Shown: piece after piece, positions 1 to 62,952 of the stretch
Numbering within the stretch: position 1 is the stretch's first letter
Layout of the letters: every line of letters begins with the position of its first letter
Assembly: GCA_016929595.1 (NCBI GenBank)
Contig: JAFGIN010000134.1
Span: 1 to 62,952 of the forward strand
DNA from: Chitinispirillaceae bacterium
GTDB lineage: Bacteria; Fibrobacterota; Chitinivibrionia; Chitinivibrionales; Chitinispirillaceae
Length of the DNA stretch: 62,952 nt
Direction: 5' to 3'
The notes under the pieces: model-generated
Database searches by the model: none
Told to the model about the DNA's origin: nothing
Seen by the model: only the letters and a program-made list of their open reading frames with translations
Translations under genes and position numbers: made by a program

Positions 1-1
1 T

Positions 2-2044
2 ACACTTTCATTTAACGGGAATGGTAATACTTCAGGGGAGATACCTGAACTTAAAAAATATGATTACCATGCAATTGTTACAATTCCTGCTAATGGCACA
101 CTTAAGAAGGATGGTTACACATTTACCGGATGGAATTCAGCACAAAATGGGAATGGTAAAGCGTTTGCAGTAGCAGATACCTTCTCAATGCCCTCTTCAG
201 AAATGGTTCTTTATGCACAGTGGCAAGCGCTTCCAACATATCGCATTTCCTATAATAAAAATGGTGCGGATAGTGGCGCAGTTCCTGTAGACAGTAATAC
301 CTATTACAAGGGTGAAGAAGTCACAGTTGCAGGCAATCCGGGTAAACTCTCAAAAAGCAGCGCTTCCTTTTCCGGATGGAATACAAAAACAGATGGGACA
401 GGTGAAAGCTACAATGCTGGCGCAAAATTCCCGATGCCAGATTCTGCGGTAATGCTCTATGTAAAGTGGACAACAAATCCTATCTATTCAATTATTTACC
501 ACAGTGTATCCAGTACTGGCGGGAATGTCCCTTCAGTTGTGAATGCCGATACAGGAACACAAGTCACCATAGCCGATAGTGGTTCTCTTTATAAAACGGG
601 GTATTCATTTGTCGGATGGAACTCTAAAGAAGATGGAAGTGGGAAATTATATAAGACTGGTGATAAGGTAACCATTGGGGCCGTAAATATTGATCTGTAT
701 GTACAGTGGACGAAAGCTAGTTATACAGTTACATATCATGGAAATGGGAATACAGGTGGGACGGTACCACAAAAAACAACACATCTTTACCAGACTGAAA
801 TTGAATTAGCTTTAGCCGGAACAATTGAAAGAATAGGATATACATTTCAAAACTGGAATACCGATTCAGCTGGAAATGGTATCGATTATAGCGGAGGTAG
901 CAAACTTGTAATTGATAAAAACATTGACTTACATGCGCGTTGGACAAAGAATAAATATAAAGTTTATTATATAGGTAATGGTAACGACGGAGGTAATCCA
1001 CCACCTCCAGTTGAATATGAATATAATTCAATTGTAACAATTGCTGGTAAAGAAACACTATTTAAAACAGGATACAGCTTTAATGGCTGGAATCGCTTAA
1101 AGACCGGAACCAGTCCGGGACTTTTACCCAATGCAACATTTAGTATGCAAGCATTTAATGATACTTTATATGCCATGTGGAGTAGCCCGCAAGGAATGGT
1201 CAAGATAAATGCAAAAGAAAAACAGTTCCTATTCGGCCATGAAATGTATACATCCCCTGTAAGTAGAGTTACATTCTCTAATAATTTTTGGATTGATTCA
1301 ACAGAAATTACCCAATCATTTTATACAAGTATCATGGAAGCAAATTATAGCCAATTTTCAAAACCTGATTGGAATACAACTTATGGTAAAGGTAATCGAT
1401 ACCCAGCTTATTATGTTTCCTGGTTTGATGCGGTTCTTTTTTGTAATGCTCGAACTAAAGCTACTGGTAGCAATGATACTGTTTATAGTTATACTTCAGT
1501 AATGGGCACTCCGGGAAATGGATGTGTACTAAATGGAATGGTTTCAGACCTTACAAAGAGAGGGTTTCGTCTACCAACAGAAGCGCAGTGGGAATATTCA
1601 TGCAGGGCAGAAACAACTACGGATTACTATTGGCTTAAAAATTACGATCCTTATCCAATGGATGGTAATGATTCAAGTGAAATTGATGCTAATGCTATTT
1701 GGGAAAACAATTCAGGCAAATTTGAAGCTGGTAACTCAAGTTATGGTACCCACCAGGTCGCAACCAAAACAAAAAATAATTATAACCTTTACGACATGAT
1801 TGGAAATGTTTATGAATGGTGTAATGATTGGTATTCAGCCTACACCATAGATGCTAAGCGTGATCCAGCAGGTACAGTAAATGGTGTTGGTAAAATTGTC
1901 CGTGGGGGTGCATGGAATAGTTCACCAATTTACTTACGCTCAGATTATCGATTTTATAGTAATATTCCACGGGAGTATGGTGTAACACCAGACCAGACAA
2001 GTGATATTATTGGGTTTAGAACTTGTATACCAATATCTGATTAA
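2..2044 (+). CDS. InlB B-repeat / FGE-sulfatase (SUMF1) domain surface protein, 5' end outside window
   Basis: The reading frame is open from base 2, so the start lies upstream and the first ATG (188) is internal. About five InlB/Listeria-Bacteroides-type repeats of roughly 75 residues are visible, each with a Y-x-(I/V)-x-Y-x-x-N-G start, a G-Y-S-F-x-G-W-N core and a closing L-Y-(A/V)-x-W. From about base 1195 a FGE/SUMF1 domain follows, with WIDSTEITQSFYTSIM, RLPTEAQWEYSCRA, GNVYEWCNDWY and VRGGAW typical of the family. Most such domains in secreted bacterial proteins have no proven catalytic role. Proteins of this layout are abundant in Fibrobacterota and are presumed surface or adhesive proteins; the actual function is unknown. 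No regulatory signals are visible because the 5' end is missing. Confidence 0.85.
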   Translation, partial: TLSFNGNGNTSGEIPELKKYDYHAIVTIPANGTLKKDGYTFTGWNSAQNGNGKAFAVADTFSMPSSEMVLYAQWQALPTYRISYNKNGADSGAVPVDSNTYYKGEEVTVAGNPGKLSKSSASFSGWNTKTDGTGESYNAGAKFPMPDSAVMLYVKWTTNPIYSIIYHSVSSTGGNVPSVVNADTGTQVTIADSGSLYKTGYSFVGWNSKEDGSGKLYKTGDKVTIGAVNIDLYVQWTKASYTVTYHGNGNTGGTVPQKTTHLYQTEIELALAGTIERIGYTFQNWNTDSAGNGIDYSGGSKLVIDKNIDLHARWTKNKYKVYYIGNGNDGGNPPPPVEYEYNSIVTIAGKETLFKTGYSFNGWNRLKTGTSPGLLPNATFSMQAFNDTLYAMWSSPQGMVKINAKEKQFLFGHEMYTSPVSRVTFSNNFWIDSTEITQSFYTSIMEANYSQFSKPDWNTTYGKGNRYPAYYVSWFDAVLFCNARTKATGSNDTVYSYTSVMGTPGNGCVLNGMVSDLTKRGFRLPTEAQWEYSCRAETTTDYYWLKNYDPYPMDGNDSSEIDANAIWENNSGKFEAGNSSYGTHQVATKTKNNYNLYDMIGNVYEWCNDWYSAYTIDAKRDPAGTVNGVGKIVRGGAWNSSPIYLRSDYRFYSNIPREYGVTPDQTSDIIGFRTCIPISD

Positions 2045-2190
2045 AAAAGGACATTAGTTTTATTATATGACATACGTTTTAGATTTAACAAACAAGTATA
2101 GTTCTACAATGAGGAATAGAGAATAAATGTGCTGAAGAATACCGTCAGTAGGTAGGCGGAAAAAGAAATAAAAAAAAGAGAGGATAAAAG

Positions 2191-3975
2191 ATGCTTACAA
2201 GAAGAGGGAGATTTCCGGCTGGATTTTGTGGCAGAGTACAAATTGCACCTGATTTGCCTGAAATAAAAGGCCACTGCATTGTTGATTGCCATATGCATAT
2301 CCAGAGTAATAAATGCGCACCTAAACCATTACAGGATAATCAGCTCAAACGAATTAGCATCGTTGAAAATGCAACAAATATCATACCGGTTGCCGGTGGC
2401 TTGTGGCTGGGTGGAAAAAACGAAATTGAAATCGGAAAGATTGCCATAAAAGAGAATAATACTACCTACAGTCAAACATTTGAAAGCACGGAATTCGGTT
2501 ACGAAAAAGATACAACATTTTCCGCAGATGCAACCAAATCAAGCAATGTTCCTCAGCAGAAAAAAGAAAAAGTATTTACAATCATGGTTGCACAGATGAT
2601 GGATATGGAGTATGCACATATTGCCGGTTACGAGGGGCAAAAGATATACCATGAAAAAGATGGTGAGGTGTTTTACTATAAGAGAGAGTTCGGAAATTTA
2701 CCGGAGAAAAAAGGAAAGAAAGTCGATGGTGCAAAGAGTGCAAAAGATCTGAAAAGCTGGTTGTACCAATACGCTGACACTCGCAAGGCTCTTATTGATC
2801 ATCAATGGAACTTAATGGTAATGTATAAATATGAGCCAAGAAGATGGCGCGATATCACAGGTAAAAATGTAGACACTAAAATGGCCTCTGGTCCTTGGGA
2901 TTACCCATTCCAAGAAGTCGCCACTTCAAAAAAATCTGGCCTTTTTTGTGGATTCAAAATGTATCCACCACTTGGTTTTCAACCTCTTGATCCAAATCTA
3001 CCTCATCTCTGGAACTATACATCTTCAAAAGATGAATGCTTTTTTGGAAGGTGTGAATTGGAAAATATTCCGATTCTTTCACATTGTTCTCCCGGTGGCA
3101 TGACAACACATGAGTTGGGGTTCTATATGGATTTCTTTAACAAAAGAAGGCCGGACAAAGTGCCATCATCACCAAAAACAGTAACAATGAGTGATGTTCC
3201 ACGCATGTCAGCACCCTCGGATGTTACAAATGTTGCTACACCTCATATTTACGGCAGTAGTCAACCAATTTCAAATCCCAAAGAGGTGGAACCTGTACAA
3301 CAGAGTGATGCTCAAACCTCTTCTGCAGCGGCAGATGGAACTCGTGTCAAAATAACAATTGATACAGAAAAATGGTTCTATGAAAATGTTGTTCACCCAC
3401 GTAACTGGAGAAAAGTACTTGAGAAATTTCCATCATTAAAAGTGTGTCTTGCACATTTTGGCGGTGATTTATGGCAAAAAAAAGGTCCCCAGAATGACTG
3501 GATTCAGGAAATTATCAATCTGATTACTGAAAAGGATGGTAGTGGTGCTTATAAATACCCTAATGTCTATACTGACGTTGCGTGTTGGGACATCACGGCT
3601 CCCAGAGTAGGCACTGCATTGAAAAACATTCTGACAAATACACCTGAGTTGAAAAAAAGATTGCTTTTCGGTTCTGACTGGCACATGATAAAAATTGTAT
3701 CGCCTTATTGTGAATATAATGAGTTCTGTGAAAATTGGAAGCATTATCTGGATGAAATTGATGAAAAGTTGTGGGTGCGGTTCTCATTGGTTAACCCGTT
3801 CGAGTTCTATGGCTTTTCTGACATCTCAAAACTAAAGCAAATAAATAAAGGGCTAAGTCTCGCCAGGGTAAGAGCTGCTGAGCGAATAAAGGGTTTTAAT
3901 AAAATTCTTGAAATTCAGAAGGAAGTTGAAAACCTCAAAAAGGCGTTGGAACAATGGGATACCGCTGGATACTGA
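2191..3975 (+). CDS. Amidohydrolase-2-like metal-dependent hydrolase with linker insertion
   Basis: 594 residues with no signal peptide. It has the metal-site pattern of the amidohydrolase superfamily (ACMSD-like/Amidohydro_2): D32-C-H34-M-H36 near the N terminus, SHCSPGG mid-protein, VCLAHFGG, and LLFGSDWH near the C terminus. A roughly 75-residue Pro/Ser/Thr/Ala-rich stretch (about residues 315-390) interrupts the barrel. ACMSD relatives are about 330 residues, so the N-terminal 'MLTRRGRFPAGFCGR' segment, the charged region at about 90-200 and the linker are extras. A good Shine-Dalgarno (gagagga) precedes the ATG. The downstream lipoprotein gene overlaps its last 22 bases, so the two are probably co-translated. 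The substrate cannot be told from sequence; a hydrolase or decarboxylase is inferred only from the fold. Confidence 0.7.
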   Translation: MLTRRGRFPAGFCGRVQIAPDLPEIKGHCIVDCHMHIQSNKCAPKPLQDNQLKRISIVENATNIIPVAGGLWLGGKNEIEIGKIAIKENNTTYSQTFESTEFGYEKDTTFSADATKSSNVPQQKKEKVFTIMVAQMMDMEYAHIAGYEGQKIYHEKDGEVFYYKREFGNLPEKKGKKVDGAKSAKDLKSWLYQYADTRKALIDHQWNLMVMYKYEPRRWRDITGKNVDTKMASGPWDYPFQEVATSKKSGLFCGFKMYPPLGFQPLDPNLPHLWNYTSSKDECFFGRCELENIPILSHCSPGGMTTHELGFYMDFFNKRRPDKVPSSPKTVTMSDVPRMSAPSDVTNVATPHIYGSSQPISNPKEVEPVQQSDAQTSSAAADGTRVKITIDTEKWFYENVVHPRNWRKVLEKFPSLKVCLAHFGGDLWQKKGPQNDWIQEIINLITEKDGSGAYKYPNVYTDVACWDITAPRVGTALKNILTNTPELKKRLLFGSDWHMIKIVSPYCEYNEFCENWKHYLDEIDEKLWVRFSLVNPFEFYGFSDISKLKQINKGLSLARVRAAERIKGFNKILEIQKEVENLKKALEQWDTAGY

Positions 3976-5297
3976 TACTTCTGGCGACCCTTATAGTCGC
4001 TTGCAGCAATAAACCTGAATATACCCTGTCAAAAGAGGATTTAAAAAATATGAGAGAACGATACATTTTCAATCAAAATGGCAAAAAAGCGTACATGCCC
4101 CTTCTTTACGGGCTTAAAAATTATGTGTTCAAAATATTTCCAGTACCAGGTTCCAATCGAGTTGGCACTTTAGAGTATGACAATGGATTTACCCTGATTG
4201 AATTCAAAGAAGAAGAACTCAACTATGATCTGGTAGTGAAGGATTATGAAGAGGAGGTATATGGAGATTTCAAATTCAGCTTCGCACCAGTATATTCAGA
4301 AGATGAATTGATCTATGGGCAAAATAGCCGTTTTCACTGCATTAATCTTAAAAAAAGAAGTATACACACCTTTGATCTTTTTGGTAATATCATAAAATAC
4401 ACTGGTGAGTATTTTTACCGTATACAGTATACTGGTACTGATTCTGTTTTTTTATGTGAAAAGGGTGAGCCAAATACAACCAACCTACTGAAGAATATCA
4501 AAGTTATTAAATTCGGAAAAACGAGTTCTGAACAAGGTAATATTTTCGCTGGTGTAAATGACATTACATACAGCCAACCTTGGCAATTAAGCCAGAATGT
4601 AATTTTCACATACGATAGCGCAGCAAATAAACTGCTCTGTCATACTGTAGAATTAAAACCGACCATACACCCATTTGCTGAGATATTTAATAGAAACAAT
4701 AGGAATTTTAGAAAATTGAAGGAGTTTCTTATTCATCCGACACTGCCCTTCGGTATCGTTGTGGAAATCGGGAAAGATTGGGATTCTGAAAAGATAGATG
4801 CCATACCAATAGAAGTATTTGACTCGTTAATAATTCCTCTTGAAAAAGAAAGAGACAGACATACATTCTATTTGCTACGTTGGGATACAAACGATACAAA
4901 TAAACAGTTCGTCCCAATCTTCACTGAACCTTCATCAATAATTGCAGGCCTTCATCCTAAAACCTATTCAGATTTCCAGTGGTCGCCTGATGGAAAGTGG
5001 CTTGTGTTCCGAGATGAAACCCAGTATGAAGAGTGGCAAGATGATACTCCGATTTCGCAAGAAAATCCAGTATTTATTGCATTGCCGATAAAAAGTGACA
5101 ATTCACTATATATCGGAGAACCGCTTTACCTTGGAAAAGTCATGCGGGAAAATGCAACGCCAGAGTCAAGTGCATGGGTACAAAAACCGGTAAGTTTTGT
5201 AGTATCTGATGGGCTTGTACTGTACAAGTGGGATTTAGATAATATAAGTACCGCTATGCAGATAAATTCTCCAAATGATGTTGTAAAAACGAATTAA
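3954..5297 (+). CDS. Lipoprotein with C-terminal WD40/PD40-like segment
   Basis: 447 residues starting MGYRWILILLATLIVAC, a classic type II signal peptide with lipobox I-V-A-C, so it is probably anchored in a membrane facing the periplasm or outside. The body is unrecognised; a segment near the C terminus (YSDFQWSPDGKWLVFRD) resembles a single beta-propeller blade as in PD40/TolB repeats, and earlier stretches could be further blades. It overlaps the preceding amidohydrolase-like gene by 22 bases in another frame, which argues for translational coupling and a shared role. It might be a binding partner or protector for the upstream protein, but this is inference only. Confidence 0.7.
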   Translation: MGYRWILILLATLIVACSNKPEYTLSKEDLKNMRERYIFNQNGKKAYMPLLYGLKNYVFKIFPVPGSNRVGTLEYDNGFTLIEFKEEELNYDLVVKDYEEEVYGDFKFSFAPVYSEDELIYGQNSRFHCINLKKRSIHTFDLFGNIIKYTGEYFYRIQYTGTDSVFLCEKGEPNTTNLLKNIKVIKFGKTSSEQGNIFAGVNDITYSQPWQLSQNVIFTYDSAANKLLCHTVELKPTIHPFAEIFNRNNRNFRKLKEFLIHPTLPFGIVVEIGKDWDSEKIDAIPIEVFDSLIIPLEKERDRHTFYLLRWDTNDTNKQFVPIFTEPSSIIAGLHPKTYSDFQWSPDGKWLVFRDETQYEEWQDDTPISQENPVFIALPIKSDNSLYIGEPLYLGKVMRENATPESSAWVQKPVSFVVSDGLVLYKWDLDNISTAMQINSPNDVVKTN

Positions 5298-5366
5298 AAG
5301 TAAACCATATAGAAACGCATGGAGCTTTAAAGGTTGTTATTTTAACAAAATAAAGAGGAGAATATT

Positions 5367-5375
5367 ATGGATTAA
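5367..5375 (+). other. Two-codon ORF behind a strong Shine-Dalgarno
   Basis: A strong ribosome-binding sequence (AGAGGAG, 5354-5360) sits six bases before ATG-GAT-TAA. No gene follows. It is most simply the 5' relic of a lost gene, although a minimal ORF that stalls ribosomes is conceivable. Confidence 0.25.
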
Positions 5376-5442
5376 ATTTGCCCACGACGTAAATAATTTT
5401 TATGTTTTTATAGTGTAAATATAAGACAGCCTCTCAACAGAT

Positions 5443-6783
5443 TCAACTCATTTTTCCTGTATTGATATTGTATCTCTTCATCTTTCTCCAGAGTGTCGCG
5501 ACATGCATTCCAAGTTCCTTTGCTGTTGCGGCACGGCTGTATCTGTTTCGTGAAAGAGCCTCTTCGATTCTGCTTTTTTCAAAATCTTCAATTGATCCTA
5601 TCCCTGGAGTTTCCACATCCTGCTTTGCTTTAACGAAAAGGTATGCAGGAAGGTGTTTTTTCTGAATTACCGGAGCCTGACACAGTACAAATGCATGCTG
5701 GAGAATATTTTCAAGCTCCCTTATATTACCAGGATAGTTATAATCAAGAAGAACGCTCATGGCATCAGCAGAGACATGGTCAATCGACCTTCCCTGTATG
5801 CGGTTGAAATGTTCAATGAAATTGTCAATCAGAAGAGGGACATCTGATTGCCTGTCCCGAAGGGGTGGCAGCGTAATCGGGATAATATTTATCCTGTAGT
5901 AAAGATCCTGACGGAACTCTCCGGATTGTACCATTGCTTCAAGATTGCGGTTCGTAGCTGCAATGATCCGTGCCTCAGATTTGACAGGTTCAGTTGCACC
6001 TAAAGGCTCGTAGCATTTTTCCTGAAGCACCCGCAATAGTTTCACCTGCATGCTTTTTGGTAAATCCCCAATCTCATCGAGAAACAACGTGCCTTTTCTG
6101 GCACGGTCAAATCGACCCGGCTTGTCTGTCTTAGCATCGGTGAATGCTCCTTTTTTATAACCGAACAGTTCCGATTCGAGAAGATTTTCCGGTAGTGCTC
6201 CACAGTTTACTGCAATAAAAGGTTCCTTCTCTCTGCCGCTGTGGTTATGGATAGCTTTGGCAAGAAGCTCTTTCCCTGTGCCGCTCTCACCAAGGATCAG
6301 CACCGGTGATTCGCTTCGGGCGATTACAGGGAGGATATTGAAAAGATCGAGAAGACGGTGGTCACGGGTGATTATGTCGGTAAAAATAACTCTTCTGGAA
6401 ACCTCTTTACGAAGTTCTTCAATTTCGCTGAGATCACGAAAGGTCTCAACTCCTCCGATAACATTTCCTTTTTCATCTCTGAGGATTGCAGTAGAAATAC
6501 TGATTGGAATTTTCATCCCCTGTTTATTGATAATCTGGACAGTTTTATTGATACAGGGATGGTTGGTTTTCAGTGTTTTTTTCAGCAGACAGTCCCGTTC
6601 ACAAACATCAGCATGAAACACTTCCCAGCATTTTCTTCCAATGGCATCAGTGCGTCGGGTGCCAGTAATCTGTTCTGCAGCTCTGTTAAACGACCTGACA
6701 TTCCAATCCTTATCGACAGTGAAAACACCATCAGCAATGGAATCGAGGATCGGATCGTATTTATTGTTATGTGAATCGAGCAT
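5443..6783 (-). CDS. Sigma-54-dependent transcriptional activator with Cys-rich PAS domain
   Basis: 446 residues. Residues 8-125 form a PAS sensor domain ([19 protein letters not shown] start) containing clustered cysteines C52, C61, C65 and C77. Residues 139-370 are the AAA+ domain: Walker A GESGTGKE at 165-172, the sigma-54 contact loop as GAFTDA, Walker [11 protein letters not shown], and the arginine-finger region. The C terminus has a Fis-type helix-turn-helix ([20 protein letters not shown]). There is no receiver domain, so sensing is probably direct through the PAS domain, perhaps redox or a metal cluster. It lies downstream of the hydrogenase operon, on the same strand but separated by about 550 bases, so it is its own unit. 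Whether it controls that operon is unknown; no -24/-12 element was seen before the operon. Confidence 0.9.
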
Positions 6784-7145
6784 AGATTTTCAAAATATAA
6801 GTTCAAAAACAGTAAATAAATGTAATTCTTTAAAATACCATAATTTTGGAGTACGTGTTAGAGGAAATAAAAAATATATAATAACTTACCAGGTACGCCC
6901 CGGGGGACTTTTAGTGTGCTACGTGTTTTTTTTCCACTAAGTCCCCTCTGTGGAGGACTTAGTGGGCGTGAAACCGGTAAAAGGTGTACTACCTGAATAG
7001 TTACAATATAAAAAAAAAGTCATCTGGGATTTTCATAGTACCCGGTTTGTGGCGATAAGCAATAAAAACGAAGATGGTTCAACCGGGACTATTGAAAGGT
7101 TTGTGTTTGTAAGCTTGACCTGGGATTTAAAGGGTTACCATAATA
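6784..7145. other. Gene-free stretch with AT-rich DNA
   Basis: No plausible coding frame on either strand. It includes the stem-loop at 6934-6965 and is otherwise AT-rich. The promoter of the sigma-54 activator must lie here, but no element stands out. Confidence 0.5.
6934..6965. repeat. Inverted repeat (11-bp arms)
   Basis: CCACTAAGTCC (6934-6944) and GGACTTAGTGG (6955-6965) are perfect complements around a 10-base loop. The sequence resembles, but does not match, the larger element at 7146-7275 (also rich in CTAA-x-TCCCC). There is no T-run on either side to make it a clear terminator. Confidence 0.7.
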
Positions 7146-7275
7146 GGGTTTAACAAAAGTGCGGGCCGTTATTTCTACAAATGTCGAACTCGTCCCCTAA
7201 ATCCCCCGTAGGGGGACTTTCAACAAAATCAACATCTTACAAGTCCCCCTTCGGGGATTTAGGGGGGGCGGGCAA
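7146..7275. repeat. Dispersed inverted-repeat element, copy 1
   Basis: About 130 bases starting GGGTTTAACAAAAGTGCG. It contains two hairpins in mirror arrangement: CCCCTAAATCCCC-gta-GGGGGACTT, a spacer (tcaacaaaatcaacatctt) and AAGTCCCCC-ttc-GGGGATTTAGGGG. The same arrangement with scattered changes occurs at 32186-32310. It has no coding capacity. The layout is that of a REP/MITE-like intergenic repeat. Confidence 0.8.
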
Positions 7276-7336
7276 TGGAACGGGTATGTATCCATTTCGG
7301 GTTGGCAGTACTGTACATTTACAAGTAGACTTGATT

Positions 7337-8404
7337 TCAGAGATTCACTATCCTTCGCTCGATCTCAGAACCAACCTCACTGGTTGAACTGTTGCCACCT
7401 AGATCCCTTGATAGGATCGTACCTTCTGACAGGTATGCTGCAATGACATTTTCGATCAGAGATGAGGCTTCAGTTTCTCCCAGAAAATCCATCATCATTG
7501 CAGCACTTCTTATAGCAGCGACAGGATTGGCAATTCCTTTACCGGCGATATCAGGAGCAGAACCATGTACCGGCTCAAAAAGTGAAGGAAATTTACGTTC
7601 AGGGTTCAGGTTGGAACTTGGGGCCAGGCCAATGCTTCCTGCGATTGCTCCCGTAAGGTCGCTGATTATATCGCCGAACATGTTTGAACACACTATCACA
7701 TCAAAAATCTGCGGTTTCTGAACAAGCGCCATGCACATTGCATCAACATGATATTTATCAGCTTTAACATCCGGGTAATCTTTCCGGACTATATCAAGTA
7801 TCTGGTCCCAGAACACCATACTGAATTTCAGCGCATTGGATTTGGTAACCAGGGTAAGATGTTTGTCGGAGCGCTTGCGGGCGACTTCAAACCCAAAGCG
7901 GATTATGCGTTCAACCCCTTTGCGTGTGTGAATTGCAGTCTGCAATGCAGCTCCATCGCTGGTCTCAATTTTAAACAGTCCGCCGGCATCAACATATTCG
8001 CCTTCGGAATTTTCTCTGATTACAAGCAGGTCTATGTCCTCTGGTTTCATATTTGCAAGAGGGCAGTTTACACCATGAAACAATTTTGCCGGACGGATAC
8101 ATGCATATTGGTCGAATTTTTGACGCATTTCGATAAGCGGAATCAGCGTGATATGATCAGGTACATTAGCCGGGTCACCTACTGCACCAAGATAGATAGC
8201 TGAAAAATCGTTTAGAACTTTAAGATAATCATCAGGGACGACCTTGCCATGCTCTTTCCAATACCGATGTCCCCAGGGAAACTGGACGAGGTCAAGACTG
8301 AATCCAAACTTATGAGCAATTGCTGTAAGGATTTTAACCGCTTCAGCAGTTACCTCGATACCGATACCATCTCCAGCGTAAACTGCGATTGTATATTTTG
8401 CCAT
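7337..8404 (-). CDS. Beta-decarboxylating dehydrogenase (tartrate/D-malate/isopropylmalate dehydrogenase family)
   Basis: 355 residues, the normal size for the NAD-dependent isocitrate/isopropylmalate dehydrogenase superfamily. Visible features are YAGDGIGIEVTAEAVK at the N terminus, the substrate-site segment VIRENSEGEY, the metal-binding aspartates around MFGDIISDLTG, and the cofactor-region motif FEPVHGSAPDIAGKGIANP. The QYACIRP-type loop and RENSEGEY are closer to tartrate/D-malate dehydrogenases than to LeuB, but substrate cannot be fixed from sequence. The start has a good Shine-Dalgarno (aaagga). It begins 25 bases after the hypC-hydE fusion gene on the same strand, so it is probably the last gene of the hydrogenase operon. 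It may supply reductant or CO2-linked carbon flow; this is inference. Confidence 0.85.
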   Translation of the reverse strand: MAKYTIAVYAGDGIGIEVTAEAVKILTAIAHKFGFSLDLVQFPWGHRYWKEHGKVVPDDYLKVLNDFSAIYLGAVGDPANVPDHITLIPLIEMRQKFDQYACIRPAKLFHGVNCPLANMKPEDIDLLVIRENSEGEYVDAGGLFKIETSDGAALQTAIHTRKGVERIIRFGFEVARKRSDKHLTLVTKSNALKFSMVFWDQILDIVRKDYPDVKADKYHVDAMCMALVQKPQIFDVIVCSNMFGDIISDLTGAIAGSIGLAPSSNLNPERKFPSLFEPVHGSAPDIAGKGIANPVAAIRSAAMMMDFLGETEASSLIENVIAAYLSEGTILSRDLGGNSSTSEVGSEIERRIVNL

Positions 8405-8429
8405 GGATATCCTTTTCTGTTTTAGTTAT

Positions 8430-9725
8430 CTATTTAACAGATAAATCAGTAGGAGCACGACCAAGCGTCATAAGCAACTTGATGGTGTCGTCAATCTGTT
8501 GCGGGATGGTTTCATTATCATGAGCCCGATTGGGATAGAGCGAATAGAATTTGCGATACGACAGAGGAGTCGCATTGAGCATAACCGAACTTGCTCCGGC
8601 TTTAAGACCTTTGATCCGTGCATTACCACTGATAGTTTCAAATGCGGTGGTAACAAGAACCTTTGCATCATGATGTGCAATAATTCTGGCAATAGCAATG
8701 ACTTTGAGCATCGTTTCCTCATCAACTGACGGGTTCTGCCTGAGAGGTGTTTCCGGATGGGAGATAAAAGGCCCAAAACTCATCATTTCAGCATGTAAAT
8801 CTGAAGTTAGCTTAATATCATTCAGGATATCATTACTGCTTTGTCCGGGAATACCGATAAGACTACCGGTTGTCACGAGATACCCAAGTCTGTATGCTTC
8901 ACGAATCTCACGTACCCTTTTTTCGAGACTTCTACCGGGACAGACTTTACTGTAAAGGTCAGGGTTAGAGGTCTCGAAACGCATCAGGATCGCGCGTGCT
9001 CCCGCCTCATAAAGTGCCTTCAACCCTTCAAAACCGACCTCTCCGAAGCTTATACAAATGAGAGACGGATAATTTTTTTTAATCGTTTTTACGATGTCCA
9101 CAAGTTCTTCTACAGAATAAGCACCTTCACCGCTTTGTAACACCAGAGATTTGAATCCGTATTCGACAGCTGTCTGCTTTACCGCAGCCATGATTTCATC
9201 TTTATTCATGCGATACCGGGTGATCGAGGTGTTGTGTGTCGATATCCCGCAATAAGCACAGTCGTTTTTACAAATGTTCGAGAGTTCTATTATGCCATGG
9301 ACACAACAGGAGTTATCATGATTTCTCTGACGAAGGTGGTTTGCAGTCTGATACAGCAGTTCCACATTAGGTTCGCCTGACATACTCAGGAGTTCGAGTA
9401 TCTCGGAGTCCGCGATCGCAGCACCTTCAAGTGCAGACTGAAGAATCGATTTTTTGTGTGAGTCGGGAAATTCACTGAAGTTAATCGTGGCAGTGGACGC
9501 ATCAATGCTTTTCAGTTCGAAAAACAGGTCTTTCCATGTCTCGAGGATGTTGCTGGCTTCAACTGGTGTGATTTTCTCGATGACATAACCACCCTGAGCA
9601 TAAACAAAATCACCGATTTCAAGGTTTCTGAGCTCATTTATCGCCTTTTTTTCTTCACCATAGTATTCGACAATGACATGTTTGCCATCGATAGATTTAA
9701 TTCTGCCAGGGAGAGCATAACACAT
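8430..9725 (-). CDS. HypC-HydE fusion: [NiFe]-hydrogenase chaperone domain joined to a HydE-type radical SAM domain
   Basis: 431 residues. Residues 1-75 match HypC/HupF chaperones: the essential Cys2 (MCYALPGRI), the V-x-E-Y-Y-G-E strand and the L-x-x-G-D-(F/Y)-V-x-A-x-x-G-Y region. From about 85 to 431 it matches the [FeFe]-hydrogenase maturase HydE/PylB-like radical SAM family: C152-x3-C156-x2-C159 within ELSNICKNDCAYCGI, then RYRM, LQSGEGAY and a C-terminal ISGNARIKGLKAGA segment. Each half is about full length (HypC about 75, HydE about 350). It lies between hypA and the dehydrogenase in the hydrogenase operon. HypC normally carries Fe(CN)2CO with HypD; HydE acts in H-cluster assembly. 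No [FeFe] hydrogenase, HydF or HydG is in the window. The joined function is unknown. Confidence 0.88.
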   Translation of the reverse strand: MCYALPGRIKSIDGKHVIVEYYGEEKKAINELRNLEIGDFVYAQGGYVIEKITPVEASNILETWKDLFFELKSIDASTATINFSEFPDSHKKSILQSALEGAAIADSEILELLSMSGEPNVELLYQTANHLRQRNHDNSCCVHGIIELSNICKNDCAYCGISTHNTSITRYRMNKDEIMAAVKQTAVEYGFKSLVLQSGEGAYSVEELVDIVKTIKKNYPSLICISFGEVGFEGLKALYEAGARAILMRFETSNPDLYSKVCPGRSLEKRVREIREAYRLGYLVTTGSLIGIPGQSSNDILNDIKLTSDLHAEMMSFGPFISHPETPLRQNPSVDEETMLKVIAIARIIAHHDAKVLVTTAFETISGNARIKGLKAGASSVMLNATPLSYRKFYSLYPNRAHDNETIPQQIDDTIKLLMTLGRAPTDLSVK

Positions 9726-9761
9726 GATATAACCTTACATTGCCAATCGAAAATTGTTCAA

Positions 9762-10094
9762 TTATTCCGACTCAATACTTTCGAGGAAAAATTCTTTGCC
9801 GCTCTGAAGCGAAAGTGATGTACTGGAGCAGGATGGACAAATGAATTTTCTTTCGGGGTCTTCAAAAACAACAGAGCAATCTTTACATTGAAGTTTTGGC
9901 AGGTAATGCTTAATTTCAAGTACTGCACCCTCAAGCGGAGTTCCTGGTGTCATCTGATCGAAATATAGCCCGATAGAAACATCATCAAATCCCACCAGTT
10001 CACCAAGACCGAAACGTATCTTTGTCACTTTTTTTGTACCGGCTTTTTCAACAGCCTGATTAACAAGGTTTTGAACTGCGTGATGCTCATGCAT
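9762..10094 (-). CDS. hypA: Hydrogenase nickel-insertion protein HypA
   Basis: 110 residues, the typical HypA length. It begins M-H-E-H-H (the N-terminal Met-His of HypA coordinates nickel, and the usual form is MHE) and has the structural zinc site as two CxxC pairs: LQCKDCSVVF and FICPSCSS. HypA delivers nickel to the large subunit of [NiFe] hydrogenases, with HypB, which is not in the window. The start overlaps the end of the upstream ferredoxin-like subunit gene by 8 bases, so it is translationally coupled to the structural genes. Its presence supports a true nickel-containing enzyme rather than complex I. Confidence 0.93.
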   Translation of the reverse strand: MHEHHAVQNLVNQAVEKAGTKKVTKIRFGLGELVGFDDVSIGLYFDQMTPGTPLEGAVLEIKHYLPKLQCKDCSVVFEDPERKFICPSCSSTSLSLQSGKEFFLESIESE

Positions 10095-10422
10095 TGTAGG
10101 TATCTTCCTTTTTAGTTACATCTGGAGTGTAATATTTAGTATCGAGTTTAAGCGAATTTTTCGGGCATGCATCAACACAAGCACCACAGGAGATGCACTG
10201 CATTCTCTTTATGGACCATTTCTTTTCGGCTCGTACAACAGTAATTGCAGCAGTAGGGCATTTCCGCTGGCACAGACCGCAGAAGATACATGTTGAAGTG
10301 TCAATGACTACCTGACCACGTGAACCCTCTGGATACTCACGGGGTTCGAAAGGAAACTTAACTGTTGCCGGTTTTGAAAAAAGATTTTTAACAAGCGTTT
10401 TCAGTATAACAAAAAAGTGCAT
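10087..10422 (-). CDS. echF: Ech-type hydrogenase 2x[4Fe-4S] ferredoxin subunit (EchF/NuoI-like)
   Basis: About 111 residues from the preferred ATG at 10422, which is preceded by gagaga; an upstream in-frame start at 10449 would run into the large-subunit gene. Two [4Fe-4S] motifs are clear: CIFCGLCQRKCP and CISCGACVDACP. This subunit passes electrons from ferredoxin to the small subunit in Ech-type group 4 hydrogenases, and corresponds to NuoI of complex I. It starts two bases after the stop of the large subunit gene and overlaps hypA at its end. Confidence 0.9.
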   Translation of the reverse strand: MHFFVILKTLVKNLFSKPATVKFPFEPREYPEGSRGQVVIDTSTCIFCGLCQRKCPTAAITVVRAEKKWSIKRMQCISCGACVDACPKNSLKLDTKYYTPDVTKKEDTYNA

Positions 10423-10424
10423 GA

Positions 10425-11510
10425 TTATCTCTCTGTACAACTGATACAAGGATCAATAGTTAAGATTAATATTGGTACATCTGCCAGACTTGCACCAGGT
10501 AATATTTTAAGTAGTGGAGCAATATTGGCAAATGTTGGTGTTCGAACACGGACACGATCAAGGAATTTAGTTCCATTAGCTTTGATATAATAGACAGCCT
10601 CACCGCGCGGTTGCTCTGAGCGGGCGAAAAATTCACCATCAGGAGTTCCGCTTACTTTAATGTCAATTGGACCATCAACCATTTTTTCCGCAGCCTGCGC
10701 GATAATATCGATTGACTGAAAGAGCTCCTTTATACGAACGAGACAGCGTGCATAACTGTCACCGGTACTTTCGATAATGGGTTCAAATGCAATCTCTTTA
10801 TATGCTGCATAACCAAGCTTTCTCATATCAGAAGCGATACCACTGCCGCGTGCTGTTGGGCCCACAGCTCCTAATGCATAAGCCTGTTCTTTTGAAACAA
10901 CACCAACGCCGCAGAGACGGTGTTGTACGGATGCATCTTTGATAAAAACGTTTGAAAGTTCTTTTATCTCTTTCTCAAACACTTTAAGTCGTCGTACGAT
11001 TTCCTGCATTTTTTCTCTGGAAATATCGCGTCTGACTCCACCAACTTTAGAGGAACCGAAAATTACACGGCCCCCGGTGGTTTCCTCAATGATATCAAGG
11101 ATCCTTTCACGAAGACGCCAGCTTTGCATAAATAAAGATTCAAAACCGAAGGCGTCTGCCATCAGGCCAAGCCACAGCAAGTGACTGTGTAACCGTGACA
11201 GTTCACTCCATATTACTCTTAAAAAGTGGGCTCGCTGAGGAATGTTAAGTTTCATGATCTCTTCAACGGCTATACAGTATGTCATGCCATGAATAAAACT
11301 GCAGATACCACAGATTCTCTCCGCAACGTAAACATATTCTATAAAATCTTTTTTCTCAACGAGCTTTTCCAGTCCGCGGTGAATGAAACCAATCGAAGGA
11401 ATCGCTTCAACGATCTTTTCGTCTTCAAGAACCAGATCAAGATGAATTGGTTCGGGAAGTACCGGATGTTGAGGACCAAAGGGAATAATTGTACGCTTTT
11501 TACCTTCCAT
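10425..11510 (-). CDS. echE: Group 4 [NiFe] hydrogenase large (catalytic) subunit, EchE/NuoD-like
   Basis: 361 residues. Both nickel-binding pairs are present: ERICGICSFIHG (C67, C70, with H74) and DPCISCTER at the C terminus (C355, C358). Complex I NuoD lacks these cysteines, so this is a genuine hydrogenase. The protein ends right after the second motif, as in EchE and CooH, which have no cleaved C-terminal extension; a maturation endopeptidase is therefore not expected. It catalyses reversible proton reduction to H2 on the cytoplasmic face of the membrane complex. It follows the NuoC-like gene and precedes echF in the same operon. Confidence 0.95.
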   Translation of the reverse strand: MEGKKRTIIPFGPQHPVLPEPIHLDLVLEDEKIVEAIPSIGFIHRGLEKLVEKKDFIEYVYVAERICGICSFIHGMTYCIAVEEIMKLNIPQRAHFLRVIWSELSRLHSHLLWLGLMADAFGFESLFMQSWRLRERILDIIEETTGGRVIFGSSKVGGVRRDISREKMQEIVRRLKVFEKEIKELSNVFIKDASVQHRLCGVGVVSKEQAYALGAVGPTARGSGIASDMRKLGYAAYKEIAFEPIIESTGDSYARCLVRIKELFQSIDIIAQAAEKMVDGPIDIKVSGTPDGEFFARSEQPRGEAVYYIKANGTKFLDRVRVRTPTFANIAPLLKILPGASLADVPILILTIDPCISCTER

Positions 11511-11511
11511 A

Positions 11512-11871
11512 TTACGCCTTGTCAGTCGGTGGATTAAAAGGAGTCTTGAATGAAGTACGGTAAAACGTACCTTTGTAGTCGATAGCCATATTTTTTACTT
11601 CGACACCGAAGAGATCGTGCATCTCATTTTCGTAAAGGAGTGCCTGAAGATAGATCGCGCTCACACTATTAATGCGCAGATCGCTTAAAGGTAATATGAT
11701 ACGCAGATTGGTAAATGAGTAATTGTTATCAAAAGAATAGTTAACCTCGATCGTATCTGCGATCTTTGCACAGCAAATCTGTATCAGGCGATGACCGGAA
11801 TTTCTAAGTTTTTCTACTTGTGATACTAAATCATCGGCATTGATCGTGATCAGGCTCTGTTCATCAATCAT
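11512..11871 (-). CDS. echD: Ech-type hydrogenase NuoC-like subunit
   Basis: 119 residues. The C-terminal half has the NuoC/30-kDa signature around YENEMHDLFGVEV, followed by a Y-K-G-T-F-Y-R-T segment and a short tail; the N-terminal half is divergent, as is common in Ech-type EchD. It has no metal-binding motif and is a structural connector between catalytic and membrane parts. It begins three bases after the small-subunit/GNAT gene and ends immediately before echE. Assignment rests on the motif and on its place in the operon. Confidence 0.88.
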   Translation of the reverse strand: MIDEQSLITINADDLVSQVEKLRNSGHRLIQICCAKIADTIEVNYSFDNNYSFTNLRIILPLSDLRINSVSAIYLQALLYENEMHDLFGVEVKNMAIDYKGTFYRTSFKTPFNPPTDKA

Positions 11872-11874
11872 AAA

Positions 11875-12777
11875 TCAATCCTTTATATGTTTCTTTTCAA
11901 AGTGTATACGTTCTCTGCGTTCCGAGACCCTTTCTTTTTTGAACCAGGTGTATCCCTGGTGTTCGAAAAGATATATGTTACGTTTACTCTGGTGGCTGGT
12001 GTAAACCTGAAAAGATTCTGCTGTGTCAAAATGGTTCTCTACCGCCTGAAGGAGCTTTTTCCCAATACCAAGATTTTGATACACCGGGTTAACGGCAAGG
12101 CGACCAATATGGCAGATATCACCTTCCATCCGGGATCGGGCGATACCTACAATTGTATAATTCATTACGGCTTTAAAGAAGGTTCTGTTATTAAAATCTT
12201 CTTTAATTTCATCCATTGTTTGACGCAACGGTGACAGAGAAAAATCATTATAAATTTCAGCTTCACTTTGAAATGCAAGATGCTGTACATACAGTATTTC
12301 AGCCGCATCAGATATTTCAGCCTGTGTAATTGTCAATTCTTCAAGACCTTTTGTCATATTGCGGAGTTTCTTACGCTTCTCTTCAAGAATCCCCATTCCT
12401 TTGGCAACACCTTCAATGATAGCCTCGGGACGTGCGGCACAACCGGGGACGTACACATCAACAGGTAAAATTTTATCTACTCCACCAGAGACATTGTAGC
12501 ATTCTGCAAAGATACCTCCGGTACAGGCACATACACCCACCGCAACAACGACTTTGGGATCCGGCATCTGATTGTATATGTTTTGAATAATCTCTTTGTT
12601 TGCTTCGTTTACCGAACCGGTAACCAGAAATATGTCTGCATGCTTGGGATTTCCAACATTGATAATACCAAGCCGCTCTACATCGAATGTAGGCATCAGG
12701 CAGGCTAACACTTCTATATCGCAGCCGTTACAGCTGGATGCATCATAATGGACTACCCATGGTGATTTTTTTAACAT
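11875..12777 (-). CDS. echC: Hydrogenase small subunit (EchC/NuoB-like) fused to a GNAT acetyltransferase domain
   Basis: 300 residues, about twice the usual 140-150 for EchC. Residues 1-140 hold the proximal [4Fe-4S] site: C16 and C19 (SSCNGCD), C83 (VGVCACTGG) and C113 (PGCAARPEAI). From about 147 to 300 the sequence is a GNAT N-acetyltransferase: an N-terminal I-T-Q-A-E-I-S-D-A-A-E strand/helix, motif A GRLAVNPVYQNLGIGKKLL with the acetyl-CoA loop QNLGIG (234-239), and a C-terminal NIYLFEHQGYTWF motif B. The frame is continuous with no stop, and both flanking genes are tightly packed. It starts two bases after the NuoH-like gene. The acetyl acceptor is unknown; the domain could modify a partner or sense acetyl-CoA. 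The fusion is certain from this sequence, its meaning is not. Confidence 0.9.
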   Translation of the reverse strand: MLKKSPWVVHYDASSCNGCDIEVLACLMPTFDVERLGIINVGNPKHADIFLVTGSVNEANKEIIQNIYNQMPDPKVVVAVGVCACTGGIFAECYNVSGGVDKILPVDVYVPGCAARPEAIIEGVAKGMGILEEKRKKLRNMTKGLEELTITQAEISDAAEILYVQHLAFQSEAEIYNDFSLSPLRQTMDEIKEDFNNRTFFKAVMNYTIVGIARSRMEGDICHIGRLAVNPVYQNLGIGKKLLQAVENHFDTAESFQVYTSHQSKRNIYLFEHQGYTWFKKERVSERRERIHFEKKHIKD

Positions 12778-12779
12778 AG

Positions 12780-13634
12780 TTAATTTGCTAAAAAGGATAA
12801 AAGAATAATGTTACCAACTCCAAAAATCAATGCTATAAGCCAGGAGCTTGCAAAAGCCTTCTGCCATTTAACACGAGCAAAAGAGTTGTCTATTATAATC
12901 ATTAGGAAATATGCCGCTGCTGCTGCAAGAAGCCCGATAAGAATATTAGATGAAAAAAACAAAAAAACGATACCAAGAGCGATTGTCGTTTCATACCAGT
13001 GAGTTATTTCGATCATGGCAAGTGCTTTGCCGGAGAATTCTGTGGTGATTCCCTTTACAAGCTCCTGATGTGCATGATGAGAAGTGGAGAGATCAAAGGG
13101 GGATTTACGTAATTTAATGGGTAGAATAAACAGGTATGCTAAAACAATCCCGGCCAGTGGTATATATAACGGTTTATCACAAGTAAAAATAGTCATAATG
13201 TTGAAACTGTGAGCTACCATATACATCCCGATGGCAGAAAGCAGCACCGCTGGTTCATATGATGCTATCTGTATAAGCTCCCGTTGTGAACCGATAAAAC
13301 TGTACGGAGAACTGGCTTTAAAACCACCGAGAACGAAAAAAATGCTTGAAAGAGTAAGCGCAAAAATGACCAGGAGTATGTTTGCACCCCAGGCAAATAA
13401 CCCTGTGGTAAAAATGACAAGGATGAGTGAAAAAACAATATAAAAATTCTGGGATCTGCGTACAACCATGGTCTCTTTCTCGAAGAGTTTAAGCACATCA
13501 TAGAATGCCTGGAAGATCGATGGGCCAACTCGTCCCTGCAAACGTGCTGTTATTTTACGATCGATTCCGGCCATGAGGCCTCCAAGAAGCGGAGCGATAA
13601 TTACATATAGAACAACAAATAAAATTCTCAGCAT
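12780..13634 (-). CDS. echB: Ech-type hydrogenase membrane subunit, NuoH-like
   Basis: 284 residues with about eight hydrophobic segments. It carries the NuoH/HycD/EchB hallmarks: RKITARLQGRVGPSIFQAFYD near the N terminus, then KLFEKE, and in the middle SPFDLSTSHHAHQELVKGI followed by TEFSGKALAMIEITHW. This subunit anchors the peripheral arm and forms the entrance to the ion path (the ubiquinone-binding part in complex I). It overlaps the preceding NuoL-like gene by 7 bases. Confidence 0.93.
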   Translation of the reverse strand: MLRILFVVLYVIIAPLLGGLMAGIDRKITARLQGRVGPSIFQAFYDVLKLFEKETMVVRRSQNFYIVFSLILVIFTTGLFAWGANILLVIFALTLSSIFFVLGGFKASSPYSFIGSQRELIQIASYEPAVLLSAIGMYMVAHSFNIMTIFTCDKPLYIPLAGIVLAYLFILPIKLRKSPFDLSTSHHAHQELVKGITTEFSGKALAMIEITHWYETTIALGIVFLFFSSNILIGLLAAAAAYFLMIIIDNSFARVKWQKAFASSWLIALIFGVGNIILLSFLAN

Positions 13635-15508
13635 ACTGGCGACACCACTGAAATAAGAATTAGTATGGTACTCACTATGATGCCTGTAAGCAATAATTTT
13701 TTTTCATTAAAAAATTCCTGCATATAATAACTTGTCATATGCATCTGTTGTGAGGTGTTGAACGAATTATAAAAATCAATACCTTGCGGAGTGTTTGCAC
13801 CGGCAAGGTATGCATCGACAACTTTTACACTTTTTCCATACCTGAAAAAGCTTAAAGGAAATAAAGCAACCATCGCGAGCATTATCAACATGATTGTTAT
13901 ATTGCCATGTCCCATATCAACAGTACGATGGTAAATTTCTTCAATGTATGGTTCTACTAATGAATGTGCTACAAGAGGAAAAAAGCCGCAAACGCCGATT
14001 GTTAAAAGTGCCAGAGCACTCAATGAAAACCATTCAGTGCGGTGAACAGTTCCTTCGAGCTCGTCCTGTTTACCCACGACAGTCAGGAGACGCCCCATCC
14101 ATTTAACCCAGTATAATAAGGTCACTGATGAACCGAAGACGACAAATATCGCTAGTAGTGGATTGTAATCTACAAGCGCCTGCAAAACAGCCCATTTACT
14201 GATAAGCATTCCGAACGGTGCAAGAAACATTCCTGCCATTCCGATCTGCATCATAATGGATAATTTTGGCATGGTAATAATAAGACCTGCCATGTCTTCA
14301 ATGTTACGACTGTGAATTTTATGCTCAACAACACCGACACATAAAAATAGAAGACATTTGGCAACTGCATGAAAGATAATGAGCAGAATGGCAGCCCATA
14401 CTGCTTCATAGGTACCAAGGCCCGCACAGAGAACGATCAAACCGAGATTAGCAATTGTTGAATAGGCAAGAACCTTTTTCGCATCGCTCTGGCTGACTGC
14501 AATACATGAGCAGATAAAGAAGGTAACACCACCGACAAGTGCAATCATAAATCCGACTAATGTTCCTTCCAGAACACCGGCAAATCGTAAAATCAGATAA
14601 ACACCGGCCTTTACCATCGTGCTTGAATGCAATAACGCAGAAACCGGAGACGGTGCAACCATGGCCCCAAGCAGCCATTTTGAAAATGGTAACTGAGCAG
14701 ATTTCGTCAAACCGGCAAAACACATCAGCGCAACAGGCAGCAGAACGATTGCTTTTGGTGAAAACATAACTTTGTCAAGTTCAAGGATACCGACGCGGGT
14801 TTGAAGAAAGATAATTGCTGCTGCAAAGCCGATACCTCCAAGAAGGTTGAGCCGTAGCGCTAAAAATGCATTCCGTATCGATTCTGTTGTACCTTTATAA
14901 CCGATTAGAAGAAAAGAACTTACCGAGGTTATTTCCCAGAAGAAGTAGAGCCAGCGAAGATTGTTTGAAAAAACAATTCCGTACATCGCTCCCAGAAATG
15001 CGAAAACGACAAAAAAGAAAAAACAACGCTTATCCTTATATTCTTTATGATGCTGCTCATGAAATTCCCGCATATAGCCCAGAGAATAAATACTGATAAT
15101 TCCACCAACAATGCCAATTATCAATGCCATAACCACGGACAGACGATCCACAACAAACGAATGTTCTATTTCAATATGAGGACCTTTGAACTCAAACCAC
15201 AGGAGCGGTAATAGCTGGATTACTGCAAACAGCGTGACAAGCTTTTGTTTATTTCGTATTCCGGTGAATAACACATATAAGGAGAGTAAAATCTCAGCTG
15301 CAAGTATAGCATGATTTGTAAATTCCCATGGTACAGTCAGGAATTGCATGTCACTTTTGAAATATTCTGCCGCAAGAAATATTGAAGCTGCAGAGAGGAC
15401 AAAAAAGGAAGTGACCACTACTCCAAACCGTGCTGTGTTATTTTTAAGAAATAAAAGAATAATAGAAATGAGTAATGGAAATACTATTAAAAACAAAGGT
15501 GTAGACAT
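13628..15508 (-). CDS. echA: Ech-type hydrogenase ion-translocating membrane subunit, NuoL/EchA-like
   Basis: 626 residues, rich in transmembrane helices (about 14-16). The proton-antiporter core shows GRLSVVM-type start (VVDRLSVVMALIIGIVGG), WEITSVSSFLLIGY, the KSAQLPFSKWLLGAM segment containing the conserved lysine, and PSPVSALLHSSTMVKAGVYL. This is the Mrp/NuoL family subunit that pumps H+ or Na+. It is the first gene of the operon running down to 7337. No strong Shine-Dalgarno is visible before the ATG at 15508. Which ion is moved cannot be told from sequence. Confidence 0.93.
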   Translation of the reverse strand: MSTPLFLIVFPLLISIILLFLKNNTARFGVVVTSFFVLSAASIFLAAEYFKSDMQFLTVPWEFTNHAILAAEILLSLYVLFTGIRNKQKLVTLFAVIQLLPLLWFEFKGPHIEIEHSFVVDRLSVVMALIIGIVGGIISIYSLGYMREFHEQHHKEYKDKRCFFFFVVFAFLGAMYGIVFSNNLRWLYFFWEITSVSSFLLIGYKGTTESIRNAFLALRLNLLGGIGFAAAIIFLQTRVGILELDKVMFSPKAIVLLPVALMCFAGLTKSAQLPFSKWLLGAMVAPSPVSALLHSSTMVKAGVYLILRFAGVLEGTLVGFMIALVGGVTFFICSCIAVSQSDAKKVLAYSTIANLGLIVLCAGLGTYEAVWAAILLIIFHAVAKCLLFLCVGVVEHKIHSRNIEDMAGLIITMPKLSIMMQIGMAGMFLAPFGMLISKWAVLQALVDYNPLLAIFVVFGSSVTLLYWVKWMGRLLTVVGKQDELEGTVHRTEWFSLSALALLTIGVCGFFPLVAHSLVEPYIEEIYHRTVDMGHGNITIMLIMLAMVALFPLSFFRYGKSVKVVDAYLAGANTPQGIDFYNSFNTSQQMHMTSYYMQEFFNEKKLLLTGIIVSTILILISVVSPVC

Positions 15509-15865
15509 AGGTTGTATCTATTGGAAAATGTTTAACAGTGTTGGCATAAAAGAATGGGGCGTTTTAAGGTATGTGCTTTGGCCGGAAAACGTTTTTTTCT
15601 GTTTATTCAGCCGGAACCTTCTGAAACAGACCGGTTCGATGGTCGCTTTCCTGTAATAAACCAGGAAATCAAAAATCGAATTTTTCTGCATTTTAAAGCC
15701 TTTTTGAATAAACAGGCAACAAATATAATAAAATTTAGCCCGAAAAGCTACTTAATTTTGTAATCGTTCACCTCTCTTTATATTAAGTCACAAATGTAAC
15801 GCTGTGCAGGTCTTGAACGTTATCTTTATATACATAACTCCAATTTATATAACTACGGAGGCTCG
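15509..15865. other. Intergenic region between the divergent hydrogenase operon and archaemetzincin gene
   Basis: AT-rich, with no convincing coding frame. Promoters for both divergent units must be here. I looked for a sigma-54 -24/-12 element in the hydrogenase direction and found none; no clear -35/-10 pair stands out either. Confidence 0.5.
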
Positions 15866-16858
15866 ATGTTTGTAAGGACAGGAATTACGATGAGCAGGAT
15901 AGTTCACTGGTTACTATTATTGATTTCACTGACATTGAACCTGACTTCCTGTAGTGACAGATCTTCTCATTCAGAAGAGATGCCGGACACTGTTTCGTTC
16001 CATTCGGTTGATCTGGAAGGAAAGATTGCTGTTGATACATTTTACAGTGGCCTGTTTAAACCTCAGCCAGTTCCTGGCGAGCATGACTGGCTGGCAAATC
16101 ACCATGAAGAGGGGGAGACATTCGGGCAGTTTCTATCTTCACCCCGAAACAAACTTGACTCTTCGAGATCAAAAATTTATATCTTACCGATGTGGAATTT
16201 TATGAAAGGTAAAAGTCCATCGATTGAACTTCTGAGGCAGTACACCCAGGCCTATTTCGCTATATCTGTAAAGACACTTCCACCTGTCAAGCCATCAACC
16301 AGTCTGTTTTCCCCGAGGGTACATCACGATTATGGAAATGTACAGGTTCATGCCGGAAAGATTCTGTCGTATCTTTTGAAACAAATACCTGATGATGCGT
16401 ATTGCATAATCGGGGTTACCATGATGGATTTATATCCCGATCCTGCCTGGAATTTTGTATTCGGATACGCGGCATATCAGGAACGGGTAGGCGTTTTCAG
16501 CTTCAGCAGATTCGATCCCTCCTTTTACAATGAGGAAGATACAACAGATCATAAACTGCTCCTGATGAGAAGCTGCAAGGTACTGACTCATGAGATCGGA
16601 CACATGTTTGGAATGGCCCATTGTACTGCGTACCATTGTAATATGAACGGTTCCAATAATCTTCAGGAAGCTGATGCACAACCGCTGCATCTGTGTCCTG
16701 TCTGTTTACGGAAATTACAGCATGTAACAGGGTTTGATATTATTAAGCGATATCGTATGCTTGAGTCTTTCTATGGTGAATCAGGTTTTACAGAAGAATC
16801 GAAGTGGGTGAGATCAATGTGTGAGTTTTTGGGTAGAGAGGTAGAAGGTAGAAGGTAG
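15866..16858 (+). CDS. Archaemetzincin-like zinc metallopeptidase, predicted lipoprotein
   Basis: 330 residues. The zinc site HEIGHMFGMAH is followed at once by CTAYHCNM and then CPVC: this is the archaemetzincin pattern HExxHxxGxxH plus C-x4-C-x-M ... CxxC, which separates the family from other metzincins. An N-terminal hydrophobic stretch ends at NLTSC, a lipobox, so the enzyme is probably exported and lipid-anchored, whereas most archaemetzincins lack a signal. The ATG at 15866 has a good Shine-Dalgarno (acggagg); a second ATG at 15890 would shorten the signal peptide by eight residues. Its C terminus runs into a heptanucleotide tandem repeat. Substrate unknown. Confidence 0.85.
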   Translation: MFVRTGITMSRIVHWLLLLISLTLNLTSCSDRSSHSEEMPDTVSFHSVDLEGKIAVDTFYSGLFKPQPVPGEHDWLANHHEEGETFGQFLSSPRNKLDSSRSKIYILPMWNFMKGKSPSIELLRQYTQAYFAISVKTLPPVKPSTSLFSPRVHHDYGNVQVHAGKILSYLLKQIPDDAYCIIGVTMMDLYPDPAWNFVFGYAAYQERVGVFSFSRFDPSFYNEEDTTDHKLLLMRSCKVLTHEIGHMFGMAHCTAYHCNMNGSNNLQEADAQPLHLCPVCLRKLQHVTGFDIIKRYRMLESFYGESGFTEESKWVRSMCEFLGREVEGRR

Positions 16859-16870
16859 AAGGTAGAAGGT
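16840..16870. repeat. Heptanucleotide tandem repeat (GGTAGAA)x4
   Basis: Four exact copies of GGTAGAA plus three bases span the last codons and the stop of the archaemetzincin gene. A seven-base unit is not a multiple of three, so gain or loss of copies would change the C-terminal residues and stop position. Confidence 0.85.
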
Positions 16871-17513
16871 ACTCCGTTTTTTGGATGCTCTTTCTTATAC
16901 TAAAAATTGGAATTACGGCAAATGCTGTTAAATTATTTGTTCCTGTAAAACATTAGGGTATGGAGTTGTCAGAGCAATTGCAATTTCTCCTGATCGAAAT
17001 AGTATGTTGGTCGGTTTTAGCAGGCAAGCGTACTTGTTGAATCCCCGCGAGGGGCGAGTTCGACTTTTGCAGTTACCTCAGGTGTACAATAAACGTTTCG
17101 TCTCTACGAGGCGAGAATTTCGTTTCTTTTATTACTATTTCTATAACTATTTGATCCCCACAGGATCAGGAAAAAAATTCAGCAGATTACGTACGACGAT
17201 CAGAGGGTAGCCGTTTAACTACCCACGAATTTCTCAGAAGAGCCTTATTTTTTTTACCTTTATCGTCTTTTATAGCTATAATTGTAATATACCAAGGGAC
17301 TGACTTGTCCCTAAACAGGTGGTGAATTTTAGCATGGGTACAGTTTATTTAACCCAGGCATTTACAACAAAATTGCCACACAAGAGGTGTTTTTCAACTA
17401 AAACAGACAAGTTAATGAATTTTATTTTCTATTTCCTTAATGGGTCGATATTATTTTACAATTTTGTTTCACTATAGTATGTTGATATAGTAAAAAAAGT
17501 AGGGAGGACAGAG
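16871..17513. other. Long gene-free stretch with small inverted repeats
   Basis: About 640 bases without a credible gene. Two short hairpins are visible: GGGTAG/CTACCC (17205-17224) and AGGGAC/GTCCCT (17295-17312). The 3' end has the leader of the next gene, including a strong Shine-Dalgarno (agggagga) before 17514. Confidence 0.5.
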
Positions 17514-20078
17514 ATGAAACATCCGACTTTATACAAAGTTGCATTATTCTTTTTGAGCGTTTTTTTTCCTATTTATGCAGCTTTACTTGAGAATTTCGAA
17601 AACGGAAACATCACCAATTCGCTCAGCGGAAAGACTGTTGCTTATTCAGATCGCAATGATGACGGCAATTCCGATATTCTCAATGGAACACTTGTTGAAG
17701 GTACCAAAAATATATACACTGTGCAACCTGCATCCGGGCAGGGAGCTCCTGATGGTACATCTCAGAATGGTTTGAGGATCGATTTCAAGTTCGGCACAGA
17801 AAAACCATTTGATGGAATGCATTATTACGGAAAATGTGTTGGAATACGCTCTGATCTATCTTACACTGCATCGGGATGTCTGGATATAACTGGTGCCACT
17901 GGTATTCAGTTCAAAGCTAAAGCTTCTTCAGCAATGCAAGTTCGCGTTTTGATTCCCATGATGAAGGTTACTGATAAGGGATATCATCGCCGTACTGTAT
18001 CAGTTGATACAACCTGGAAAACCTTCCATGTGAGTTTAGATACTCTCTATCAACCAACCTGGGCAGATCGGATTGGCTTTGATGACAGATTAGTCCAGTG
18101 CCTGCAATGGGAGATAATAACAGAAGATAACGAAAAGCTGACTGAAGGTAAGTTCTGGCTTGATGATATATCTATCGAAGGATACGAAATAAACAATCCT
18201 CAACTTATTACAGGGCCAGATTCCACCTATGAGACCCGACCAGTGTTTGGATGGAAGCCGCATAGTGGCGCTGTTAGCTATACTTTGCAGATCGATACAG
18301 TGTCTACATTTACATCCGGAGCCCTTATATCTGCAATTGTCAGTGAAACCTCATTTACTCCCCTGGTCGGTCTTTCTTTCGGAAAAAAATACTGGAGGAT
18401 TAAAGCGGATAACTCAAACTACTCAATGACCGCTTTTTTCCGTTTATTGGACAGCCATATTCCTGTTCTTATCCCTATTGAAGATACAACTGTTCAACGT
18501 CAGCCGACATTCACATGGAAACGCGGACTTACACCGGCCTCCCAATACCATATTCAGATATGGTATGGTAGTTCTTTTAACATTTCAAATTATTTCAGAG
18601 ACAGTGCGACTGTGACAGATACATTTTACACAATCAGAAAAAATCTTGGACTGGACAGTGTGTTTTACTGGCGGGTAAGGGGTGATGGGTCTGCATTCTC
18701 AAAACCCGATTCTTTCAGAGTAATTGACGGTAGAATCCCGGTTACTATCGATGTACCAAGTCCTGCGCATACCCGTCGCCCGGTGTTAAGGTGGCATCCT
18801 GCAACCGTTCCTGTTACTACGTTTACAGTAGAGATAAAGAATGAGAATATTATAGGAACAATTTACCAGGGGACTACATCTGATACGTTTTTTGAGGTTC
18901 CCGTTGATCTTCCACTGAGAACCATCTACTGGAAAGTTAAGGGTGATGATTCCAGGTGGTCCCGGGAAAAAAGCTTTACAATTCTTCATACTTCAGATCT
19001 TGACCTTATAAGTCCGGAACCGACTTTGGATACAACAGTCTGTTTGCGATGGCACAAACCTCCTGTTCCCATTCAATTTTACAAGATTAAAGTGAGTCGC
19101 AATAGAAGCTTTGATGACTATTTCATTGATTCTGCGATGGTAATGGACACATTTTATTTATGGAAAAATCGTGCTGTCTTTACTACGGGTACATTTTACT
19201 GGCAAATATATGCACAGGATACGATTCGTTCTACCATAGACAGTTTTATAGTGTTCGACAAAAGAGTGCCCAGAATAATACCCTATATTCCAAAAGTATC
19301 CACGATTTCGACACCTGTTCTTACCTGGCATCCGGGAACTGGAGTAACAACCAATACTATTCAGATTGCTGATACGATTTCATTTAATAATATTCTGATA
19401 TCAATTCCTACAGCAGATACATTTTACCGGGTTACCGTTCCGTTGAATGAAGGTACCTGGTACTGGAGGGTCAAAGGAAATCTTCTTGATACCTATTATT
19501 CATTGATTGACAGTTTTACCATCCAACACTCAAATGTACCGGTTATTAGCAGATATGGGGGGATTGTAACCGAGAATAAACGCCCATTTTTCTCCTGGAA
19601 AAAAGTGGCGGAAGCGAAATCATACAGACTCCTATTAGCAAATAACGCTTCATTTACAAATGCAGCTATTTTTACACTCGAGGATTCTACCTTCACTCCC
19701 CAGGCTGATCTCGCTGAAGGACCGTGGTACTGGAAGGTAAGCTGTGATCTTGATTTTAATCTTTACTGTCAGCCCGACAGCATAATCATAGATGTTATAG
19801 TCAACGCCCGATCAGATCTGCCGGTGCGTAGATTCAGTATTACTCAGAAAAAGAATGGTGTAATAATAGAATGCCCGCACTCGCTTGTGGCTGATGCTAT
19901 CACCATTTATAATTTGTCGGGGCGTATAATTGCTGCACCTTCGGTAACTGATGGCACGAATCAGTTAATCTGGAGATATACCGATCAAGGTGGAAACCGG
20001 ATCCCTTATGGAGCTTACATTATGCAAATAAATACAAGTGAAGGGGTCAAGGTGCATAGATTTACCTTTTCAAGATAA
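17514..20078 (+). CDS. Secreted multidomain protein: carbohydrate-binding-like domain, six Fn3-like repeats, sorting-type C-terminal domain
   Basis: 854 residues with an N-terminal signal peptide (FFLSVFFPIYA). Residues about 20-225 resemble a CBM11/galactose-binding-like jelly roll (EDNEKLTEGKFWLDDISIEG end). Then six Fn3-like repeats of about 90 residues follow, each with (I/V)P-V-(L/I)-I-P, a R-P-V-F-x-W-x-P core, D-S-x-F and a YYWRVKGD-type strand. The last 80 residues (from RRFSITQKKNGVI to GAYIMQINTSEGVKVHRF) look like a FlgD/type IX-like sorting domain with I-Y-N-L-S-G-R. It is probably a cell-surface or secreted polysaccharide-binding protein. The ATG has a strong Shine-Dalgarno. A second sorting-domain-like stretch follows out of frame. 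Confidence 0.8.
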   Translation: MKHPTLYKVALFFLSVFFPIYAALLENFENGNITNSLSGKTVAYSDRNDDGNSDILNGTLVEGTKNIYTVQPASGQGAPDGTSQNGLRIDFKFGTEKPFDGMHYYGKCVGIRSDLSYTASGCLDITGATGIQFKAKASSAMQVRVLIPMMKVTDKGYHRRTVSVDTTWKTFHVSLDTLYQPTWADRIGFDDRLVQCLQWEIITEDNEKLTEGKFWLDDISIEGYEINNPQLITGPDSTYETRPVFGWKPHSGAVSYTLQIDTVSTFTSGALISAIVSETSFTPLVGLSFGKKYWRIKADNSNYSMTAFFRLLDSHIPVLIPIEDTTVQRQPTFTWKRGLTPASQYHIQIWYGSSFNISNYFRDSATVTDTFYTIRKNLGLDSVFYWRVRGDGSAFSKPDSFRVIDGRIPVTIDVPSPAHTRRPVLRWHPATVPVTTFTVEIKNENIIGTIYQGTTSDTFFEVPVDLPLRTIYWKVKGDDSRWSREKSFTILHTSDLDLISPEPTLDTTVCLRWHKPPVPIQFYKIKVSRNRSFDDYFIDSAMVMDTFYLWKNRAVFTTGTFYWQIYAQDTIRSTIDSFIVFDKRVPRIIPYIPKVSTISTPVLTWHPGTGVTTNTIQIADTISFNNILISIPTADTFYRVTVPLNEGTWYWRVKGNLLDTYYSLIDSFTIQHSNVPVISRYGGIVTENKRPFFSWKKVAEAKSYRLLLANNASFTNAAIFTLEDSTFTPQADLAEGPWYWKVSCDLDFNLYCQPDSIIIDVIVNARSDLPVRRFSITQKKNGVIIECPHSLVADAITIYNLSGRIIAAPSVTDGTNQLIWRYTDQGGNRIPYGAYIMQINTSEGVKVHRFTFSR

Positions 20079-20301
20079 CCCTGGAGTGGTTGCCATAAAG
20101 TTTTTTGAATGTGCACCACCAAATAATCAGTCTTTATATGATTTGAAAATTATTACCACTCAGGGAAGGGTTGTTCACCGTGAATCGTTCATTTCCAGCC
20201 AAATGTTTTTGGGAGCATTTTCCCCCGGTGTGTATCTGTTGTCTGCAAAGAATTCTAATGGCTGCATTGTGAACCGGACATTTCATATACGCGGTTTTTG
20301 A
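20079..20301 (+). pseudogene. Out-of-frame remnant of a second C-terminal sorting-type domain
   Basis: Just after the stop of the Fn3-like gene, in another frame (open from 20038), about 70 residues read like a type IX/FlgD-like C-terminal domain: LYDLKIITTQGRVVHRE, LGAFSPGVYLLSAKN and a closing RTFHIRG. No start codon with a ribosome site fits. It may be the duplicated or original end of the upstream gene, separated by a frameshift. Confidence 0.5.
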
Positions 20302-20560
20302 TTTTTTAAACCTCATTCCCGCCTCCTTTTCCTGTGTTGGCCTATCGTAGAAGGGGAGTTAAAAACACTTGTTGTTCTTTTTTCTCAAATCACCAGCATA
20401 ACGCCCTGATTTTCTCTCTGCATAGTCCGGCAACACCTTTGAACTGGAGATCTTGCCCCCTTCATTCACGATTTCACCGTTTCCTTCTTTTTAGACCTGA
20501 AGTGATTCAATTATATTTGATGATAATCTAACAGGTCCGAAATTGATCAGGAGAACAGAA

Positions 20561-21838
20561 ATGCTGGATATGCAGCGTATAAGGGAAAACCCCGATGCGA
20601 TAACGCAGGCTACAATAAACAAAAAGAGCCCTGTGGCTATCGATGAATTATTAGAACTCGATTCCAGAAGAAAAAATATCATTCAGGAAGTTGAACAGCT
20701 TAAAAACGTTCGTAATGAGCGTTCTCAGGATGTTGCGCGGCTTAAGAAAGAAAAAAAGGACGCAACGGAACTGATCGATAGCATGAAACAGGTTTCAGAA
20801 AAAATCAAAGATCTGGATATTGAGCAGAAGAAGATTGAAGATGAGATGTACGCGATTCAGATCCGCATTCCCAATGTGCCTCACAGCACCACCCCTCATG
20901 GTAACTGTGAAAAGGATAATGTCGTTGTGGCGCAATGGGGTGAAAAACCGGTGTTTAATTTTAAGCTGAAAGATCATATTGAACTTGGGACTTCACTTGG
21001 TATCATCGACTTTCCCCGTGGGGCGAAAATCAGCGGAGCCGGATTTCCTGTGCTTAAAGGGATGGGGGCACTGCTTGAGAGGGCGCTTCTGAACTTTTTT
21101 CTCGATATCCATACGGTGAAAAACGGGTATACAGAGGTTTTTCCACCTTTTCTTGTCAATGAGGCAAGTCTTTTTGGTACGGGACAGCTGCCAAAAAGCA
21201 GGGAACAGATGTATTACATTGGAGATGATGATCTCTTCTGCATACCTACCGCTGAAGTGCCGGTGACAAATCTTCATCGCGACGAAGTCCTTGAGATGAA
21301 AGATTTACCCGTAAAATACTGCGCGTACAGTGCTTGTTTCCGCAGGGAAGCTGGTTCGTATGGAAAAGATACCAAAGGATATCTCCGGGTTCATCAGTTT
21401 AACAAAGTAGAACTTGTAAAGATTGTCGAACCATCAACGTCTTATCTTGAACATGAATCACTCAGGAATGATGCAGAGAGCATCTTAAAGGCTCTTGGAT
21501 TGCATTATCGGGTGTTATCGCTCTGTGATGCGGACCTTTCCTTTGCAGCTGCGAAATGCTACGATCTGGAAGCCTGGGCACCGGGGGAGGGGAAATTCCT
21601 CGAGGTTTCATCATGCAGTAATTTTGAGGATTTCCAGGCCAGAAGAATGAATTTAAAGTATCGTCCTGGTGCCGGAGAAAAGCCCCGATTTGCACATACA
21701 CTTAATGGCAGTGGTCTTGCTACTGCAAGAATAATTGTTGCAATTCTGGAAACGTATCAAACTGAACAGGGGACGGTACGGGTACCGGAGGTTCTTCAGA
21801 AGTATATGAATGAAATCGTGGAGATCAAGCCGACGTGA
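20561..21838 (+). CDS. serS: Seryl-tRNA synthetase
   Basis: 425 residues from the ATG at 20561, which has a good Shine-Dalgarno (caggag); an upstream TTG at 20543 lies inside that leader and is less likely. The N-terminal coiled-coil arm (about 30-100) is followed by the class II core: motif 2 as FRREAGSYGKDTKGYLRVHQF and motif 3 as NGSGLATARIIVAILE. It charges tRNA-Ser with serine. A canonical housekeeping gene, first of a tight run of seven plus-strand genes. The next gene starts within one base of its stop. Confidence 0.97.
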   Translation: MLDMQRIRENPDAITQATINKKSPVAIDELLELDSRRKNIIQEVEQLKNVRNERSQDVARLKKEKKDATELIDSMKQVSEKIKDLDIEQKKIEDEMYAIQIRIPNVPHSTTPHGNCEKDNVVVAQWGEKPVFNFKLKDHIELGTSLGIIDFPRGAKISGAGFPVLKGMGALLERALLNFFLDIHTVKNGYTEVFPPFLVNEASLFGTGQLPKSREQMYYIGDDDLFCIPTAEVPVTNLHRDEVLEMKDLPVKYCAYSACFRREAGSYGKDTKGYLRVHQFNKVELVKIVEPSTSYLEHESLRNDAESILKALGLHYRVLSLCDADLSFAAAKCYDLEAWAPGEGKFLEVSSCSNFEDFQARRMNLKYRPGAGEKPRFAHTLNGSGLATARIIVAILETYQTEQGTVRVPEVLQKYMNEIVEIKPT

Positions 21839-23136
21839 TGCATCACGTTCACAGGATAATACGACAAATTTCAAGAGGGAACCTGTTCGGAAAATTTTCG
21901 CCGGTTTCAGGGAGAAACGCGATCTTTGCTACCGGAGCTCTGGTCATTATACTTTACAACGGTTTCTCACTTTTTGCAACAAGGCATCTGAAATATGAGC
22001 GTGAGCAGCTCATTGATGCATACGTGAAGAATGTAGATAATCAGCTTTTGGCAGACATAGATTCGAATGTCGTACCTGATGCGTTTTTTCAAATGATTCG
22101 GGGGCTTGATTTGCCGGTGATCATTACCGATACAAACTGGAATCCGTTATTATGGGATAATATATTTCAGATGGAAAACTTTTCTGCAAAAAATGGAAAG
22201 TTGACAGAAAGGGCAGAAAGAAAATATAACGCTATTGGGAAAAAAGTTCTGCTTTTGAGAAAACAGAATAAACCCTATCCCCTGTATACACAGGACGGAA
22301 GTTTAAAGGTTGGTTATCTTCTGATCGGGAATAATCTGCTTCTAAAGGTGCTCTCTTTTTTACCGTTTATCGAGATTTTGATTCTTCTGGCTTTTTTTAC
22401 GATTACATTTCTGGTATTTCAGAATGTCCGTTCGACAGAGAAGAGTAATTTGTGGGTTGGACTTGCGAAGGAAACCGCGCATCAGTTAGGTACGCCGATT
22501 TCATCCCTGATGGGGTGGACGGAGTATATGCGTACGATTCATGAAGCCGATCCGCCGATCGAGCCTTCAGAGTTTATGTCGCAGATAAAGAAAATCTGTG
22601 ATGACATGGAAAATGATCTTACGCGCCTTCGGAAAATTACTGCGCGATTCAGTCAGATCGGATCCATTCCAGCCTTGACAGAATTGAAGGTTAATGAGAT
22701 TATCAGTGATGTCGCTGAATATTACAGGATCAGGCTACCGCTTTTAAGAAAACACATCAATATACGTTTTGAGCTTGGTGATGTCCCTGACATAAATGTA
22801 AACAGAGATCTTCTTGAGTGGGTATTTGAAAATGTGATGAAAAATGCTATTGATGCAATTGTTCTGGATAATGGACTTATAGAGATTAAAACAGAGTTTA
22901 TAGAATCAGAAAAAGTAGTTCGTGTTCTTCACAGGGACAATGGCAAAGGTATGAGTCGTGATGTTCAGCACCAGATTTTCTCACCTGGTTTTACAACAAA
23001 AAAACGGGGATGGGGACTGGGGCTTACGCTTTCAAAAAGGATTGTTGAGGATTACCATAATGGTAGAATATATGTCAGTTGGACTCAAAAAGACAGGGGA
23101 ACGGTGTTTTGCATAGATCTGCCTGTTACCAGTTGA
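21838..23136 (+). CDS. Membrane sensor histidine kinase (candidate partner of the adjacent PorX-like regulator)
   Basis: About 432 residues. Two transmembrane segments (about 28-48 and 171-196) flank an external domain of about 120 residues. The kinase core has the H-box KETAHQLGTPISSL (His216), N-box NVMKNAIDAI, G1 DNGKGM and G2 GWGLGLTLSKRI. The H-box with Q-L-G-T-P is the form seen in many Bacteroidetes-type kinases. The ATG (or a GTG three bases earlier) overlaps the serS stop. The PorX-like gene starts 58 bases downstream, so a two-component pair is likely; in Porphyromonas the partner kinase PorY is encoded elsewhere. Confidence 0.85.
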   Translation: MHHVHRIIRQISRGNLFGKFSPVSGRNAIFATGALVIILYNGFSLFATRHLKYEREQLIDAYVKNVDNQLLADIDSNVVPDAFFQMIRGLDLPVIITDTNWNPLLWDNIFQMENFSAKNGKLTERAERKYNAIGKKVLLLRKQNKPYPLYTQDGSLKVGYLLIGNNLLLKVLSFLPFIEILILLAFFTITFLVFQNVRSTEKSNLWVGLAKETAHQLGTPISSLMGWTEYMRTIHEADPPIEPSEFMSQIKKICDDMENDLTRLRKITARFSQIGSIPALTELKVNEIISDVAEYYRIRLPLLRKHINIRFELGDVPDINVNRDLLEWVFENVMKNAIDAIVLDNGLIEIKTEFIESEKVVRVLHRDNGKGMSRDVQHQIFSPGFTTKKRGWGLGLTLSKRIVEDYHNGRIYVSWTQKDRGTVFCIDLPVTS

Positions 23137-23194
23137 AAATGTATGTATTCATATCGTATCTTGATAGATGTTTATCTAAAGGAGTTTTTTAGGG

Positions 23195-24763
23195 ATGCCA
23201 GGGCAAAGAAAGAAAATATTGTGGGTTGATGACGAAATAGAATACTTACGTTCTCATATCATGTTCCTGGAAACTCGAGGCTACAGTGTCATACCTGTTT
23301 TCTCCGGTGATGATGCTATCCAGATGATTCATCAAAACCCGCGTGAATTCGATATCGTGCTTCTTGATGAGCAGATGCCGGGAAAAGATGGGCTGACCAC
23401 TCTTGAAGAGATAAAGGAGTTTGATGCATCGATTCCGGTTGTTATGGTGACAAAAAGTGAAGAAGAACAACTGATGGAGGATGCGCTCGGTAAAAAAATT
23501 GACGGGTACCTCACCAAGCCGGTCAATCCCAGTCAGATACTTCTTGTTTGCAAACGAATACTTGATGCGAAGCAGATTATTTCATCAAATGTCAAACAGA
23601 AATTCGTCAGAAATTTTTCTACTATCAAAATGGCTATTTCCAACCGGGTAACCACACAGGATTGGATAAAACTTCATGAGAATCTAACCAGTTGGGATCT
23701 GGAGATCGAGAATCTTGAAGATGAAGGGATAAGGCAGGCTCATGCCGGTCAGAAATCCGACTGCAACAAGCTTTTTTCCGATTATGCTGCTGAAAATTAT
23801 GCACGGTGGATAAAAGGCGAGGGGGATCCCCCGGTACTGGCCTCAGAGGTTATCGATAGCTGCATATCGCCGCTGCTTCAGGATGGTAAGAAGGCATTGT
23901 TTGTAGTGATGAGTGGAATGCGGCTTGACCATTACATGGAATTCGAAAGAGTACTGGGTACTAAGAATCTTTGTAAACGACAATTTCATTTTTCCATGTT
24001 GCCGACGGTGTCACTTTTTTCAAGGAATGCTCTGTTTGCGGGATTACTCCCGATTGAAATCGCAAAAATCAAGTCAGATCTCTGGGTGACAGGTGAAGAA
24101 TCTTCAGATGTCGGATCGCGTTACGAAAAAGAACTACTTTCTGCAAAACTTGGTTCGCTGGGAGTTCAGGTTGGTGATAATGAAAGCTGGTTTCAGAGAG
24201 TTTCGCCACATATTGACAACTCAAATTCTCTAACATCGATCGATGCTTCGGGTGCTGGTCAAATTCAGGTTATTGCAGTTGATTTTTACGATCTTATTCT
24301 TCATTACCAGAACACATCATCATTGATTAAAGAAATTGTCAGTGATGAAAGAGGGTTCAGGGAGCTTGCGCTTGCATGGTTCCAGCATTCAGCGCTTTTT
24401 GGGGTAATAAAAGACGCTTTGGAGAAAAAATGGTCCGTTGTTGTTACCTCCGATCACGGCATGACTCTTTGCACACGCGGGACGGAACTGTACAGCGCTC
24501 CCGATTTTCGCGCTGAGGTTCGCTACAAATTTGGAGACCGTATATCATCAGATGAGCGTCGTGTTGTGTATCTTGGAGATCCGGGGCATTTTGGTTTACC
24601 GGCATTGAACGGCTCAAGCTGTATCATCGCCAAGGAAAATTACCATTTTGTACAGCCTGAAAAGTTCGAAAATTATGCAAAATATTATAAGGCGAATTTT
24701 CAGCAGGGGGGTATCTCAATGGATGAGATGATCATGCCTGTGGGAATATTTGAAGCACGGTGA
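23195..24763 (+). CDS. porX: PorX-like response regulator with C-terminal PglZ domain
   Basis: 522 residues. The receiver domain (about 5-120) has D12/D13, phospho-acceptor D58 (VLLDEQMPGKDG), T86 and K108 (YLTKPV). A linker leads to a PglZ/alkaline-phosphatase-fold domain (about 200-520) with LPTVSLFSRNALFAGLLP around the catalytic Thr, then TSDHGM and GDPGHFGLP metal-site motifs. This receiver-PglZ architecture is PorX, the regulator of type IX secretion in Bacteroidota, where the domain hydrolyses nucleotides. It has an aaaggag ribosome site and follows a membrane kinase gene, which fits a signalling pair. Confidence 0.9.
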   Translation: MPGQRKKILWVDDEIEYLRSHIMFLETRGYSVIPVFSGDDAIQMIHQNPREFDIVLLDEQMPGKDGLTTLEEIKEFDASIPVVMVTKSEEEQLMEDALGKKIDGYLTKPVNPSQILLVCKRILDAKQIISSNVKQKFVRNFSTIKMAISNRVTTQDWIKLHENLTSWDLEIENLEDEGIRQAHAGQKSDCNKLFSDYAAENYARWIKGEGDPPVLASEVIDSCISPLLQDGKKALFVVMSGMRLDHYMEFERVLGTKNLCKRQFHFSMLPTVSLFSRNALFAGLLPIEIAKIKSDLWVTGEESSDVGSRYEKELLSAKLGSLGVQVGDNESWFQRVSPHIDNSNSLTSIDASGAGQIQVIAVDFYDLILHYQNTSSLIKEIVSDERGFRELALAWFQHSALFGVIKDALEKKWSVVVTSDHGMTLCTRGTELYSAPDFRAEVRYKFGDRISSDERRVVYLGDPGHFGLPALNGSSCIIAKENYHFVQPEKFENYAKYYKANFQQGGISMDEMIMPVGIFEAR

Positions 24764-24770
24764 ATGAAAG

Positions 24771-25190
24771 ATGATTTTGACAACAGGCAGCGTTGAGGAG
24801 ACACGTGAAGCCGGAGCACGATTCGCGAAAAAAATAAGTTCCGGTGATGTTATCGTTCTTGATGGGGGGCTGGGGTGCGGAAAAACAGAGTTTGTTCGTG
24901 GAATCGTGGAGTCCTTAAATCGTACTGTCATCGTACGTAGTCCAAGTTTCTCGATCGTTAATTCGTATCCTTGTGGAACTATTAATCTGTACCACTTCGA
25001 TTTCTATCGTATAGAGAAAGCATCGGAACTTGATGAAATCGGGTTTTCAGAGTATTGCAACAATGATGGAGCCTGCATAATCGAATGGGGTCTGATGTTT
25101 CCCGAAGTACTTCCGCTAAATGCTGTCATTATTAAATTCAGTGATTCTGGTGATGGAAAACGGCAGATCGAACTGCCGTTTGAGATATAA
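24771..25190 (+). CDS. tsaE: tRNA threonylcarbamoyladenosine biosynthesis ATPase TsaE
   Basis: 139 residues, the usual length. It has the P-loop GGLGCGKTEFVRGI, the SPSFSIVNSYP segment and the HFDFYRIEKASELDEIGF signature of the TsaE/YjeE family, and a C-terminal IIEWG strand. TsaE is the ATPase of the TsaBDE complex that makes t6A37 in ANN-decoding tRNAs. It starts seven bases after the porX stop. TsaB and TsaD are not in the window. Confidence 0.95.
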   Translation: MILTTGSVEETREAGARFAKKISSGDVIVLDGGLGCGKTEFVRGIVESLNRTVIVRSPSFSIVNSYPCGTINLYHFDFYRIEKASELDEIGFSEYCNNDGACIIEWGLMFPEVLPLNAVIIKFSDSGDGKRQIELPFEI

Positions 25191-25318
25191 AAGAAAAATG
25201 ATGCAACTTCGTTATATCGCGATGGTGTTAGCGCGTTCAATACCGGAACCGTTTTCCGGCGGGATCGCACAGGTGACCATGTCTCACTGTAGCTTTTGGA
25301 ATCCGGATCGGATTGTGC

Positions 25319-25966
25319 ATGGCATTCGGTAATATTCACTGGAAAGGTCCTGTCGGGCGTAGAATGGTTGCGTTTACCTTTGATGATGGGCCGCATCCGG
25401 TCCATACGCCGCGGTTGCTTGAGATTCTTGATGCGTCGAGTGCCAAAGCAACGTTTTTCATGACGGGGACCAATGCGGCTGCGCATCGGGAACTGGTGCG
25501 GGATGTCGCAGCGCGGGGGCATGAGATCGGGTGTCACTCTTTCGATCACTGCCGGACCCGGACCTTGCTTGCCCTTCCAGAAAGGCAGCTTCGTGAAATT
25601 CGTGAGACAAATGAGATTGTCGAGGCGATTACCGGGAAACCCGTGACCCTTTACCGGCCACCTTACGGTCTGGTGTCGCCATTGCTCCTTCCGGTCTGCC
25701 TGAAACTATCCCTCAAAATCGTACTCTGGAATATCAATTCTTATGATTTCAGGCGGGAGCCCTGTTCCATTATCGTTGCACGGGTATTGAAACGACTCGC
25801 GGACGGGGCAATTCTTCTTTTTCATGACTGTCATTACAGTGACGCGACTATCGATTATTCTACTACTGCGAGTGTCATTGAGAGGCTCCTTGCTCAATGC
25901 AGCTCTGCGAAACTTGAATCTGTTACCGTATCCCGTTTACTTGAGCGGAGAGGTGTGTGTCCATGA
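25319..25966 (+). CDS. Polysaccharide deacetylase (CE4/NodB family)
   Basis: About 215 residues from ATG 25319 (or a TTG at 25313; the frame is closed by a stop at 25274). It has the NodB motifs: FTFDDGPHP with the catalytic Asp and metal-binding Asp, GCHSFDHCRT with the two metal His, RPPYGLVSP and ILLFHDCHYS. No signal peptide is visible, so a cytoplasmic or membrane-proximal role is possible; CE4 enzymes remove acetyl groups from peptidoglycan, chitin or glycolipid sugars. It overlaps the following GT2 gene by 10 bases, indicating a joint role in making or trimming a surface glycan. Confidence 0.92.
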   Translation: MAFGNIHWKGPVGRRMVAFTFDDGPHPVHTPRLLEILDASSAKATFFMTGTNAAAHRELVRDVAARGHEIGCHSFDHCRTRTLLALPERQLREIRETNEIVEAITGKPVTLYRPPYGLVSPLLLPVCLKLSLKIVLWNINSYDFRREPCSIIVARVLKRLADGAILLFHDCHYSDATIDYSTTASVIERLLAQCSSAKLESVTVSRLLERRGVCP

Positions 25967-27111
25967 TTATGATTGGTGTTCTTCTGGCGGCAGCGGCTTC
26001 GCTCTACTTTTTGTCTGTGGTATTCCTGTTTACGGGCCTCTTCAAACTCAGGCGGGAAACATCCGACATTGAGCATACCTTTTCTGTGATTATTGCTGTA
26101 CACAACGAGGAGCGCAGTCTTGAAGCGTGTCTTGATTGCTGCATCAATCAGAACTACTCTTCTGAAAAGTATGAGATCATCATCGCTGACGACCGGTCAA
26201 CTGATTCTACTCCCGATATTGTTGAACGATATTGCAAAAAATTCACAAATGTTAAATACGTCCGGGTAGAGCAGGACGAACCTGCGGTTCCCAAGAAAAC
26301 CGCTCTCGCTAAAGCGCTCCGGATTGCTGTGGGCGAAATTATTCTGAGCACCGATGGTGACTGTCTGCAGGGGCAGGGATGGATCGCTGCAATGAATCGC
26401 AACTTTACAGAACGCGTCGGTATGGTGATCGGTCACGTGGGATATTTCAAGCCGGGGAACGTCTGGGAGGGTATTGACGCACTCGATTACTGCTCTCATC
26501 GGGCGCTTGGCGCAGCATTTATTGGTGTCAACTCGGTATATACCTGTACCGCTGCAAACATGGCATACCGTAAGGTTGTTTACGATGCGAATGTCGAAGG
26601 ATTTGCGCAACTGAAGGTGCGGCCCGCTGAGGACAACTATTTGTTGCACTGCACCAGAAATTCCGGTTACGCCATTGCTGTTGCGACCGATCCCGGCTCC
26701 ATTGTGGAGACCGCTGGTGCCCGGGATTTCTCCCATTTCATGCAGCAACGGTTTCGCTGGGCGGCGTATGGCGGGAACATTACGACTACCGGAGTAAAGC
26801 TCTTTTTTATACCCGCATTGTTTTTTTACGTAATGCTGTGGACCGGTTTTGCAGCAACGATTTTTTCACCCTTGATTGCCCCTTTTCTTCTCCTGGCGAT
26901 TGCTGGAAAGAGTGTTGTTGAATTCATGCTCATTGCAAGATATGTTTCGATATACCGGATAGGATACATGTTGCGATACTTCATTCCATTATCGATTGTC
27001 CATCCGGTGTTTGCGCCACTGGTCGCAATCTGGGGGAATCTGTTTTCATTCACATGGAAAAACCGCCGTTACACCAGTGAACGCGAAATCGGGGAAGGCG
27101 GCCAATCGTGA
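25957..27111 (+). CDS. Membrane glycosyltransferase family 2
   Basis: 384 residues. An N-terminal membrane helix (about 4-28) precedes the GT2 catalytic domain: SVIIAVHNEERSLEACL, the DXD-like IIADDRSTDSTPDI and STDGDCLQGQGW, then the acceptor-site motif QQRFRWAAYGG (QxxRW). Two or three C-terminal helices follow. It probably transfers a sugar from a nucleotide donor to a lipid or growing chain on the cytoplasmic side. It overlaps both the CE4 deacetylase and the next gene (4-base GTGA overlap), so all three are one translational unit. Confidence 0.9.
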   Translation: MSMIMIGVLLAAAASLYFLSVVFLFTGLFKLRRETSDIEHTFSVIIAVHNEERSLEACLDCCINQNYSSEKYEIIIADDRSTDSTPDIVERYCKKFTNVKYVRVEQDEPAVPKKTALAKALRIAVGEIILSTDGDCLQGQGWIAAMNRNFTERVGMVIGHVGYFKPGNVWEGIDALDYCSHRALGAAFIGVNSVYTCTAANMAYRKVVYDANVEGFAQLKVRPAEDNYLLHCTRNSGYAIAVATDPGSIVETAGARDFSHFMQQRFRWAAYGGNITTTGVKLFFIPALFFYVMLWTGFAATIFSPLIAPFLLLAIAGKSVVEFMLIARYVSIYRIGYMLRYFIPLSIVHPVFAPLVAIWGNLFSFTWKNRRYTSEREIGEGGQS

Positions 27112-28127
27112 AAGTGGTGCTGCGCGTAGTTTTTCTGATCTCCTTCACAGCCGTTGCGACGCTTGCGGCTGGGTTCAATTGGGGGGAACAGGTCGGTTCG
27201 GTGCTTGAACTGGTCATGCTGCAACGGTATAACGATGCGTATCGGATCTGTGATTCGGTTCTGGCGATTACACCCGATGACATCGATTTTCACTACGTGA
27301 GACTTGCAGTCCTGCAGGCGCAGATGTCGGACTACGAATCATATGCTCTTGATGGGCAGAAGTGCGTTTCCATGGCGGAAAGCGTTCTGGTGCGGGTGGA
27401 AAGTGGACTAGCCGGGAAGCCGCCACGTGATGAAGTCATAAGGCTTAATCTTATAAAGGCTACTATCCTGGGGGGAGTAGGAATGACAAGAGCGAAAATT
27501 GGTGGTATGTTGACGGGTATCAGGGATGCAAAGGCATCGTACGATCTGTATAGAAGCCTTCGGAACCATTCATCGCTTTTCCCTGATGTTTTGTACGGGA
27601 TCGGGTTGTTTGATTATTATGTGGGTGATAACCTCCGCTGGATACCCGGACTCGGTTTGCAGGCGCGCAGGGGAATCGAATACCTCTATACGGCGTCAGA
27701 TTCAGATTCACCGTTTCGGAATGCAGCGAAAATTTCACTGCTCTGGATTCTGATCGAACAAGGCGAGTTTGCGGCAGCCGATTCGATTGCGGCCAGTATG
27801 CTGCGGGGGTATCCGGAGCACAGCGTGTTTCTTCAGATACAATCGCGGGCGGTATTCGGCGCGCGTCAGTATCAACGTGCGATAACGCTGGGTGGTGAGC
27901 TGATCGATCGTTCCCTGAAAAGACAGCCTGTTAACTGGTGCGACGTTTTGTCGGGATATCAGCTCATGGCCGCTTCCTGGTTGAAACTCAATGACAAACA
28001 GAAAGCCTTTGCCGTAGCAGAAAAAGGTCTGTCGTACCGGATTCCATCTGATACGCTCCGCATCGACTGGGTTCGCAAACATCGGGAGCATCTTAAGTCT
28101 ATTGCTGAAACGTGCCAGCGTCGGTAA
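27108..28127 (+). CDS. Exported TPR-like protein of unknown function
   Basis: 339 residues starting at GTG within the GTGA overlap. It begins with a signal peptide (VVFLISFTAVATLAAG). The rest is helical and repeats in TPR-like fashion (ALDGQKCVSMAESVL, YDLYRSLRNH, AADSIAASMLRGYPEH, QRAITLGGELIDRS). An aromatic-rich central segment (LYGIGLFDYYVGDNLRW) is found in exported TPR proteins of Bacteroidota-like genomes. It may form a periplasmic scaffold for glycan export with the GT2 and CE4 products. Function not assigned. Confidence 0.75.
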   Translation: MKVVLRVVFLISFTAVATLAAGFNWGEQVGSVLELVMLQRYNDAYRICDSVLAITPDDIDFHYVRLAVLQAQMSDYESYALDGQKCVSMAESVLVRVESGLAGKPPRDEVIRLNLIKATILGGVGMTRAKIGGMLTGIRDAKASYDLYRSLRNHSSLFPDVLYGIGLFDYYVGDNLRWIPGLGLQARRGIEYLYTASDSDSPFRNAAKISLLWILIEQGEFAAADSIAASMLRGYPEHSVFLQIQSRAVFGARQYQRAITLGGELIDRSLKRQPVNWCDVLSGYQLMAASWLKLNDKQKAFAVAEKGLSYRIPSDTLRIDWVRKHREHLKSIAETCQRR

Positions 28128-28254
28128 ACCATTTGTAGCGCAGCCGCATTTTTTTGAAAAAACGGTTAGTTCCATACCTGATATTTGAGTAGAATTGCAG
28201 GGTTTGTGCAATTGTAGTGGAAGCCGATCAATCCCCTGCAGTTATTGTACGTAA

Positions 28255-29082
28255 TTACTCAAAAACAACGAACTGAAACCATTTTTGATCGGTAGATCCG
28301 CTAGTGTTGCGAGTGTATATGTAAAGATTTCCTCCAGCGCCACCAGTAGTACAATAACCAGCTGACAGAAGAACTGTTGCTAAAGTGGTAAATGACGTAG
28401 GCATATAATAATATTCTGTAAACGAAATTACGTGGCAATCTTCAGGGCCATTGAAACTGTAGCTCATTGTCCCTTTGGCACAGTAGGAATTATGAATCTC
28501 ACCAGCATCACTAATAGTTGCGTATGCAACTATTTGGCCCGGACCTGCTGGACCGATGGGACCAGTTTCTCCAGTGGCACCAGCGATCCCCTGTGGTCCG
28601 GTTGGTCCCGCTGGACCAGTTTCGCCAGTAGCACCAGCAATCCCCTGTGGCCCGGTTGGTCCCGCTGGGCCAGTTTCTCCAGTAGCACCAGCAATCCCTT
28701 GTGGCCCGGTCGGACCCGCTGGGCCGGTTTCTCCCGTTGCACCAGTGGCACCAGCAATCCCCTGAGGGCCGGTTGGCCCCATTGGCCCGGTTGGGCCGGC
28801 AACTCCACCTGATCCGCCAGGCAGATTAGTAAGTCCGCTTCCATCACCAATGAATTTCTTTGCTGTAACGTCGCCAGAAACTCTGAGATTACCGTTTTTC
28901 AGTGTAAGACTGTCGGTTGGCGTTTCAATAAAAAACTTTCCATTAGTTTTACTCCCGCTCCAGCCGAATTTTGACACCCGATCTACTCCTGTAGTATCAT
29001 AAAATTCGATCGCTGATTTTGATTGTGCAGTTACACTGCAGACGACAGTTGCCAGTATTACCAATGATATGATTGGACGCAT
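28255..29082 (-). CDS. Exported collagen-like repeat protein
   Basis: About 275 residues from ATG 29082, chosen because GGAGG lies just before it and it gives a signal peptide ([20 protein letters not shown]); the open frame extends upstream to 29208. Residues about 90-180 are Gly-X-Y collagen-like, made of near-identical 18-residue units ([18 protein letters not shown]). The preceding [10 protein letters not shown] segment is like those in tail-fibre and collagen-like surface proteins, and the C-terminal 90 residues form an unknown Cys-containing trimer-like head. It lies 19 bases after the Ig-like lipoprotein gene and is probably co-transcribed. Confidence 0.85.
28548..28806 (-). repeat. 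54-bp tandem repeats encoding Gly-X-Y triplets
   Basis: About four near-identical copies of a 54-base unit within the collagen-like gene, differing by few bases. Copy number can change in frame (18 codons per unit). Confidence 0.85.
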
Positions 29083-29101
29083 TGCAATCCTCCGAGACCT
29101 G

Positions 29102-30391
29102 CTATTGAAAAACAAACCGAACAGTTCCCCATACTTTAATTGTTCCGTTATCGTACAATCCCTCCTGTGGACAGAGCGATCCGGGACGTTTCGATGATGG
29201 AGACGCATTTATAATTGCCGCATTCAAACTTCCGGTAGTCAGTTCAACACATCCGGCAGCTGTTTCGGCAATAAATTGAGCGGTTATATTGGTATTTCCT
29301 AAAATCGGAAATTTTATTAAAGGTGTTATACCGGTGGCTGCACCGGTCCATTCCAAAAATTTAAACCCCGGGTCAGGTACCGCAGTAAGTGTTACCATCT
29401 CTCCCCAACGATAGTTATTCCCTGCCGGCAGAGCAGTAACAGTGCCGGAAACTGCATGAAGAGAAAGTGCATAGTAATGCGGCAGGACTGTAATAATTAT
29501 TTGCGATGTATCGGCTCCCCCTCTGGTTGAAACAACCACCGGGATGGTGTAATTGCCGCTGTCACGTTTTCCTGGTGTAAATACGAACAGTGAATCACCC
29601 TGAAAACTGGACTTTGGCAGTGGATTAAGCTGTGTCAGCGTACCGATATCACCAGACGGCACTATATAAAGAGGCTTTACCCGAACAGAAAGTATTTCAC
29701 CCTCTGTAACCGTGTCTCTAAGAACGCCAAACTTCCAGTAAACCGTTTTTCCTGATCCTTCATTGACAATAACCGATGTGATTGTGCTGCTGTCTTTACC
29801 CCAGTTGTTCCATACTTTGCAACGGTATATTCCGCTGTCTACCGGTTGAATAGAGGGTAAAACCAATGTGTCCAGTGTGTCGCCAGCGAGTTCCCTGTTA
29901 TCTTTATACCACTGAAAATGTAATGGGTCACTTCCGGTCGCCTTGACACCAAGGGTGCATGTGTATCCCGGTCTGAGAATAAAAAAACTCTTTGGGTGAG
30001 ATACAATTATCGGCTCGTTGCCAAGGATGGCAATGGTCGTTGATACACTGAGCCGCTCACTGTTCTTCTTTACCAGGGTTGCCTTGAGCTCGATAGTATC
30101 TGGTGACAGAAACGATCTGGAGATATGAACCAGCGTATCGAAAATGATCTGATTACCAAGAGAAATTGCAGTATCTTGACCATTAAAAGACAGGGTAAGA
30201 GTATCGATCAGATGAGGGTTTCCCACCAGGAGATCGAAGTCGACACTTTTACTGATGTAAAACACCCCGCTGTCACCCATATTGGTGAACTCTACAGTAC
30301 AATAGCTATAATTATCATACGGATTTGATGGAAGCCCGCAAAAAAGCAAAAATATGACAGGGAATAGTATAATCGATCGTAATAATTTCAT
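29102..30391 (-). CDS. Lipoprotein with Ig-like and divergent InlB-like domains
   Basis: About 429 residues from ATG 30391; the frame opens further up at a TTG (30427) but ATG gives a proper lipoprotein signal ([13 protein letters not shown]). An Ig-like domain lies in the middle: [15 protein letters not shown] then [17 protein letters not shown], the classic I-set pattern with W and D-x-G-x-Y-x-C. Near the C terminus a divergent InlB-like repeat occurs ([21 protein letters not shown]). It is probably exposed on the surface and is followed by the collagen-like gene. Function is likely adhesion or binding, by inference. Confidence 0.82.
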
Positions 30392-30738
30392 AGCTGCCAA
30401 TCTGGGTATTTCATACACTTTAAACAATATATATCACGTACTATAGTAAGACAATCTCAATTATTGAAACAAGTTTAAACGCTCTTTTCGGCACTATACG
30501 CCTGTTATTGATTCGTTTCCTTTTGATGCCGTAAGGGGTTTCCATTGGCATGTTTTTGAAAATCAGCAAAAGCACTGATTATAACTAAGTCAAGAATCAG
30601 GTTTATTTACCATTATACTATACTTTATACAGGATACAAAATATGTTTCATGTTTTAATCGCAATCTGATGATATTATATACAGGGGAGTTATTAACTGA
30701 AACTCCGGGCTTTTACCCCAGAAAAAGGAGCGATTATT
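30392..30738. other. Divergent intergenic region
   Basis: About 350 AT-rich bases between two divergent units, with no coding frame. It must carry promoters in both directions; the plus-strand leader ends with a strong Shine-Dalgarno (aaaaaggag) before 30739. Confidence 0.5.
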
Positions 30739-32021
30739 ATGTCGCTGAAACAAGTAATCAGAGCTGGATCAATGGCAGTTGCAGCCGCTGTGACCATGTG
30801 GATGGTTGCTGGATGTGCAAATTCTGTAAACAATTCCAATGAAGGGATCGGGGTGGAGATTACGGATTACCGGTCTGGTCCAATTACTACTGAAGGAGGG
30901 ACCGCCTCGTCGTGGCAGTCGGAGAACTTTACAGAAACCGTAAACGGCGTCGCTCTTGACATGGTATTTGTGCAGGGGGGTACGTATCAGAGAGGGTGTG
31001 ACAATTGTGCTCCGCAGGATCGTCAGTACGAATCTCCGGTACATGCTGTGACACTCAGTAGTTATCACATCGGTAAATACGAGGTAACGCAGGCACAATA
31101 GCGGGCAGTAATGGGCGGGAGCGCCCCCGTTTTTGGTGGTTCAGACAAAGCACCTCAAATCGGTGTCAGCTGGTTTGAGGCCAATGAGTTTGTTTGTAAG
31201 TTAAATGCTTTTACAGGTAAAACGTATCGCCTGCCCACCGACGCGGAGTGGGAGTTTGCGGCTCGCGGAGGAAACGCCGGTAAAGAAAACGGTTACCGTT
31301 ACTCAGGCAGTAACAATGCTGATGATGTTGCGTGGTATTCGGGTAACAGCGGAAACCGTTCCCGTGATGTAGGCACTAAGGCTGCTAACGAACTGGGTAT
31401 TTATGATATGAGCGGTAACGCCTGGGAGTGGGTGTATGACTGGCTCGTATCGTACACTGAAGGTGGAAAAACCGATCCGGTGCAACTTACTGGCTCGGGA
31501 AACAAGACACGGCGCGGCGGTAGCTATGATGAACCAGATTCGTTTGCCTGTGTGAGCAGACGTGCAATCCGTTCGCGTGATGGTGCTGCCGGAATGGGAT
31601 TCCGTATCGCTCTTTCCAGTAGTTTACCTCAGGGAATGGTCGATCCATGTGAAGCTGCTAATCCGACAGAGGCATCATGTTCTGGTGATAGAAATCGTGA
31701 CTGCAGATTGATCACTGAAGATGGTGAAGTGTGGGTTGGTGGTGATAACGTGCTTATCGTCAGACCGAACGGTGTTGCAGTGATCAGTGGCTTTCCGGCC
31801 ACATCCGGTGAGTGGTACACGCTTAACAACCGTTCTTTGAATATCGTCTCCACCTCAGGGGCAAGAGCTACTAAAACATGCCTATTATGTGTTCAGCAAG
31901 GACGAGATGACCATGATCAATGATGAAGGGATGCCCCAGTTTATGATCCGGGTAATTACGAGACGGGGTCTCCGATGGTGACAACCGGTACCGTACATAC
32001 TTTGAGAAAGTAAGAAGATAA
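30739..32021 (+). pseudogene. Decayed FGE-sulfatase (SUMF1) domain lipoprotein gene
   Basis: The start is intact: strong Shine-Dalgarno, lipoprotein signal ending VAGC, and FGE beginning (MVFVQGGTYQRG, HIGKYEVTQAQ). An in-frame TAG at 31099 then falls where family members have Trp (VTQAQW-R-A-V-M), and the frame continues with VSWFEANEF, RLPTDAEWEFAARGG, MSGNAWEWVYDW and RRGGSY, up to about 31880. There the frame shifts (YYVFSKDEMTM continues in another frame), and a further shift is needed to reach the final R-T-Y-F-E-K-V-R-R. So there is at least one nonsense change plus two frameshifts. Read intact, it would be about 425 residues, an exported FGE-domain protein related in fold to the one at the window start. 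Confidence 0.85.
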
Positions 32022-32185
32022 TCTATCAGGGGAATCAAGAAAATAATATCAGTGAACCTGTTAAAGTCCATGATGTGATTGTGCGGGTGCCTGCCAGAGA
32101 GCAATGTCATTTCAGTGAAGTTGACGTCACGATAGCGTGTAGGGTGATCCCGCACTCGGGAGAGCCATGAACGTTTGCCCTTTAT

Positions 32186-32310
32186 GGGGTTTAACAAAAG
32201 TGCGTGCCGTATTTCTACAAATGTCGAACTCGCCCCCTAATCTCCCGTAGGGAAACTTTCAACAAAATCAACATCTTACAAGTCCCTCCTTCGGATTTAG
32301 GGGGCGTGCA
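32186..32310. repeat. Dispersed inverted-repeat element, copy 2
   Basis: Matches the element at 7146-7275 from GGGTTTAACAAAAGTGCG through CATCTTACAAGTCCC to TTTAGGGGGCG, with several single-base changes and short deletions inside the hairpins. It lies in the gene-free stretch 32022-32515, which is otherwise without recognisable features. Confidence 0.8.
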
Positions 32311-32515
32311 AGTAAGGACTTTGAAATTACCTTATTAAATAACGGAATTTATTTATGTTAAACACTATAACCGGGCACTTCTTATTCATAGCATTAACTT
32401 CTATCGATAATTGACGTGGTAAACGTCTTCGGGTTATTACCTGGAATGATTAAGTCAATGAAATTGCAGGTTGCTGATGTTCTTCATATGTCACCTGAAA
32501 AAATGACTATTTTCT

Positions 32516-34084
32516 CTATTCCTTTGCCAGTAGTACTTTAATCAGTTTAGCAATATCGTTTATTTTACCAAAGATGCCGACGTGCTTTACACTGCCGAAC
32601 TGGTCTGACGGAAGTGCGATTATCTCCTGTAGAACATTGTACATTCCCTGGCATTGATCTTTGACAAGAGATTGGTTGATTATTTCAGAAGTCTGCTGTC
32701 GATTTATGCCGGGAGGCTGATCACGGATTTCACTTAATAAATAAGATGGAATTCCAAGAAGGGCAACAGCTGGAATACGTGCCTCGAAAAGCGGTTCACC
32801 TTCTCCGAGGTGGCGGATCGAGCGGGGGGTGACAATGCTGGCTCTTAATGGGCCTGATCTTTTCTGCCACTGACGGTTAACAATTTCCTGCATCTTTTTT
32901 GAAGTTGCATACACAATTTCGATTTCCGGCTTTCCGGATGGTACATATTCTGTTCCGGCATCAGCCCATTCCATGGCTCCAAGGTGTTCGATTACCAATC
33001 CGGCAACAGCCTTCCGGTGGCCATTTTTACCATCCCACCACTCGGGATGGTCTTTGAGCCAGATTGTTGTAGCCTGTTCTTTTTTCTTCGCGGTAATATC
33101 GGGAAGTCTCAGGTGGCCTGCAACAGCGACAAAGACAATTGTACGTTCGGTTTTTTTCCCGCTGTGGACAAGCTTGTTTGCTATGTCAAGTAAACCGATA
33201 AACCCGTTCTCTTCAATGGGATTGGTTCCGTCAGTATGGGTGATAATAAGAATCGTTTCATCTCTTTTCTCACCTTCGATTACTGACCAGACACTATGAG
33301 CGGTGGCAGTGTCAACTGTTCCTGGAAGTTTGAGATTTGCCTGCAGGTTGTTTTTTGCGGCTTTGACAATGTCTCTGCCTTCGTCGCCGGCGGCCCAGAC
33401 TGCAGGAATGGAAAAATAAGGTAGTGTAAAAGGAATAAATTGTCCTCCAGCAAGACCTGAACTCATGTTCTTCCAGACGGCAATAACCGCAAGTGCTCCG
33501 GCGTTGTTAAACTTGTCAAGCTTAGGACCAAAAAGAGTACTTGATAGAACTGGATTTCTGATCGTTTCTGGCAGCACGGCTGAACCTGATGGATATTCAC
33601 TTACAACATCGAATAGTGCTTTTGTCGGAATCTTTTTATCCGGTACTTCAACAACGGCAATTTTGCCTTTCGCAGCACTGAAATTTTTTCCAGATATGTA
33701 TACCAGCCTGCCGGTTGTACCAGAGGAATCAGTTATTCCTGAGAATGGGTATACAGAGGAAAGTACAACAGATTGTTCACCGTTCTGAGATGTAATAGAA
33801 AGCGACATATCATTTGAAGATACTGTATGGCGATTGAAAACATGCGGATCACGGATGGGTTTAAGGCCTATTGCTTCAAATTGTCCGGCAATCCATTCGA
33901 TGCACATTTTATGTGCATCACTGCCAGTTGGTCGTGAATCCCATGATGAAACAATCTTTACCCATTCTTCAAGCATGCTGCATCCTTGTGTTAATGTTGT
34001 TGATACGGAATCCTGAGAATAACTATGAGGACAGATGAAAGTAATAGTAACTGTAATGAGCATTGAAACAGATCTGAAAGACAT
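32516..34084 (-). CDS. Exported M28-like aminopeptidase family protein
   Basis: 522 residues. A signal peptide (MLITVTITFICPHSYS) is followed by an M28-type N terminus (WDSRPTGSDAHKMCIEWI...FEAIGL), a PA-like insertion, and the metallopeptidase core: THTDGTNPIEENG (metal-binding H-x-D and the catalytic E-E), and IEHLGAMEW further on. Several expected M28 metal ligands are not obvious (the usual second His and Asp), so activity is uncertain. It has a good ribosome site (ggag) and stands alone on its strand. Confidence 0.75.
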   Translation of the reverse strand: MSFRSVSMLITVTITFICPHSYSQDSVSTTLTQGCSMLEEWVKIVSSWDSRPTGSDAHKMCIEWIAGQFEAIGLKPIRDPHVFNRHTVSSNDMSLSITSQNGEQSVVLSSVYPFSGITDSSGTTGRLVYISGKNFSAAKGKIAVVEVPDKKIPTKALFDVVSEYPSGSAVLPETIRNPVLSSTLFGPKLDKFNNAGALAVIAVWKNMSSGLAGGQFIPFTLPYFSIPAVWAAGDEGRDIVKAAKNNLQANLKLPGTVDTATAHSVWSVIEGEKRDETILIITHTDGTNPIEENGFIGLLDIANKLVHSGKKTERTIVFVAVAGHLRLPDITAKKKEQATTIWLKDHPEWWDGKNGHRKAVAGLVIEHLGAMEWADAGTEYVPSGKPEIEIVYATSKKMQEIVNRQWQKRSGPLRASIVTPRSIRHLGEGEPLFEARIPAVALLGIPSYLLSEIRDQPPGINRQQTSEIINQSLVKDQCQGMYNVLQEIIALPSDQFGSVKHVGIFGKINDIAKLIKVLLAKE

Positions 34085-34402
34085 TTATGCTCCTTTATCG
34101 TTTAATCCGAAAGCATTATGATTTTCATTATATCCCTATGAAAATAGCTTATAAATTGGGTAAAACAAAGTACACGCTCAATATTACTTCACCATTTTTA
34201 CATTTTTTTTACAATTATTTTACTATCTTCTGACAACACCCGCTGAAGGTTTCTGTATCTTTTTATTGTAATGCATCGTTTGATATTCAGCCTGGATAGA
34301 GTTGTGATGAAAAGTATGAAAGGCTGATAGTATTGGTAGTGATGGGGTTGCAGGTCTATCGACACTGTGACAGGATGAATTTTTACTGAAAGGGTATATC
34401 CC
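34085..34402. other. Divergent intergenic region
   Basis: About 320 bases between divergent genes with no credible coding frame, repeat or terminator. It must hold both promoters. Confidence 0.45.
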
Positions 34403-35275
34403 ATGAAAAAAGAGGTCGTGTCAGTATTTGTTATGGTTATCATAATTTGTATGGTAAAGGCACAGGCGAAGAAACCTGTTATCGTGAATGCTCACCTTGA
34501 AAATGTTAACCGGGTGTATCTTACTTTACGTAATGTCAAAAAAGATGCCGTTGATACAGTTACCATTTATCGGTCATTTACTGATATTGACAAAATGTAT
34601 GCACTTGATCTTGATTACTATCCGATTACAAAAACCCAGATTGCAGGTGAGTCTTTCACCGGCACTATCATCGACAGTATGACTGCTCACAATACGGTGT
34701 ATAGCTATTATGTGAAAGTTCTTTATAACAATGGTGAAACAGTACCATCGAAAGTGATTTCAGTATCGATACCTGATTTCGTAATGGTAGCTACACAGTT
34801 GAATTATAGTTTTCATATAGATAAGGTGCATTATTTCTGTGAAGTACGACCAGGTAACCAGTGCGGAAAAAGATACCCTGTAAATCTTGGGGGGAAACCG
34901 GGACTACGTAAAACGTATTACGATTGTTTGTCAACTCCTGAAGGAGTGTATCAGATTGATTATATCAAGCCTGTCAGCGATTATTATAAAGCGCTGGGGA
35001 TAAGTTATCCTAATAGTGCCGATCGGGTACGATATCAGCGAGCTCTGCGAAGTGGCAGTGTCCCGAAGAAGGGAGGGAAACCAGTATCGATCGGTGGTTC
35101 AATTCAGATTCACGGGGGAGGGATTGGAAATAACTGGACCTGGGGTTGTATTGCGATGAGAAACGATGATCTTGATCAGATTTTTACCCTTCCACAATTG
35201 AAAAAAGGAGTTCCGGTAATAATCACAGGAAATGAGTTCAGTCGCGACAGTTTATTACTCAACAATGCAATGTAA
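34403..35275 (+). CDS. Exported L,D-transpeptidase (YkuD family) with N-terminal Fn3-like domain
   Basis: 290 residues with a signal peptide (VVSVFVMVIIICMVKA). Residues about 25-130 look like an Fn3 fold (IYRSFTDIDKMY ... YSYYVKVLYNNGE). The YkuD catalytic core comes next: STPEGVYQIDYI, then IQIHGGGIGNNWTWGCIAM with the catalytic Cys. Most YkuD enzymes read (S/T)-H-G-C at this place; here it is T-W-G-C, a form seen in a subgroup with an N-x-T-x-G-C-I-A pattern. It probably cross-links or anchors proteins to peptidoglycan. It is followed 57 bases later by a sensor kinase gene. Confidence 0.87.
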   Translation: MKKEVVSVFVMVIIICMVKAQAKKPVIVNAHLENVNRVYLTLRNVKKDAVDTVTIYRSFTDIDKMYALDLDYYPITKTQIAGESFTGTIIDSMTAHNTVYSYYVKVLYNNGETVPSKVISVSIPDFVMVATQLNYSFHIDKVHYFCEVRPGNQCGKRYPVNLGGKPGLRKTYYDCLSTPEGVYQIDYIKPVSDYYKALGISYPNSADRVRYQRALRSGSVPKKGGKPVSIGGSIQIHGGGIGNNWTWGCIAMRNDDLDQIFTLPQLKKGVPVIITGNEFSRDSLLLNNAM

Positions 35276-35332
35276 GAATGGTATATTCGATGTAACGCAG
35301 AAGAACCATCAAAACGGGATTATTATATCGGG

Positions 35333-37195
35333 ATGAAGCGAAACAGGGGCAACCTCAAATCTGGTAAACTTTTAATGTGGAAGCTCTGCGGGATCTATAC
35401 CCTGGCAATTGTAATTCCGGGTTTGATATTGTGCCTGATCGCTATCAGAGCTGCAAAGCATGAGGATGCATTTCTGGAAAAACAGCTTGAGACAACATTT
35501 TCTGCGGAGTTAACTCAATCGGTGTACGGTGTCGAACTGCTGCTAAATCAAATTCGGACTGAACTGGACTCGACAGTTCCTCAAAATGGTGAAAGCGGTG
35601 ATGCGTTGGCCTTGTGGGATAGTTCTGCAGCGCTTGTTGACGTTCCTTTTCTGTTCAAACGTACGGGAAGCTTTCTCAGGCCAGATGTGAAAAGAGTGTC
35701 GGAAAAAGAACGAGAGTTTTTAACATTCAACACAGATTTTTTTATGGACCGGAAAATGGTAGAGGTATACAGAAGCATTACCGAAGAGTATCTTGACACT
35801 ATACTTACCGCCAGGGCAAAAACTCAATCCATGCAAAAACCGGATAGAAAAGAGGCGGCCCGTAAGCTGGCGGAGAGTGAGTTTGAAATAGACAAAGATG
35901 TTCAGAACAGAGTTTATTCCGATTTGAAAAAAAGGGGAAAACTAATTCCATACCGTAATGTTGTCAGCGGAAACAAAAGCAGTGTTAAAGTTGAAGCATA
36001 TTCTCCTCAGCTTTCGACTTATGTAAGCGAATCGATGCGCTTTTCGCAGATTGTGGCCGTAGCGTCTTCAGGGCTGATTCCGCGGATCATTGATGAACAG
36101 TTTATGCTGATATACTGGAAAAAAAGAGCGAATGGATATATAACAGGGTGTTCGATCGATATTGATCAACTTGCGCAGAGGATAACGGGAGCACTTCCTC
36201 AGATGCTTACGCCGGTACGTTTTCTGACTGTATTAGAGCAGAGTGGAAGACCGGTATTTTCCGGCAGTTCATTTACACCTAAGGATTGGAGCCGGCCTTT
36301 TATCGCGCGCGAAATCAGCCGTCTTCTTCCACGCTGGGAAGCCGCTGTCTACCTCGTCAATCCTGAGGAGATCTCTTCCCGGGCAAGGATGGCAACGTTA
36401 AGTCTTGTCACTGTTGCAGCAGTTCTTTTTATGATAATACTGACAAGTGGGATTGTGTTGCTTGTGTCAATGTATTCAGAGATCAGGCTTGCACGTCAGA
36501 AAACGACATTTGTGACGAATGTTTCTCATGAACTGAAAACCCCGCTTACATCGATACGCATCTTTGCCGAATTGCTCAAGGAGCGAAGGCAGCCTGATCC
36601 GGTAAAGCAGGAGCGATATCTTGGTATCATGCTCTCGGAAATTGAAAGGTTGACTCGGTTGATAAATAATGTTCTCGATTTCGCACGCATGAATAAAGGG
36701 ACACGAAAATATAATAAAAAGGTGTGTGATTGTGTTGAGTTGTGCAGGGAGCTGGTTGAGAATCAGCGTGTGCGGCTTGAGCATAACCGTTTCGTACTGG
36801 AAACAGTTTATGAACAGGGACCATTAGTGGTAAATGTCGATCCGGAAGCAATAAAACAGGCGTTATTGAATGTTTTGTCTAATGCGGAAAAATATTCATC
36901 TTCCGAAAAGTGGATAAAAGTATCGGTAACATCCCGCAGACCTTATCTGACAATAACTATTGAGGACAGAGGGATTGGCATCGATCAGGCACAGTCGGAG
37001 TTTATTTTCAAGGAGTTCTTCCGGGTTGATGATTCGCTCACTGCAAGGGTACAGGGAACAGGGCTTGGGCTGACTATTACACGGCAGATACTGGATGATC
37101 ATGGAGGAGAAATCAGATATCAGAGAAATGAACCATCAGGCAGTATATTCTTGATTACATTGCCGCTTTACATGGAGTCTTACCGTGGGGAATAA
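35333..37195 (+). CDS. Membrane sensor histidine kinase
   Basis: 620 residues: TM1 at about 18-38, a large external domain (about 40-353), TM2 at about 354-380, then H-box FVTNVSHELKTPLTSIR (His399), N-box NVLSNAEKYS, G1 DRGIGID and G2 GTGLGLTITRQIL. The HAMP region is short or absent. It overlaps the response regulator gene by 11 bases, a standard two-component pair. The stimulus is unknown; the preceding L,D-transpeptidase gene suggests an envelope signal. Confidence 0.93.
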   Translation: MKRNRGNLKSGKLLMWKLCGIYTLAIVIPGLILCLIAIRAAKHEDAFLEKQLETTFSAELTQSVYGVELLLNQIRTELDSTVPQNGESGDALALWDSSAALVDVPFLFKRTGSFLRPDVKRVSEKEREFLTFNTDFFMDRKMVEVYRSITEEYLDTILTARAKTQSMQKPDRKEAARKLAESEFEIDKDVQNRVYSDLKKRGKLIPYRNVVSGNKSSVKVEAYSPQLSTYVSESMRFSQIVAVASSGLIPRIIDEQFMLIYWKKRANGYITGCSIDIDQLAQRITGALPQMLTPVRFLTVLEQSGRPVFSGSSFTPKDWSRPFIAREISRLLPRWEAAVYLVNPEEISSRARMATLSLVTVAAVLFMIILTSGIVLLVSMYSEIRLARQKTTFVTNVSHELKTPLTSIRIFAELLKERRQPDPVKQERYLGIMLSEIERLTRLINNVLDFARMNKGTRKYNKKVCDCVELCRELVENQRVRLEHNRFVLETVYEQGPLVVNVDPEAIKQALLNVLSNAEKYSSSEKWIKVSVTSRRPYLTITIEDRGIGIDQAQSEFIFKEFFRVDDSLTARVQGTGLGLTITRQILDDHGGEIRYQRNEPSGSIFLITLPLYMESYRGE

Positions 37196-37880
37196 AATAC
37201 TTGTTGTTGAAGACGATCCTGCAATACTCACAGGTGTTGTTGATCTGCTTGAGAGTGAAGGATTTACGGTTTATTGTGCCAGTGATGGGGATGAGGGATT
37301 GTCGATGTATGAGAAGGTACATCCTGACCTTATACTTCTTGATGTCATGATGCCTGGAAAAAGTGGGTATGATGTCTGCCGTCAGATACGCAGTAAAGAC
37401 ACTCGAACTCCACTTCTTATGTTGACTGCCAAGGGTCAGGAAATTGATAAGGTGATAGGTCTTGAGCTTGGAGCCGATGACTACATTGTAAAGCCTTTCG
37501 GAATTCACGAATTGCTGGCAAGAATCAGGGCTGCACTAAGAAGAGCATCGCTTCCGGTCACTGATGATCAGAGCCAGCCACTGATTGCTTTTGGTGCTAT
37601 CAGGATCGATCCATCAAGAATGCAGGGAACAAATAACGGAATACCCTTTGATATCAGTGCCCGTGAGCTGCATCTGCTGCAGCTCTTTTACAGACATAAT
37701 GGTCAGGTACTCGATCGTGATACAATTCTTGATAAAATCTGGGGTGTTCGCTATGAAGGTACAACGCGAACTCTTGATCAGCACATTGCGAAGCTCAGGC
37801 AGAAAATCGAGGCAGATCCCTCAAACCCGGTACATATTAAAACGGTTCACGGAACGGGTTACCGTTTTTGTATCGATTGA
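37185..37880 (+). CDS. OmpR/PhoB-family response regulator
   Basis: 231 residues starting at GTG 37185, inside the end of the kinase gene. Receiver domain: E9-D10-D11, phospho-acceptor D53 (LILLDVMMPGKSG), K102 (DYIVKPFGIHE). The C-terminal winged helix has ARELHLLQLFYRHNGQ, IWGVRYEGTTRTLDQHI and TVHGTGYRF, typical of OmpR/PhoB regulators. Its targets are unknown. Confidence 0.95.
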   Translation: MGNKILVVEDDPAILTGVVDLLESEGFTVYCASDGDEGLSMYEKVHPDLILLDVMMPGKSGYDVCRQIRSKDTRTPLLMLTAKGQEIDKVIGLELGADDYIVKPFGIHELLARIRAALRRASLPVTDDQSQPLIAFGAIRIDPSRMQGTNNGIPFDISARELHLLQLFYRHNGQVLDRDTILDKIWGVRYEGTTRTLDQHIAKLRQKIEADPSNPVHIKTVHGTGYRFCID

Positions 37881-38021
37881 TACCTGACCTGTGCATCAGA
37901 CTCAGGACTAGTTGCATTCACCCCTTCTCCGGTACATAAACGAGGTACTTTTCAGAAAGGTAAAATTCACCGTATTCTGTGAAAATTATGTATATCTGGA
38001 GAAAATTACAGGGGTGATACC

Positions 38022-38428
38022 ATGCTGAGTTCTGCATCAATGTTTTTATTCGGTATAGTGCTTTTATTGGTTTCTTCTGAAATAGTTATACGCAAGATAA
38101 CACCGATAGCGAAAGTTTTCAAGGTTAATGATCTTGTAGTTACAATCCTTGGTGTCAGTTTTGCGCTATCTTCTCTACCGGAACTGACGGTATCCGGTTT
38201 GGCGATTGCAGCAGGAAATTCGGAACTGTCGGTTGGTAATGTATTCTCAGAGCGTACTTGGTTTTGCCATGCCTTTTTTAAATACTCGCGGCAATAACAA
38301 TTCAGATCTTCATTACGACGGGAAGAAAGCTTAACCGGATTGAGGCAGCTATCCTTATGATTATGTATATGGTGTTTGCTGCAACCAACTTTTTTAATGT
38401 CCCAAGTCTATATATACTGATCAGATAG
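38022..38428 (+). pseudogene. Decayed sodium/calcium exchanger (NCX/CaxA) family gene
   Basis: The first 75 codons encode the start of a cation antiporter, with an alpha-repeat-like segment (LVVTILGVSFALSSLPELTVS). The frame then breaks: VLGFAMPFL continues in a second frame and ILAAITIQIFITTGRKLNRIEA to FFNVPSLYILIR in a third, ending at TAG 38426-38428. Only about 130 of the usual roughly 320 residues remain, so a large internal deletion plus frameshifts is indicated. Confidence 0.75.
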
Positions 38429-38596
38429 TAAAAATTGGTGGCTTTATCACAAAAATTGAAATAAAATATTAATTTAAGAAATGATTTTACTGCTTTTTAT
38501 GTTCACACAATGTATCTTCAATGATTATGGAAGGGATCGGCGGCAAATTGTAGTCGTCAGATCTGTGTATTAATATCTTTTTTAAGGAGTCCTTAC

Positions 38597-38959
38597 TTGG
38601 GCAACAAATTATACGTCGGCAATCTCAGCTACAATGTAGGTGATAGCGAGCTCGAACAGCTTTTCGCATCTTTCGGCACTGTTTCATCTGCCAAAATTAT
38701 TACGGATCGGGACACTGGACGTTCCAAAGGGTTCGGTTTTGTAGAAATGGGAACAGATGATGAAGCTAACGCAGCTATAACAGGCTTGAACGGTAAGGAA
38801 GTCGATGGCCGTGCACTTACAGTTAATGAAGCTAAGCCAAAGACCGACAATGGCGGAAGAGGTGGTTTTGGCGGTGGTGGTAGAGGTGGTTTCGGTGGAA
38901 AAAGTGGTGGTAGAGGTGGTTTCGGTGGCGGTGGTGGTGGCCGCAGAGATCGTTACTAG
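38597..38959 (+). CDS. RRM-type glycine-rich RNA-binding protein
   Basis: 120 residues. It starts at TTG 38597 with Shine-Dalgarno aaggag; no ATG fits the frame. One RRM is present: RNP2 KLYVGNLSY and RNP1 RSKGFGFVEM. The tail is Gly/Arg-rich (RGGFGGGGRGGFGGK repeats). Proteins of this type in bacteria are cold-shock-related RNA binders of the rbp/RRM family; the exact target is unknown. It sits alone in a region of gene decay. Confidence 0.93.
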   Translation: MGNKLYVGNLSYNVGDSELEQLFASFGTVSSAKIITDRDTGRSKGFGFVEMGTDDEANAAITGLNGKEVDGRALTVNEAKPKTDNGGRGGFGGGGRGGFGGKSGGRGGFGGGGGGRRDRY

Positions 38960-39082
38960 TATTCAAATTTTCTATTGAATTCTATTATCGTCAGTAGATT
39001 TGGGAAATGACCCGCGAGATGTAGATCGTTTCCCGTCTCCACTCTATTTTTGTCAGTATACAGGTACTTTATCAGAGACTGT

Positions 39083-39289
39083 ATGAAAAAAGAAGATATA
39101 AATATTGGGGAATTTGTTGATAAACGCCTCGATCAGATAAGTAATGCCGGTGAGTGGCTTGGCAGCAGACTTGGCGGTGTTGGACGGGGTGTCAAAAACG
39201 TTTTTATCGCTGCCGGAGTGCTGATAGTTTTTGGACTTGCAGTTTTTCTGTGGGCAATGGGCAAAGGTTTGATAAAAAAGGGGAAATAA
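39083..39289 (+). CDS. Small membrane protein
   Basis: 68 residues from ATG 39083 (an earlier ATG at 39050 gives 11 extra residues that look non-coding). A soluble, charged N-terminal half (EFVDKRLDQISNAGEWLGSR) precedes one clear transmembrane helix (FIAAGVLIVFGLAVFLWAM) and a basic tail. No family recognised. Sequence around it contains remnants of genes on the other strand. Confidence 0.55.
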   Translation: MKKEDINIGEFVDKRLDQISNAGEWLGSRLGGVGRGVKNVFIAAGVLIVFGLAVFLWAMGKGLIKKGK

Positions 39290-39349
39290 TAGTATCTCCA
39301 GGAAACCCCGCCGTAGTTCATTGCAGCGATTTTTCCCAGCATCTTTTAA

Positions 39350-39900
39350 TTACGCTTTCGCAATGTCACGCTCATAATAGTAACTGGTAGTGAGCCCTGC
39401 CTGGAATGTATTGCAGTATCCAGTAGTATCTATCACATTTTCAAGCGGAAGCGCATTTTGGGTTTATCTATCTCCGGTTGCCCGAAAATGCGATACTCCC
39501 GTTTGCTCCAAGAGTAGAGGGACTGTTGACATGAGTAGCCCAGATGTAAAAGCTGTAAAGAGAGTTCCGGATTTTTTCAGTTATGCAGGATGATTTATAG
39601 ACGCCACTCCTCCCAGGCACCCACAATCCCGAAACGCTCCCCTGAAACATCATTAATAATTTTATTGCGTGCTGTAAATCCTTCGAGGCGCTGCATCAGG
39701 GAGATGTCAGCATGTTCGTTTCGTAACAGTGCTTCGATGCAGTCACCGCCTTCATCAGTTCCTATTGCACCTGCAAATGCGCTCCTGTATCCCATTTGAC
39801 TGAACCGTACCGCCTGGTTGAGAGAATTATCTCCTGCAAAACACTGATTCTTGCTGAGGAAGAAATCTACTGCTGCAACGCTGAAACATACTACGTTCAT
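39350..39900 (-). pseudogene. Decayed PfkB-family sugar kinase gene
   Basis: The minus strand starts with a PfkB N terminus: FAGDNSLNQAVRFSQMGY and GAIGTDEGGDCIEALL, and then stops at 39595. Past the stop, in other frames, come TLGANGSIAFSG and, further on, VIDTTGYCNTFQAGLTTSYY, which matches the kinase's C-terminal anion-hole region; its usual G-x-G-D reads G-Y-C-N. The order is right but length and frames are broken, so it is a decayed gene (FrlD-like in the N-terminal part). Confidence 0.7.
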
Positions 39901-40262
39901 AATGAATTCCTAAAGTAAATTGTTAGGTGATTTTGCTCAGTCTTTGACAAAAGACTTGTGTTACCTGAACCGTTTACAAATATTCTACACAAAGCAGATG
40001 AAAACATCAAACGCAGAGAGTGAAGAGAATCGTGTAGCAAAGTATTAACTGTCTGATAATACAATGCACAGGTTTCCATTTCGGAATCGGAGTCGGGGTC
40101 GGTATTGGTATCGGTATCGGTATCGAAAAACACAGTAATATAGGATCGATCCCGATTCCGACAGTGACTCTTTGGCCTGCATATTGCAAAATTTTACAAG
40201 AATAAAGGTTGGTTCTTCGAAACTCAACTCTGTGCTATTCACCCGATTAAGGCAGTATGTAA
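39901..40262. other. Gene-free stretch with hexanucleotide tandem array
   Basis: No gene is apparent. At 40085-40124 a run of imperfect GG(T/A)(A/G)TC hexamers (cggaatcggagtcggggtcg onward) gives Asp/Thr-rich translation on the minus strand; this is a microsatellite-like array rather than a gene. Confidence 0.55.
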
Positions 40263-40991
40263 ATGATCAAATCTCGATGTGCAGGCATTCTGATATTCAG
40301 TATGTGTTTCTGTTTCAATTCGCTGGTAAGTTGTTCTTCAAAAGTTCAGTTACACCTCGACTCTCAATCACCATATTCGACACCCGTTGAGAATGTTGCG
40401 AAACTTAACTGTGCGGGCATCAGTGTCATTGTGGAAACGGGCGTTTGGTATGGACGGGAAAACGATGGAAAGGAGATTGTACCGATTCGCATAACCTTTT
40501 CTAATAACAGTGGCTTCCCGATCGTTATCCGTTACAGTGACTTTTTTATTGCCGGCTCAAAAAGTGGAGATGTATACCCGGCTTTACCGCCTTATTATTT
40601 TAAAAATGATGAAGAGATACGAAAAATTGTACTTCCGGGAATAGTTGCATCTGAACCATATTTCGATTGTGAAAAATTCAGTGTCGCCTATTACAGTGCA
40701 GGTATGTATCCTACACTTCCAATATGGAAAGGCGTATTTTTACATGATCATCTGTATTATAATCTTTATTACCCGCTTTGGGCCAGGAAGAAACTGGACT
40801 CATTTACTTCTTTGATTAAATCTGAGATACCAGAAGGAGTTCTTCTCGATGGTGGATTTTTAAGTGGGTTTATCTATTTTGAGACTCTAAGTAAAAAGGA
40901 AAAAAAAGTATCATTACATTTCAGAATTTGTGAAGCACGAAGAGGCAAAGTGCTGGAGACGATATCGATTCCTTTTGCAGTAAAGGATTAG
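40263..40991 (+). CDS. Lipoprotein of unknown function
   Basis: 242 residues from ATG 40263 with a type II signal peptide whose lipobox reads SLVSC. The body is rich in Tyr, Phe and beta-prone residues (IPIRITFSNNSGFPIVIRY, YPALPPYYF), suggesting a beta-sandwich with a segment like a Carboxypeptidase-regulatory or Ig fold, but no family is recognised. It has no obvious partner; genes around it are remnants. Confidence 0.7.
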   Translation: MIKSRCAGILIFSMCFCFNSLVSCSSKVQLHLDSQSPYSTPVENVAKLNCAGISVIVETGVWYGRENDGKEIVPIRITFSNNSGFPIVIRYSDFFIAGSKSGDVYPALPPYYFKNDEEIRKIVLPGIVASEPYFDCEKFSVAYYSAGMYPTLPIWKGVFLHDHLYYNLYYPLWARKKLDSFTSLIKSEIPEGVLLDGGFLSGFIYFETLSKKEKKVSLHFRICEARRGKVLETISIPFAVKD

Positions 40992-41021
40992 TAAACGGGG
41001 GTGATGCTGCCGCACAAATGA

Positions 41022-41110
41022 TTGCACGCAATTGAAATTCTCGAAAAAGCTATTGAACTCGGTATTACCACGATCGATACTGCACCAGTATATAGTAGTG
41101 GTATGCCGAA
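41022..41110 (+). pseudogene. Fragment of an aldo/keto reductase gene
   Basis: About 28 codons encode AIEILEKAIELGITTIDTAPVYSSG, the conserved strand/helix with the catalytic Asp and Tyr of the aldo/keto reductase family. Nothing before or after continues the domain, so this is a remnant. It overlaps no other gene. Confidence 0.6.
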
Positions 41111-41172
41111 CGGCTCGTTGGTATACTTATCAAAAGTAAGTGAGAATCTCCGGTTGAACTTTTTTCTGAATC

Positions 41173-41739
41173 TTACTTTCCAATTAGTCTTAAAAATTCC
41201 GCACGGGTTTTTGCATCATCGCGAAAGCAACCCAACATTGCGCTGGTAGTCATCATTGAGTTCTGCTTCTCAACCCCTCGCATCATCATACACATGTGTT
41301 TTGCTTCAACAACAACTCCGACACCATCAGCAGCGATCGGTCCCATGATTGCATTTGCAATTTGTTGTGTTAATCGTTCCTGAACCTGAAGCCTTCGGGC
41401 AAGGGCATCAGCCGCCCGCGCAAGTTTACTCACTCCGTAAACTTTATTGATGGAAATATAGCCGATATGAACCTTGCCAAAAAAAGGAAGCATATGGTGT
41501 TCACACAATGAATAAATCTCAATATCGCGAACAATAACCATATGATTCACATGTTCAGTAAAAATTGCCTTGCGTAAAATTTCATCGGGATCAAACTTAT
41601 AGCCACCCAGAATATGTTCATATACCTTTGCCACACGACTCGGAGTTTCAACAAGACCTTCACGATCGGGATTTTCTCCCACATGAATAAGAATATCGCG
41701 AATCCACTGTTGCATGTTATTTTTTCCTTTGTTTTCCAT
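41173..41739 (-). CDS. folE: GTP cyclohydrolase I
   Basis: 188 residues, normal for FolE. Zinc-binding residues are in SLCEHHMLPFFGKVHIGYI (Cys, His) and AKHMCMMMRGV (Cys); substrate-loop segments NKVYGVSKLARAADALARR and RLTQQIANAI are present. It makes dihydroneopterin triphosphate, the first step of tetrahydrofolate synthesis. It follows metF by 29 bases on the same strand, forming the end of a metE-metF-folE operon for one-carbon and methionine metabolism. Confidence 0.96.
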   Translation of the reverse strand: MENKGKNNMQQWIRDILIHVGENPDREGLVETPSRVAKVYEHILGGYKFDPDEILRKAIFTEHVNHMVIVRDIEIYSLCEHHMLPFFGKVHIGYISINKVYGVSKLARAADALARRLQVQERLTQQIANAIMGPIAADGVGVVVEAKHMCMMMRGVEKQNSMMTTSAMLGCFRDDAKTRAEFLRLIGK

Positions 41740-41768
41740 GGGTGGTTAAGTTAATCAATACAAACTAT

Positions 41769-42692
41769 TTAAATTGATCTTATCGCTTTAAAACGGGATG
41801 TATCTTTATTGAATTGCAAGGAGTTGGAAACACCAATCGCTCTGCAGACAGATAGTGTCAGCTCCGATTTGTTGAGGGTGTAAAAGTGAATCCCTTTCAC
41901 ATCATTGTCAAGCAGATCTCTTACCTGCTCAGCTGTCCAGTGAATACCGATATTTTTGACATCCGCGTCAGTGTCCGCACGATTGAGTGCACGAAGCAGT
42001 CGGGCTGGAAAACGAGACCCTGCAGATAGCTCTGCCATACGATTCATGGTTTTAAGGCTTGTTATCGGCATCAATCCTGCAATGACAGGTACATTGATTC
42101 CTGATAAAAGACATCGTTCACGAAAATCGTAAAAGTCATGGTTTCCAAAGAATAGTTGTGTACATATGTAATCGGCACCCGCATCTATCTTGGCTCTGAG
42201 ATGCTCCATTTCAACCAGACGATTGGGACATTCAGGATGTCCTTCAGGAAAGCCTGCAACTCCCACGCCCATTTGCGGATACCTTTTTTTGATGAATGAA
42301 ACCAGTTCAGCTGCATTTTTAAACCCATACTTAACCGGTATCCAATTTACATCGAATGAAGGTTTATCTCCCCGCAATGCCATAATATTTGTTATACCCT
42401 GTTCTGCATACCGGTCAAGGATTTTTCCAATTTCATCATTGGTCGAACCGACACAGGTAAGATGAGACACAACAGTAATTGCTGTTTCATTCTGAATTTT
42501 AACGACAAGATCGTGGGTTAATTCACGAGTGGTTCCTCCAGCACCATAGGTTACACTCACAAATGCCGGTTTCATCGCTTTTAAATCTGATATGACAGAG
42601 AATAAACTGTTTGATGCATCCTGAGTTTTGGGTGGAAAGAACTCAAAACTCAAGGATGTAGCATGCGCCTTGAGAATATCGGAAATATGCAT
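41769..42692 (-). CDS. metF: 5,10-methylenetetrahydrofolate reductase
   Basis: 307 residues. N terminus SLSFEFFPPKT is the MetF hallmark; FVSVTYGAGGTTRE and the NIMALRGDKPSF flavin-site segment follow, as does YICTQLFFGNHDFYDF. It reduces methylene-THF to methyl-THF, the methyl donor of MetE, encoded directly upstream. The ATG has a good Shine-Dalgarno (ggagcgta). Confidence 0.96.
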   Translation of the reverse strand: MHISDILKAHATSLSFEFFPPKTQDASNSLFSVISDLKAMKPAFVSVTYGAGGTTRELTHDLVVKIQNETAITVVSHLTCVGSTNDEIGKILDRYAEQGITNIMALRGDKPSFDVNWIPVKYGFKNAAELVSFIKKRYPQMGVGVAGFPEGHPECPNRLVEMEHLRAKIDAGADYICTQLFFGNHDFYDFRERCLLSGINVPVIAGLMPITSLKTMNRMAELSAGSRFPARLLRALNRADTDADVKNIGIHWTAEQVRDLLDNDVKGIHFYTLNKSELTLSVCRAIGVSNSLQFNKDTSRFKAIRSI

Positions 42693-42720
42693 TACGCTCC
42701 TTTATTTTTTTACAAATGCT

Positions 42721-44994
42721 TTACTGCTTACGCAAAACGGCTGCAGCTTTTACCATGTTTTGCAGTGCGGGTATAACTTCATCCCACTGCCGTGTTTTCA
42801 ATCCGCAGTCCGGATTGACCCACAATCGATCCGATGGGATTTTTTCCGCCGCGAGTTTCATCAGTGAAACTATGGATTCTGTAGAAGGAATATTTGGTGA
42901 ATGGATATCATATACTCCCGGCCCGATCTCACTTGGATATTTAAAATCATCAAACACATCAAGCAGTTCCATTTGCGAACGCGATGTTTCAATTGTGATG
43001 ACATCGGTATCCATCGCTGCAATTGATTCAATGATATCGTTGAACTCTGAATAGCACATATGGGTATGGATCTGGGTTTGGTTAGTGACACCATTTGCTG
43101 AAATTCTGAATGATCCAACCGCCCAATCAAGGTACTCCTTCCAGTCGCTTTTTCGAGGTGGCAACCCTTCACGCAGTGCAGCTTCATCGATCTGAATGAT
43201 ACCGACACCTGCCTTTTCCAGATCCAGTACTTCTTTACGAATAGCAAGAGCGATCTGGCGGCATGTCGTTGAACGGGGTTGATCGTCGCGTACAAATGAC
43301 CAGTTCAGAATGGTGACCGGACCGGTAAGCATTCCTTTAATTGGCTTTATTGTCAATGACTGTGCATATGTGGTCCAATCAATAGTCATAGGTTTTGGGC
43401 GTGAGATATCACCATAAATCACAGGAGGCTTAACACAACGCGAACCGTAAGACTGTACCCACCCATAAGATGTGAAAGTAAACCCATCCAGTTGCTCTCC
43501 GAAATATTCCACCATGTCATTACGTTCCGCTTCACCATGAACTAGAATGTCAAGACCCAGTTTCTCCTGGACATTTACAGCGTATGCAATCTCTTTTTTC
43601 ATCAGCTCCCTGTATTCTGCTTCATTGAGTCCGCCCTTTCTGAAACGGGCACGTGCTGTACGAATATCGCTGGTTTGCGGAAAAGATCCGATTGTTGTGG
43701 TCGGAAAGAGTGGAAGCTGAAATCGCGCCCGTTGAATTTGAGCTCGTTGCGGATAAGAAGCCTGCCGTTTTTCGAGATCTGCCGATAACGTAGCAACAGC
43801 TTTTTTGACTTCGGGATTGTGTACTCTCGGTGATTCTTTTCGCGAGCAAATTGCTGCTGCATTCACCCCAAGTTCCACAGCAACCGATTCACGGCCGCTA
43901 TTAAGAGCTTTCCCGATAATACGAATTTCCTCAACCTTCTCGGTAGCAAAGGCAAGCCACGACCTGATTTCAGGATCGAGATTTGTTTCCCTCTCAAGAG
44001 AAACTGGTACATGAATCAACGAACATGACGGTGCGATCCAGAGGCGATCTCCAAGTTTTTTTGAAATAGGTTCGATGCGGTCGAGAATTTTAGTGAGATC
44101 ACATTTCCATATGTTTCGTCCATTGACAATTCCAAGAGAAAGAACCTGCTCCGGTGCTATTTTTTCGGCTATATACTCTATTTCCGATTCTCCCCTGACA
44201 GCATCGATATGCAGACCATTGATCGGAAGAGATAAAAGCAGATCCCTGTTTTCACGGAGTTCACCAAAGTATGATGCCAGAAGGATTTTTACTTTTGACT
44301 TTGATAACTCCTGATAAGCGTAACCAAATGCCTGCCGCCAGGGTGCATCAAGTTCAGTAACCAGAATCGGCTCATCAATCTGAACCCATTCAATGCAAAG
44401 TTCATCCAGTTCCTTAAGAATCGTCTGGTAGGCAGGTAAAATTTTTTCGAGCAGACACAACCGGTTTGACTCATCTTTTTCTTTTCCTGATTTCAAATAC
44501 GTTATTGGTCCGATAAGTACAGGTTTGACATTAACACCTTTGTCTCTGGCTTCAGAAATTTCTTTGCATAATTTCTGAGTATTGGGTGTGAAGATAGTGC
44601 CGGAAGAAAATTCCGGTACCAGATAATGATAGTTTGTGTCAAACCATTTGGTCATCTCCTGCGCATGGCAGATTCCAGCACCGGTATCACAGGCAGAACG
44701 ACCACGGGCCATGCGAAAATAGAGATCAAGGGGGGATCCACCAAGATTTCTGTAGCGTGCAGGAATATTTCCCAGGAGTATGGACATATCAAGCATCTGA
44801 TCGTAATTGCTGAAATCATTGACCGGAACATAATCCAGGTTTTCTTGCTGCATCACATTCTCGTTCCGGATAGTCCTTCCGACAGCTTCGAGTGCCTCAG
44901 ATGATTCTTCTCCTTTCCAGAATGCTTCGAGTGCTTTTTTCAGTTCACGATTTTTTCCGATTCTTGGGAATCCAAGATTATGAATTTTAGCCAT
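42721..44994 (-). CDS. metE: Cobalamin-independent methionine synthase
   Basis: 757 residues from ATG 44994, chosen for its ggagag ribosome site and because [19 protein letters not shown] is the standard MetE start; the frame extends upstream to 45042. Zinc ligands are visible in [10 protein letters not shown] (His, Cys) and [11 protein letters not shown] (Cys), plus a Glu between them. [12 protein letters not shown] marks the C-terminal domain. It transfers a methyl group from methyl-THF to homocysteine without B12. The promoter region is shared with the divergent metR-like gene. Confidence 0.96.
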
Positions 44995-45057
44995 AAAATA
45001 TCTCTCCTTTTTCGTTTTTAATAAAAATAACCGCAAAAACAATAAGTAAAAAGCTAT

Positions 45058-45087
45058 ATTTTCTAATGAAATAATAAGATTTTCTAA
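45058..45087. promoter_or_regulatory. Candidate operator between metE and metR
   Basis: Two copies of ATTTTCTAA (45058-45066 and 45079-45087) lie 21 bases apart, two helical turns, between the divergent metE and metR genes. An A/T-rich partly palindromic stretch lies between them. MetR sites in Enterobacteria are TGAA-N5-TTCA; no perfect match is seen, so this is only a candidate. Confidence 0.3.
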
Positions 45088-45181
45088 AGGAACAGGGGCA
45101 GAGGATCAGGTGTCAGAGTGATTCCCGTGAAAAGCTGACACCTGTCTTCCAATTGAAAGTAATGTACGCAAAGGACTATCA

Positions 45182-46102
45182 ATGGTTGAACGAACACATC
45201 TTACAATACTCAGGGCAATCGACCGGACTGGAACGTTAGCTGCTGCATCGGAAGAACTCTGTGTAACCCAGTCTGCTCTAAGCCAGAGTATTAAAAAGTT
45301 GGAACAGCAGTTCTCTATTATTCTCTGGGAAAAGGCTGGAAGGAAAATAAGGCTGACTGAATCCGGGCAATATCTGTTGGGAGTCGCCAACAGGGTACTT
45401 CCACAATTGGAACATGTTGATCTTGTGCTTGGGAAGTTCAGTGCCGGAGCACGAGGGGCACTTCGCATAGGAATGGAGTGTCATCCCTGTTATCGCTGGC
45501 TACTGCAGATTATCGGTCCGTATCTGAAGCAATGGCCAGAAGTTGATGTCGATGTCCGGAAACAGTTTACATTCAAGGGACTCGCTGCACTTTATCAATA
45601 TGAAATCGATATTCTGGTAACTCCGGATCCGATTATGCGCAGGGGGGTGAAATTTTATCCTGTATTCGATTATGAACAGGTTCTGGTTGTGCCGGCGAAT
45701 CATCAGTTTGCACAACGTGAGTGGATCGAACCTGAAGATCTTTCCGATGAGATACTGATAACCTATCCGGTGGAAAGGGAGCGGCTCGATATTTTCAGGG
45801 ACTTCATGACCCCTGCAAAAATCTTTCCAAAAAAGCATATTCACATCGAAGATACTGATATTCTTTTACAAATGGTCGCATCCGGTCGTGGTGTTTCTGC
45901 TTTGCCAAAATGGCTTGTGGAGGAGTTGAGGACACGGTTTTCTGTTCAAGTTGTGTCGTTAGGGGAAATGGGTGTTCATCAGAAAATTTATCTTGGTATT
46001 CGCGATGAGGAATATAATCCACGGTATCTGTTGTCATTTCTGAAAACTGCCGGAGCAGATGTTTCAGAACAGGTAGAACCAGTTTTAAAATTGACTAAAT
46101 AA
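45182..46102 (+). CDS. metR: MetR-type LysR-family regulator of methionine synthesis
   Basis: 306 residues. Winged helix at 1-65 (SALSQSIKKLEQQFSI) and a substrate-binding domain with GMECHPCYRWL, which is the MetR signature seen in the E. coli protein near its homocysteine-sensing site. It is divergent from metE, the classic MetR arrangement, and probably activates metE (and its operon) when homocysteine accumulates. The ATG at 45182 gives the standard MetR start; no strong ribosome site is seen. Confidence 0.93.
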   Translation: MVERTHLTILRAIDRTGTLAAASEELCVTQSALSQSIKKLEQQFSIILWEKAGRKIRLTESGQYLLGVANRVLPQLEHVDLVLGKFSAGARGALRIGMECHPCYRWLLQIIGPYLKQWPEVDVDVRKQFTFKGLAALYQYEIDILVTPDPIMRRGVKFYPVFDYEQVLVVPANHQFAQREWIEPEDLSDEILITYPVERERLDIFRDFMTPAKIFPKKHIHIEDTDILLQMVASGRGVSALPKWLVEELRTRFSVQVVSLGEMGVHQKIYLGIRDEEYNPRYLLSFLKTAGADVSEQVEPVLKLTK

Positions 46103-46544
46103 AAAAAGCCCGCTTAACGTTCATTTCTTGAACCAAAATAAAATAGCTGGTTGTTCTCTTGAGAGGGTTGAAAGTCCGTGACGATGACGGCATGCTCTTG
46201 CCAATCAAAGGAGAATTCCCATAGAATGGTTGTTAGTCAAGAAATTGACACGCAAACGGGCGTAATTTTAAAAGTAAAGTCTAACCAGCTGATTAATAAA
46301 GACCGATCTGGCGGATCATGAACATATTACTATTTCGTTTCCGCTCTTACCAATAATATACTATATTTTTTAAAAGTTATTGTCTCATTCATTATTTTTT
46401 TTCGCACTGTTTTTATATAGTACCATTTCTAACAAAAAAGTACAGTGATTATTTTCAGAGAGATGGTTTTTGTCATACGTTATGTGTGATGAATTATTGT
46501 TATAGAAAATTTCAAAGAGTTACAAGTCTTTTCAGGGGTGTATC
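46103..46544. other. Gene-free stretch containing MITE-like element
   Basis: No credible gene. The first half is the inverted-repeat element at 46108-46261; the second half is AT-rich leader sequence ahead of murA, with several T/A runs. Confidence 0.5.
46108..46261. mobile_element. MITE-like element with imperfect ~24-bp terminal inverted repeats
   Basis: The left end (46108-46131, GCCCGCTTAACGTTCATTTC...) and the right end (46237-46261, whose reverse complement begins GCCCGTTTGCGTGTCAATTTC) pair with few mismatches and both close on TTTCTTGA. No transposase gene lies inside. An internal 8-bp inverted pair (AGCTGGTT 46146-46153 / AACCAGCT 46283-46290) extends past the right end. Target-site duplications are not obvious. 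Confidence 0.45.
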
Positions 46545-47870
46545 ATGAGTGGGTTTATTGTCGAGGGGAAATCATCGCTTAAAGGAACTATTCAGGTTGC
46601 AGGAAACAAAAACGAAGCACTTCCTTTAATTGCTGCTTCTATGCTTTGTTCTTCACCGGTTACCTTTTTCAATGTACCGGATATTGGTGATGTTCGTAAT
46701 ATGCTGGAGATTTCATCAGCGCTTGGAGCGCAGGTATCTCCAATAAAAGACAGCGTTGTGACGATTGATGCATCAAAACTGAATACATCGGTACTTCCTC
46801 TTGAACTATCAAATAAAATCAGAGCCTCAGTGCTGTTTGCATCATCACTTCTGGTCCGGACCGGTAAGGCCGTGATCTGTCAGCCCGGTGGTGATATGAT
46901 TGGCAGGCGAAGGATGGACACTCATTTTCTTGTGTTCAAGGCATTGGGAGCGAAGTTGAGTGTAGAGCGTAAGGTGTCCTCAGATATTACTCAGGAAACC
47001 AATTACGTCCTTGAGGTGCCAAAAGGGGGGTTGGTTGGTGCTGATATCTACCTTGATGAAGCATCGGTGACTGCCACCGAAAATGCTCTGATTGTCGCAT
47101 CAGGCGCATCAGGGACGACTGTTATTGCTAACGCGGCATCGGAACCTCATGTGCAGGGGTTGTGCAGGTTTCTTGAGAGAATCGGTGTTTGTATCGAGGG
47201 TATTGGTTCCAATGTGTTGACAGTGCATGGAACGGATCGGTTCAAGTCTGCTGAACATACTGTTGGGAGCGATTTCATTGAGGTTGGATCGTTTATAGGG
47301 CTTGCTGCAGCTACGAAATCAGATATCACTATTACAGGTGTTGATCCGGGTCATATGAGGATGATACTGTTTCAGTTTGAAAGAATTGGTATTACAGTGG
47401 AGATGGATCGTGAAGCAAGATCGATTCGTGTTCCGGACCGTCAGGAACTCAAAATCCGCAAAGATCTTGGCGGGGTGATTCCCCGTATTGAAGACAGCCC
47501 CTGGCCGGGATTTCCAACTGATCTGATGTCAATACTTCTTGTTGCAGCTACGCAATCGGAGGGGCTCTGTCTGGTTCATGAGAAGATGTTTGAATCGCGG
47601 CTATTTTTTGTTGATAAATTGATTTCAATGGGGGGGCAGATCGTGTTGTGTGATCCGCACAGAGCAGTAATATCCGGACCGGCACCACTTTACGGTGCGA
47701 CGATCAGTTCACCCGATATTCGGGCTGGAATGGCGCTTTTGATCGCGGCTTGTGCAGCAGAGGGGCGAAGCACTATCCGCAATATTGAACAGATTGATCG
47801 CGGGTATCAGCAGATCGATAAACGTCTTAAAACTATAGGCGTTTCTATTGATAGATTTACTGAAAAATAA
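46545..47870 (+). CDS. murA: UDP-N-acetylglucosamine 1-carboxyvinyltransferase (MurA) with Asp in place of the catalytic Cys
   Basis: 441 residues. Lys22-Asn23 (AGNKNEALPL), the loop PGGDMIGRRRMDTHF and R-A-G-M-A-L (Arg contacting PEP) mark it as MurA. The residue at the usual Cys115 is Asp117 (PGG-D). The same Cys-to-Asp change occurs in Chlamydia, Borrelia and Mycobacterium MurA, where it removes the fosfomycin target without loss of activity. It catalyses the first committed step of peptidoglycan synthesis. It may be the only copy or a paralogue; this window cannot tell. A lipoprotein gene follows within 10-50 bases. Confidence 0.92.
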   Translation: MSGFIVEGKSSLKGTIQVAGNKNEALPLIAASMLCSSPVTFFNVPDIGDVRNMLEISSALGAQVSPIKDSVVTIDASKLNTSVLPLELSNKIRASVLFASSLLVRTGKAVICQPGGDMIGRRRMDTHFLVFKALGAKLSVERKVSSDITQETNYVLEVPKGGLVGADIYLDEASVTATENALIVASGASGTTVIANAASEPHVQGLCRFLERIGVCIEGIGSNVLTVHGTDRFKSAEHTVGSDFIEVGSFIGLAAATKSDITITGVDPGHMRMILFQFERIGITVEMDREARSIRVPDRQELKIRKDLGGVIPRIEDSPWPGFPTDLMSILLVAATQSEGLCLVHEKMFESRLFFVDKLISMGGQIVLCDPHRAVISGPAPLYGATISSPDIRAGMALLIAACAAEGRSTIRNIEQIDRGYQQIDKRLKTIGVSIDRFTEK

Positions 47871-47921
47871 GATTGTGTAATGGGTACTATGGTACAGCAA
47901 TCAGAGTATAAAGGGAAAAAT

Positions 47922-48497
47922 ATGATGCGGTTCCTGTGGAAATTACTGCCTTTGGGGGCAGTACTGATGCTCGTTTCATGTGTTTCGTCGATCAGGCAGT
48001 ATTATCCTGATTTTTTCCACACCGAAGACAATATTTATGAAAACCGGGCGCTTCACTTCCTTATTGTCTATAAGGGTGACTGGCAGTTGTATACCAACCC
48101 GGAGGATATGGACAAGGGAAGCCGTGATTTTGCGGTGCAACTTAACAAACGCGGTGCAGAGCTGCTTTTTACCGGTGCTACGGTTGACGGGATTCTTGGC
48201 AGTAGAGGTATTGCAATCAATTTGAATGAACCGGCTCTTGATTATGCGATGCAGGTGCGCGAATTGAATAAGGATGATATCCAGGATGATTCCGGAATAG
48301 TTGAGTTTTACGCCGGGAACTATCCCATGGCAAAATGGACCTACAGCATGTATAACTTCAGGTTCGCGGAGTTCTTTTTTAATGCTGGTACCTATGATAT
48401 CAGAATCGCTTTCTGGACAAAAAAAGAATCGTTCGATAATTTTCTTCCGGTCTTTGAAGAAATTATCAGCACCGTCTCTTTTACTCATGGACTGTAG
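47922..48497 (+). CDS. Lipoprotein of unknown function
   Basis: 191 residues from ATG 47922, which has a Shine-Dalgarno-like aaagggaa; an ATG at 47880 would add 14 polar residues ahead of the signal. The signal peptide ends LMLVSC, a lipobox. The rest is a mixed alpha/beta domain (LHFLIVYKGDWQLYTNPED, FYAGNYPMAKWTYSMY, FAEFFFNAGTYDIRIAFW) with no family recognised. It follows murA closely and could be co-transcribed. Confidence 0.75.
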   Translation: MMRFLWKLLPLGAVLMLVSCVSSIRQYYPDFFHTEDNIYENRALHFLIVYKGDWQLYTNPEDMDKGSRDFAVQLNKRGAELLFTGATVDGILGSRGIAINLNEPALDYAMQVRELNKDDIQDDSGIVEFYAGNYPMAKWTYSMYNFRFAEFFFNAGTYDIRIAFWTKKESFDNFLPVFEEIISTVSFTHGL

Positions 48498-48544
48498 CTT
48501 CCGGATGCTCAAGACCTGCGTCTTTTTGATGAGAATCTTCGGGT

Positions 48545-49129
48545 TCAGGTAGCGGGATTACTCTTTTTGTAAACATCAAATTCTTTTGCAAAAAACAGAT
48601 AAAGAGCGACAATAAGCGTGAAGGTAAATGTAAGGGGAAAGTACGCTTCATGATACTTATCTACAAATGAAGTATACAGACTGTTTCCTGAAATCAAAAG
48701 TATATTGTGCACAATTGCAAATGTAGAGATTCCTATCGTAATCGCCATAAACAGAAATCCGTTAAATGCGAGGTGACGCCGGTAATGCCGCGGAACGGTA
48801 AACACCCGTCTGCGCCAGGGGTGCATTTTTCCGTAAAAATAGACGTAGCTGAAATCATTCAACGATAAGTTGCTCTGGTCAATTTTTGGCGGCTTGCGGT
48901 TAAAGTAAAAATACATCAATATGGAGATGAAAATTATAATCCCGATCTGCGTTGCAATAAAGCCATACCATGTCAGGCCGAAAATTGATACAAGCGGGTT
49001 CCATTCAGAACCAAGGTCCGGAGTGTAGAGATAAGTAATGTAGAGATCCGCTGCACGCAGAAGGATGATTGTTATTACTGCGCGTATGTATGATTTCCAC
49101 CTCATAGTTGATAGCGTTTTGTTTTCCAC
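48545..49129 (-). CDS. Polytopic membrane protein of unknown function
   Basis: 194 residues with four hydrophobic segments (about 15-32, 50-75, 120-145, 162-182) and a charged loop between the second and third (PPKIDQSNLSLNDF, KMHPWRRRVF). It starts at GTG 49129, with ATG at 49105 as an alternative. The N-terminal stretch (RAADLYITYLYTPDLGSEWNPLV) resembles DUF5658-type proteins in other bacteria only weakly. Convergent with the lipoprotein gene; no function suggested. Confidence 0.6.
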   Translation of the reverse strand: MENKTLSTMRWKSYIRAVITIILLRAADLYITYLYTPDLGSEWNPLVSIFGLTWYGFIATQIGIIIFISILMYFYFNRKPPKIDQSNLSLNDFSYVYFYGKMHPWRRRVFTVPRHYRRHLAFNGFLFMAITIGISTFAIVHNILLISGNSLYTSFVDKYHEAYFPLTFTFTLIVALYLFFAKEFDVYKKSNPAT

Positions 49130-49372
49130 AATAATCGTTCCAATGTCAAAAGGTCACAGAAGACAGCATTCGGGGTGTTATAAAGCAGAACTGGTGTGTA
49201 ACTCGGGTCAAATTCTAAAAGCAAAATAAGATAAAAAAATTGTTATAGGTAGCATTTTTTTCAGTAAGCGCAAAAAATTAGTCTGTTGTTGCCAGCTGGC
49301 AACACTTTGTGCATCGATACATGGTTGTTTCTGGTGTTGTTGTGCTATATTATGTACAGGGAGTAAACGAAA

Positions 49373-50218
49373 ATGGCTGAGATGGATAAAAATCTTTTTG
49401 AATATATGGATTACAGGGAATTTCTTCGGGATCTTATCGATACCATGAAAAAAGAAAATCCGGCTTATTCCATGAGAGCGTTTGCAGCTAAACTGGCGTG
49501 TAATCCAGGTCAATTTAACCGGATACTCAAAGGGGAACGCAATCTGCTTCCGGCCCATATTGTTGAAATTGGCACTATCGCAAAATTCTCCAAAAAGGAA
49601 AAAAGGTTTTTTGAACTGCTGGTATCGTACAATCATGCGAAAAAACAGTCGGAGCGGGAGTATTTTTATGATCAGATGCAGCAGTTCAGGAAAGCAAATG
49701 TTAAACAGGTGTCAAGCGAACAGTATCTTCTCTATTCACACTGGTACTATCTGGTAATAAGAGAGATGCTTACCATTGTTCAATGTGGCGATGATGGTGA
49801 TGAGCAGTGCCGGAGGTTATCGAAACTGCTTGAACCATCGGTAAGCATCTCCGAGATGCAGGATGCGCTGGAAACCATGATGCATATCGGGGTGCTTGAG
49901 CGAAAAGATGGACGCATTGCCCCGGCAGAACGGTTTACTGCAAGTGGTGGAGAAGTGCCACAGGTTATAGTTAATCGCTTTTTACTCGAATTCACCGATC
50001 TGGCGCGTCGGGCACTCGATGTGGTACCAAGAAATCAGCGAAGGTTTTCCACGTTGACATTCAGTGTTTCTAAAACGGGGTATCAGAAAATCAGCGAGCG
50101 TATCGATGAGTTCAGACGCGAAATACTTGGAATCATCGAAGAAGACCTGGGTGAGCTTGATAGAGTGTATCATCTTAATTTTCACCTTTTTCCTGTATCG
50201 AAATCGTTTCTGGGGTAA
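49373..50218 (+). CDS. TIGR02147-family predicted transcriptional regulator
   Basis: 281 residues. The N-terminal YMDYREFLRDLIDTMKK is followed by a helix-turn-helix (MRAFAAKLACNPGQFNRILKG) and then SKKEKRFFELLVSYNHAK, which together mark the TIGR02147 family, a large paralogous family of Fibrobacter also found in Bdellovibrio-like genomes. A further helical domain (ISEMQDALETMMHIGVLERKD) and an SVSKTGYQKISERIDEFRREIL tail follow. The next gene begins 13 bases downstream, and lipoprotein genes near such regulators are common in this group, so it may control them. Confidence 0.9.
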   Translation: MAEMDKNLFEYMDYREFLRDLIDTMKKENPAYSMRAFAAKLACNPGQFNRILKGERNLLPAHIVEIGTIAKFSKKEKRFFELLVSYNHAKKQSEREYFYDQMQQFRKANVKQVSSEQYLLYSHWYYLVIREMLTIVQCGDDGDEQCRRLSKLLEPSVSISEMQDALETMMHIGVLERKDGRIAPAERFTASGGEVPQVIVNRFLLEFTDLARRALDVVPRNQRRFSTLTFSVSKTGYQKISERIDEFRREILGIIEEDLGELDRVYHLNFHLFPVSKSFLG

Positions 50219-50230
50219 GGCTTTCAACGT

Positions 50231-50908
50231 ATGAAATTTTTTAAATCAGTTCTCTTTACATCGTTATTTGCGCTGATTCTTCAATGTCTCAGTATGGGAC
50301 CAAGCGAAAGTGCTTCTACAGGAGGATCCGGGTCGGAGGTAGTTGGCGTTGTCAATTATCCGGACAGCTCAAATGCTGCAAAGAAAATGAGAATTTTTAC
50401 ACCGGATCGCCCGATGAAATTTGCGAATGTCTATATCAATCCCCGTTCGTTCCTGGCCGATACTGGTTTATCCCAGGTTACGACAAGATATCACACTTCT
50501 GAGGATGGTTCTTTCAGGATCAGTCAGGTTCTTCCTGGAGAACATCTTGTGTATGTCAATGATGGCGCAGGGATGGCGATTGCAACGATGATTACTGTTC
50601 CACAGGATTCGACAACAATCGATCTGGGGGTGCTTCTGGCAAAGAAGACCGCATCAGTGCAGGTACAATATGACGGAGTTGCTCCTGGAAAGGTACTCTT
50701 CTATGTGACACTGCGCGGCGCAGGTATGTCCGTGCGTTGTACCGAAAGAAATCTCTTTGCGGTACTTAAGGATATCCCGACAGGGGACAATGTAAAGCAT
50801 ACAATAACTGTACGGATGTTCAGCCCCTTTGTTAAAGGTTTCGATCTGGACATACCGGTGCTGAAACCATCGCAGCTATTTACACTGGAATCATTGAAAG
50901 ATCTGTAA
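50231..50908 (+). CDS. Lipoprotein with carboxypeptidase-regulatory-like domain
   Basis: 225 residues; signal peptide ends LILQC, a lipobox, after a Lys-rich start. The mature part has GSEVVGVVNYPD ... MKFANVYINPRS ... TSEDGSFRISQVLPGEHLVYV, the pattern of carboxypeptidase-regulatory/TonB-plug-like beta-sandwiches. It directly follows the TIGR02147 regulator and is probably co-transcribed. Likely sits on the outer membrane; ligand unknown. Confidence 0.75.
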   Translation: MKFFKSVLFTSLFALILQCLSMGPSESASTGGSGSEVVGVVNYPDSSNAAKKMRIFTPDRPMKFANVYINPRSFLADTGLSQVTTRYHTSEDGSFRISQVLPGEHLVYVNDGAGMAIATMITVPQDSTTIDLGVLLAKKTASVQVQYDGVAPGKVLFYVTLRGAGMSVRCTERNLFAVLKDIPTGDNVKHTITVRMFSPFVKGFDLDIPVLKPSQLFTLESLKDL

Positions 50909-51105
50909 TTAAGGAAAGTAAGGGGATTAACCAATGGATCTATACTCAGGATAAAACTCACAGCGCTGACGGACGGGAGAGTATTGTCACTCCCTGAACC
51001 GGGATGAAGACGACATTGATGATCGTCATGACATGCGGTAATTTCTGCTGCCAATGATGATTTTTTTTAAAAAATTAATAAAATATATTCAGGTGGAGGT
51101 TGATA

Positions 51106-51276
51106 ATGAAAAAAGGAATTTTAGCAGCTATTTTCGCATCGATGTTTCTTTTGAACTCCTGTGCACTGTTTATTTATGAAGACGATTGTGATGATGACAG
51201 ATATGGCTGTGATCATGATTCTGATACGTTGATGATAATATATTCAAGTAAAGCAGGCAATCCAGTGCTGCCCTGA
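51106..51276 (+). CDS. Small lipoprotein (56 residues)
   Basis: A short frame with a very strong ribosome site (GGTGGAGG, 10 bases before ATG 51106). It encodes MKKGILAAIFASMFLLNSC, a complete lipoprotein signal with lipobox, then an Asp/Cys-rich stretch (EDDCDDDRYGCDHDSD) and a short hydrophobic end. The acidic part might bind metal. Part of the lipoprotein run after the TIGR02147 regulator. Confidence 0.65.
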   Translation: MKKGILAAIFASMFLLNSCALFIYEDDCDDDRYGCDHDSDTLMIIYSSKAGNPVLP

Positions 51277-51354
51277 TCACATCATAAAACATCTTATAAG
51301 GGATAGATGGCCGGAAATGAAGGATTTGGGATTATTACAAAAAAAGGAGGTTGT

Positions 51355-51996
51355 ATGTTGAATAGATCGGTACTGCTCTCAGGTGTGTGTATGTTGTTTG
51401 TTTCCTGTGCTGTGATGGTCAATGGACCGGAAGATGATGAACAGGGTGGCGGGTTTGTCAAGCCACCGGTTTTACATCAGAGAGTGCGTATCCAGACAAA
51501 GAATATGTTTCCTTTTGAGAACAACAGAAACTGGTGGAACTACACGGAAAGCTCAGGAAATAAACTTCAAATGAGAGTAACCGATACTATATCAGATGAT
51601 AATGTATTGTATTACAGGGTTGCTTTTCAGGAGTTACGGGTTGATACGACTGATGACTGGTTTAAATCATCATCGTCGGGGAGTGTCATGTTTGGCCAGT
51701 CGTTGACAGGTTTGTATGATCAGTTCCTTCCCCGTGAGATCGATTCAATTAACGGCAGCTTTTCCTGTGGAATAAACAATGTCAGGTATAATTATTATGA
51801 TTCGCTGGTAAGTGGGGGAGTAATGTACCATAAAGTACTACGGTTAAAGTACGATTACCCGGTCATTCACGGGTTTGAAGAAATACTTCTTGCAGAGCGC
51901 ATCGGCATTATCAAAATGGTTGATTACAATGGCCGCTGGCCGGTTAATTATCTTCTGGATAGTTGTTCGGTTGATGATGTAGTGATGACTTTTTAG
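51355..51996 (+). CDS. Lipoprotein of unknown function
   Basis: 213 residues from ATG 51355, fixed by an exact AAAGGAGG four bases upstream; the frame opens at 51307. The signal peptide ends MLFVSC (lipobox). The mature protein begins with an acidic Gly-rich linker and has a soluble beta-rich domain (NRNWWNYTESSGNKLQMRV, YYRVAFQELRVD, FEEILLAERIGIIKMVDYNG). No family recognised. Third lipoprotein in the row after the TIGR02147 regulator. Confidence 0.75.
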   Translation: MLNRSVLLSGVCMLFVSCAVMVNGPEDDEQGGGFVKPPVLHQRVRIQTKNMFPFENNRNWWNYTESSGNKLQMRVTDTISDDNVLYYRVAFQELRVDTTDDWFKSSSSGSVMFGQSLTGLYDQFLPREIDSINGSFSCGINNVRYNYYDSLVSGGVMYHKVLRLKYDYPVIHGFEEILLAERIGIIKMVDYNGRWPVNYLLDSCSVDDVVMTF

Positions 51997-52518
51997 GAAT
52001 ATCTGAGAACCTCTGTGTCAGGAAAAAAATGCTGCTATTCAGAAGTCAGAATTCTGTATTCATCCCGATTTCGGGATGAATAAAAAGCCTCATTCGCGGC
52101 GGGGAATGGTGGAGTGATTCCAGGTATTCTGCTCGAAACGGTTCCCGCCATCATAGCGGATATTAAATGTAATAATTTTGATTGAATTGATAGAAGTATA
52201 AACATCAACTGTTTCCGCTTCAGCTCTGCAAAAATCAGACTCCACCCGACTTCGCCTCATAGATGACCGGATCAATTAAGCAGAATGATCGTTTTCCAAA
52301 AAAACATGTACTGTGAATAATTGCGTTATCAAAAAAATCTTTGATTTAATACAGTTGGAATTGTACACTTTTTCTGTATCTTTTTTCTGTGCGCGAGGTG
52401 GTTGGCTTATTGAGTTGATACTTTCTTATGAAAATCACAATGTTTGTTGTTGTTATTAACTTATAGGATGATCTATAACACTGGTTTCTTTCCGGTCATG
52501 AAAGGAACATGAATTTAC
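51997..52518. other. Gene-free stretch with perfect hairpin
   Basis: About 520 bases. ATTCATCCCGA/TCGGGATGAAT (52058-52068 and 52071-52081) is a perfect 11-bp hairpin with a 2-base loop, followed by A-rich rather than T-rich sequence, so not a textbook terminator. A minus-strand frame at 52090-52275 gives no recognisable protein and is probably not a gene. The leader of the che operon lies at the 3' end. Confidence 0.5.
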
Positions 52519-53721
52519 ATGAAAATTGAGCAGTTTATAACTGTTAAAAAAATTCCCCATGTTCTGCAGGCTTTGGGCTTATTACTCTGTATCTTTCAGA
52601 TGCTGTATCATTTTACAATAGTGTCGATGCTTATACTGATACTATTTACAATAGCCTACATCATTTTTTGCTATATGGGCATTACACATGGACGTAAGGA
52701 TGTACGTACCGATAATGCTGTGTTAATGGAAACGGGTGCAGAAAATATAACGGAAAAAGAAACTGTGGATATTGCGCCCCTGGTAAAAAATAAAATAACA
52801 ATATTTCCTGTGTTGACCGAGCAGTTGAAAGCTGTAATCAACCAGACCGATACTGCTGCAGAAGGGCTGATTACAGCATTTATGGGGATAAATCGTCAGG
52901 CAAAGAAACAGTTGAAATCGGTTCAGGAGCTGTTTGGAAATATTTCTGAGCAGTCGGGTCGAAATACACTGTTCGAAACGCAGCAGGAACTTCAGGAAAT
53001 TCAAAGTAATTTTTCTTCAATGGTTACTTTTTTTGATAAATCGATTGCGATGATTTCTGATGTTGTCAATCAGTTGGGCAAAGTTGATCAATTTGCATTA
53101 AAAATCAAAAAGATCGGTCATATGACAAATATACTTGCGTTAAATGCATCTATAGAGGCAGCTCACACTGGTGATGCTGGAAGCGGCTTTAAAGTTATAG
53201 CAAGTGAAATCAATGCATTATCAAGGGATTCAAGTAATTCAATAGGTGAAATTGCCGAGATCACCGAAAAGCTTACTTCAAATATAAACAGTATAAAGAA
53301 GGAACTCGAATCGGTTAACAGGGACACACTGGAAATAGGGAAACGCACAGACACCCTTTTTAATACCGCAATGGGAAAAATCGGTGATACATTGCAGGAT
53401 GCAGCGTCTAAAATGAGCTCTATCGCTGAAGACGCAGAAGTGCTGAATAAAGATATCAGTAAAGTTGTAGTTTCGATTCAGTTTCAGGACATCACACGTC
53501 AAAGGATTGAACATGTAATTGCGCCACTGGAAACATTGCAGAAGGAAATAACCAGCTTAATTCAGAGTGCAGAAAAAGGAGAAAACGGTGAAAACGGTAC
53601 AACCCAATCGTCATTATCCTCTGATGACAGCGAACTTATGGAACATTATACCATGGAATCTGAACGGGATATATTGAGAAAAGTAAAAGAAAGCAGCAGT
53701 AAAATTCATGGAAAGGTCTGA
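52519..53721 (+). CDS. Membrane-bound MCP-like signalling protein
   Basis: 400 residues: two adjacent N-terminal transmembrane helices (about 13-31 and 34-55) with almost no external loop, no HAMP, and a cytoplasmic helical signalling domain. The hairpin tip reads [23 protein letters not shown], a diverged form of the MCP consensus Q-T-N-L-L-A-L-N-A-x-I-E-A-A-R-A-G-E. A Gln/Ser-rich linker leads to a charged C terminus. It probably senses something in the membrane or cytoplasm and is first in the chemosensory operon; its stop overlaps the cheY start. Confidence 0.85.
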   Translation: MKIEQFITVKKIPHVLQALGLLLCIFQMLYHFTIVSMLILILFTIAYIIFCYMGITHGRKDVRTDNAVLMETGAENITEKETVDIAPLVKNKITIFPVLTEQLKAVINQTDTAAEGLITAFMGINRQAKKQLKSVQELFGNISEQSGRNTLFETQQELQEIQSNFSSMVTFFDKSIAMISDVVNQLGKVDQFALKIKKIGHMTNILALNASIEAAHTGDAGSGFKVIASEINALSRDSSNSIGEIAEITEKLTSNINSIKKELESVNRDTLEIGKRTDTLFNTAMGKIGDTLQDAASKMSSIAEDAEVLNKDISKVVVSIQFQDITRQRIEHVIAPLETLQKEITSLIQSAEKGENGENGTTQSSLSSDDSELMEHYTMESERDILRKVKESSSKIHGKV

Positions 53722-54086
53722 TGATGGGCAAAAAGGTACTTATTGCGGATGATTCAACATCCATGCGGCAGATGATTGAATTTACGTTAAGTGATGCCGG
53801 GTATGATGTTGTTCAGGCGGTTGATGGTGAAGACGCATACACAAAGCTCACGACAGATGTCAAACTGGTTGTTACTGACCTGAATATGCCAAAAGTGACA
53901 GGAATTGAACTGATTAAAAAGATCCGGATTGGATCTGTTAATAAATTCGTTCCTGTAATTATGCTTACAACTGAATCGGAAAATTCGATCAAGGAAGAAG
54001 GAAAAAAGGCCGGGGCAACGGCCTGGATTGTAAAACCTTTTGCACCTGAAAATCTTTTAGATACAATAAAGAAAGTAATGGGATAA
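53721..54086 (+). CDS. cheY: CheY-type response regulator
   Basis: 121 residues, receiver domain only. D10-D11, phospho-acceptor D53 (LVVTDLNMPKVTG), T83-region VIMLTTESE and K105 (AWIVKPFAPE) are all in place. It would take phosphate from CheA to control an output; no flagellar or pilus gene is in the window, so the output is unknown. Its ATG overlaps the upstream stop by one base; the STAS gene starts three bases after its own. Confidence 0.95.
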   Translation: MMGKKVLIADDSTSMRQMIEFTLSDAGYDVVQAVDGEDAYTKLTTDVKLVVTDLNMPKVTGIELIKKIRIGSVNKFVPVIMLTTESENSIKEEGKKAGATAWIVKPFAPENLLDTIKKVMG

Positions 54087-54088
54087 AA

Positions 54089-54472
54089 ATGGTTGAGACA
54101 TTACTTGAAATCAAAAATCAAAAAGCGATTGTACATGTCAAAGGTGATGCGACAATTGATACCATAAAGACAATACATACCGTTTTTGTTGAAGCATTTA
54201 ACAGCGGGTTGCCGGTAAGCATTGATATCTCAGATGTTCTGGAGGCTGATGGCTCATTTATCCAATTATTACGATCTTTGTGTTATTCATTAATTATCGA
54301 CAGAAATTACACTGTGGAATTCAGCGGAGATGAATTATCGCCTGCGTTAAAACAAACCATTATGGATACGGGATTTATATGCAGACCGGAGTGTGTGCGG
54401 GTAGATGGTATCAAGTGTATTTGTAATAAACTGATGAATATTCCTGAATTCAAGCTGGAGACCATGGAATGA
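54089..54472 (+). CDS. STAS-domain protein
   Basis: 127 residues with a STAS/MlaB-like pattern: AIVHVKGDATIDTI then SIDISDVLEADGSFIQLLRSLC, where STAS anti-sigma-antagonists have D-S-x-x-x-x-L-L. A Ser follows the conserved Asp here (ADGSF), so phosphorylation control is possible but not shown. Cys-rich tail (GFICRPECVRVDGIKCICN). STAS proteins occur in some Geobacter-type chemosensory operons, here between cheY and cheA (4-base overlap with cheA). Confidence 0.75.
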   Translation: MVETLLEIKNQKAIVHVKGDATIDTIKTIHTVFVEAFNSGLPVSIDISDVLEADGSFIQLLRSLCYSLIIDRNYTVEFSGDELSPALKQTIMDTGFICRPECVRVDGIKCICNKLMNIPEFKLETME

Positions 54473-56583
54473 CAAACCAGTTTCAAAAAGCATTTATTGA
54501 TGAAGCAAAAGAGATAATAGAATCACTTGAAAAGGATCTGGTTGCACTTGAATCTGATGCCAATGATTCTGATTTAATAAACAGAATTTTCAGAAGTTTA
54601 CATACGATCAAGGGATCAGGTGCGATGTTCGAATTCATGCGGATATCCAATTTTGCACACGAGCTTGAAACGCTTTTTGATCTGGTCAGAAACGGGAAAC
54701 TATCGATAAGTTCAGAAATTATCACCTTATCATTAAAATCAATAGATTTTCTGAAAGACCTGCTGGAATTGCCAAATGGTTCAAAGGATAATGATGCTCT
54801 GGAGCAGCAGCTGATCGATCAGATACATCTGATTGTTCCATCCGACAGGAATACCACGACTTCAGGTGGAAAATTACCCCCTGAAAATAGAAATGGCGAA
54901 CGGAGGAAAAGTTCCGTATACCGCATCTTTTTCAAACCTCAGAAAGAAATCTTTTTAAGGGGGATCAACACCGTACTTATATTGAAAAATCTTTCAAAAC
55001 TGGGAAAAATGTTCTGCTATACACATGAGAGCGAGATACCAGTAATAAATGAGATTGATCCAGAGCTGCATTACACGTTTTGGACTTGTATTCTGGTTAC
55101 AGACAGAATGGTTGAAGAGATTCAGGATGTTTTTATATTTGTTGAAGGATTGTGTGAACTTGAAATCAGTGAGATCATCCATGACACAGAAGAACTGGAA
55201 TCAAATACAGTCCCGATGATTGGTGAGATCCTGCTTTCCAAAGGGGATGTCACGAAAAAAGAGATCGATGTTGTAAGGGAAGCAAATAAACGTTTCGGGG
55301 AAAAGGCCATAGAGCTTGGCGTAACATCAAAGGATAAAGTTTCATCTGCGCTTTTCGAACAGGCTGCGATAAAAAATGTTAAAAAGGAAGTAGTTACAAA
55401 CATAGCAGGTTCCACGATACGTGTTCAAAATGAAAGACTCGATACTCTCACCAATGCAGTAAGCGAACTTGTTACACTACAGGCAAGACTGACTCAATAT
55501 GCCGAAGTTAAACGAGAGTCTGAACTCACTACTATTGCCGAATATCTCGAGAAATTAACATTGTCATTACGTGATACGGTAATGGTGATACGAATGGTTC
55601 CTGTAGCGGAGGGTTTTTCTTCAATGTATCGTCTTGTGAGAGATCTTGGCAGGGATCTTAAAAAGAAAGTGAATTTATCAATAATTGGCGGAGATACTGA
55701 ACTGGATAAAGCGGTAATCGATAACCTCAAGGATCCCATGATGCACCTGATTCGCAATTGTGTTGATCATGGCCTTGAAAATCCTGATGAACGGATTATG
55801 CAGGGAAAACCGGAAATCGGACAGGTCACCATCAGTGCAGAACATATTGGATCACATGTTATCGTTTCTGTTACTGATGATGGGAAAGGACTTGATGCCG
55901 ACAAAATATACTCGAAAGCTGTTGCAAAAGGGTTGATACAAGGCGAGGAAATTATGGAGGAAACAGAAATGTTTCAACTGATTTTCCTGCCGGGGTTTTC
56001 GACTGCAGAAAAGACAACCAGTGTTTCAGGACGGGGTGTCGGTATGGATGTTGTCAAAAGAAATATAGAATCTATTCGGGGTGAAGTAAGCCTGGAATCA
56101 AAAAAAGGGGTTAGTACCACAATTAAAATGAAACTGCCGATCACGCTTGCAATTATCGACGGGTTATTATTCACGGTGGGTGAAGAACTTTTTGTTGTCA
56201 ATATATCGGCAGTTTCTGAATGTCTTGAACTGACACCTGAAATACGCAAAGCTGCAGGAGAACAGAATATTCTAAGGCTTCGCGATGCTGTAGTACCGTA
56301 TGTTTCATTAAGGGATTTATTGAATATACCTGGATCTCCTCCAGAGCATGAACAGATAATCATAATGCATACGCATGATCAAACAATGGGCTTTGTGGTT
56401 GATTCTGTGGAGGGAAAACACCAGACAGTTGTCAAAACAACAGGAAGACTTTTTTCTAATGTTAAAGAGGTTACCGGAGCGACAATACTGGGTGATGGAA
56501 GGATCGCTCTGATTCTGGATGTCAATACTATTGCTGAAAAAGTAAATAATAACTATCTGATGCTGGTTAAAAATAGTGATTAA
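54469..56583 (+). CDS. cheA: Chemotaxis histidine kinase CheA
   Basis: 704 residues. HPt domain: His45 in FRSLHTIKGSGAMFEF. Residues about 140-310 hold a P2-like region (KMFCYTHESEIPVINEIDPEL) and an extra segment (IGEILLSKGDVTKKEID) found in some non-enteric CheAs. Dimerisation helices (ERLDTLTNAVSELVTLQARL), HATPase (MMHLIRNCVDHGLENPDE, VTDDGKGLD, VSGRGVGMDVVKRN) and a C-terminal CheW-like domain follow. It phosphorylates CheY and CheB in response to the MCPs. Overlaps the STAS gene by 4 bases. Confidence 0.96.
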   Translation: MTNQFQKAFIDEAKEIIESLEKDLVALESDANDSDLINRIFRSLHTIKGSGAMFEFMRISNFAHELETLFDLVRNGKLSISSEIITLSLKSIDFLKDLLELPNGSKDNDALEQQLIDQIHLIVPSDRNTTTSGGKLPPENRNGERRKSSVYRIFFKPQKEIFLRGINTVLILKNLSKLGKMFCYTHESEIPVINEIDPELHYTFWTCILVTDRMVEEIQDVFIFVEGLCELEISEIIHDTEELESNTVPMIGEILLSKGDVTKKEIDVVREANKRFGEKAIELGVTSKDKVSSALFEQAAIKNVKKEVVTNIAGSTIRVQNERLDTLTNAVSELVTLQARLTQYAEVKRESELTTIAEYLEKLTLSLRDTVMVIRMVPVAEGFSSMYRLVRDLGRDLKKKVNLSIIGGDTELDKAVIDNLKDPMMHLIRNCVDHGLENPDERIMQGKPEIGQVTISAEHIGSHVIVSVTDDGKGLDADKIYSKAVAKGLIQGEEIMEETEMFQLIFLPGFSTAEKTTSVSGRGVGMDVVKRNIESIRGEVSLESKKGVSTTIKMKLPITLAIIDGLLFTVGEELFVVNISAVSECLELTPEIRKAAGEQNILRLRDAVVPYVSLRDLLNIPGSPPEHEQIIIMHTHDQTMGFVVDSVEGKHQTVVKTTGRLFSNVKEVTGATILGDGRIALILDVNTIAEKVNNNYLMLVKNSD

Positions 56584-56625
56584 AGTAACTAAATAAATGT
56601 AACTTCTAAAATGGAGAAATCCCAG

Positions 56626-58386
56626 ATGTTTAACAAAGCAAAAATAGGTTCTAAACTTACGGGTGGATTTTTAATTGTTTCTATGATTGCAGCATTGATT
56701 GGAATTGTTGGCTTTGTAAATATCGTGGAAATTGGGGATCATCGCCTGCCGGGGGTACAATCGTTACTGATTATGCAGCAATCACAGAACAGGATACTGG
56801 CAGGTGAACGGGGTCTTCTTGTTTCAATGATATTCGAAAATCCTTCTCTGAGGAACGATCAATTTACATGGATGAAACTGGCTGGTGAAAGAGCTGCAGA
56901 AGCTTATGATGATTATGATAAACTTTCCAAAAACAGAGAAGAAATAAAAATATGGAACAAATTTGCCCAGCGCTGGGAGGCGTGGAAAGAAGTTGGTAAC
57001 GAGTTTATAACTGCGGCAAGAGCTAAAGAAACCGAAATGAATAAGGCAAATTCGAATGAGGAGCTTGTAAACACATTTGATAAGAATATGGATGTTGCGA
57101 GCATTGAATCACAAAAAGCGTTTCTTGCTGCAAGTGAGTTGCTTGACGAACTGGTACAACTCAATGCTGTCAGTGCACGAAATGCATCAAGAAATGCCAA
57201 AATTTTTATGGTCTCATTGATATTTATCGGAACAATCATCGCGTTTTCGATCGGTATATTTTTGACTCGCTCCATTACGAGGCCGCTGGCGAAGGTTGTA
57301 AAACTGATACAGGATGTTGGAAATGGACAGCTGGAGGTGACTATCGATATTGACCGTGAAGATGAGATCGGTATTCTGTCCAAAGCAATGCAGGATATGG
57401 TAAAACAGCTTAAAAATACAATAAGTTACGCATTCGAGGCATCACAGAATGTTTCAACCGGTAGTTTACAATTATCCTCTGCGGCACAAGGTATTTCACA
57501 GGGATCATCAAAGCAGGCTGCATCGGTTGAAGAGATAAGTTCTTCAATAGAAGAGATCTCTGCATCCATAGAGGAGATGACGGCATCGATCAATCAAAAC
57601 GCAGATAATGCAAACCAGACAGAAAAAATTGCTTTGAAATCATCTGTCGACGCAAAGGATGGCGGTGAAGCTGTACAGAAAACGGTGATTGCAATGAAAC
57701 AGATTGCCGAGAAGATCAGCATTGTACAGGAAATTGCGCGCCAGACGAATCTGCTATCACTTAATGCATCAATTGAAGCGGCACGGGCCGGTGAACATGG
57801 GAAAGGGTTTGCAGTTGTCGCATCTGCAGTTCAGAAACTTGCGGAAAGAAGTCAGGATGCTGCCGAAGAGATCAGTAAATTGTCAAAATCGAGTGTCGAT
57901 GTTGCAGAAACTGCTGGCGAGATGCTCAAAAAACTGGTTCCCGATATTCAGAAAACCTCAGAGTTAGTTTCAGAAATCAATGCAGCCAGTGCCGAACAGA
58001 ATAAGGGAATTCAGCAGGTCAATTCTGCGGTTCAGCAGGTCAATACTTCCATTCAACAGTTTAATCTTGTAGTCCAGTCAAATGCATCAGCATCAGAAGA
58101 GCTGGCGTCTACATCTGAAGAGCTTACTGCACAGGCTGATGAGTTGAAAAAACGTATTTCTTTCTTTCAAATTGAGAAACAGGTGTACACTCAACGTTAT
58201 GATGGGAATACCACCGGGCGACTTACTCAGGAATTATCGTACTCACATAGTAAACTGAATACGTTATCAGCTTCAATGCACAAAGAGAAAAACAGTCAAT
58301 TAGAAAAAGTGGAAAGAGAAGGAGATGTGATGAATGGAGTAGCAATAGACATGTCAGATGAGGATGAAAATTTTCAGAGAATATAA
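56626..58386 (+). CDS. Methyl-accepting chemotaxis protein 1
   Basis: 586 residues from ATG 56626, fixed by a GGAG nine bases before and by the matching start of the next MCP (MFNKAKIGSKL versus [11 protein letters not shown]). TM1 at about 10-30, a 4-helix-bundle-like sensor domain, TM2 at about 193-212, HAMP (RSITRPLAKVVKLIQDV), then the signalling domain with [20 protein letters not shown]. The C-terminal tail ends AIDMSDEDENFQRI. Confidence 0.95.
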   Translation: MFNKAKIGSKLTGGFLIVSMIAALIGIVGFVNIVEIGDHRLPGVQSLLIMQQSQNRILAGERGLLVSMIFENPSLRNDQFTWMKLAGERAAEAYDDYDKLSKNREEIKIWNKFAQRWEAWKEVGNEFITAARAKETEMNKANSNEELVNTFDKNMDVASIESQKAFLAASELLDELVQLNAVSARNASRNAKIFMVSLIFIGTIIAFSIGIFLTRSITRPLAKVVKLIQDVGNGQLEVTIDIDREDEIGILSKAMQDMVKQLKNTISYAFEASQNVSTGSLQLSSAAQGISQGSSKQAASVEEISSSIEEISASIEEMTASINQNADNANQTEKIALKSSVDAKDGGEAVQKTVIAMKQIAEKISIVQEIARQTNLLSLNASIEAARAGEHGKGFAVVASAVQKLAERSQDAAEEISKLSKSSVDVAETAGEMLKKLVPDIQKTSELVSEINAASAEQNKGIQQVNSAVQQVNTSIQQFNLVVQSNASASEELASTSEELTAQADELKKRISFFQIEKQVYTQRYDGNTTGRLTQELSYSHSKLNTLSASMHKEKNSQLEKVEREGDVMNGVAIDMSDEDENFQRI

Positions 58387-58418
58387 AAGTAAATTAAACA
58401 GATGAGGGGAGTTTTATA

Positions 58419-60128
58419 ATGCTTAATAAGATCAAAATTGGTCCAAAATTAATCTGTGGATTTCTTCTGGTTGCGGCTATTTCTGCAGTCGTTGGTTTTG
58501 TTGGTATAGGTAATATGAAAAAAATTAATGAGGCAGATACTTTTTTATATGAGAAAGCGACAATACCACTGGGGGATCTTGTTGAGATAGCGATGGCATT
58601 TGAGATGGCAATACGCGATCTGCGTGATCTGGGGCGTGCAACGGATCCTCAGGAACGTGAAGAGAAGATAAAAATCATCGAATCATTTCGTGCCAGATTG
58701 GGAAAGGCAAGCCAGAAATATGAAGAGACGATTGTAAATGATGAAGGGAAAAAACTTTTTGAAGAATTTATTAATGCCCGTACTATAATTGCGGCTGCCA
58801 TTGATGAACTTTACGTCCTGGCGCGGGCAAACAAAACTAAAGAAGTTTACGAAGTGATTGATAACCGGCTTGCAAGAAACAGTGAAACCGAAGAAAAGAT
58901 CATCGAAAGGATGATTGACTTTAATATCAGTTCAGCAAAAAAAATTGCAGATAATAATTCTAAGACTGCAAGTAATGCCACCAATATTCTATTTGTTGTT
59001 ATGGCTATAGGGGTTATAATCGCTATAGGGATTGGATTATTTCTTACTGCATCAATAACTAAGCCATTGAATCTCGGCGTCGAAACGATGGCTGAAATAT
59101 CTAAAGGGAATCTTCAGGTTACGTTTGACAGGCATGCATTGTCTGTTTCAGATGAGACCGGTATTTTCACCAGAGCTATGAAAGAGATGACAGATAAATT
59201 AAAGGATACTATCTCTTTTGCTCTTGAATCATCAGAAAACGTTTCTACCGGTAGTATTCAACTCTCATCTGCATCCCAGGGAATTTCTCAGGGGTCATCA
59301 GAACAGGCTGCATCAGTGGAAGAAATCTCTGCATCAATTGAAGAGATGACAGCTTCTATAAACCAGAACGCTGATAATGCGAATCAGACTGAAAAAATTG
59401 CCATAAAATCATCCAATGATGCCAAAGATGGTGGTGAGGCGGTACAGAAAACGGTTTCTGCAATGAAATCAATTGCCGAAAAAATATCAATAATTCAGGA
59501 AATCGCCCGCCAGACCAATCTTCTCTCTCTTAACGCTTCAATAGAAGCTGCGCGTGCAGGAGAACATGGAAAGGGATTTGCAGTGGTTGCATCTGCGGTA
59601 CAGAAACTTGCTGAACGAAGTCAGGATGCTGCGGAAGAGATCAGTAAACTCTCAAAAAGTAGCGTTGATGTAGCGGAAAAAGCGGGAGATATGCTTAACA
59701 AGCTTGTTCCTGATATTCAGAAGACAGCAGAGCTCGTTGCAGAAATCAATGCTGCAAGTTCAGAACAAAACAAGGGTATCCAGCAGGTAAATTCGGCGAT
59801 TCAGCAGTTTAACACGGTAGTCCAGTCTAATGCATCTGCATCTGAAGAGCTGGCCTCGACATCCGAAGAACTTTCTTCTCAGGCCGAAGAGTTGAAGAAC
59901 CGACTGTCGTTTTTTCAGATCGAGCAGAGGGGGTACAGAAAAGATAATAGAAAAAGTAACTCGCTTCGGAATCCACAAAAAAGCACCACGAGTGCCAACT
60001 CTTTTACTAATGATCACACCAGTCATTTTGGTACCCCGGCAATGGATGATGTCTCTGATACAGAAAAGAATGCTGGAATTGCCATTGATATGAATGATGA
60101 TGATGATAACAACTTTCAAAGAATGTAA
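58419..60128 (+). CDS. Methyl-accepting chemotaxis protein 2
   Basis: 569 residues, paralogue of the preceding MCP. TM1 at about 10-30, a four-helix-bundle sensor domain, TM2 at about 192-212, HAMP ([17 protein letters not shown]) and a signalling domain almost identical to MCP1 ([22 protein letters not shown]). It lacks the second hairpin-repeat insertion (QQVNTSIQ) seen in MCP1. The tail ends [15 protein letters not shown], matching MCP1. Sensor domains differ, so ligands probably do too. Confidence 0.95.
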
Positions 60129-60137
60129 AGGACCAGA

Positions 60138-60641
60138 ATGACTATGGAAACGATAACAGCTATAAAAGAATCCGGACAGTATCTGACTTTTCAACTTGGT
60201 GATGAGCTGTTTGCATTTGATGTACTGCGAACTAATGAGGTGCTTGAGGTCACGCAGGTTACCCGTATTCCCGGGGCGAATGATGCAATGATTGGTGTTA
60301 TCAACCTGCGTGGAAGTGTCGTCCCCGTTATTGATTTACGTAAACGGTTGAATATGCCCCAAAAAGAGCGAACTGTCGATACTTCGATCATTATCATCGA
60401 TACCGATTATGGTGATGAAAAGATAACTCTGGGAGTACTTGTTGATGCTGCAAAGCAGGTTATTATGCTTGACAAGACACAGCTTGAACCGCCACCGAAG
60501 GTTGGTATGAAAATGAATATTGAATACATTACTGCTATCGGTAAGCACGATAATAATTTTATCATTCTTCTTAACAGTGATAGAATTTTTTCTGAGAAAG
60601 AACTGATTGCGGCGGTCGAAGTTCGGGATGTTCAGGAATAA
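60138..60641 (+). CDS. cheW: CheW adaptor
   Basis: 167 residues. The SH3-like CheW fold is evident from YLTFQLGDELFAFDVLRTNEVLEV, the VTRIPGANDAMIGVINLRGSVVPVIDLRKR core and ILLNSDRIFSEKE at the C terminus. It couples the MCPs to CheA. It begins nine bases after the MCP2 stop. Confidence 0.96.
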   Translation: MTMETITAIKESGQYLTFQLGDELFAFDVLRTNEVLEVTQVTRIPGANDAMIGVINLRGSVVPVIDLRKRLNMPQKERTVDTSIIIIDTDYGDEKITLGVLVDAAKQVIMLDKTQLEPPPKVGMKMNIEYITAIGKHDNNFIILLNSDRIFSEKELIAAVEVRDVQE

Positions 60642-60667
60642 TATGTCCGGATGTTTCCAGGTGCATT

Positions 60668-60910
60668 TTGATATTACCTGTTGGTAATCGAGAGATGCTC
60701 ATCATTGAACGGGTTCGAAATGTTCTGATGGTCACATTTATCGGGAACTTCTGTGTCCGTTTCGATACCGTTCAACTATTTCTTTGTGCATTAATTTTAT
60801 CTATTATCGTGAGCATTACCGATGTTTTTTGCTCAATGATCTGTTCTGTGTTTAATAAGGGTCAGTTGCACAATGAAATCTCCTTTTTTAAGGGAATAGC
60901 AAGTGTTTGA
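60668..60910 (+). CDS. Possible small membrane protein between cheW and cheR
   Basis: 80 codons from TTG 60668 (or ATG 60695 inside), with a single hydrophobic helix (LFLCALILSIIVSITDVFCSM). It overlaps cheR by eight bases, as is typical for coupled genes, but it has no ribosome site and no known family. It could equally be chance. Confidence 0.25.
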   Translation: MILPVGNREMLIIERVRNVLMVTFIGNFCVRFDTVQLFLCALILSIIVSITDVFCSMICSVFNKGQLHNEISFFKGIASV

Positions 60911-61748
60911 ACTCAATGAAAGAGACCGCATACGATTAAGCAGTTTCATTGAAAAAAAGTACGGCATTCAGATGCCCCCGGCTAAAAAAATACTTCTTCA
61001 GACCCGTCTTCAGAAACGGGCAGTAACGTTAGGTTATGATTCCATTCACGATTACATCGAATATTTATTCAGTTCAAGAGGATTGCAGCTTGAACTTGAC
61101 CAGTTTGCAACTGCTGTGTCAACACATAAAACAGACTTTTTTCGCGAACCAGATCATTTCACAGCCTTAAAAATGGATCTGCTCCCGGAATTGGTTGACA
61201 GGTTGAATGTTGGATATAGGGAGACGTTGGTTGCCTGGAGCTCCGCATCATCAACGGGTGAGGAGGTATATTCGATTGCCACAACAATGTATGATTATTT
61301 CAAGAGGCGTGGAAATGCAACGCCTGCTATGAAAGTGATAGGAACTGATATTTCTGAAAATATTGTGCAATTTGCCAGAAACGCAATTTACAGTAACGAT
61401 GCCATAGGTGCGGTACCTGCCGAATATGTGCATTATTTCATGCGCAGTAAAGATCCAAAACGTAAGGCAATACGAATTGTTCCTGAGATTCGTAATTATA
61501 CTGATTTTCGTCAACAGAATCTCATGGATACTCAATATCGTGTAAAAAAAGGAATTCACATAATATTCTGTCGTAACGTTCTCATTTACTTTGATAAACC
61601 GACACAAGAGAAAATAATTAGAAGGCTTGTTGAATTACTTGCCACAGGAGGGTTTCTGTTGATCGGACACTCAGAATCGCTTTCCGGGCTCAATCTGCCT
61701 CTGGAACAGGTAAAATTAACAATATATAGAAAAACCGGGGAGGGTTGA
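60903..61748 (+). CDS. cheR: Chemotaxis methyltransferase CheR
   Basis: 281 residues from GTG 60903. The SAM-binding motif is [14 protein letters not shown] (W-S-A-x-x-x-T-G-E-E-type), followed by [14 protein letters not shown] and [12 protein letters not shown]. It methylates glutamates on MCPs. It has no long tetrapeptide-binding extension beyond the standard beta-subdomain. It overlaps cheB by one base (TGATG). Confidence 0.95.
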
Positions 61749-62824
61749 TGAAAAAAATCAAGGTTCTTATCGTTGATGATTCTGCAGTTGTTCGTCAATC
61801 TCTTTCAAGTATAATATCTGAAGACACGGAGCTCGAAGTGATGGGAACTGCCGGAGATCCGTTCCAGGCTGCAGATAGAATGAAAAATGAGATACCGGAT
61901 GTTATCACTCTGGATGTGGAAATGCCCCGGATGGATGGACTGACCTTTCTTAAAAAAATCATGGCACAACATCCGATACCTGTTGTTATCTGTTCAAGTC
62001 TGACCGTTGAAGGATCAGATACAATAAATAAAGCTGTTCAGTATGGAGCCATTGAGATTATTACAAAACCGAAAATGGGTACAAGAACATTTCTGGAAGA
62101 ATCAAAAATCCGTGTATGTGACGCAATTAAAGCGGCATATAAAGCTGATATTAAAAAACATTCCTTTGCACTTCAAAAAGTCAGTCCCAAATTAAGTGTG
62201 GATGCTGTTATCGCCAAATCAAAATCACTTCTGACAGAGACAACTGAGAAAATAATAGCTCTTGGTGCATCAACAGGGGGAACTGAAGCGATCCGTTATG
62301 TTCTGGAACGGCTCCCGGCTGATATTCCGGGGATGGTCATTGTCCAGCATATGCCGGAACACTTCACAGCCTCGTTTGCAAAGAGACTTGATGAAATCTG
62401 TGCCGTTTCTATAAAAGAAGCAGCTAACAATGACACTGTTCTCAGGGGCCAGGTGCTGATCGCTCCCGGTAATAAACATATGCTTTTGAAAAGAAGCGGG
62501 GCACGGTATTACGTGGAAGTTACAGATGGGCCTCTTGTCAATCGCCACCGCCCGGCCGTTGATGTGCTCTTTCGTTCAACTGCCCGCTATGCCGGAAAAA
62601 ATGCAACAGGAATTATTTTAACCGGGATGGGGGATGATGGAGCTAAAGGTATCAAAGAGATGTTTGATGCAGGAGCGTATACAATTGCTCAGGATGCTGA
62701 GAGCTGTGTCGTTTTTGGAATGCCCAAAGAAGCGATTGCCGCTGGCGGCATATCATCAGTGCTGCCTCTGAGCAGAATAGCTCCGGAGATTGTAAGGACC
62801 TTCGGTTTGCATTTGAAATGTTGA
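61748..62824 (+). CDS. cheB: Protein-glutamate methylesterase CheB
   Basis: 358 residues from ATG 61748, in a TGATG overlap with cheR and preceded by a ggaggg site. The receiver domain has D10-D11, phospho-acceptor D56 ([13 protein letters not shown]), and the esterase has [10 protein letters not shown] (catalytic Ser), [10 protein letters not shown] (His) and [10 protein letters not shown] (Asp). It removes methyl groups from the MCPs when phosphorylated by CheA, closing the adaptation loop with cheR. Last gene of the operon in the window. Confidence 0.96.
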
Positions 62825-62893
62825 AGTAGTTATTATACATAGCGACATAGTATATCGCGAATAATTCTGATTTTCCCCCATCCGCCTTCGGCA

Positions 62894-62917
62894 CCTTCCC
62901 CCGTTAACGGGGGAAGG
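62894..62917. repeat. 24-bp perfect palindrome
   Basis: CCTTCCCCCGTTAACGGGGGAAGG is a perfect palindrome inside a longer inverted stretch (CCCATCC 62877-62883 / GGATGGG 62916-62922). It resembles widely dispersed bacterial intergenic palindromes. No T-run follows, so it is not a textbook terminator, although it lies just past cheB. Confidence 0.75.
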
Positions 62918-62952
62918 ATGGGATAGGGGTTGTAAAAATGTAAGGGTATAAA

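What the first reader, a model, noticed from the sequence alone, without database searches (positions are those of the whole stretch)
8430..9725. HypC fused to a HydE-type radical SAM maturase inside a [NiFe]-hydrogenase operon
Seen: a continuous frame joins an intact HypC domain (Cys2 present) to a full radical SAM domain (C152-x3-C156-x2-C159). Known: HypC carries the Fe(CN)2CO unit for [NiFe] sites; HydE acts on the iron synthon in [FeFe] cofactor assembly; the source of CO for [NiFe] sites in strict anaerobes lacking HypX is not settled. Inference: a radical SAM enzyme tethered to the Fe chaperone could make or load a diatomic ligand without oxygen, or it could be a bifunctional helper serving both enzyme types.
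Basis: partly seen in the sequence, partly recalled or inferred. Interest (0 to 1): 0.88.

Follow-up and report, generated by a model that had tools for sequence, protein, structure and literature searches.

The report
HydG-fed maturase for nickel-iron hydrogenases
A widespread fused protein (the iron carrier HypC joined to the radical enzyme HydE) sits with nickel-iron hydrogenase genes in microbes that lack the usual cyanide- and carbon-monoxide-loading genes but always carry HydG, the enzyme that makes both ligands for iron-only hydrogenases, which points to an undescribed route for building the nickel-iron active site.

Summary
The fusion is real. It lies on the minus strand, 8430-9725 (431 aa): HypC (aa 1-72), a helical linker, and a full HydE-type radical-SAM domain (aa ~100-431). 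It follows HypA in an Ech-type (group 4) [NiFe]-hydrogenase operon. An 89% identical copy in a second genome rules out an artefact. I found 9 more in other phyla and about 60 genomes in Omnitrophota. The fusions form one HydE clade.

Genomes tested with positive controls (11): HypD 0, HypE 0, HypF 0, but HydG 11. Six of the 11 also lack HydF and any [FeFe] hydrogenase, so HydG and HypC-HydE there most plausibly serve the [NiFe] enzyme. A single-contig 1.28-Mb genome shows the same. HydG lies in 37 of 60 fusion loci, usually within 1 kb. One 915-aa ORF is HypC-HydE-HydG. All 43 neighbouring large subunits keep the Ni/Fe cysteines and CN-pocket motifs.

Best explanation: HydG makes the Fe(CO)2(CN) synthon, the HydE domain processes it, and Cys2 of the tethered HypC carries iron to the large subunit, replacing HypD/E/F. 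The genomics is strong; no chemistry is shown. How one CN becomes two is unexplained. I found no prior description in the papers held.

The parts
8430..9725 (-). HypC-HydE fusion CDS, 431 aa
   Evidence: ORF, Pfam and NCBIfam matches; 89% identical full-length copy in G006
9510..9725 (-). HypC domain, aa 1-72; Cys2 codon at 9720-9722
   Evidence: PF01455 aa 1-64, TIGR00074 aa 1-72; Cys2 in 61 of 61 fusions
9588..9599 (-). AQGG motif, aa 43-46; Gln44 stands where canonical HypC has His
   Evidence: Gln44-Gly-Gly in 61 of 61 fusions; ordinary HypC of a sister genome has VHSGY; His51 role from PMC12134894
8433..9428 (-). HydE-type radical SAM domain, aa 100-431
   Evidence: TIGR03956 aa 102-405; fold match to T. 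maritima HydE, Z about 46
9249..9272 (-). Radical SAM cluster motif C152-x3-C156-x2-C159
   Evidence: Invariant in 61 fusions
9762..10094 (-). HypA, nickel chaperone
   Evidence: PF01155, E 3e-22
10087..10449 (-). EchF-like 2x[4Fe-4S] ferredoxin subunit
   Evidence: Fer4 and NuoI-type models
10425..11510 (-). EchE-like [NiFe] large subunit with RICGIC and DPCISC, no C-terminal extension
   Evidence: best solved relatives Mbh 6cfw_L and HycE 7z0s_E
11512..11871 (-). EchD-like (NuoC-type) subunit
   Evidence: PF00329
11875..12777 (-). EchC-like small subunit fused to a GNAT acetyltransferase domain
   Evidence: PF01058 and PF13673
12780..13634 (-). EchB-like (NuoH-type) membrane subunit
   Evidence: PF00146
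13628..15508 (-). EchA-like (NuoL-type) antiporter subunit, first gene of the operon
   Evidence: PF00361 and PF00662

Best explanation
HydG plus the HypC-HydE fusion form a radical-SAM maturation pathway for [NiFe] hydrogenases that replaces HypD, HypE and HypF. HydG cleaves tyrosine to CO and CN- and builds an Fe(CO)2(CN)(Cys) synthon (known from [FeFe] maturation; inferred here). The synthon passes to the HydE domain, which strips or reduces it by radical-SAM chemistry (known for HydE; inferred here). The iron unit is then taken up by Cys2 of the tethered HypC domain, which docks on the apo large subunit and delivers it (HypC's known role; inferred here). HypA then handles nickel. Both CO and CN- would come from tyrosine, without O2 or carbamoyl phosphate. 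In genomes with an [FeFe] hydrogenase, such as the window's, the only HydG lies in the [FeFe] operon and would be shared. Shown: gene content, fusions, motifs, operon context, absence of HypD/E/F. Inferred: every chemical step. Unresolved: how one CN per synthon becomes two CN per Fe (two HydG products per site, or a non-canonical ligand set).
For: HypD 0/11, HypF and HypE 0/11 above cut-off, HydG 11/11, HydF and [FeFe] hydrogenase absent in six of these; sister genomes as positive controls have HypD/E/F. A single-contig genome G424 has a group 4 [NiFe] operon, HypC-HydE and HydG but no HypD/E/F, HydF or [FeFe] HydA. [NiFe] subunits in reach in 45 of 60 fusion loci against 3 of 71 unfused HydE loci; HydG in 37 of 60, same strand, 34 within 1 kb; HydF 0 of 60. 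One ORF of 915 aa joins HypC, HydE and HydG. Cys2 and the cluster cysteines are invariant in 61 fusions, and the HypD-linked His is Gln in all. HydGs beside fusions keep the radical SAM and CX2CX22C motifs. All 43 large subunits keep RxCGxC, DPCxxC, PRG and P[TS]. Known chemistry of HydG, HydE and HypC: PMC12752695, PMC11565642, PMC12134894.
Against: No biochemical test. HydG gives one CN per Fe, the canonical [NiFe] site needs two. About 23 of 60 fusion loci have no HydG in reach, and HydG presence was tested genome-wide in only 12 genomes. HydGs beside fusions are not one clade. Most genomes are MAGs.
Confidence: 0.78

Rival explanations
1. Bifunctional helper: the fusion serves the [FeFe] H-cluster pathway and passes some iron synthon to [NiFe] enzymes, coupling the two systems.
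For: HydE family membership; five of 11 fusion genomes, including the window's, have [FeFe] hydrogenases.
Against: Six of 11 have no [FeFe] hydrogenase and no HydF; HydF in 0 of 60 fusion loci; the window's genome has its own separate HydE next to HydG and HydF.
Confidence: 0.06
2. Accessory role: HypD/E/F homologues too divergent to detect still make Fe(CN)2CO, and HypC-HydE with HydG only adds the CO ligand or protects the intermediate.
For: Source of CO in anaerobes is open (PMC12134894); a CO-only role for HydG would avoid the two-CN problem; some distant carbamoyltransferase or AIRS-like matches exist.
Against: HypD, HypE and HypF are highly conserved; all three are missing in all 11 genomes while controls find them, and in the single-contig G424. 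The conserved HypC His that acts with HypD is lost in all 61 fusions.
Confidence: 0.12
3. The fusion and HydG make or repair some other iron cofactor and are only neighbours of [NiFe] genes.
For: A few loci (L127, L278) have no [NiFe] gene in reach.
Against: [NiFe] subunits in 45 of 60 loci and a HypC domain that keeps Cys2; G424 has its [NiFe] operon elsewhere and no other HypC found.
Confidence: 0.035
4. Assembly or sequencing artefact that joins two genes.
For: None beyond the draft status of the window's genome.
Against: The same full-length fusion in many independent genomes and phyla, forming one clade.
Confidence: 0.005

Closest known systems
HypABCDEF maturation of [NiFe] hydrogenases
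   Same: HypC domain with essential Cys2, HypA, HycI-type protease in many loci, same target large subunits with intact Ni/Fe ligands
   Different: No HypD, HypE or HypF in the genomes tested; HypC fused to a radical SAM enzyme; the His of HypC is Gln; HydG present instead
HydEFG maturation of [FeFe] hydrogenases
   Same: HydE-type domain and HydG with their cluster motifs; HydG product plausibly the substrate
   Different: No HydF in fusion loci; HydE carries a HypC domain; the target is a [NiFe] enzyme; six genomes have no [FeFe] hydrogenase
HypX route to the CO ligand
   Same: Solves the same problem, the CO ligand of [NiFe] enzymes
   Different: HypX makes CO from formyl-THF in aerobic maturation and works with HypCD; unrelated to radical SAM enzymes. 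HypX was not searched here
HmdB and other HydE-like radical SAM maturases ([Fe] hydrogenase)
   Same: Same radical SAM superfamily branch
   Different: TIGR03957 HmdB scores 82.8 bits against a cut-off of 320.9; HydE is far closer

Membership tests
HypC/HupF family (N-terminal domain) | HupF_HypC profile over full length and N-terminal Cys2 | tested here: met
   PF01455 43.6 bits over positions 1-65 of 65; Cys2 in 61 of 61 fusions. TIGR00074 gives 35.3 bits, under its 48-bit cut-off
HypC/HupF family (N-terminal domain) | Conserved His (H51 in E. coli HypC) | tested here: not met
   Gln44 in 61 of 61 fusions, VHSGY in an ordinary HypC. So this is a HypC-type domain that departs from scaffold-forming HypC
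HydE (C-terminal domain) | CxxxCxxC cluster motif and HydE fold | tested here: met
HydE (C-terminal domain) | Score over the TIGR03956 equivalog cut-off (254.6 bits) | tested here: inconclusive
   243.5 bits for the window, 237 and 239.5 for two others, 304.5 for the triple fusion; a separate clade next to HydE
HydE (C-terminal domain) | Acts with HydG and HydF on the H-cluster | tested here: not met
   HydG yes, but HydF is missing in six of 11 fusion genomes and in all 60 loci
HydG (partner enzyme) | TIGR03955 cut-off, CxxxCxxC, C-terminal CX2CX22C | tested here: met
   Over cut-off in 11 of 11 genomes; motifs read in six HydGs beside fusions
HypABCDEF [NiFe] maturation system | HypD, HypE and HypF present | tested here: not met
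   0 of 11 genomes and G424
[NiFe] hydrogenase (target) | Both CxxC ligand pairs of the large subunit | tested here: met
   43 of 43 large subunits found beside fusions and in G424; these were picked by the same two motifs, and large subunits cut by contig ends are not counted
HydG-dependent [NiFe] maturation | CO and CN- ligands of the [NiFe] site derive from tyrosine | not testable with these tools
   Needs isotope labelling and FTIR

The most novel reading that the evidence does not exclude
A second, radical-SAM pathway to the [NiFe] cofactor exists across about ten phyla, including a CPR lineage and Omnitrophota: HydG's organometallic synthon, made from tyrosine, supplies CO and CN-, and HypC-HydE processes and delivers the iron, with no HypD/E/F. 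It would unite the two hydrogenase maturation systems, and in some enzymes might even leave an Fe(CO)2(CN) unit in the site.
Probability: 0.75. Interest if true: 0.95.

Novelty: categorically new. Interest (0 to 1): 0.92.

Why it matters
[quoted passage not shown] If this reading is right, many anaerobes use HydG, until now a dedicated [FeFe] maturase, as the ligand source for [NiFe] enzymes. It would tie two independently evolved hydrogenases to one organometallic precursor, explain how some lineages can run [NiFe] hydrogenases without HypDEF, and give a small gene set (HydG, HypC-HydE, HypA) to test for making [NiFe] enzymes. The building blocks are known families; it is the pathway that has no precedent I could find.

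Tried and rejected
Artefact hypothesis: rejected. Plasmid collection: only unfused HydE and other radical SAM proteins. A dedicated HydG clade was looked for and not found; HydGs beside fusions fall among other HydGs. A separate AF2 model of the HypC domain failed and was dropped; the VIA search tested only model residues 85-431, so the HypC assignment rests on sequence. HydE pocket residues that I remember from T. maritima HydE seem kept, but no held paper confirmed them, so I do not use them. My first HypD2, HypE and HypE2 queries took wrong frames and were corrected before the G424 test; one search used the corrected set. The 61-fusion set was picked by a start motif M[CS]Y.[ILV]P, so Met1, Tyr3 and Pro6 are invariant by construction. 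Literature: no paper held describes a HypC-HydE fusion or HydG serving [NiFe] enzymes; bioRxiv and most subscription journals are not held.

Full report
1. The observation. The ORF at 8430-9725 lies on the minus strand and reads 431 aa without a stop. Residues 1-64 match Pfam HupF_HypC over its full length, residues 146-306 Radical_SAM and 321-399 BATS; the best family model for the C-terminal part is HydE, TIGR03956, 243.5 bits. The closest solved structures are T. maritima HydE. An AlphaFold2 model from 40 aligned sequences is confident (pLDDT 94, pTM 0.92), and its residues 84-429 superpose on HydE crystal structures, including ones with the HydG product complex-B bound (8qmk, 7o1o), at Z 45-46.6.

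2. Context. Upstream on the same strand, with small gaps or overlaps, stand HypA and six genes of an Ech-type group 4 [NiFe] hydrogenase, in the order A-B-C-D-E-F. The large subunit has RICGIC and DPCISC and ends right after them; its best solved relatives are the P. furiosus membrane-bound hydrogenase large subunit and E. coli HycE. The small subunit carries an unexpected GNAT domain.

3. Not an artefact, and not rare. A second genus of the family has the same operon and the same fusion (89% identity); among 168 genomes of the phylum only these two have it. A scan of bacterial and archaeal genomes gave nine more full-length fusions, with a sharp gap in score (1e-110) before the first unfused HydE (5e-70): Falkowbacteria, Margulisiibacteriota, Brevinematales, Scalindua, Omnitrophota, a Micrarchaeota MAG, Nitrospirae, a Gammaproteobacteria MAG and Elusimicrobia. 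In Omnitrophota 59 of 384 genomes have a match of the fusion type (my count from the list; 50 fusion sequences were extracted and read). The HydE domains of the fusions form one clade with SH-aLRT 100 (11 fusions) and 98 (27 fusions).

4. What is missing and what is always there. HypD (PF01924) is absent from all 11 fusion genomes tested. HypF and HypE give nothing above the curated cut-offs in any of the 11. Sister genomes G010, G016, G025 and G032, searched in the same way, have HypE and HypF, and G010 and G025 also HypD. HydG is above its cut-off in 11 of 11. HydF is above its cut-off in 4 of 11 and near it in one (G168, which has a HydG-HydE-HydF cluster by position); [FeFe] hydrogenase is found in exactly these 5. 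The other six (Margulisiibacteriota, Scalindua, Omnitrophota, Micrarchaeota MAG, Nitrospirae, Elusimicrobia) have HydG beside the fusion and no [FeFe] system. The window's genome has an [FeFe] operon on another contig with its own HydE, HydF and HydG, and that HydG is the only one over the cut-off.

5. A single-contig genome. G424 (Omnitrophota, one contig of 1,275,236 bases; no second contig exists) was fetched whole in pieces. It has a group 4 [NiFe] operon with RICGIC and DPCYCC in the large subunit, a HycI-type protease, short HypA-like proteins, and a HypC-HydE gene directly followed by HydG. tblastn with two or three queries each finds no HypD, HypE or HypF (only a match to the first 81 residues of one HypF at 1e-4), no HydF (a short GTPase-type match only) and no [FeFe] HydA. 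The query proteins find each other across families at 39-47% identity. Some short stretches of this genome are masked.

6. Neighbourhood statistics. In 60 fusion loci, [NiFe] large or small subunits lie in the fetched flanks in 45, HycI-type proteases in 40, HydG in 37 (all on the same strand, 34 within 1 kb), HydF in 0, HypD/E/F in 0 and [FeFe] HydA in 2. Several of the other 15 loci show Ech or Mbh pieces or are cut by contig ends. In 71 unfused HydE loci the counts are 3 for [NiFe], 0 for HycI and 30 for HydF. Fisher p is 3e-18 for [NiFe] and 3e-10 for HydF; related genomes make these p values too small. The [NiFe] enzymes are group 3b (sulfhydrogenase-like) or group 4. Omnitrophota operons of the window's type have EchE 70-77% identical to the window's, so the operon has probably moved between phyla (inference).

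7. A gene fusion that names the partner. In G255 one ORF of 915 aa holds HypC (1-76), HydE (95-406) and HydG (444-913, 515.5 bits) without a stop, in a group 4 [NiFe] operon. Such a fusion is a classical sign that the parts act in sequence.

8. Residues. In 61 fusions Cys2 and the three radical SAM cysteines are invariant. The His that canonical HypC is thought to use on the HypCD scaffold is Gln in all 61 (AQGG), while an ordinary HypC of the same family has VHSGY. This fits a HypC that no longer works with HypD. The HydG proteins next to fusions keep the radical SAM motif, the GPHT His and the CX2CX22C motif, which by general knowledge of HydG are needed to form the Fe(CO)2(CN) unit. The large subunits keep PRG and P[TS], which by general knowledge hold the CN ligands.

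9. Mechanism. Known: HydG makes CO and CN- from tyrosine and forms an Fe(CO)2(CN)(Cys) synthon that passes directly to HydE, which reduces it by adenosylation (PMC12752695). Known: HypC carries Fe(CN)2CO on Cys2 and is thought to deliver it to the large subunit without HypD (PMC11565642, PMC12134894). Inferred: in the fusion these two steps are joined, so the HydE domain frees the iron unit from the HydG cysteine and Cys2 of HypC takes it. Unresolved: the second CN. Two synthons per site with loss of CO, or a non-canonical Fe(CO)2(CN) site, are both possible; the conserved pocket favours the first.

10. Limits. No experiment supports the chemistry. Most genomes are MAGs, and the Micrarchaeota and Gammaproteobacteria bins may be misassigned. 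HypB and HypX were not tested, and HydG presence genome-wide was tested in 12 genomes only. The literature held does not include preprints or most subscription journals, so an earlier description cannot be excluded.

Noticed in passing
window 11875-12777 (-); L038, L294, L277: The Ech small subunit carries a C-terminal GNAT acetyltransferase domain (from about aa 150); the same fusion occurs in G006, L294 and probably L277, all next to HypC-HydE fusions.
   Followed up: partly
L123 8737-8997, L122 2339-2623, L278 and L305 (G424): Short HypA proteins of about 80-95 aa beside the fusions that lack the zinc-domain end of ordinary HypA.
   Followed up: partly
L140 8977-11422 (Parcubacteria GW2011_GWA2_38_13b): An unfused HydE that is sister to the fusion clade (99), followed by HydG, about 6 kb from group 3b [NiFe] genes; no HypC in the locus. 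Possibly a pre-fusion form of the pathway.
   Followed up: partly
L242 1501-4245 (G255, Omnitrophota): A triple fusion HypC-HydE-HydG in one ORF of 915 aa.
   Followed up: yes
L261, L263 (Omnitrophota): Two fusion loci with an [FeFe] hydrogenase and HydG about 5-8 kb downstream of the 3b [NiFe] operon and the fusion: both hydrogenase types in one cluster.
   Followed up: no
G172 contig C8, 10825-12243 (L215): A second HydG in an Omnitrophota genome that has neither HydF nor an [FeFe] hydrogenase; its role is unknown.
   Followed up: no
window 7337-8404 (-): A tartrate/isopropylmalate-dehydrogenase-like gene 25 bases downstream of the fusion on the same strand; probably not part of the system.
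   Followed up: no
window 56611-58386 and 58419-60128 (+): Two very similar tandem chemoreceptor genes inside a chemotaxis cluster.
   Followed up: no
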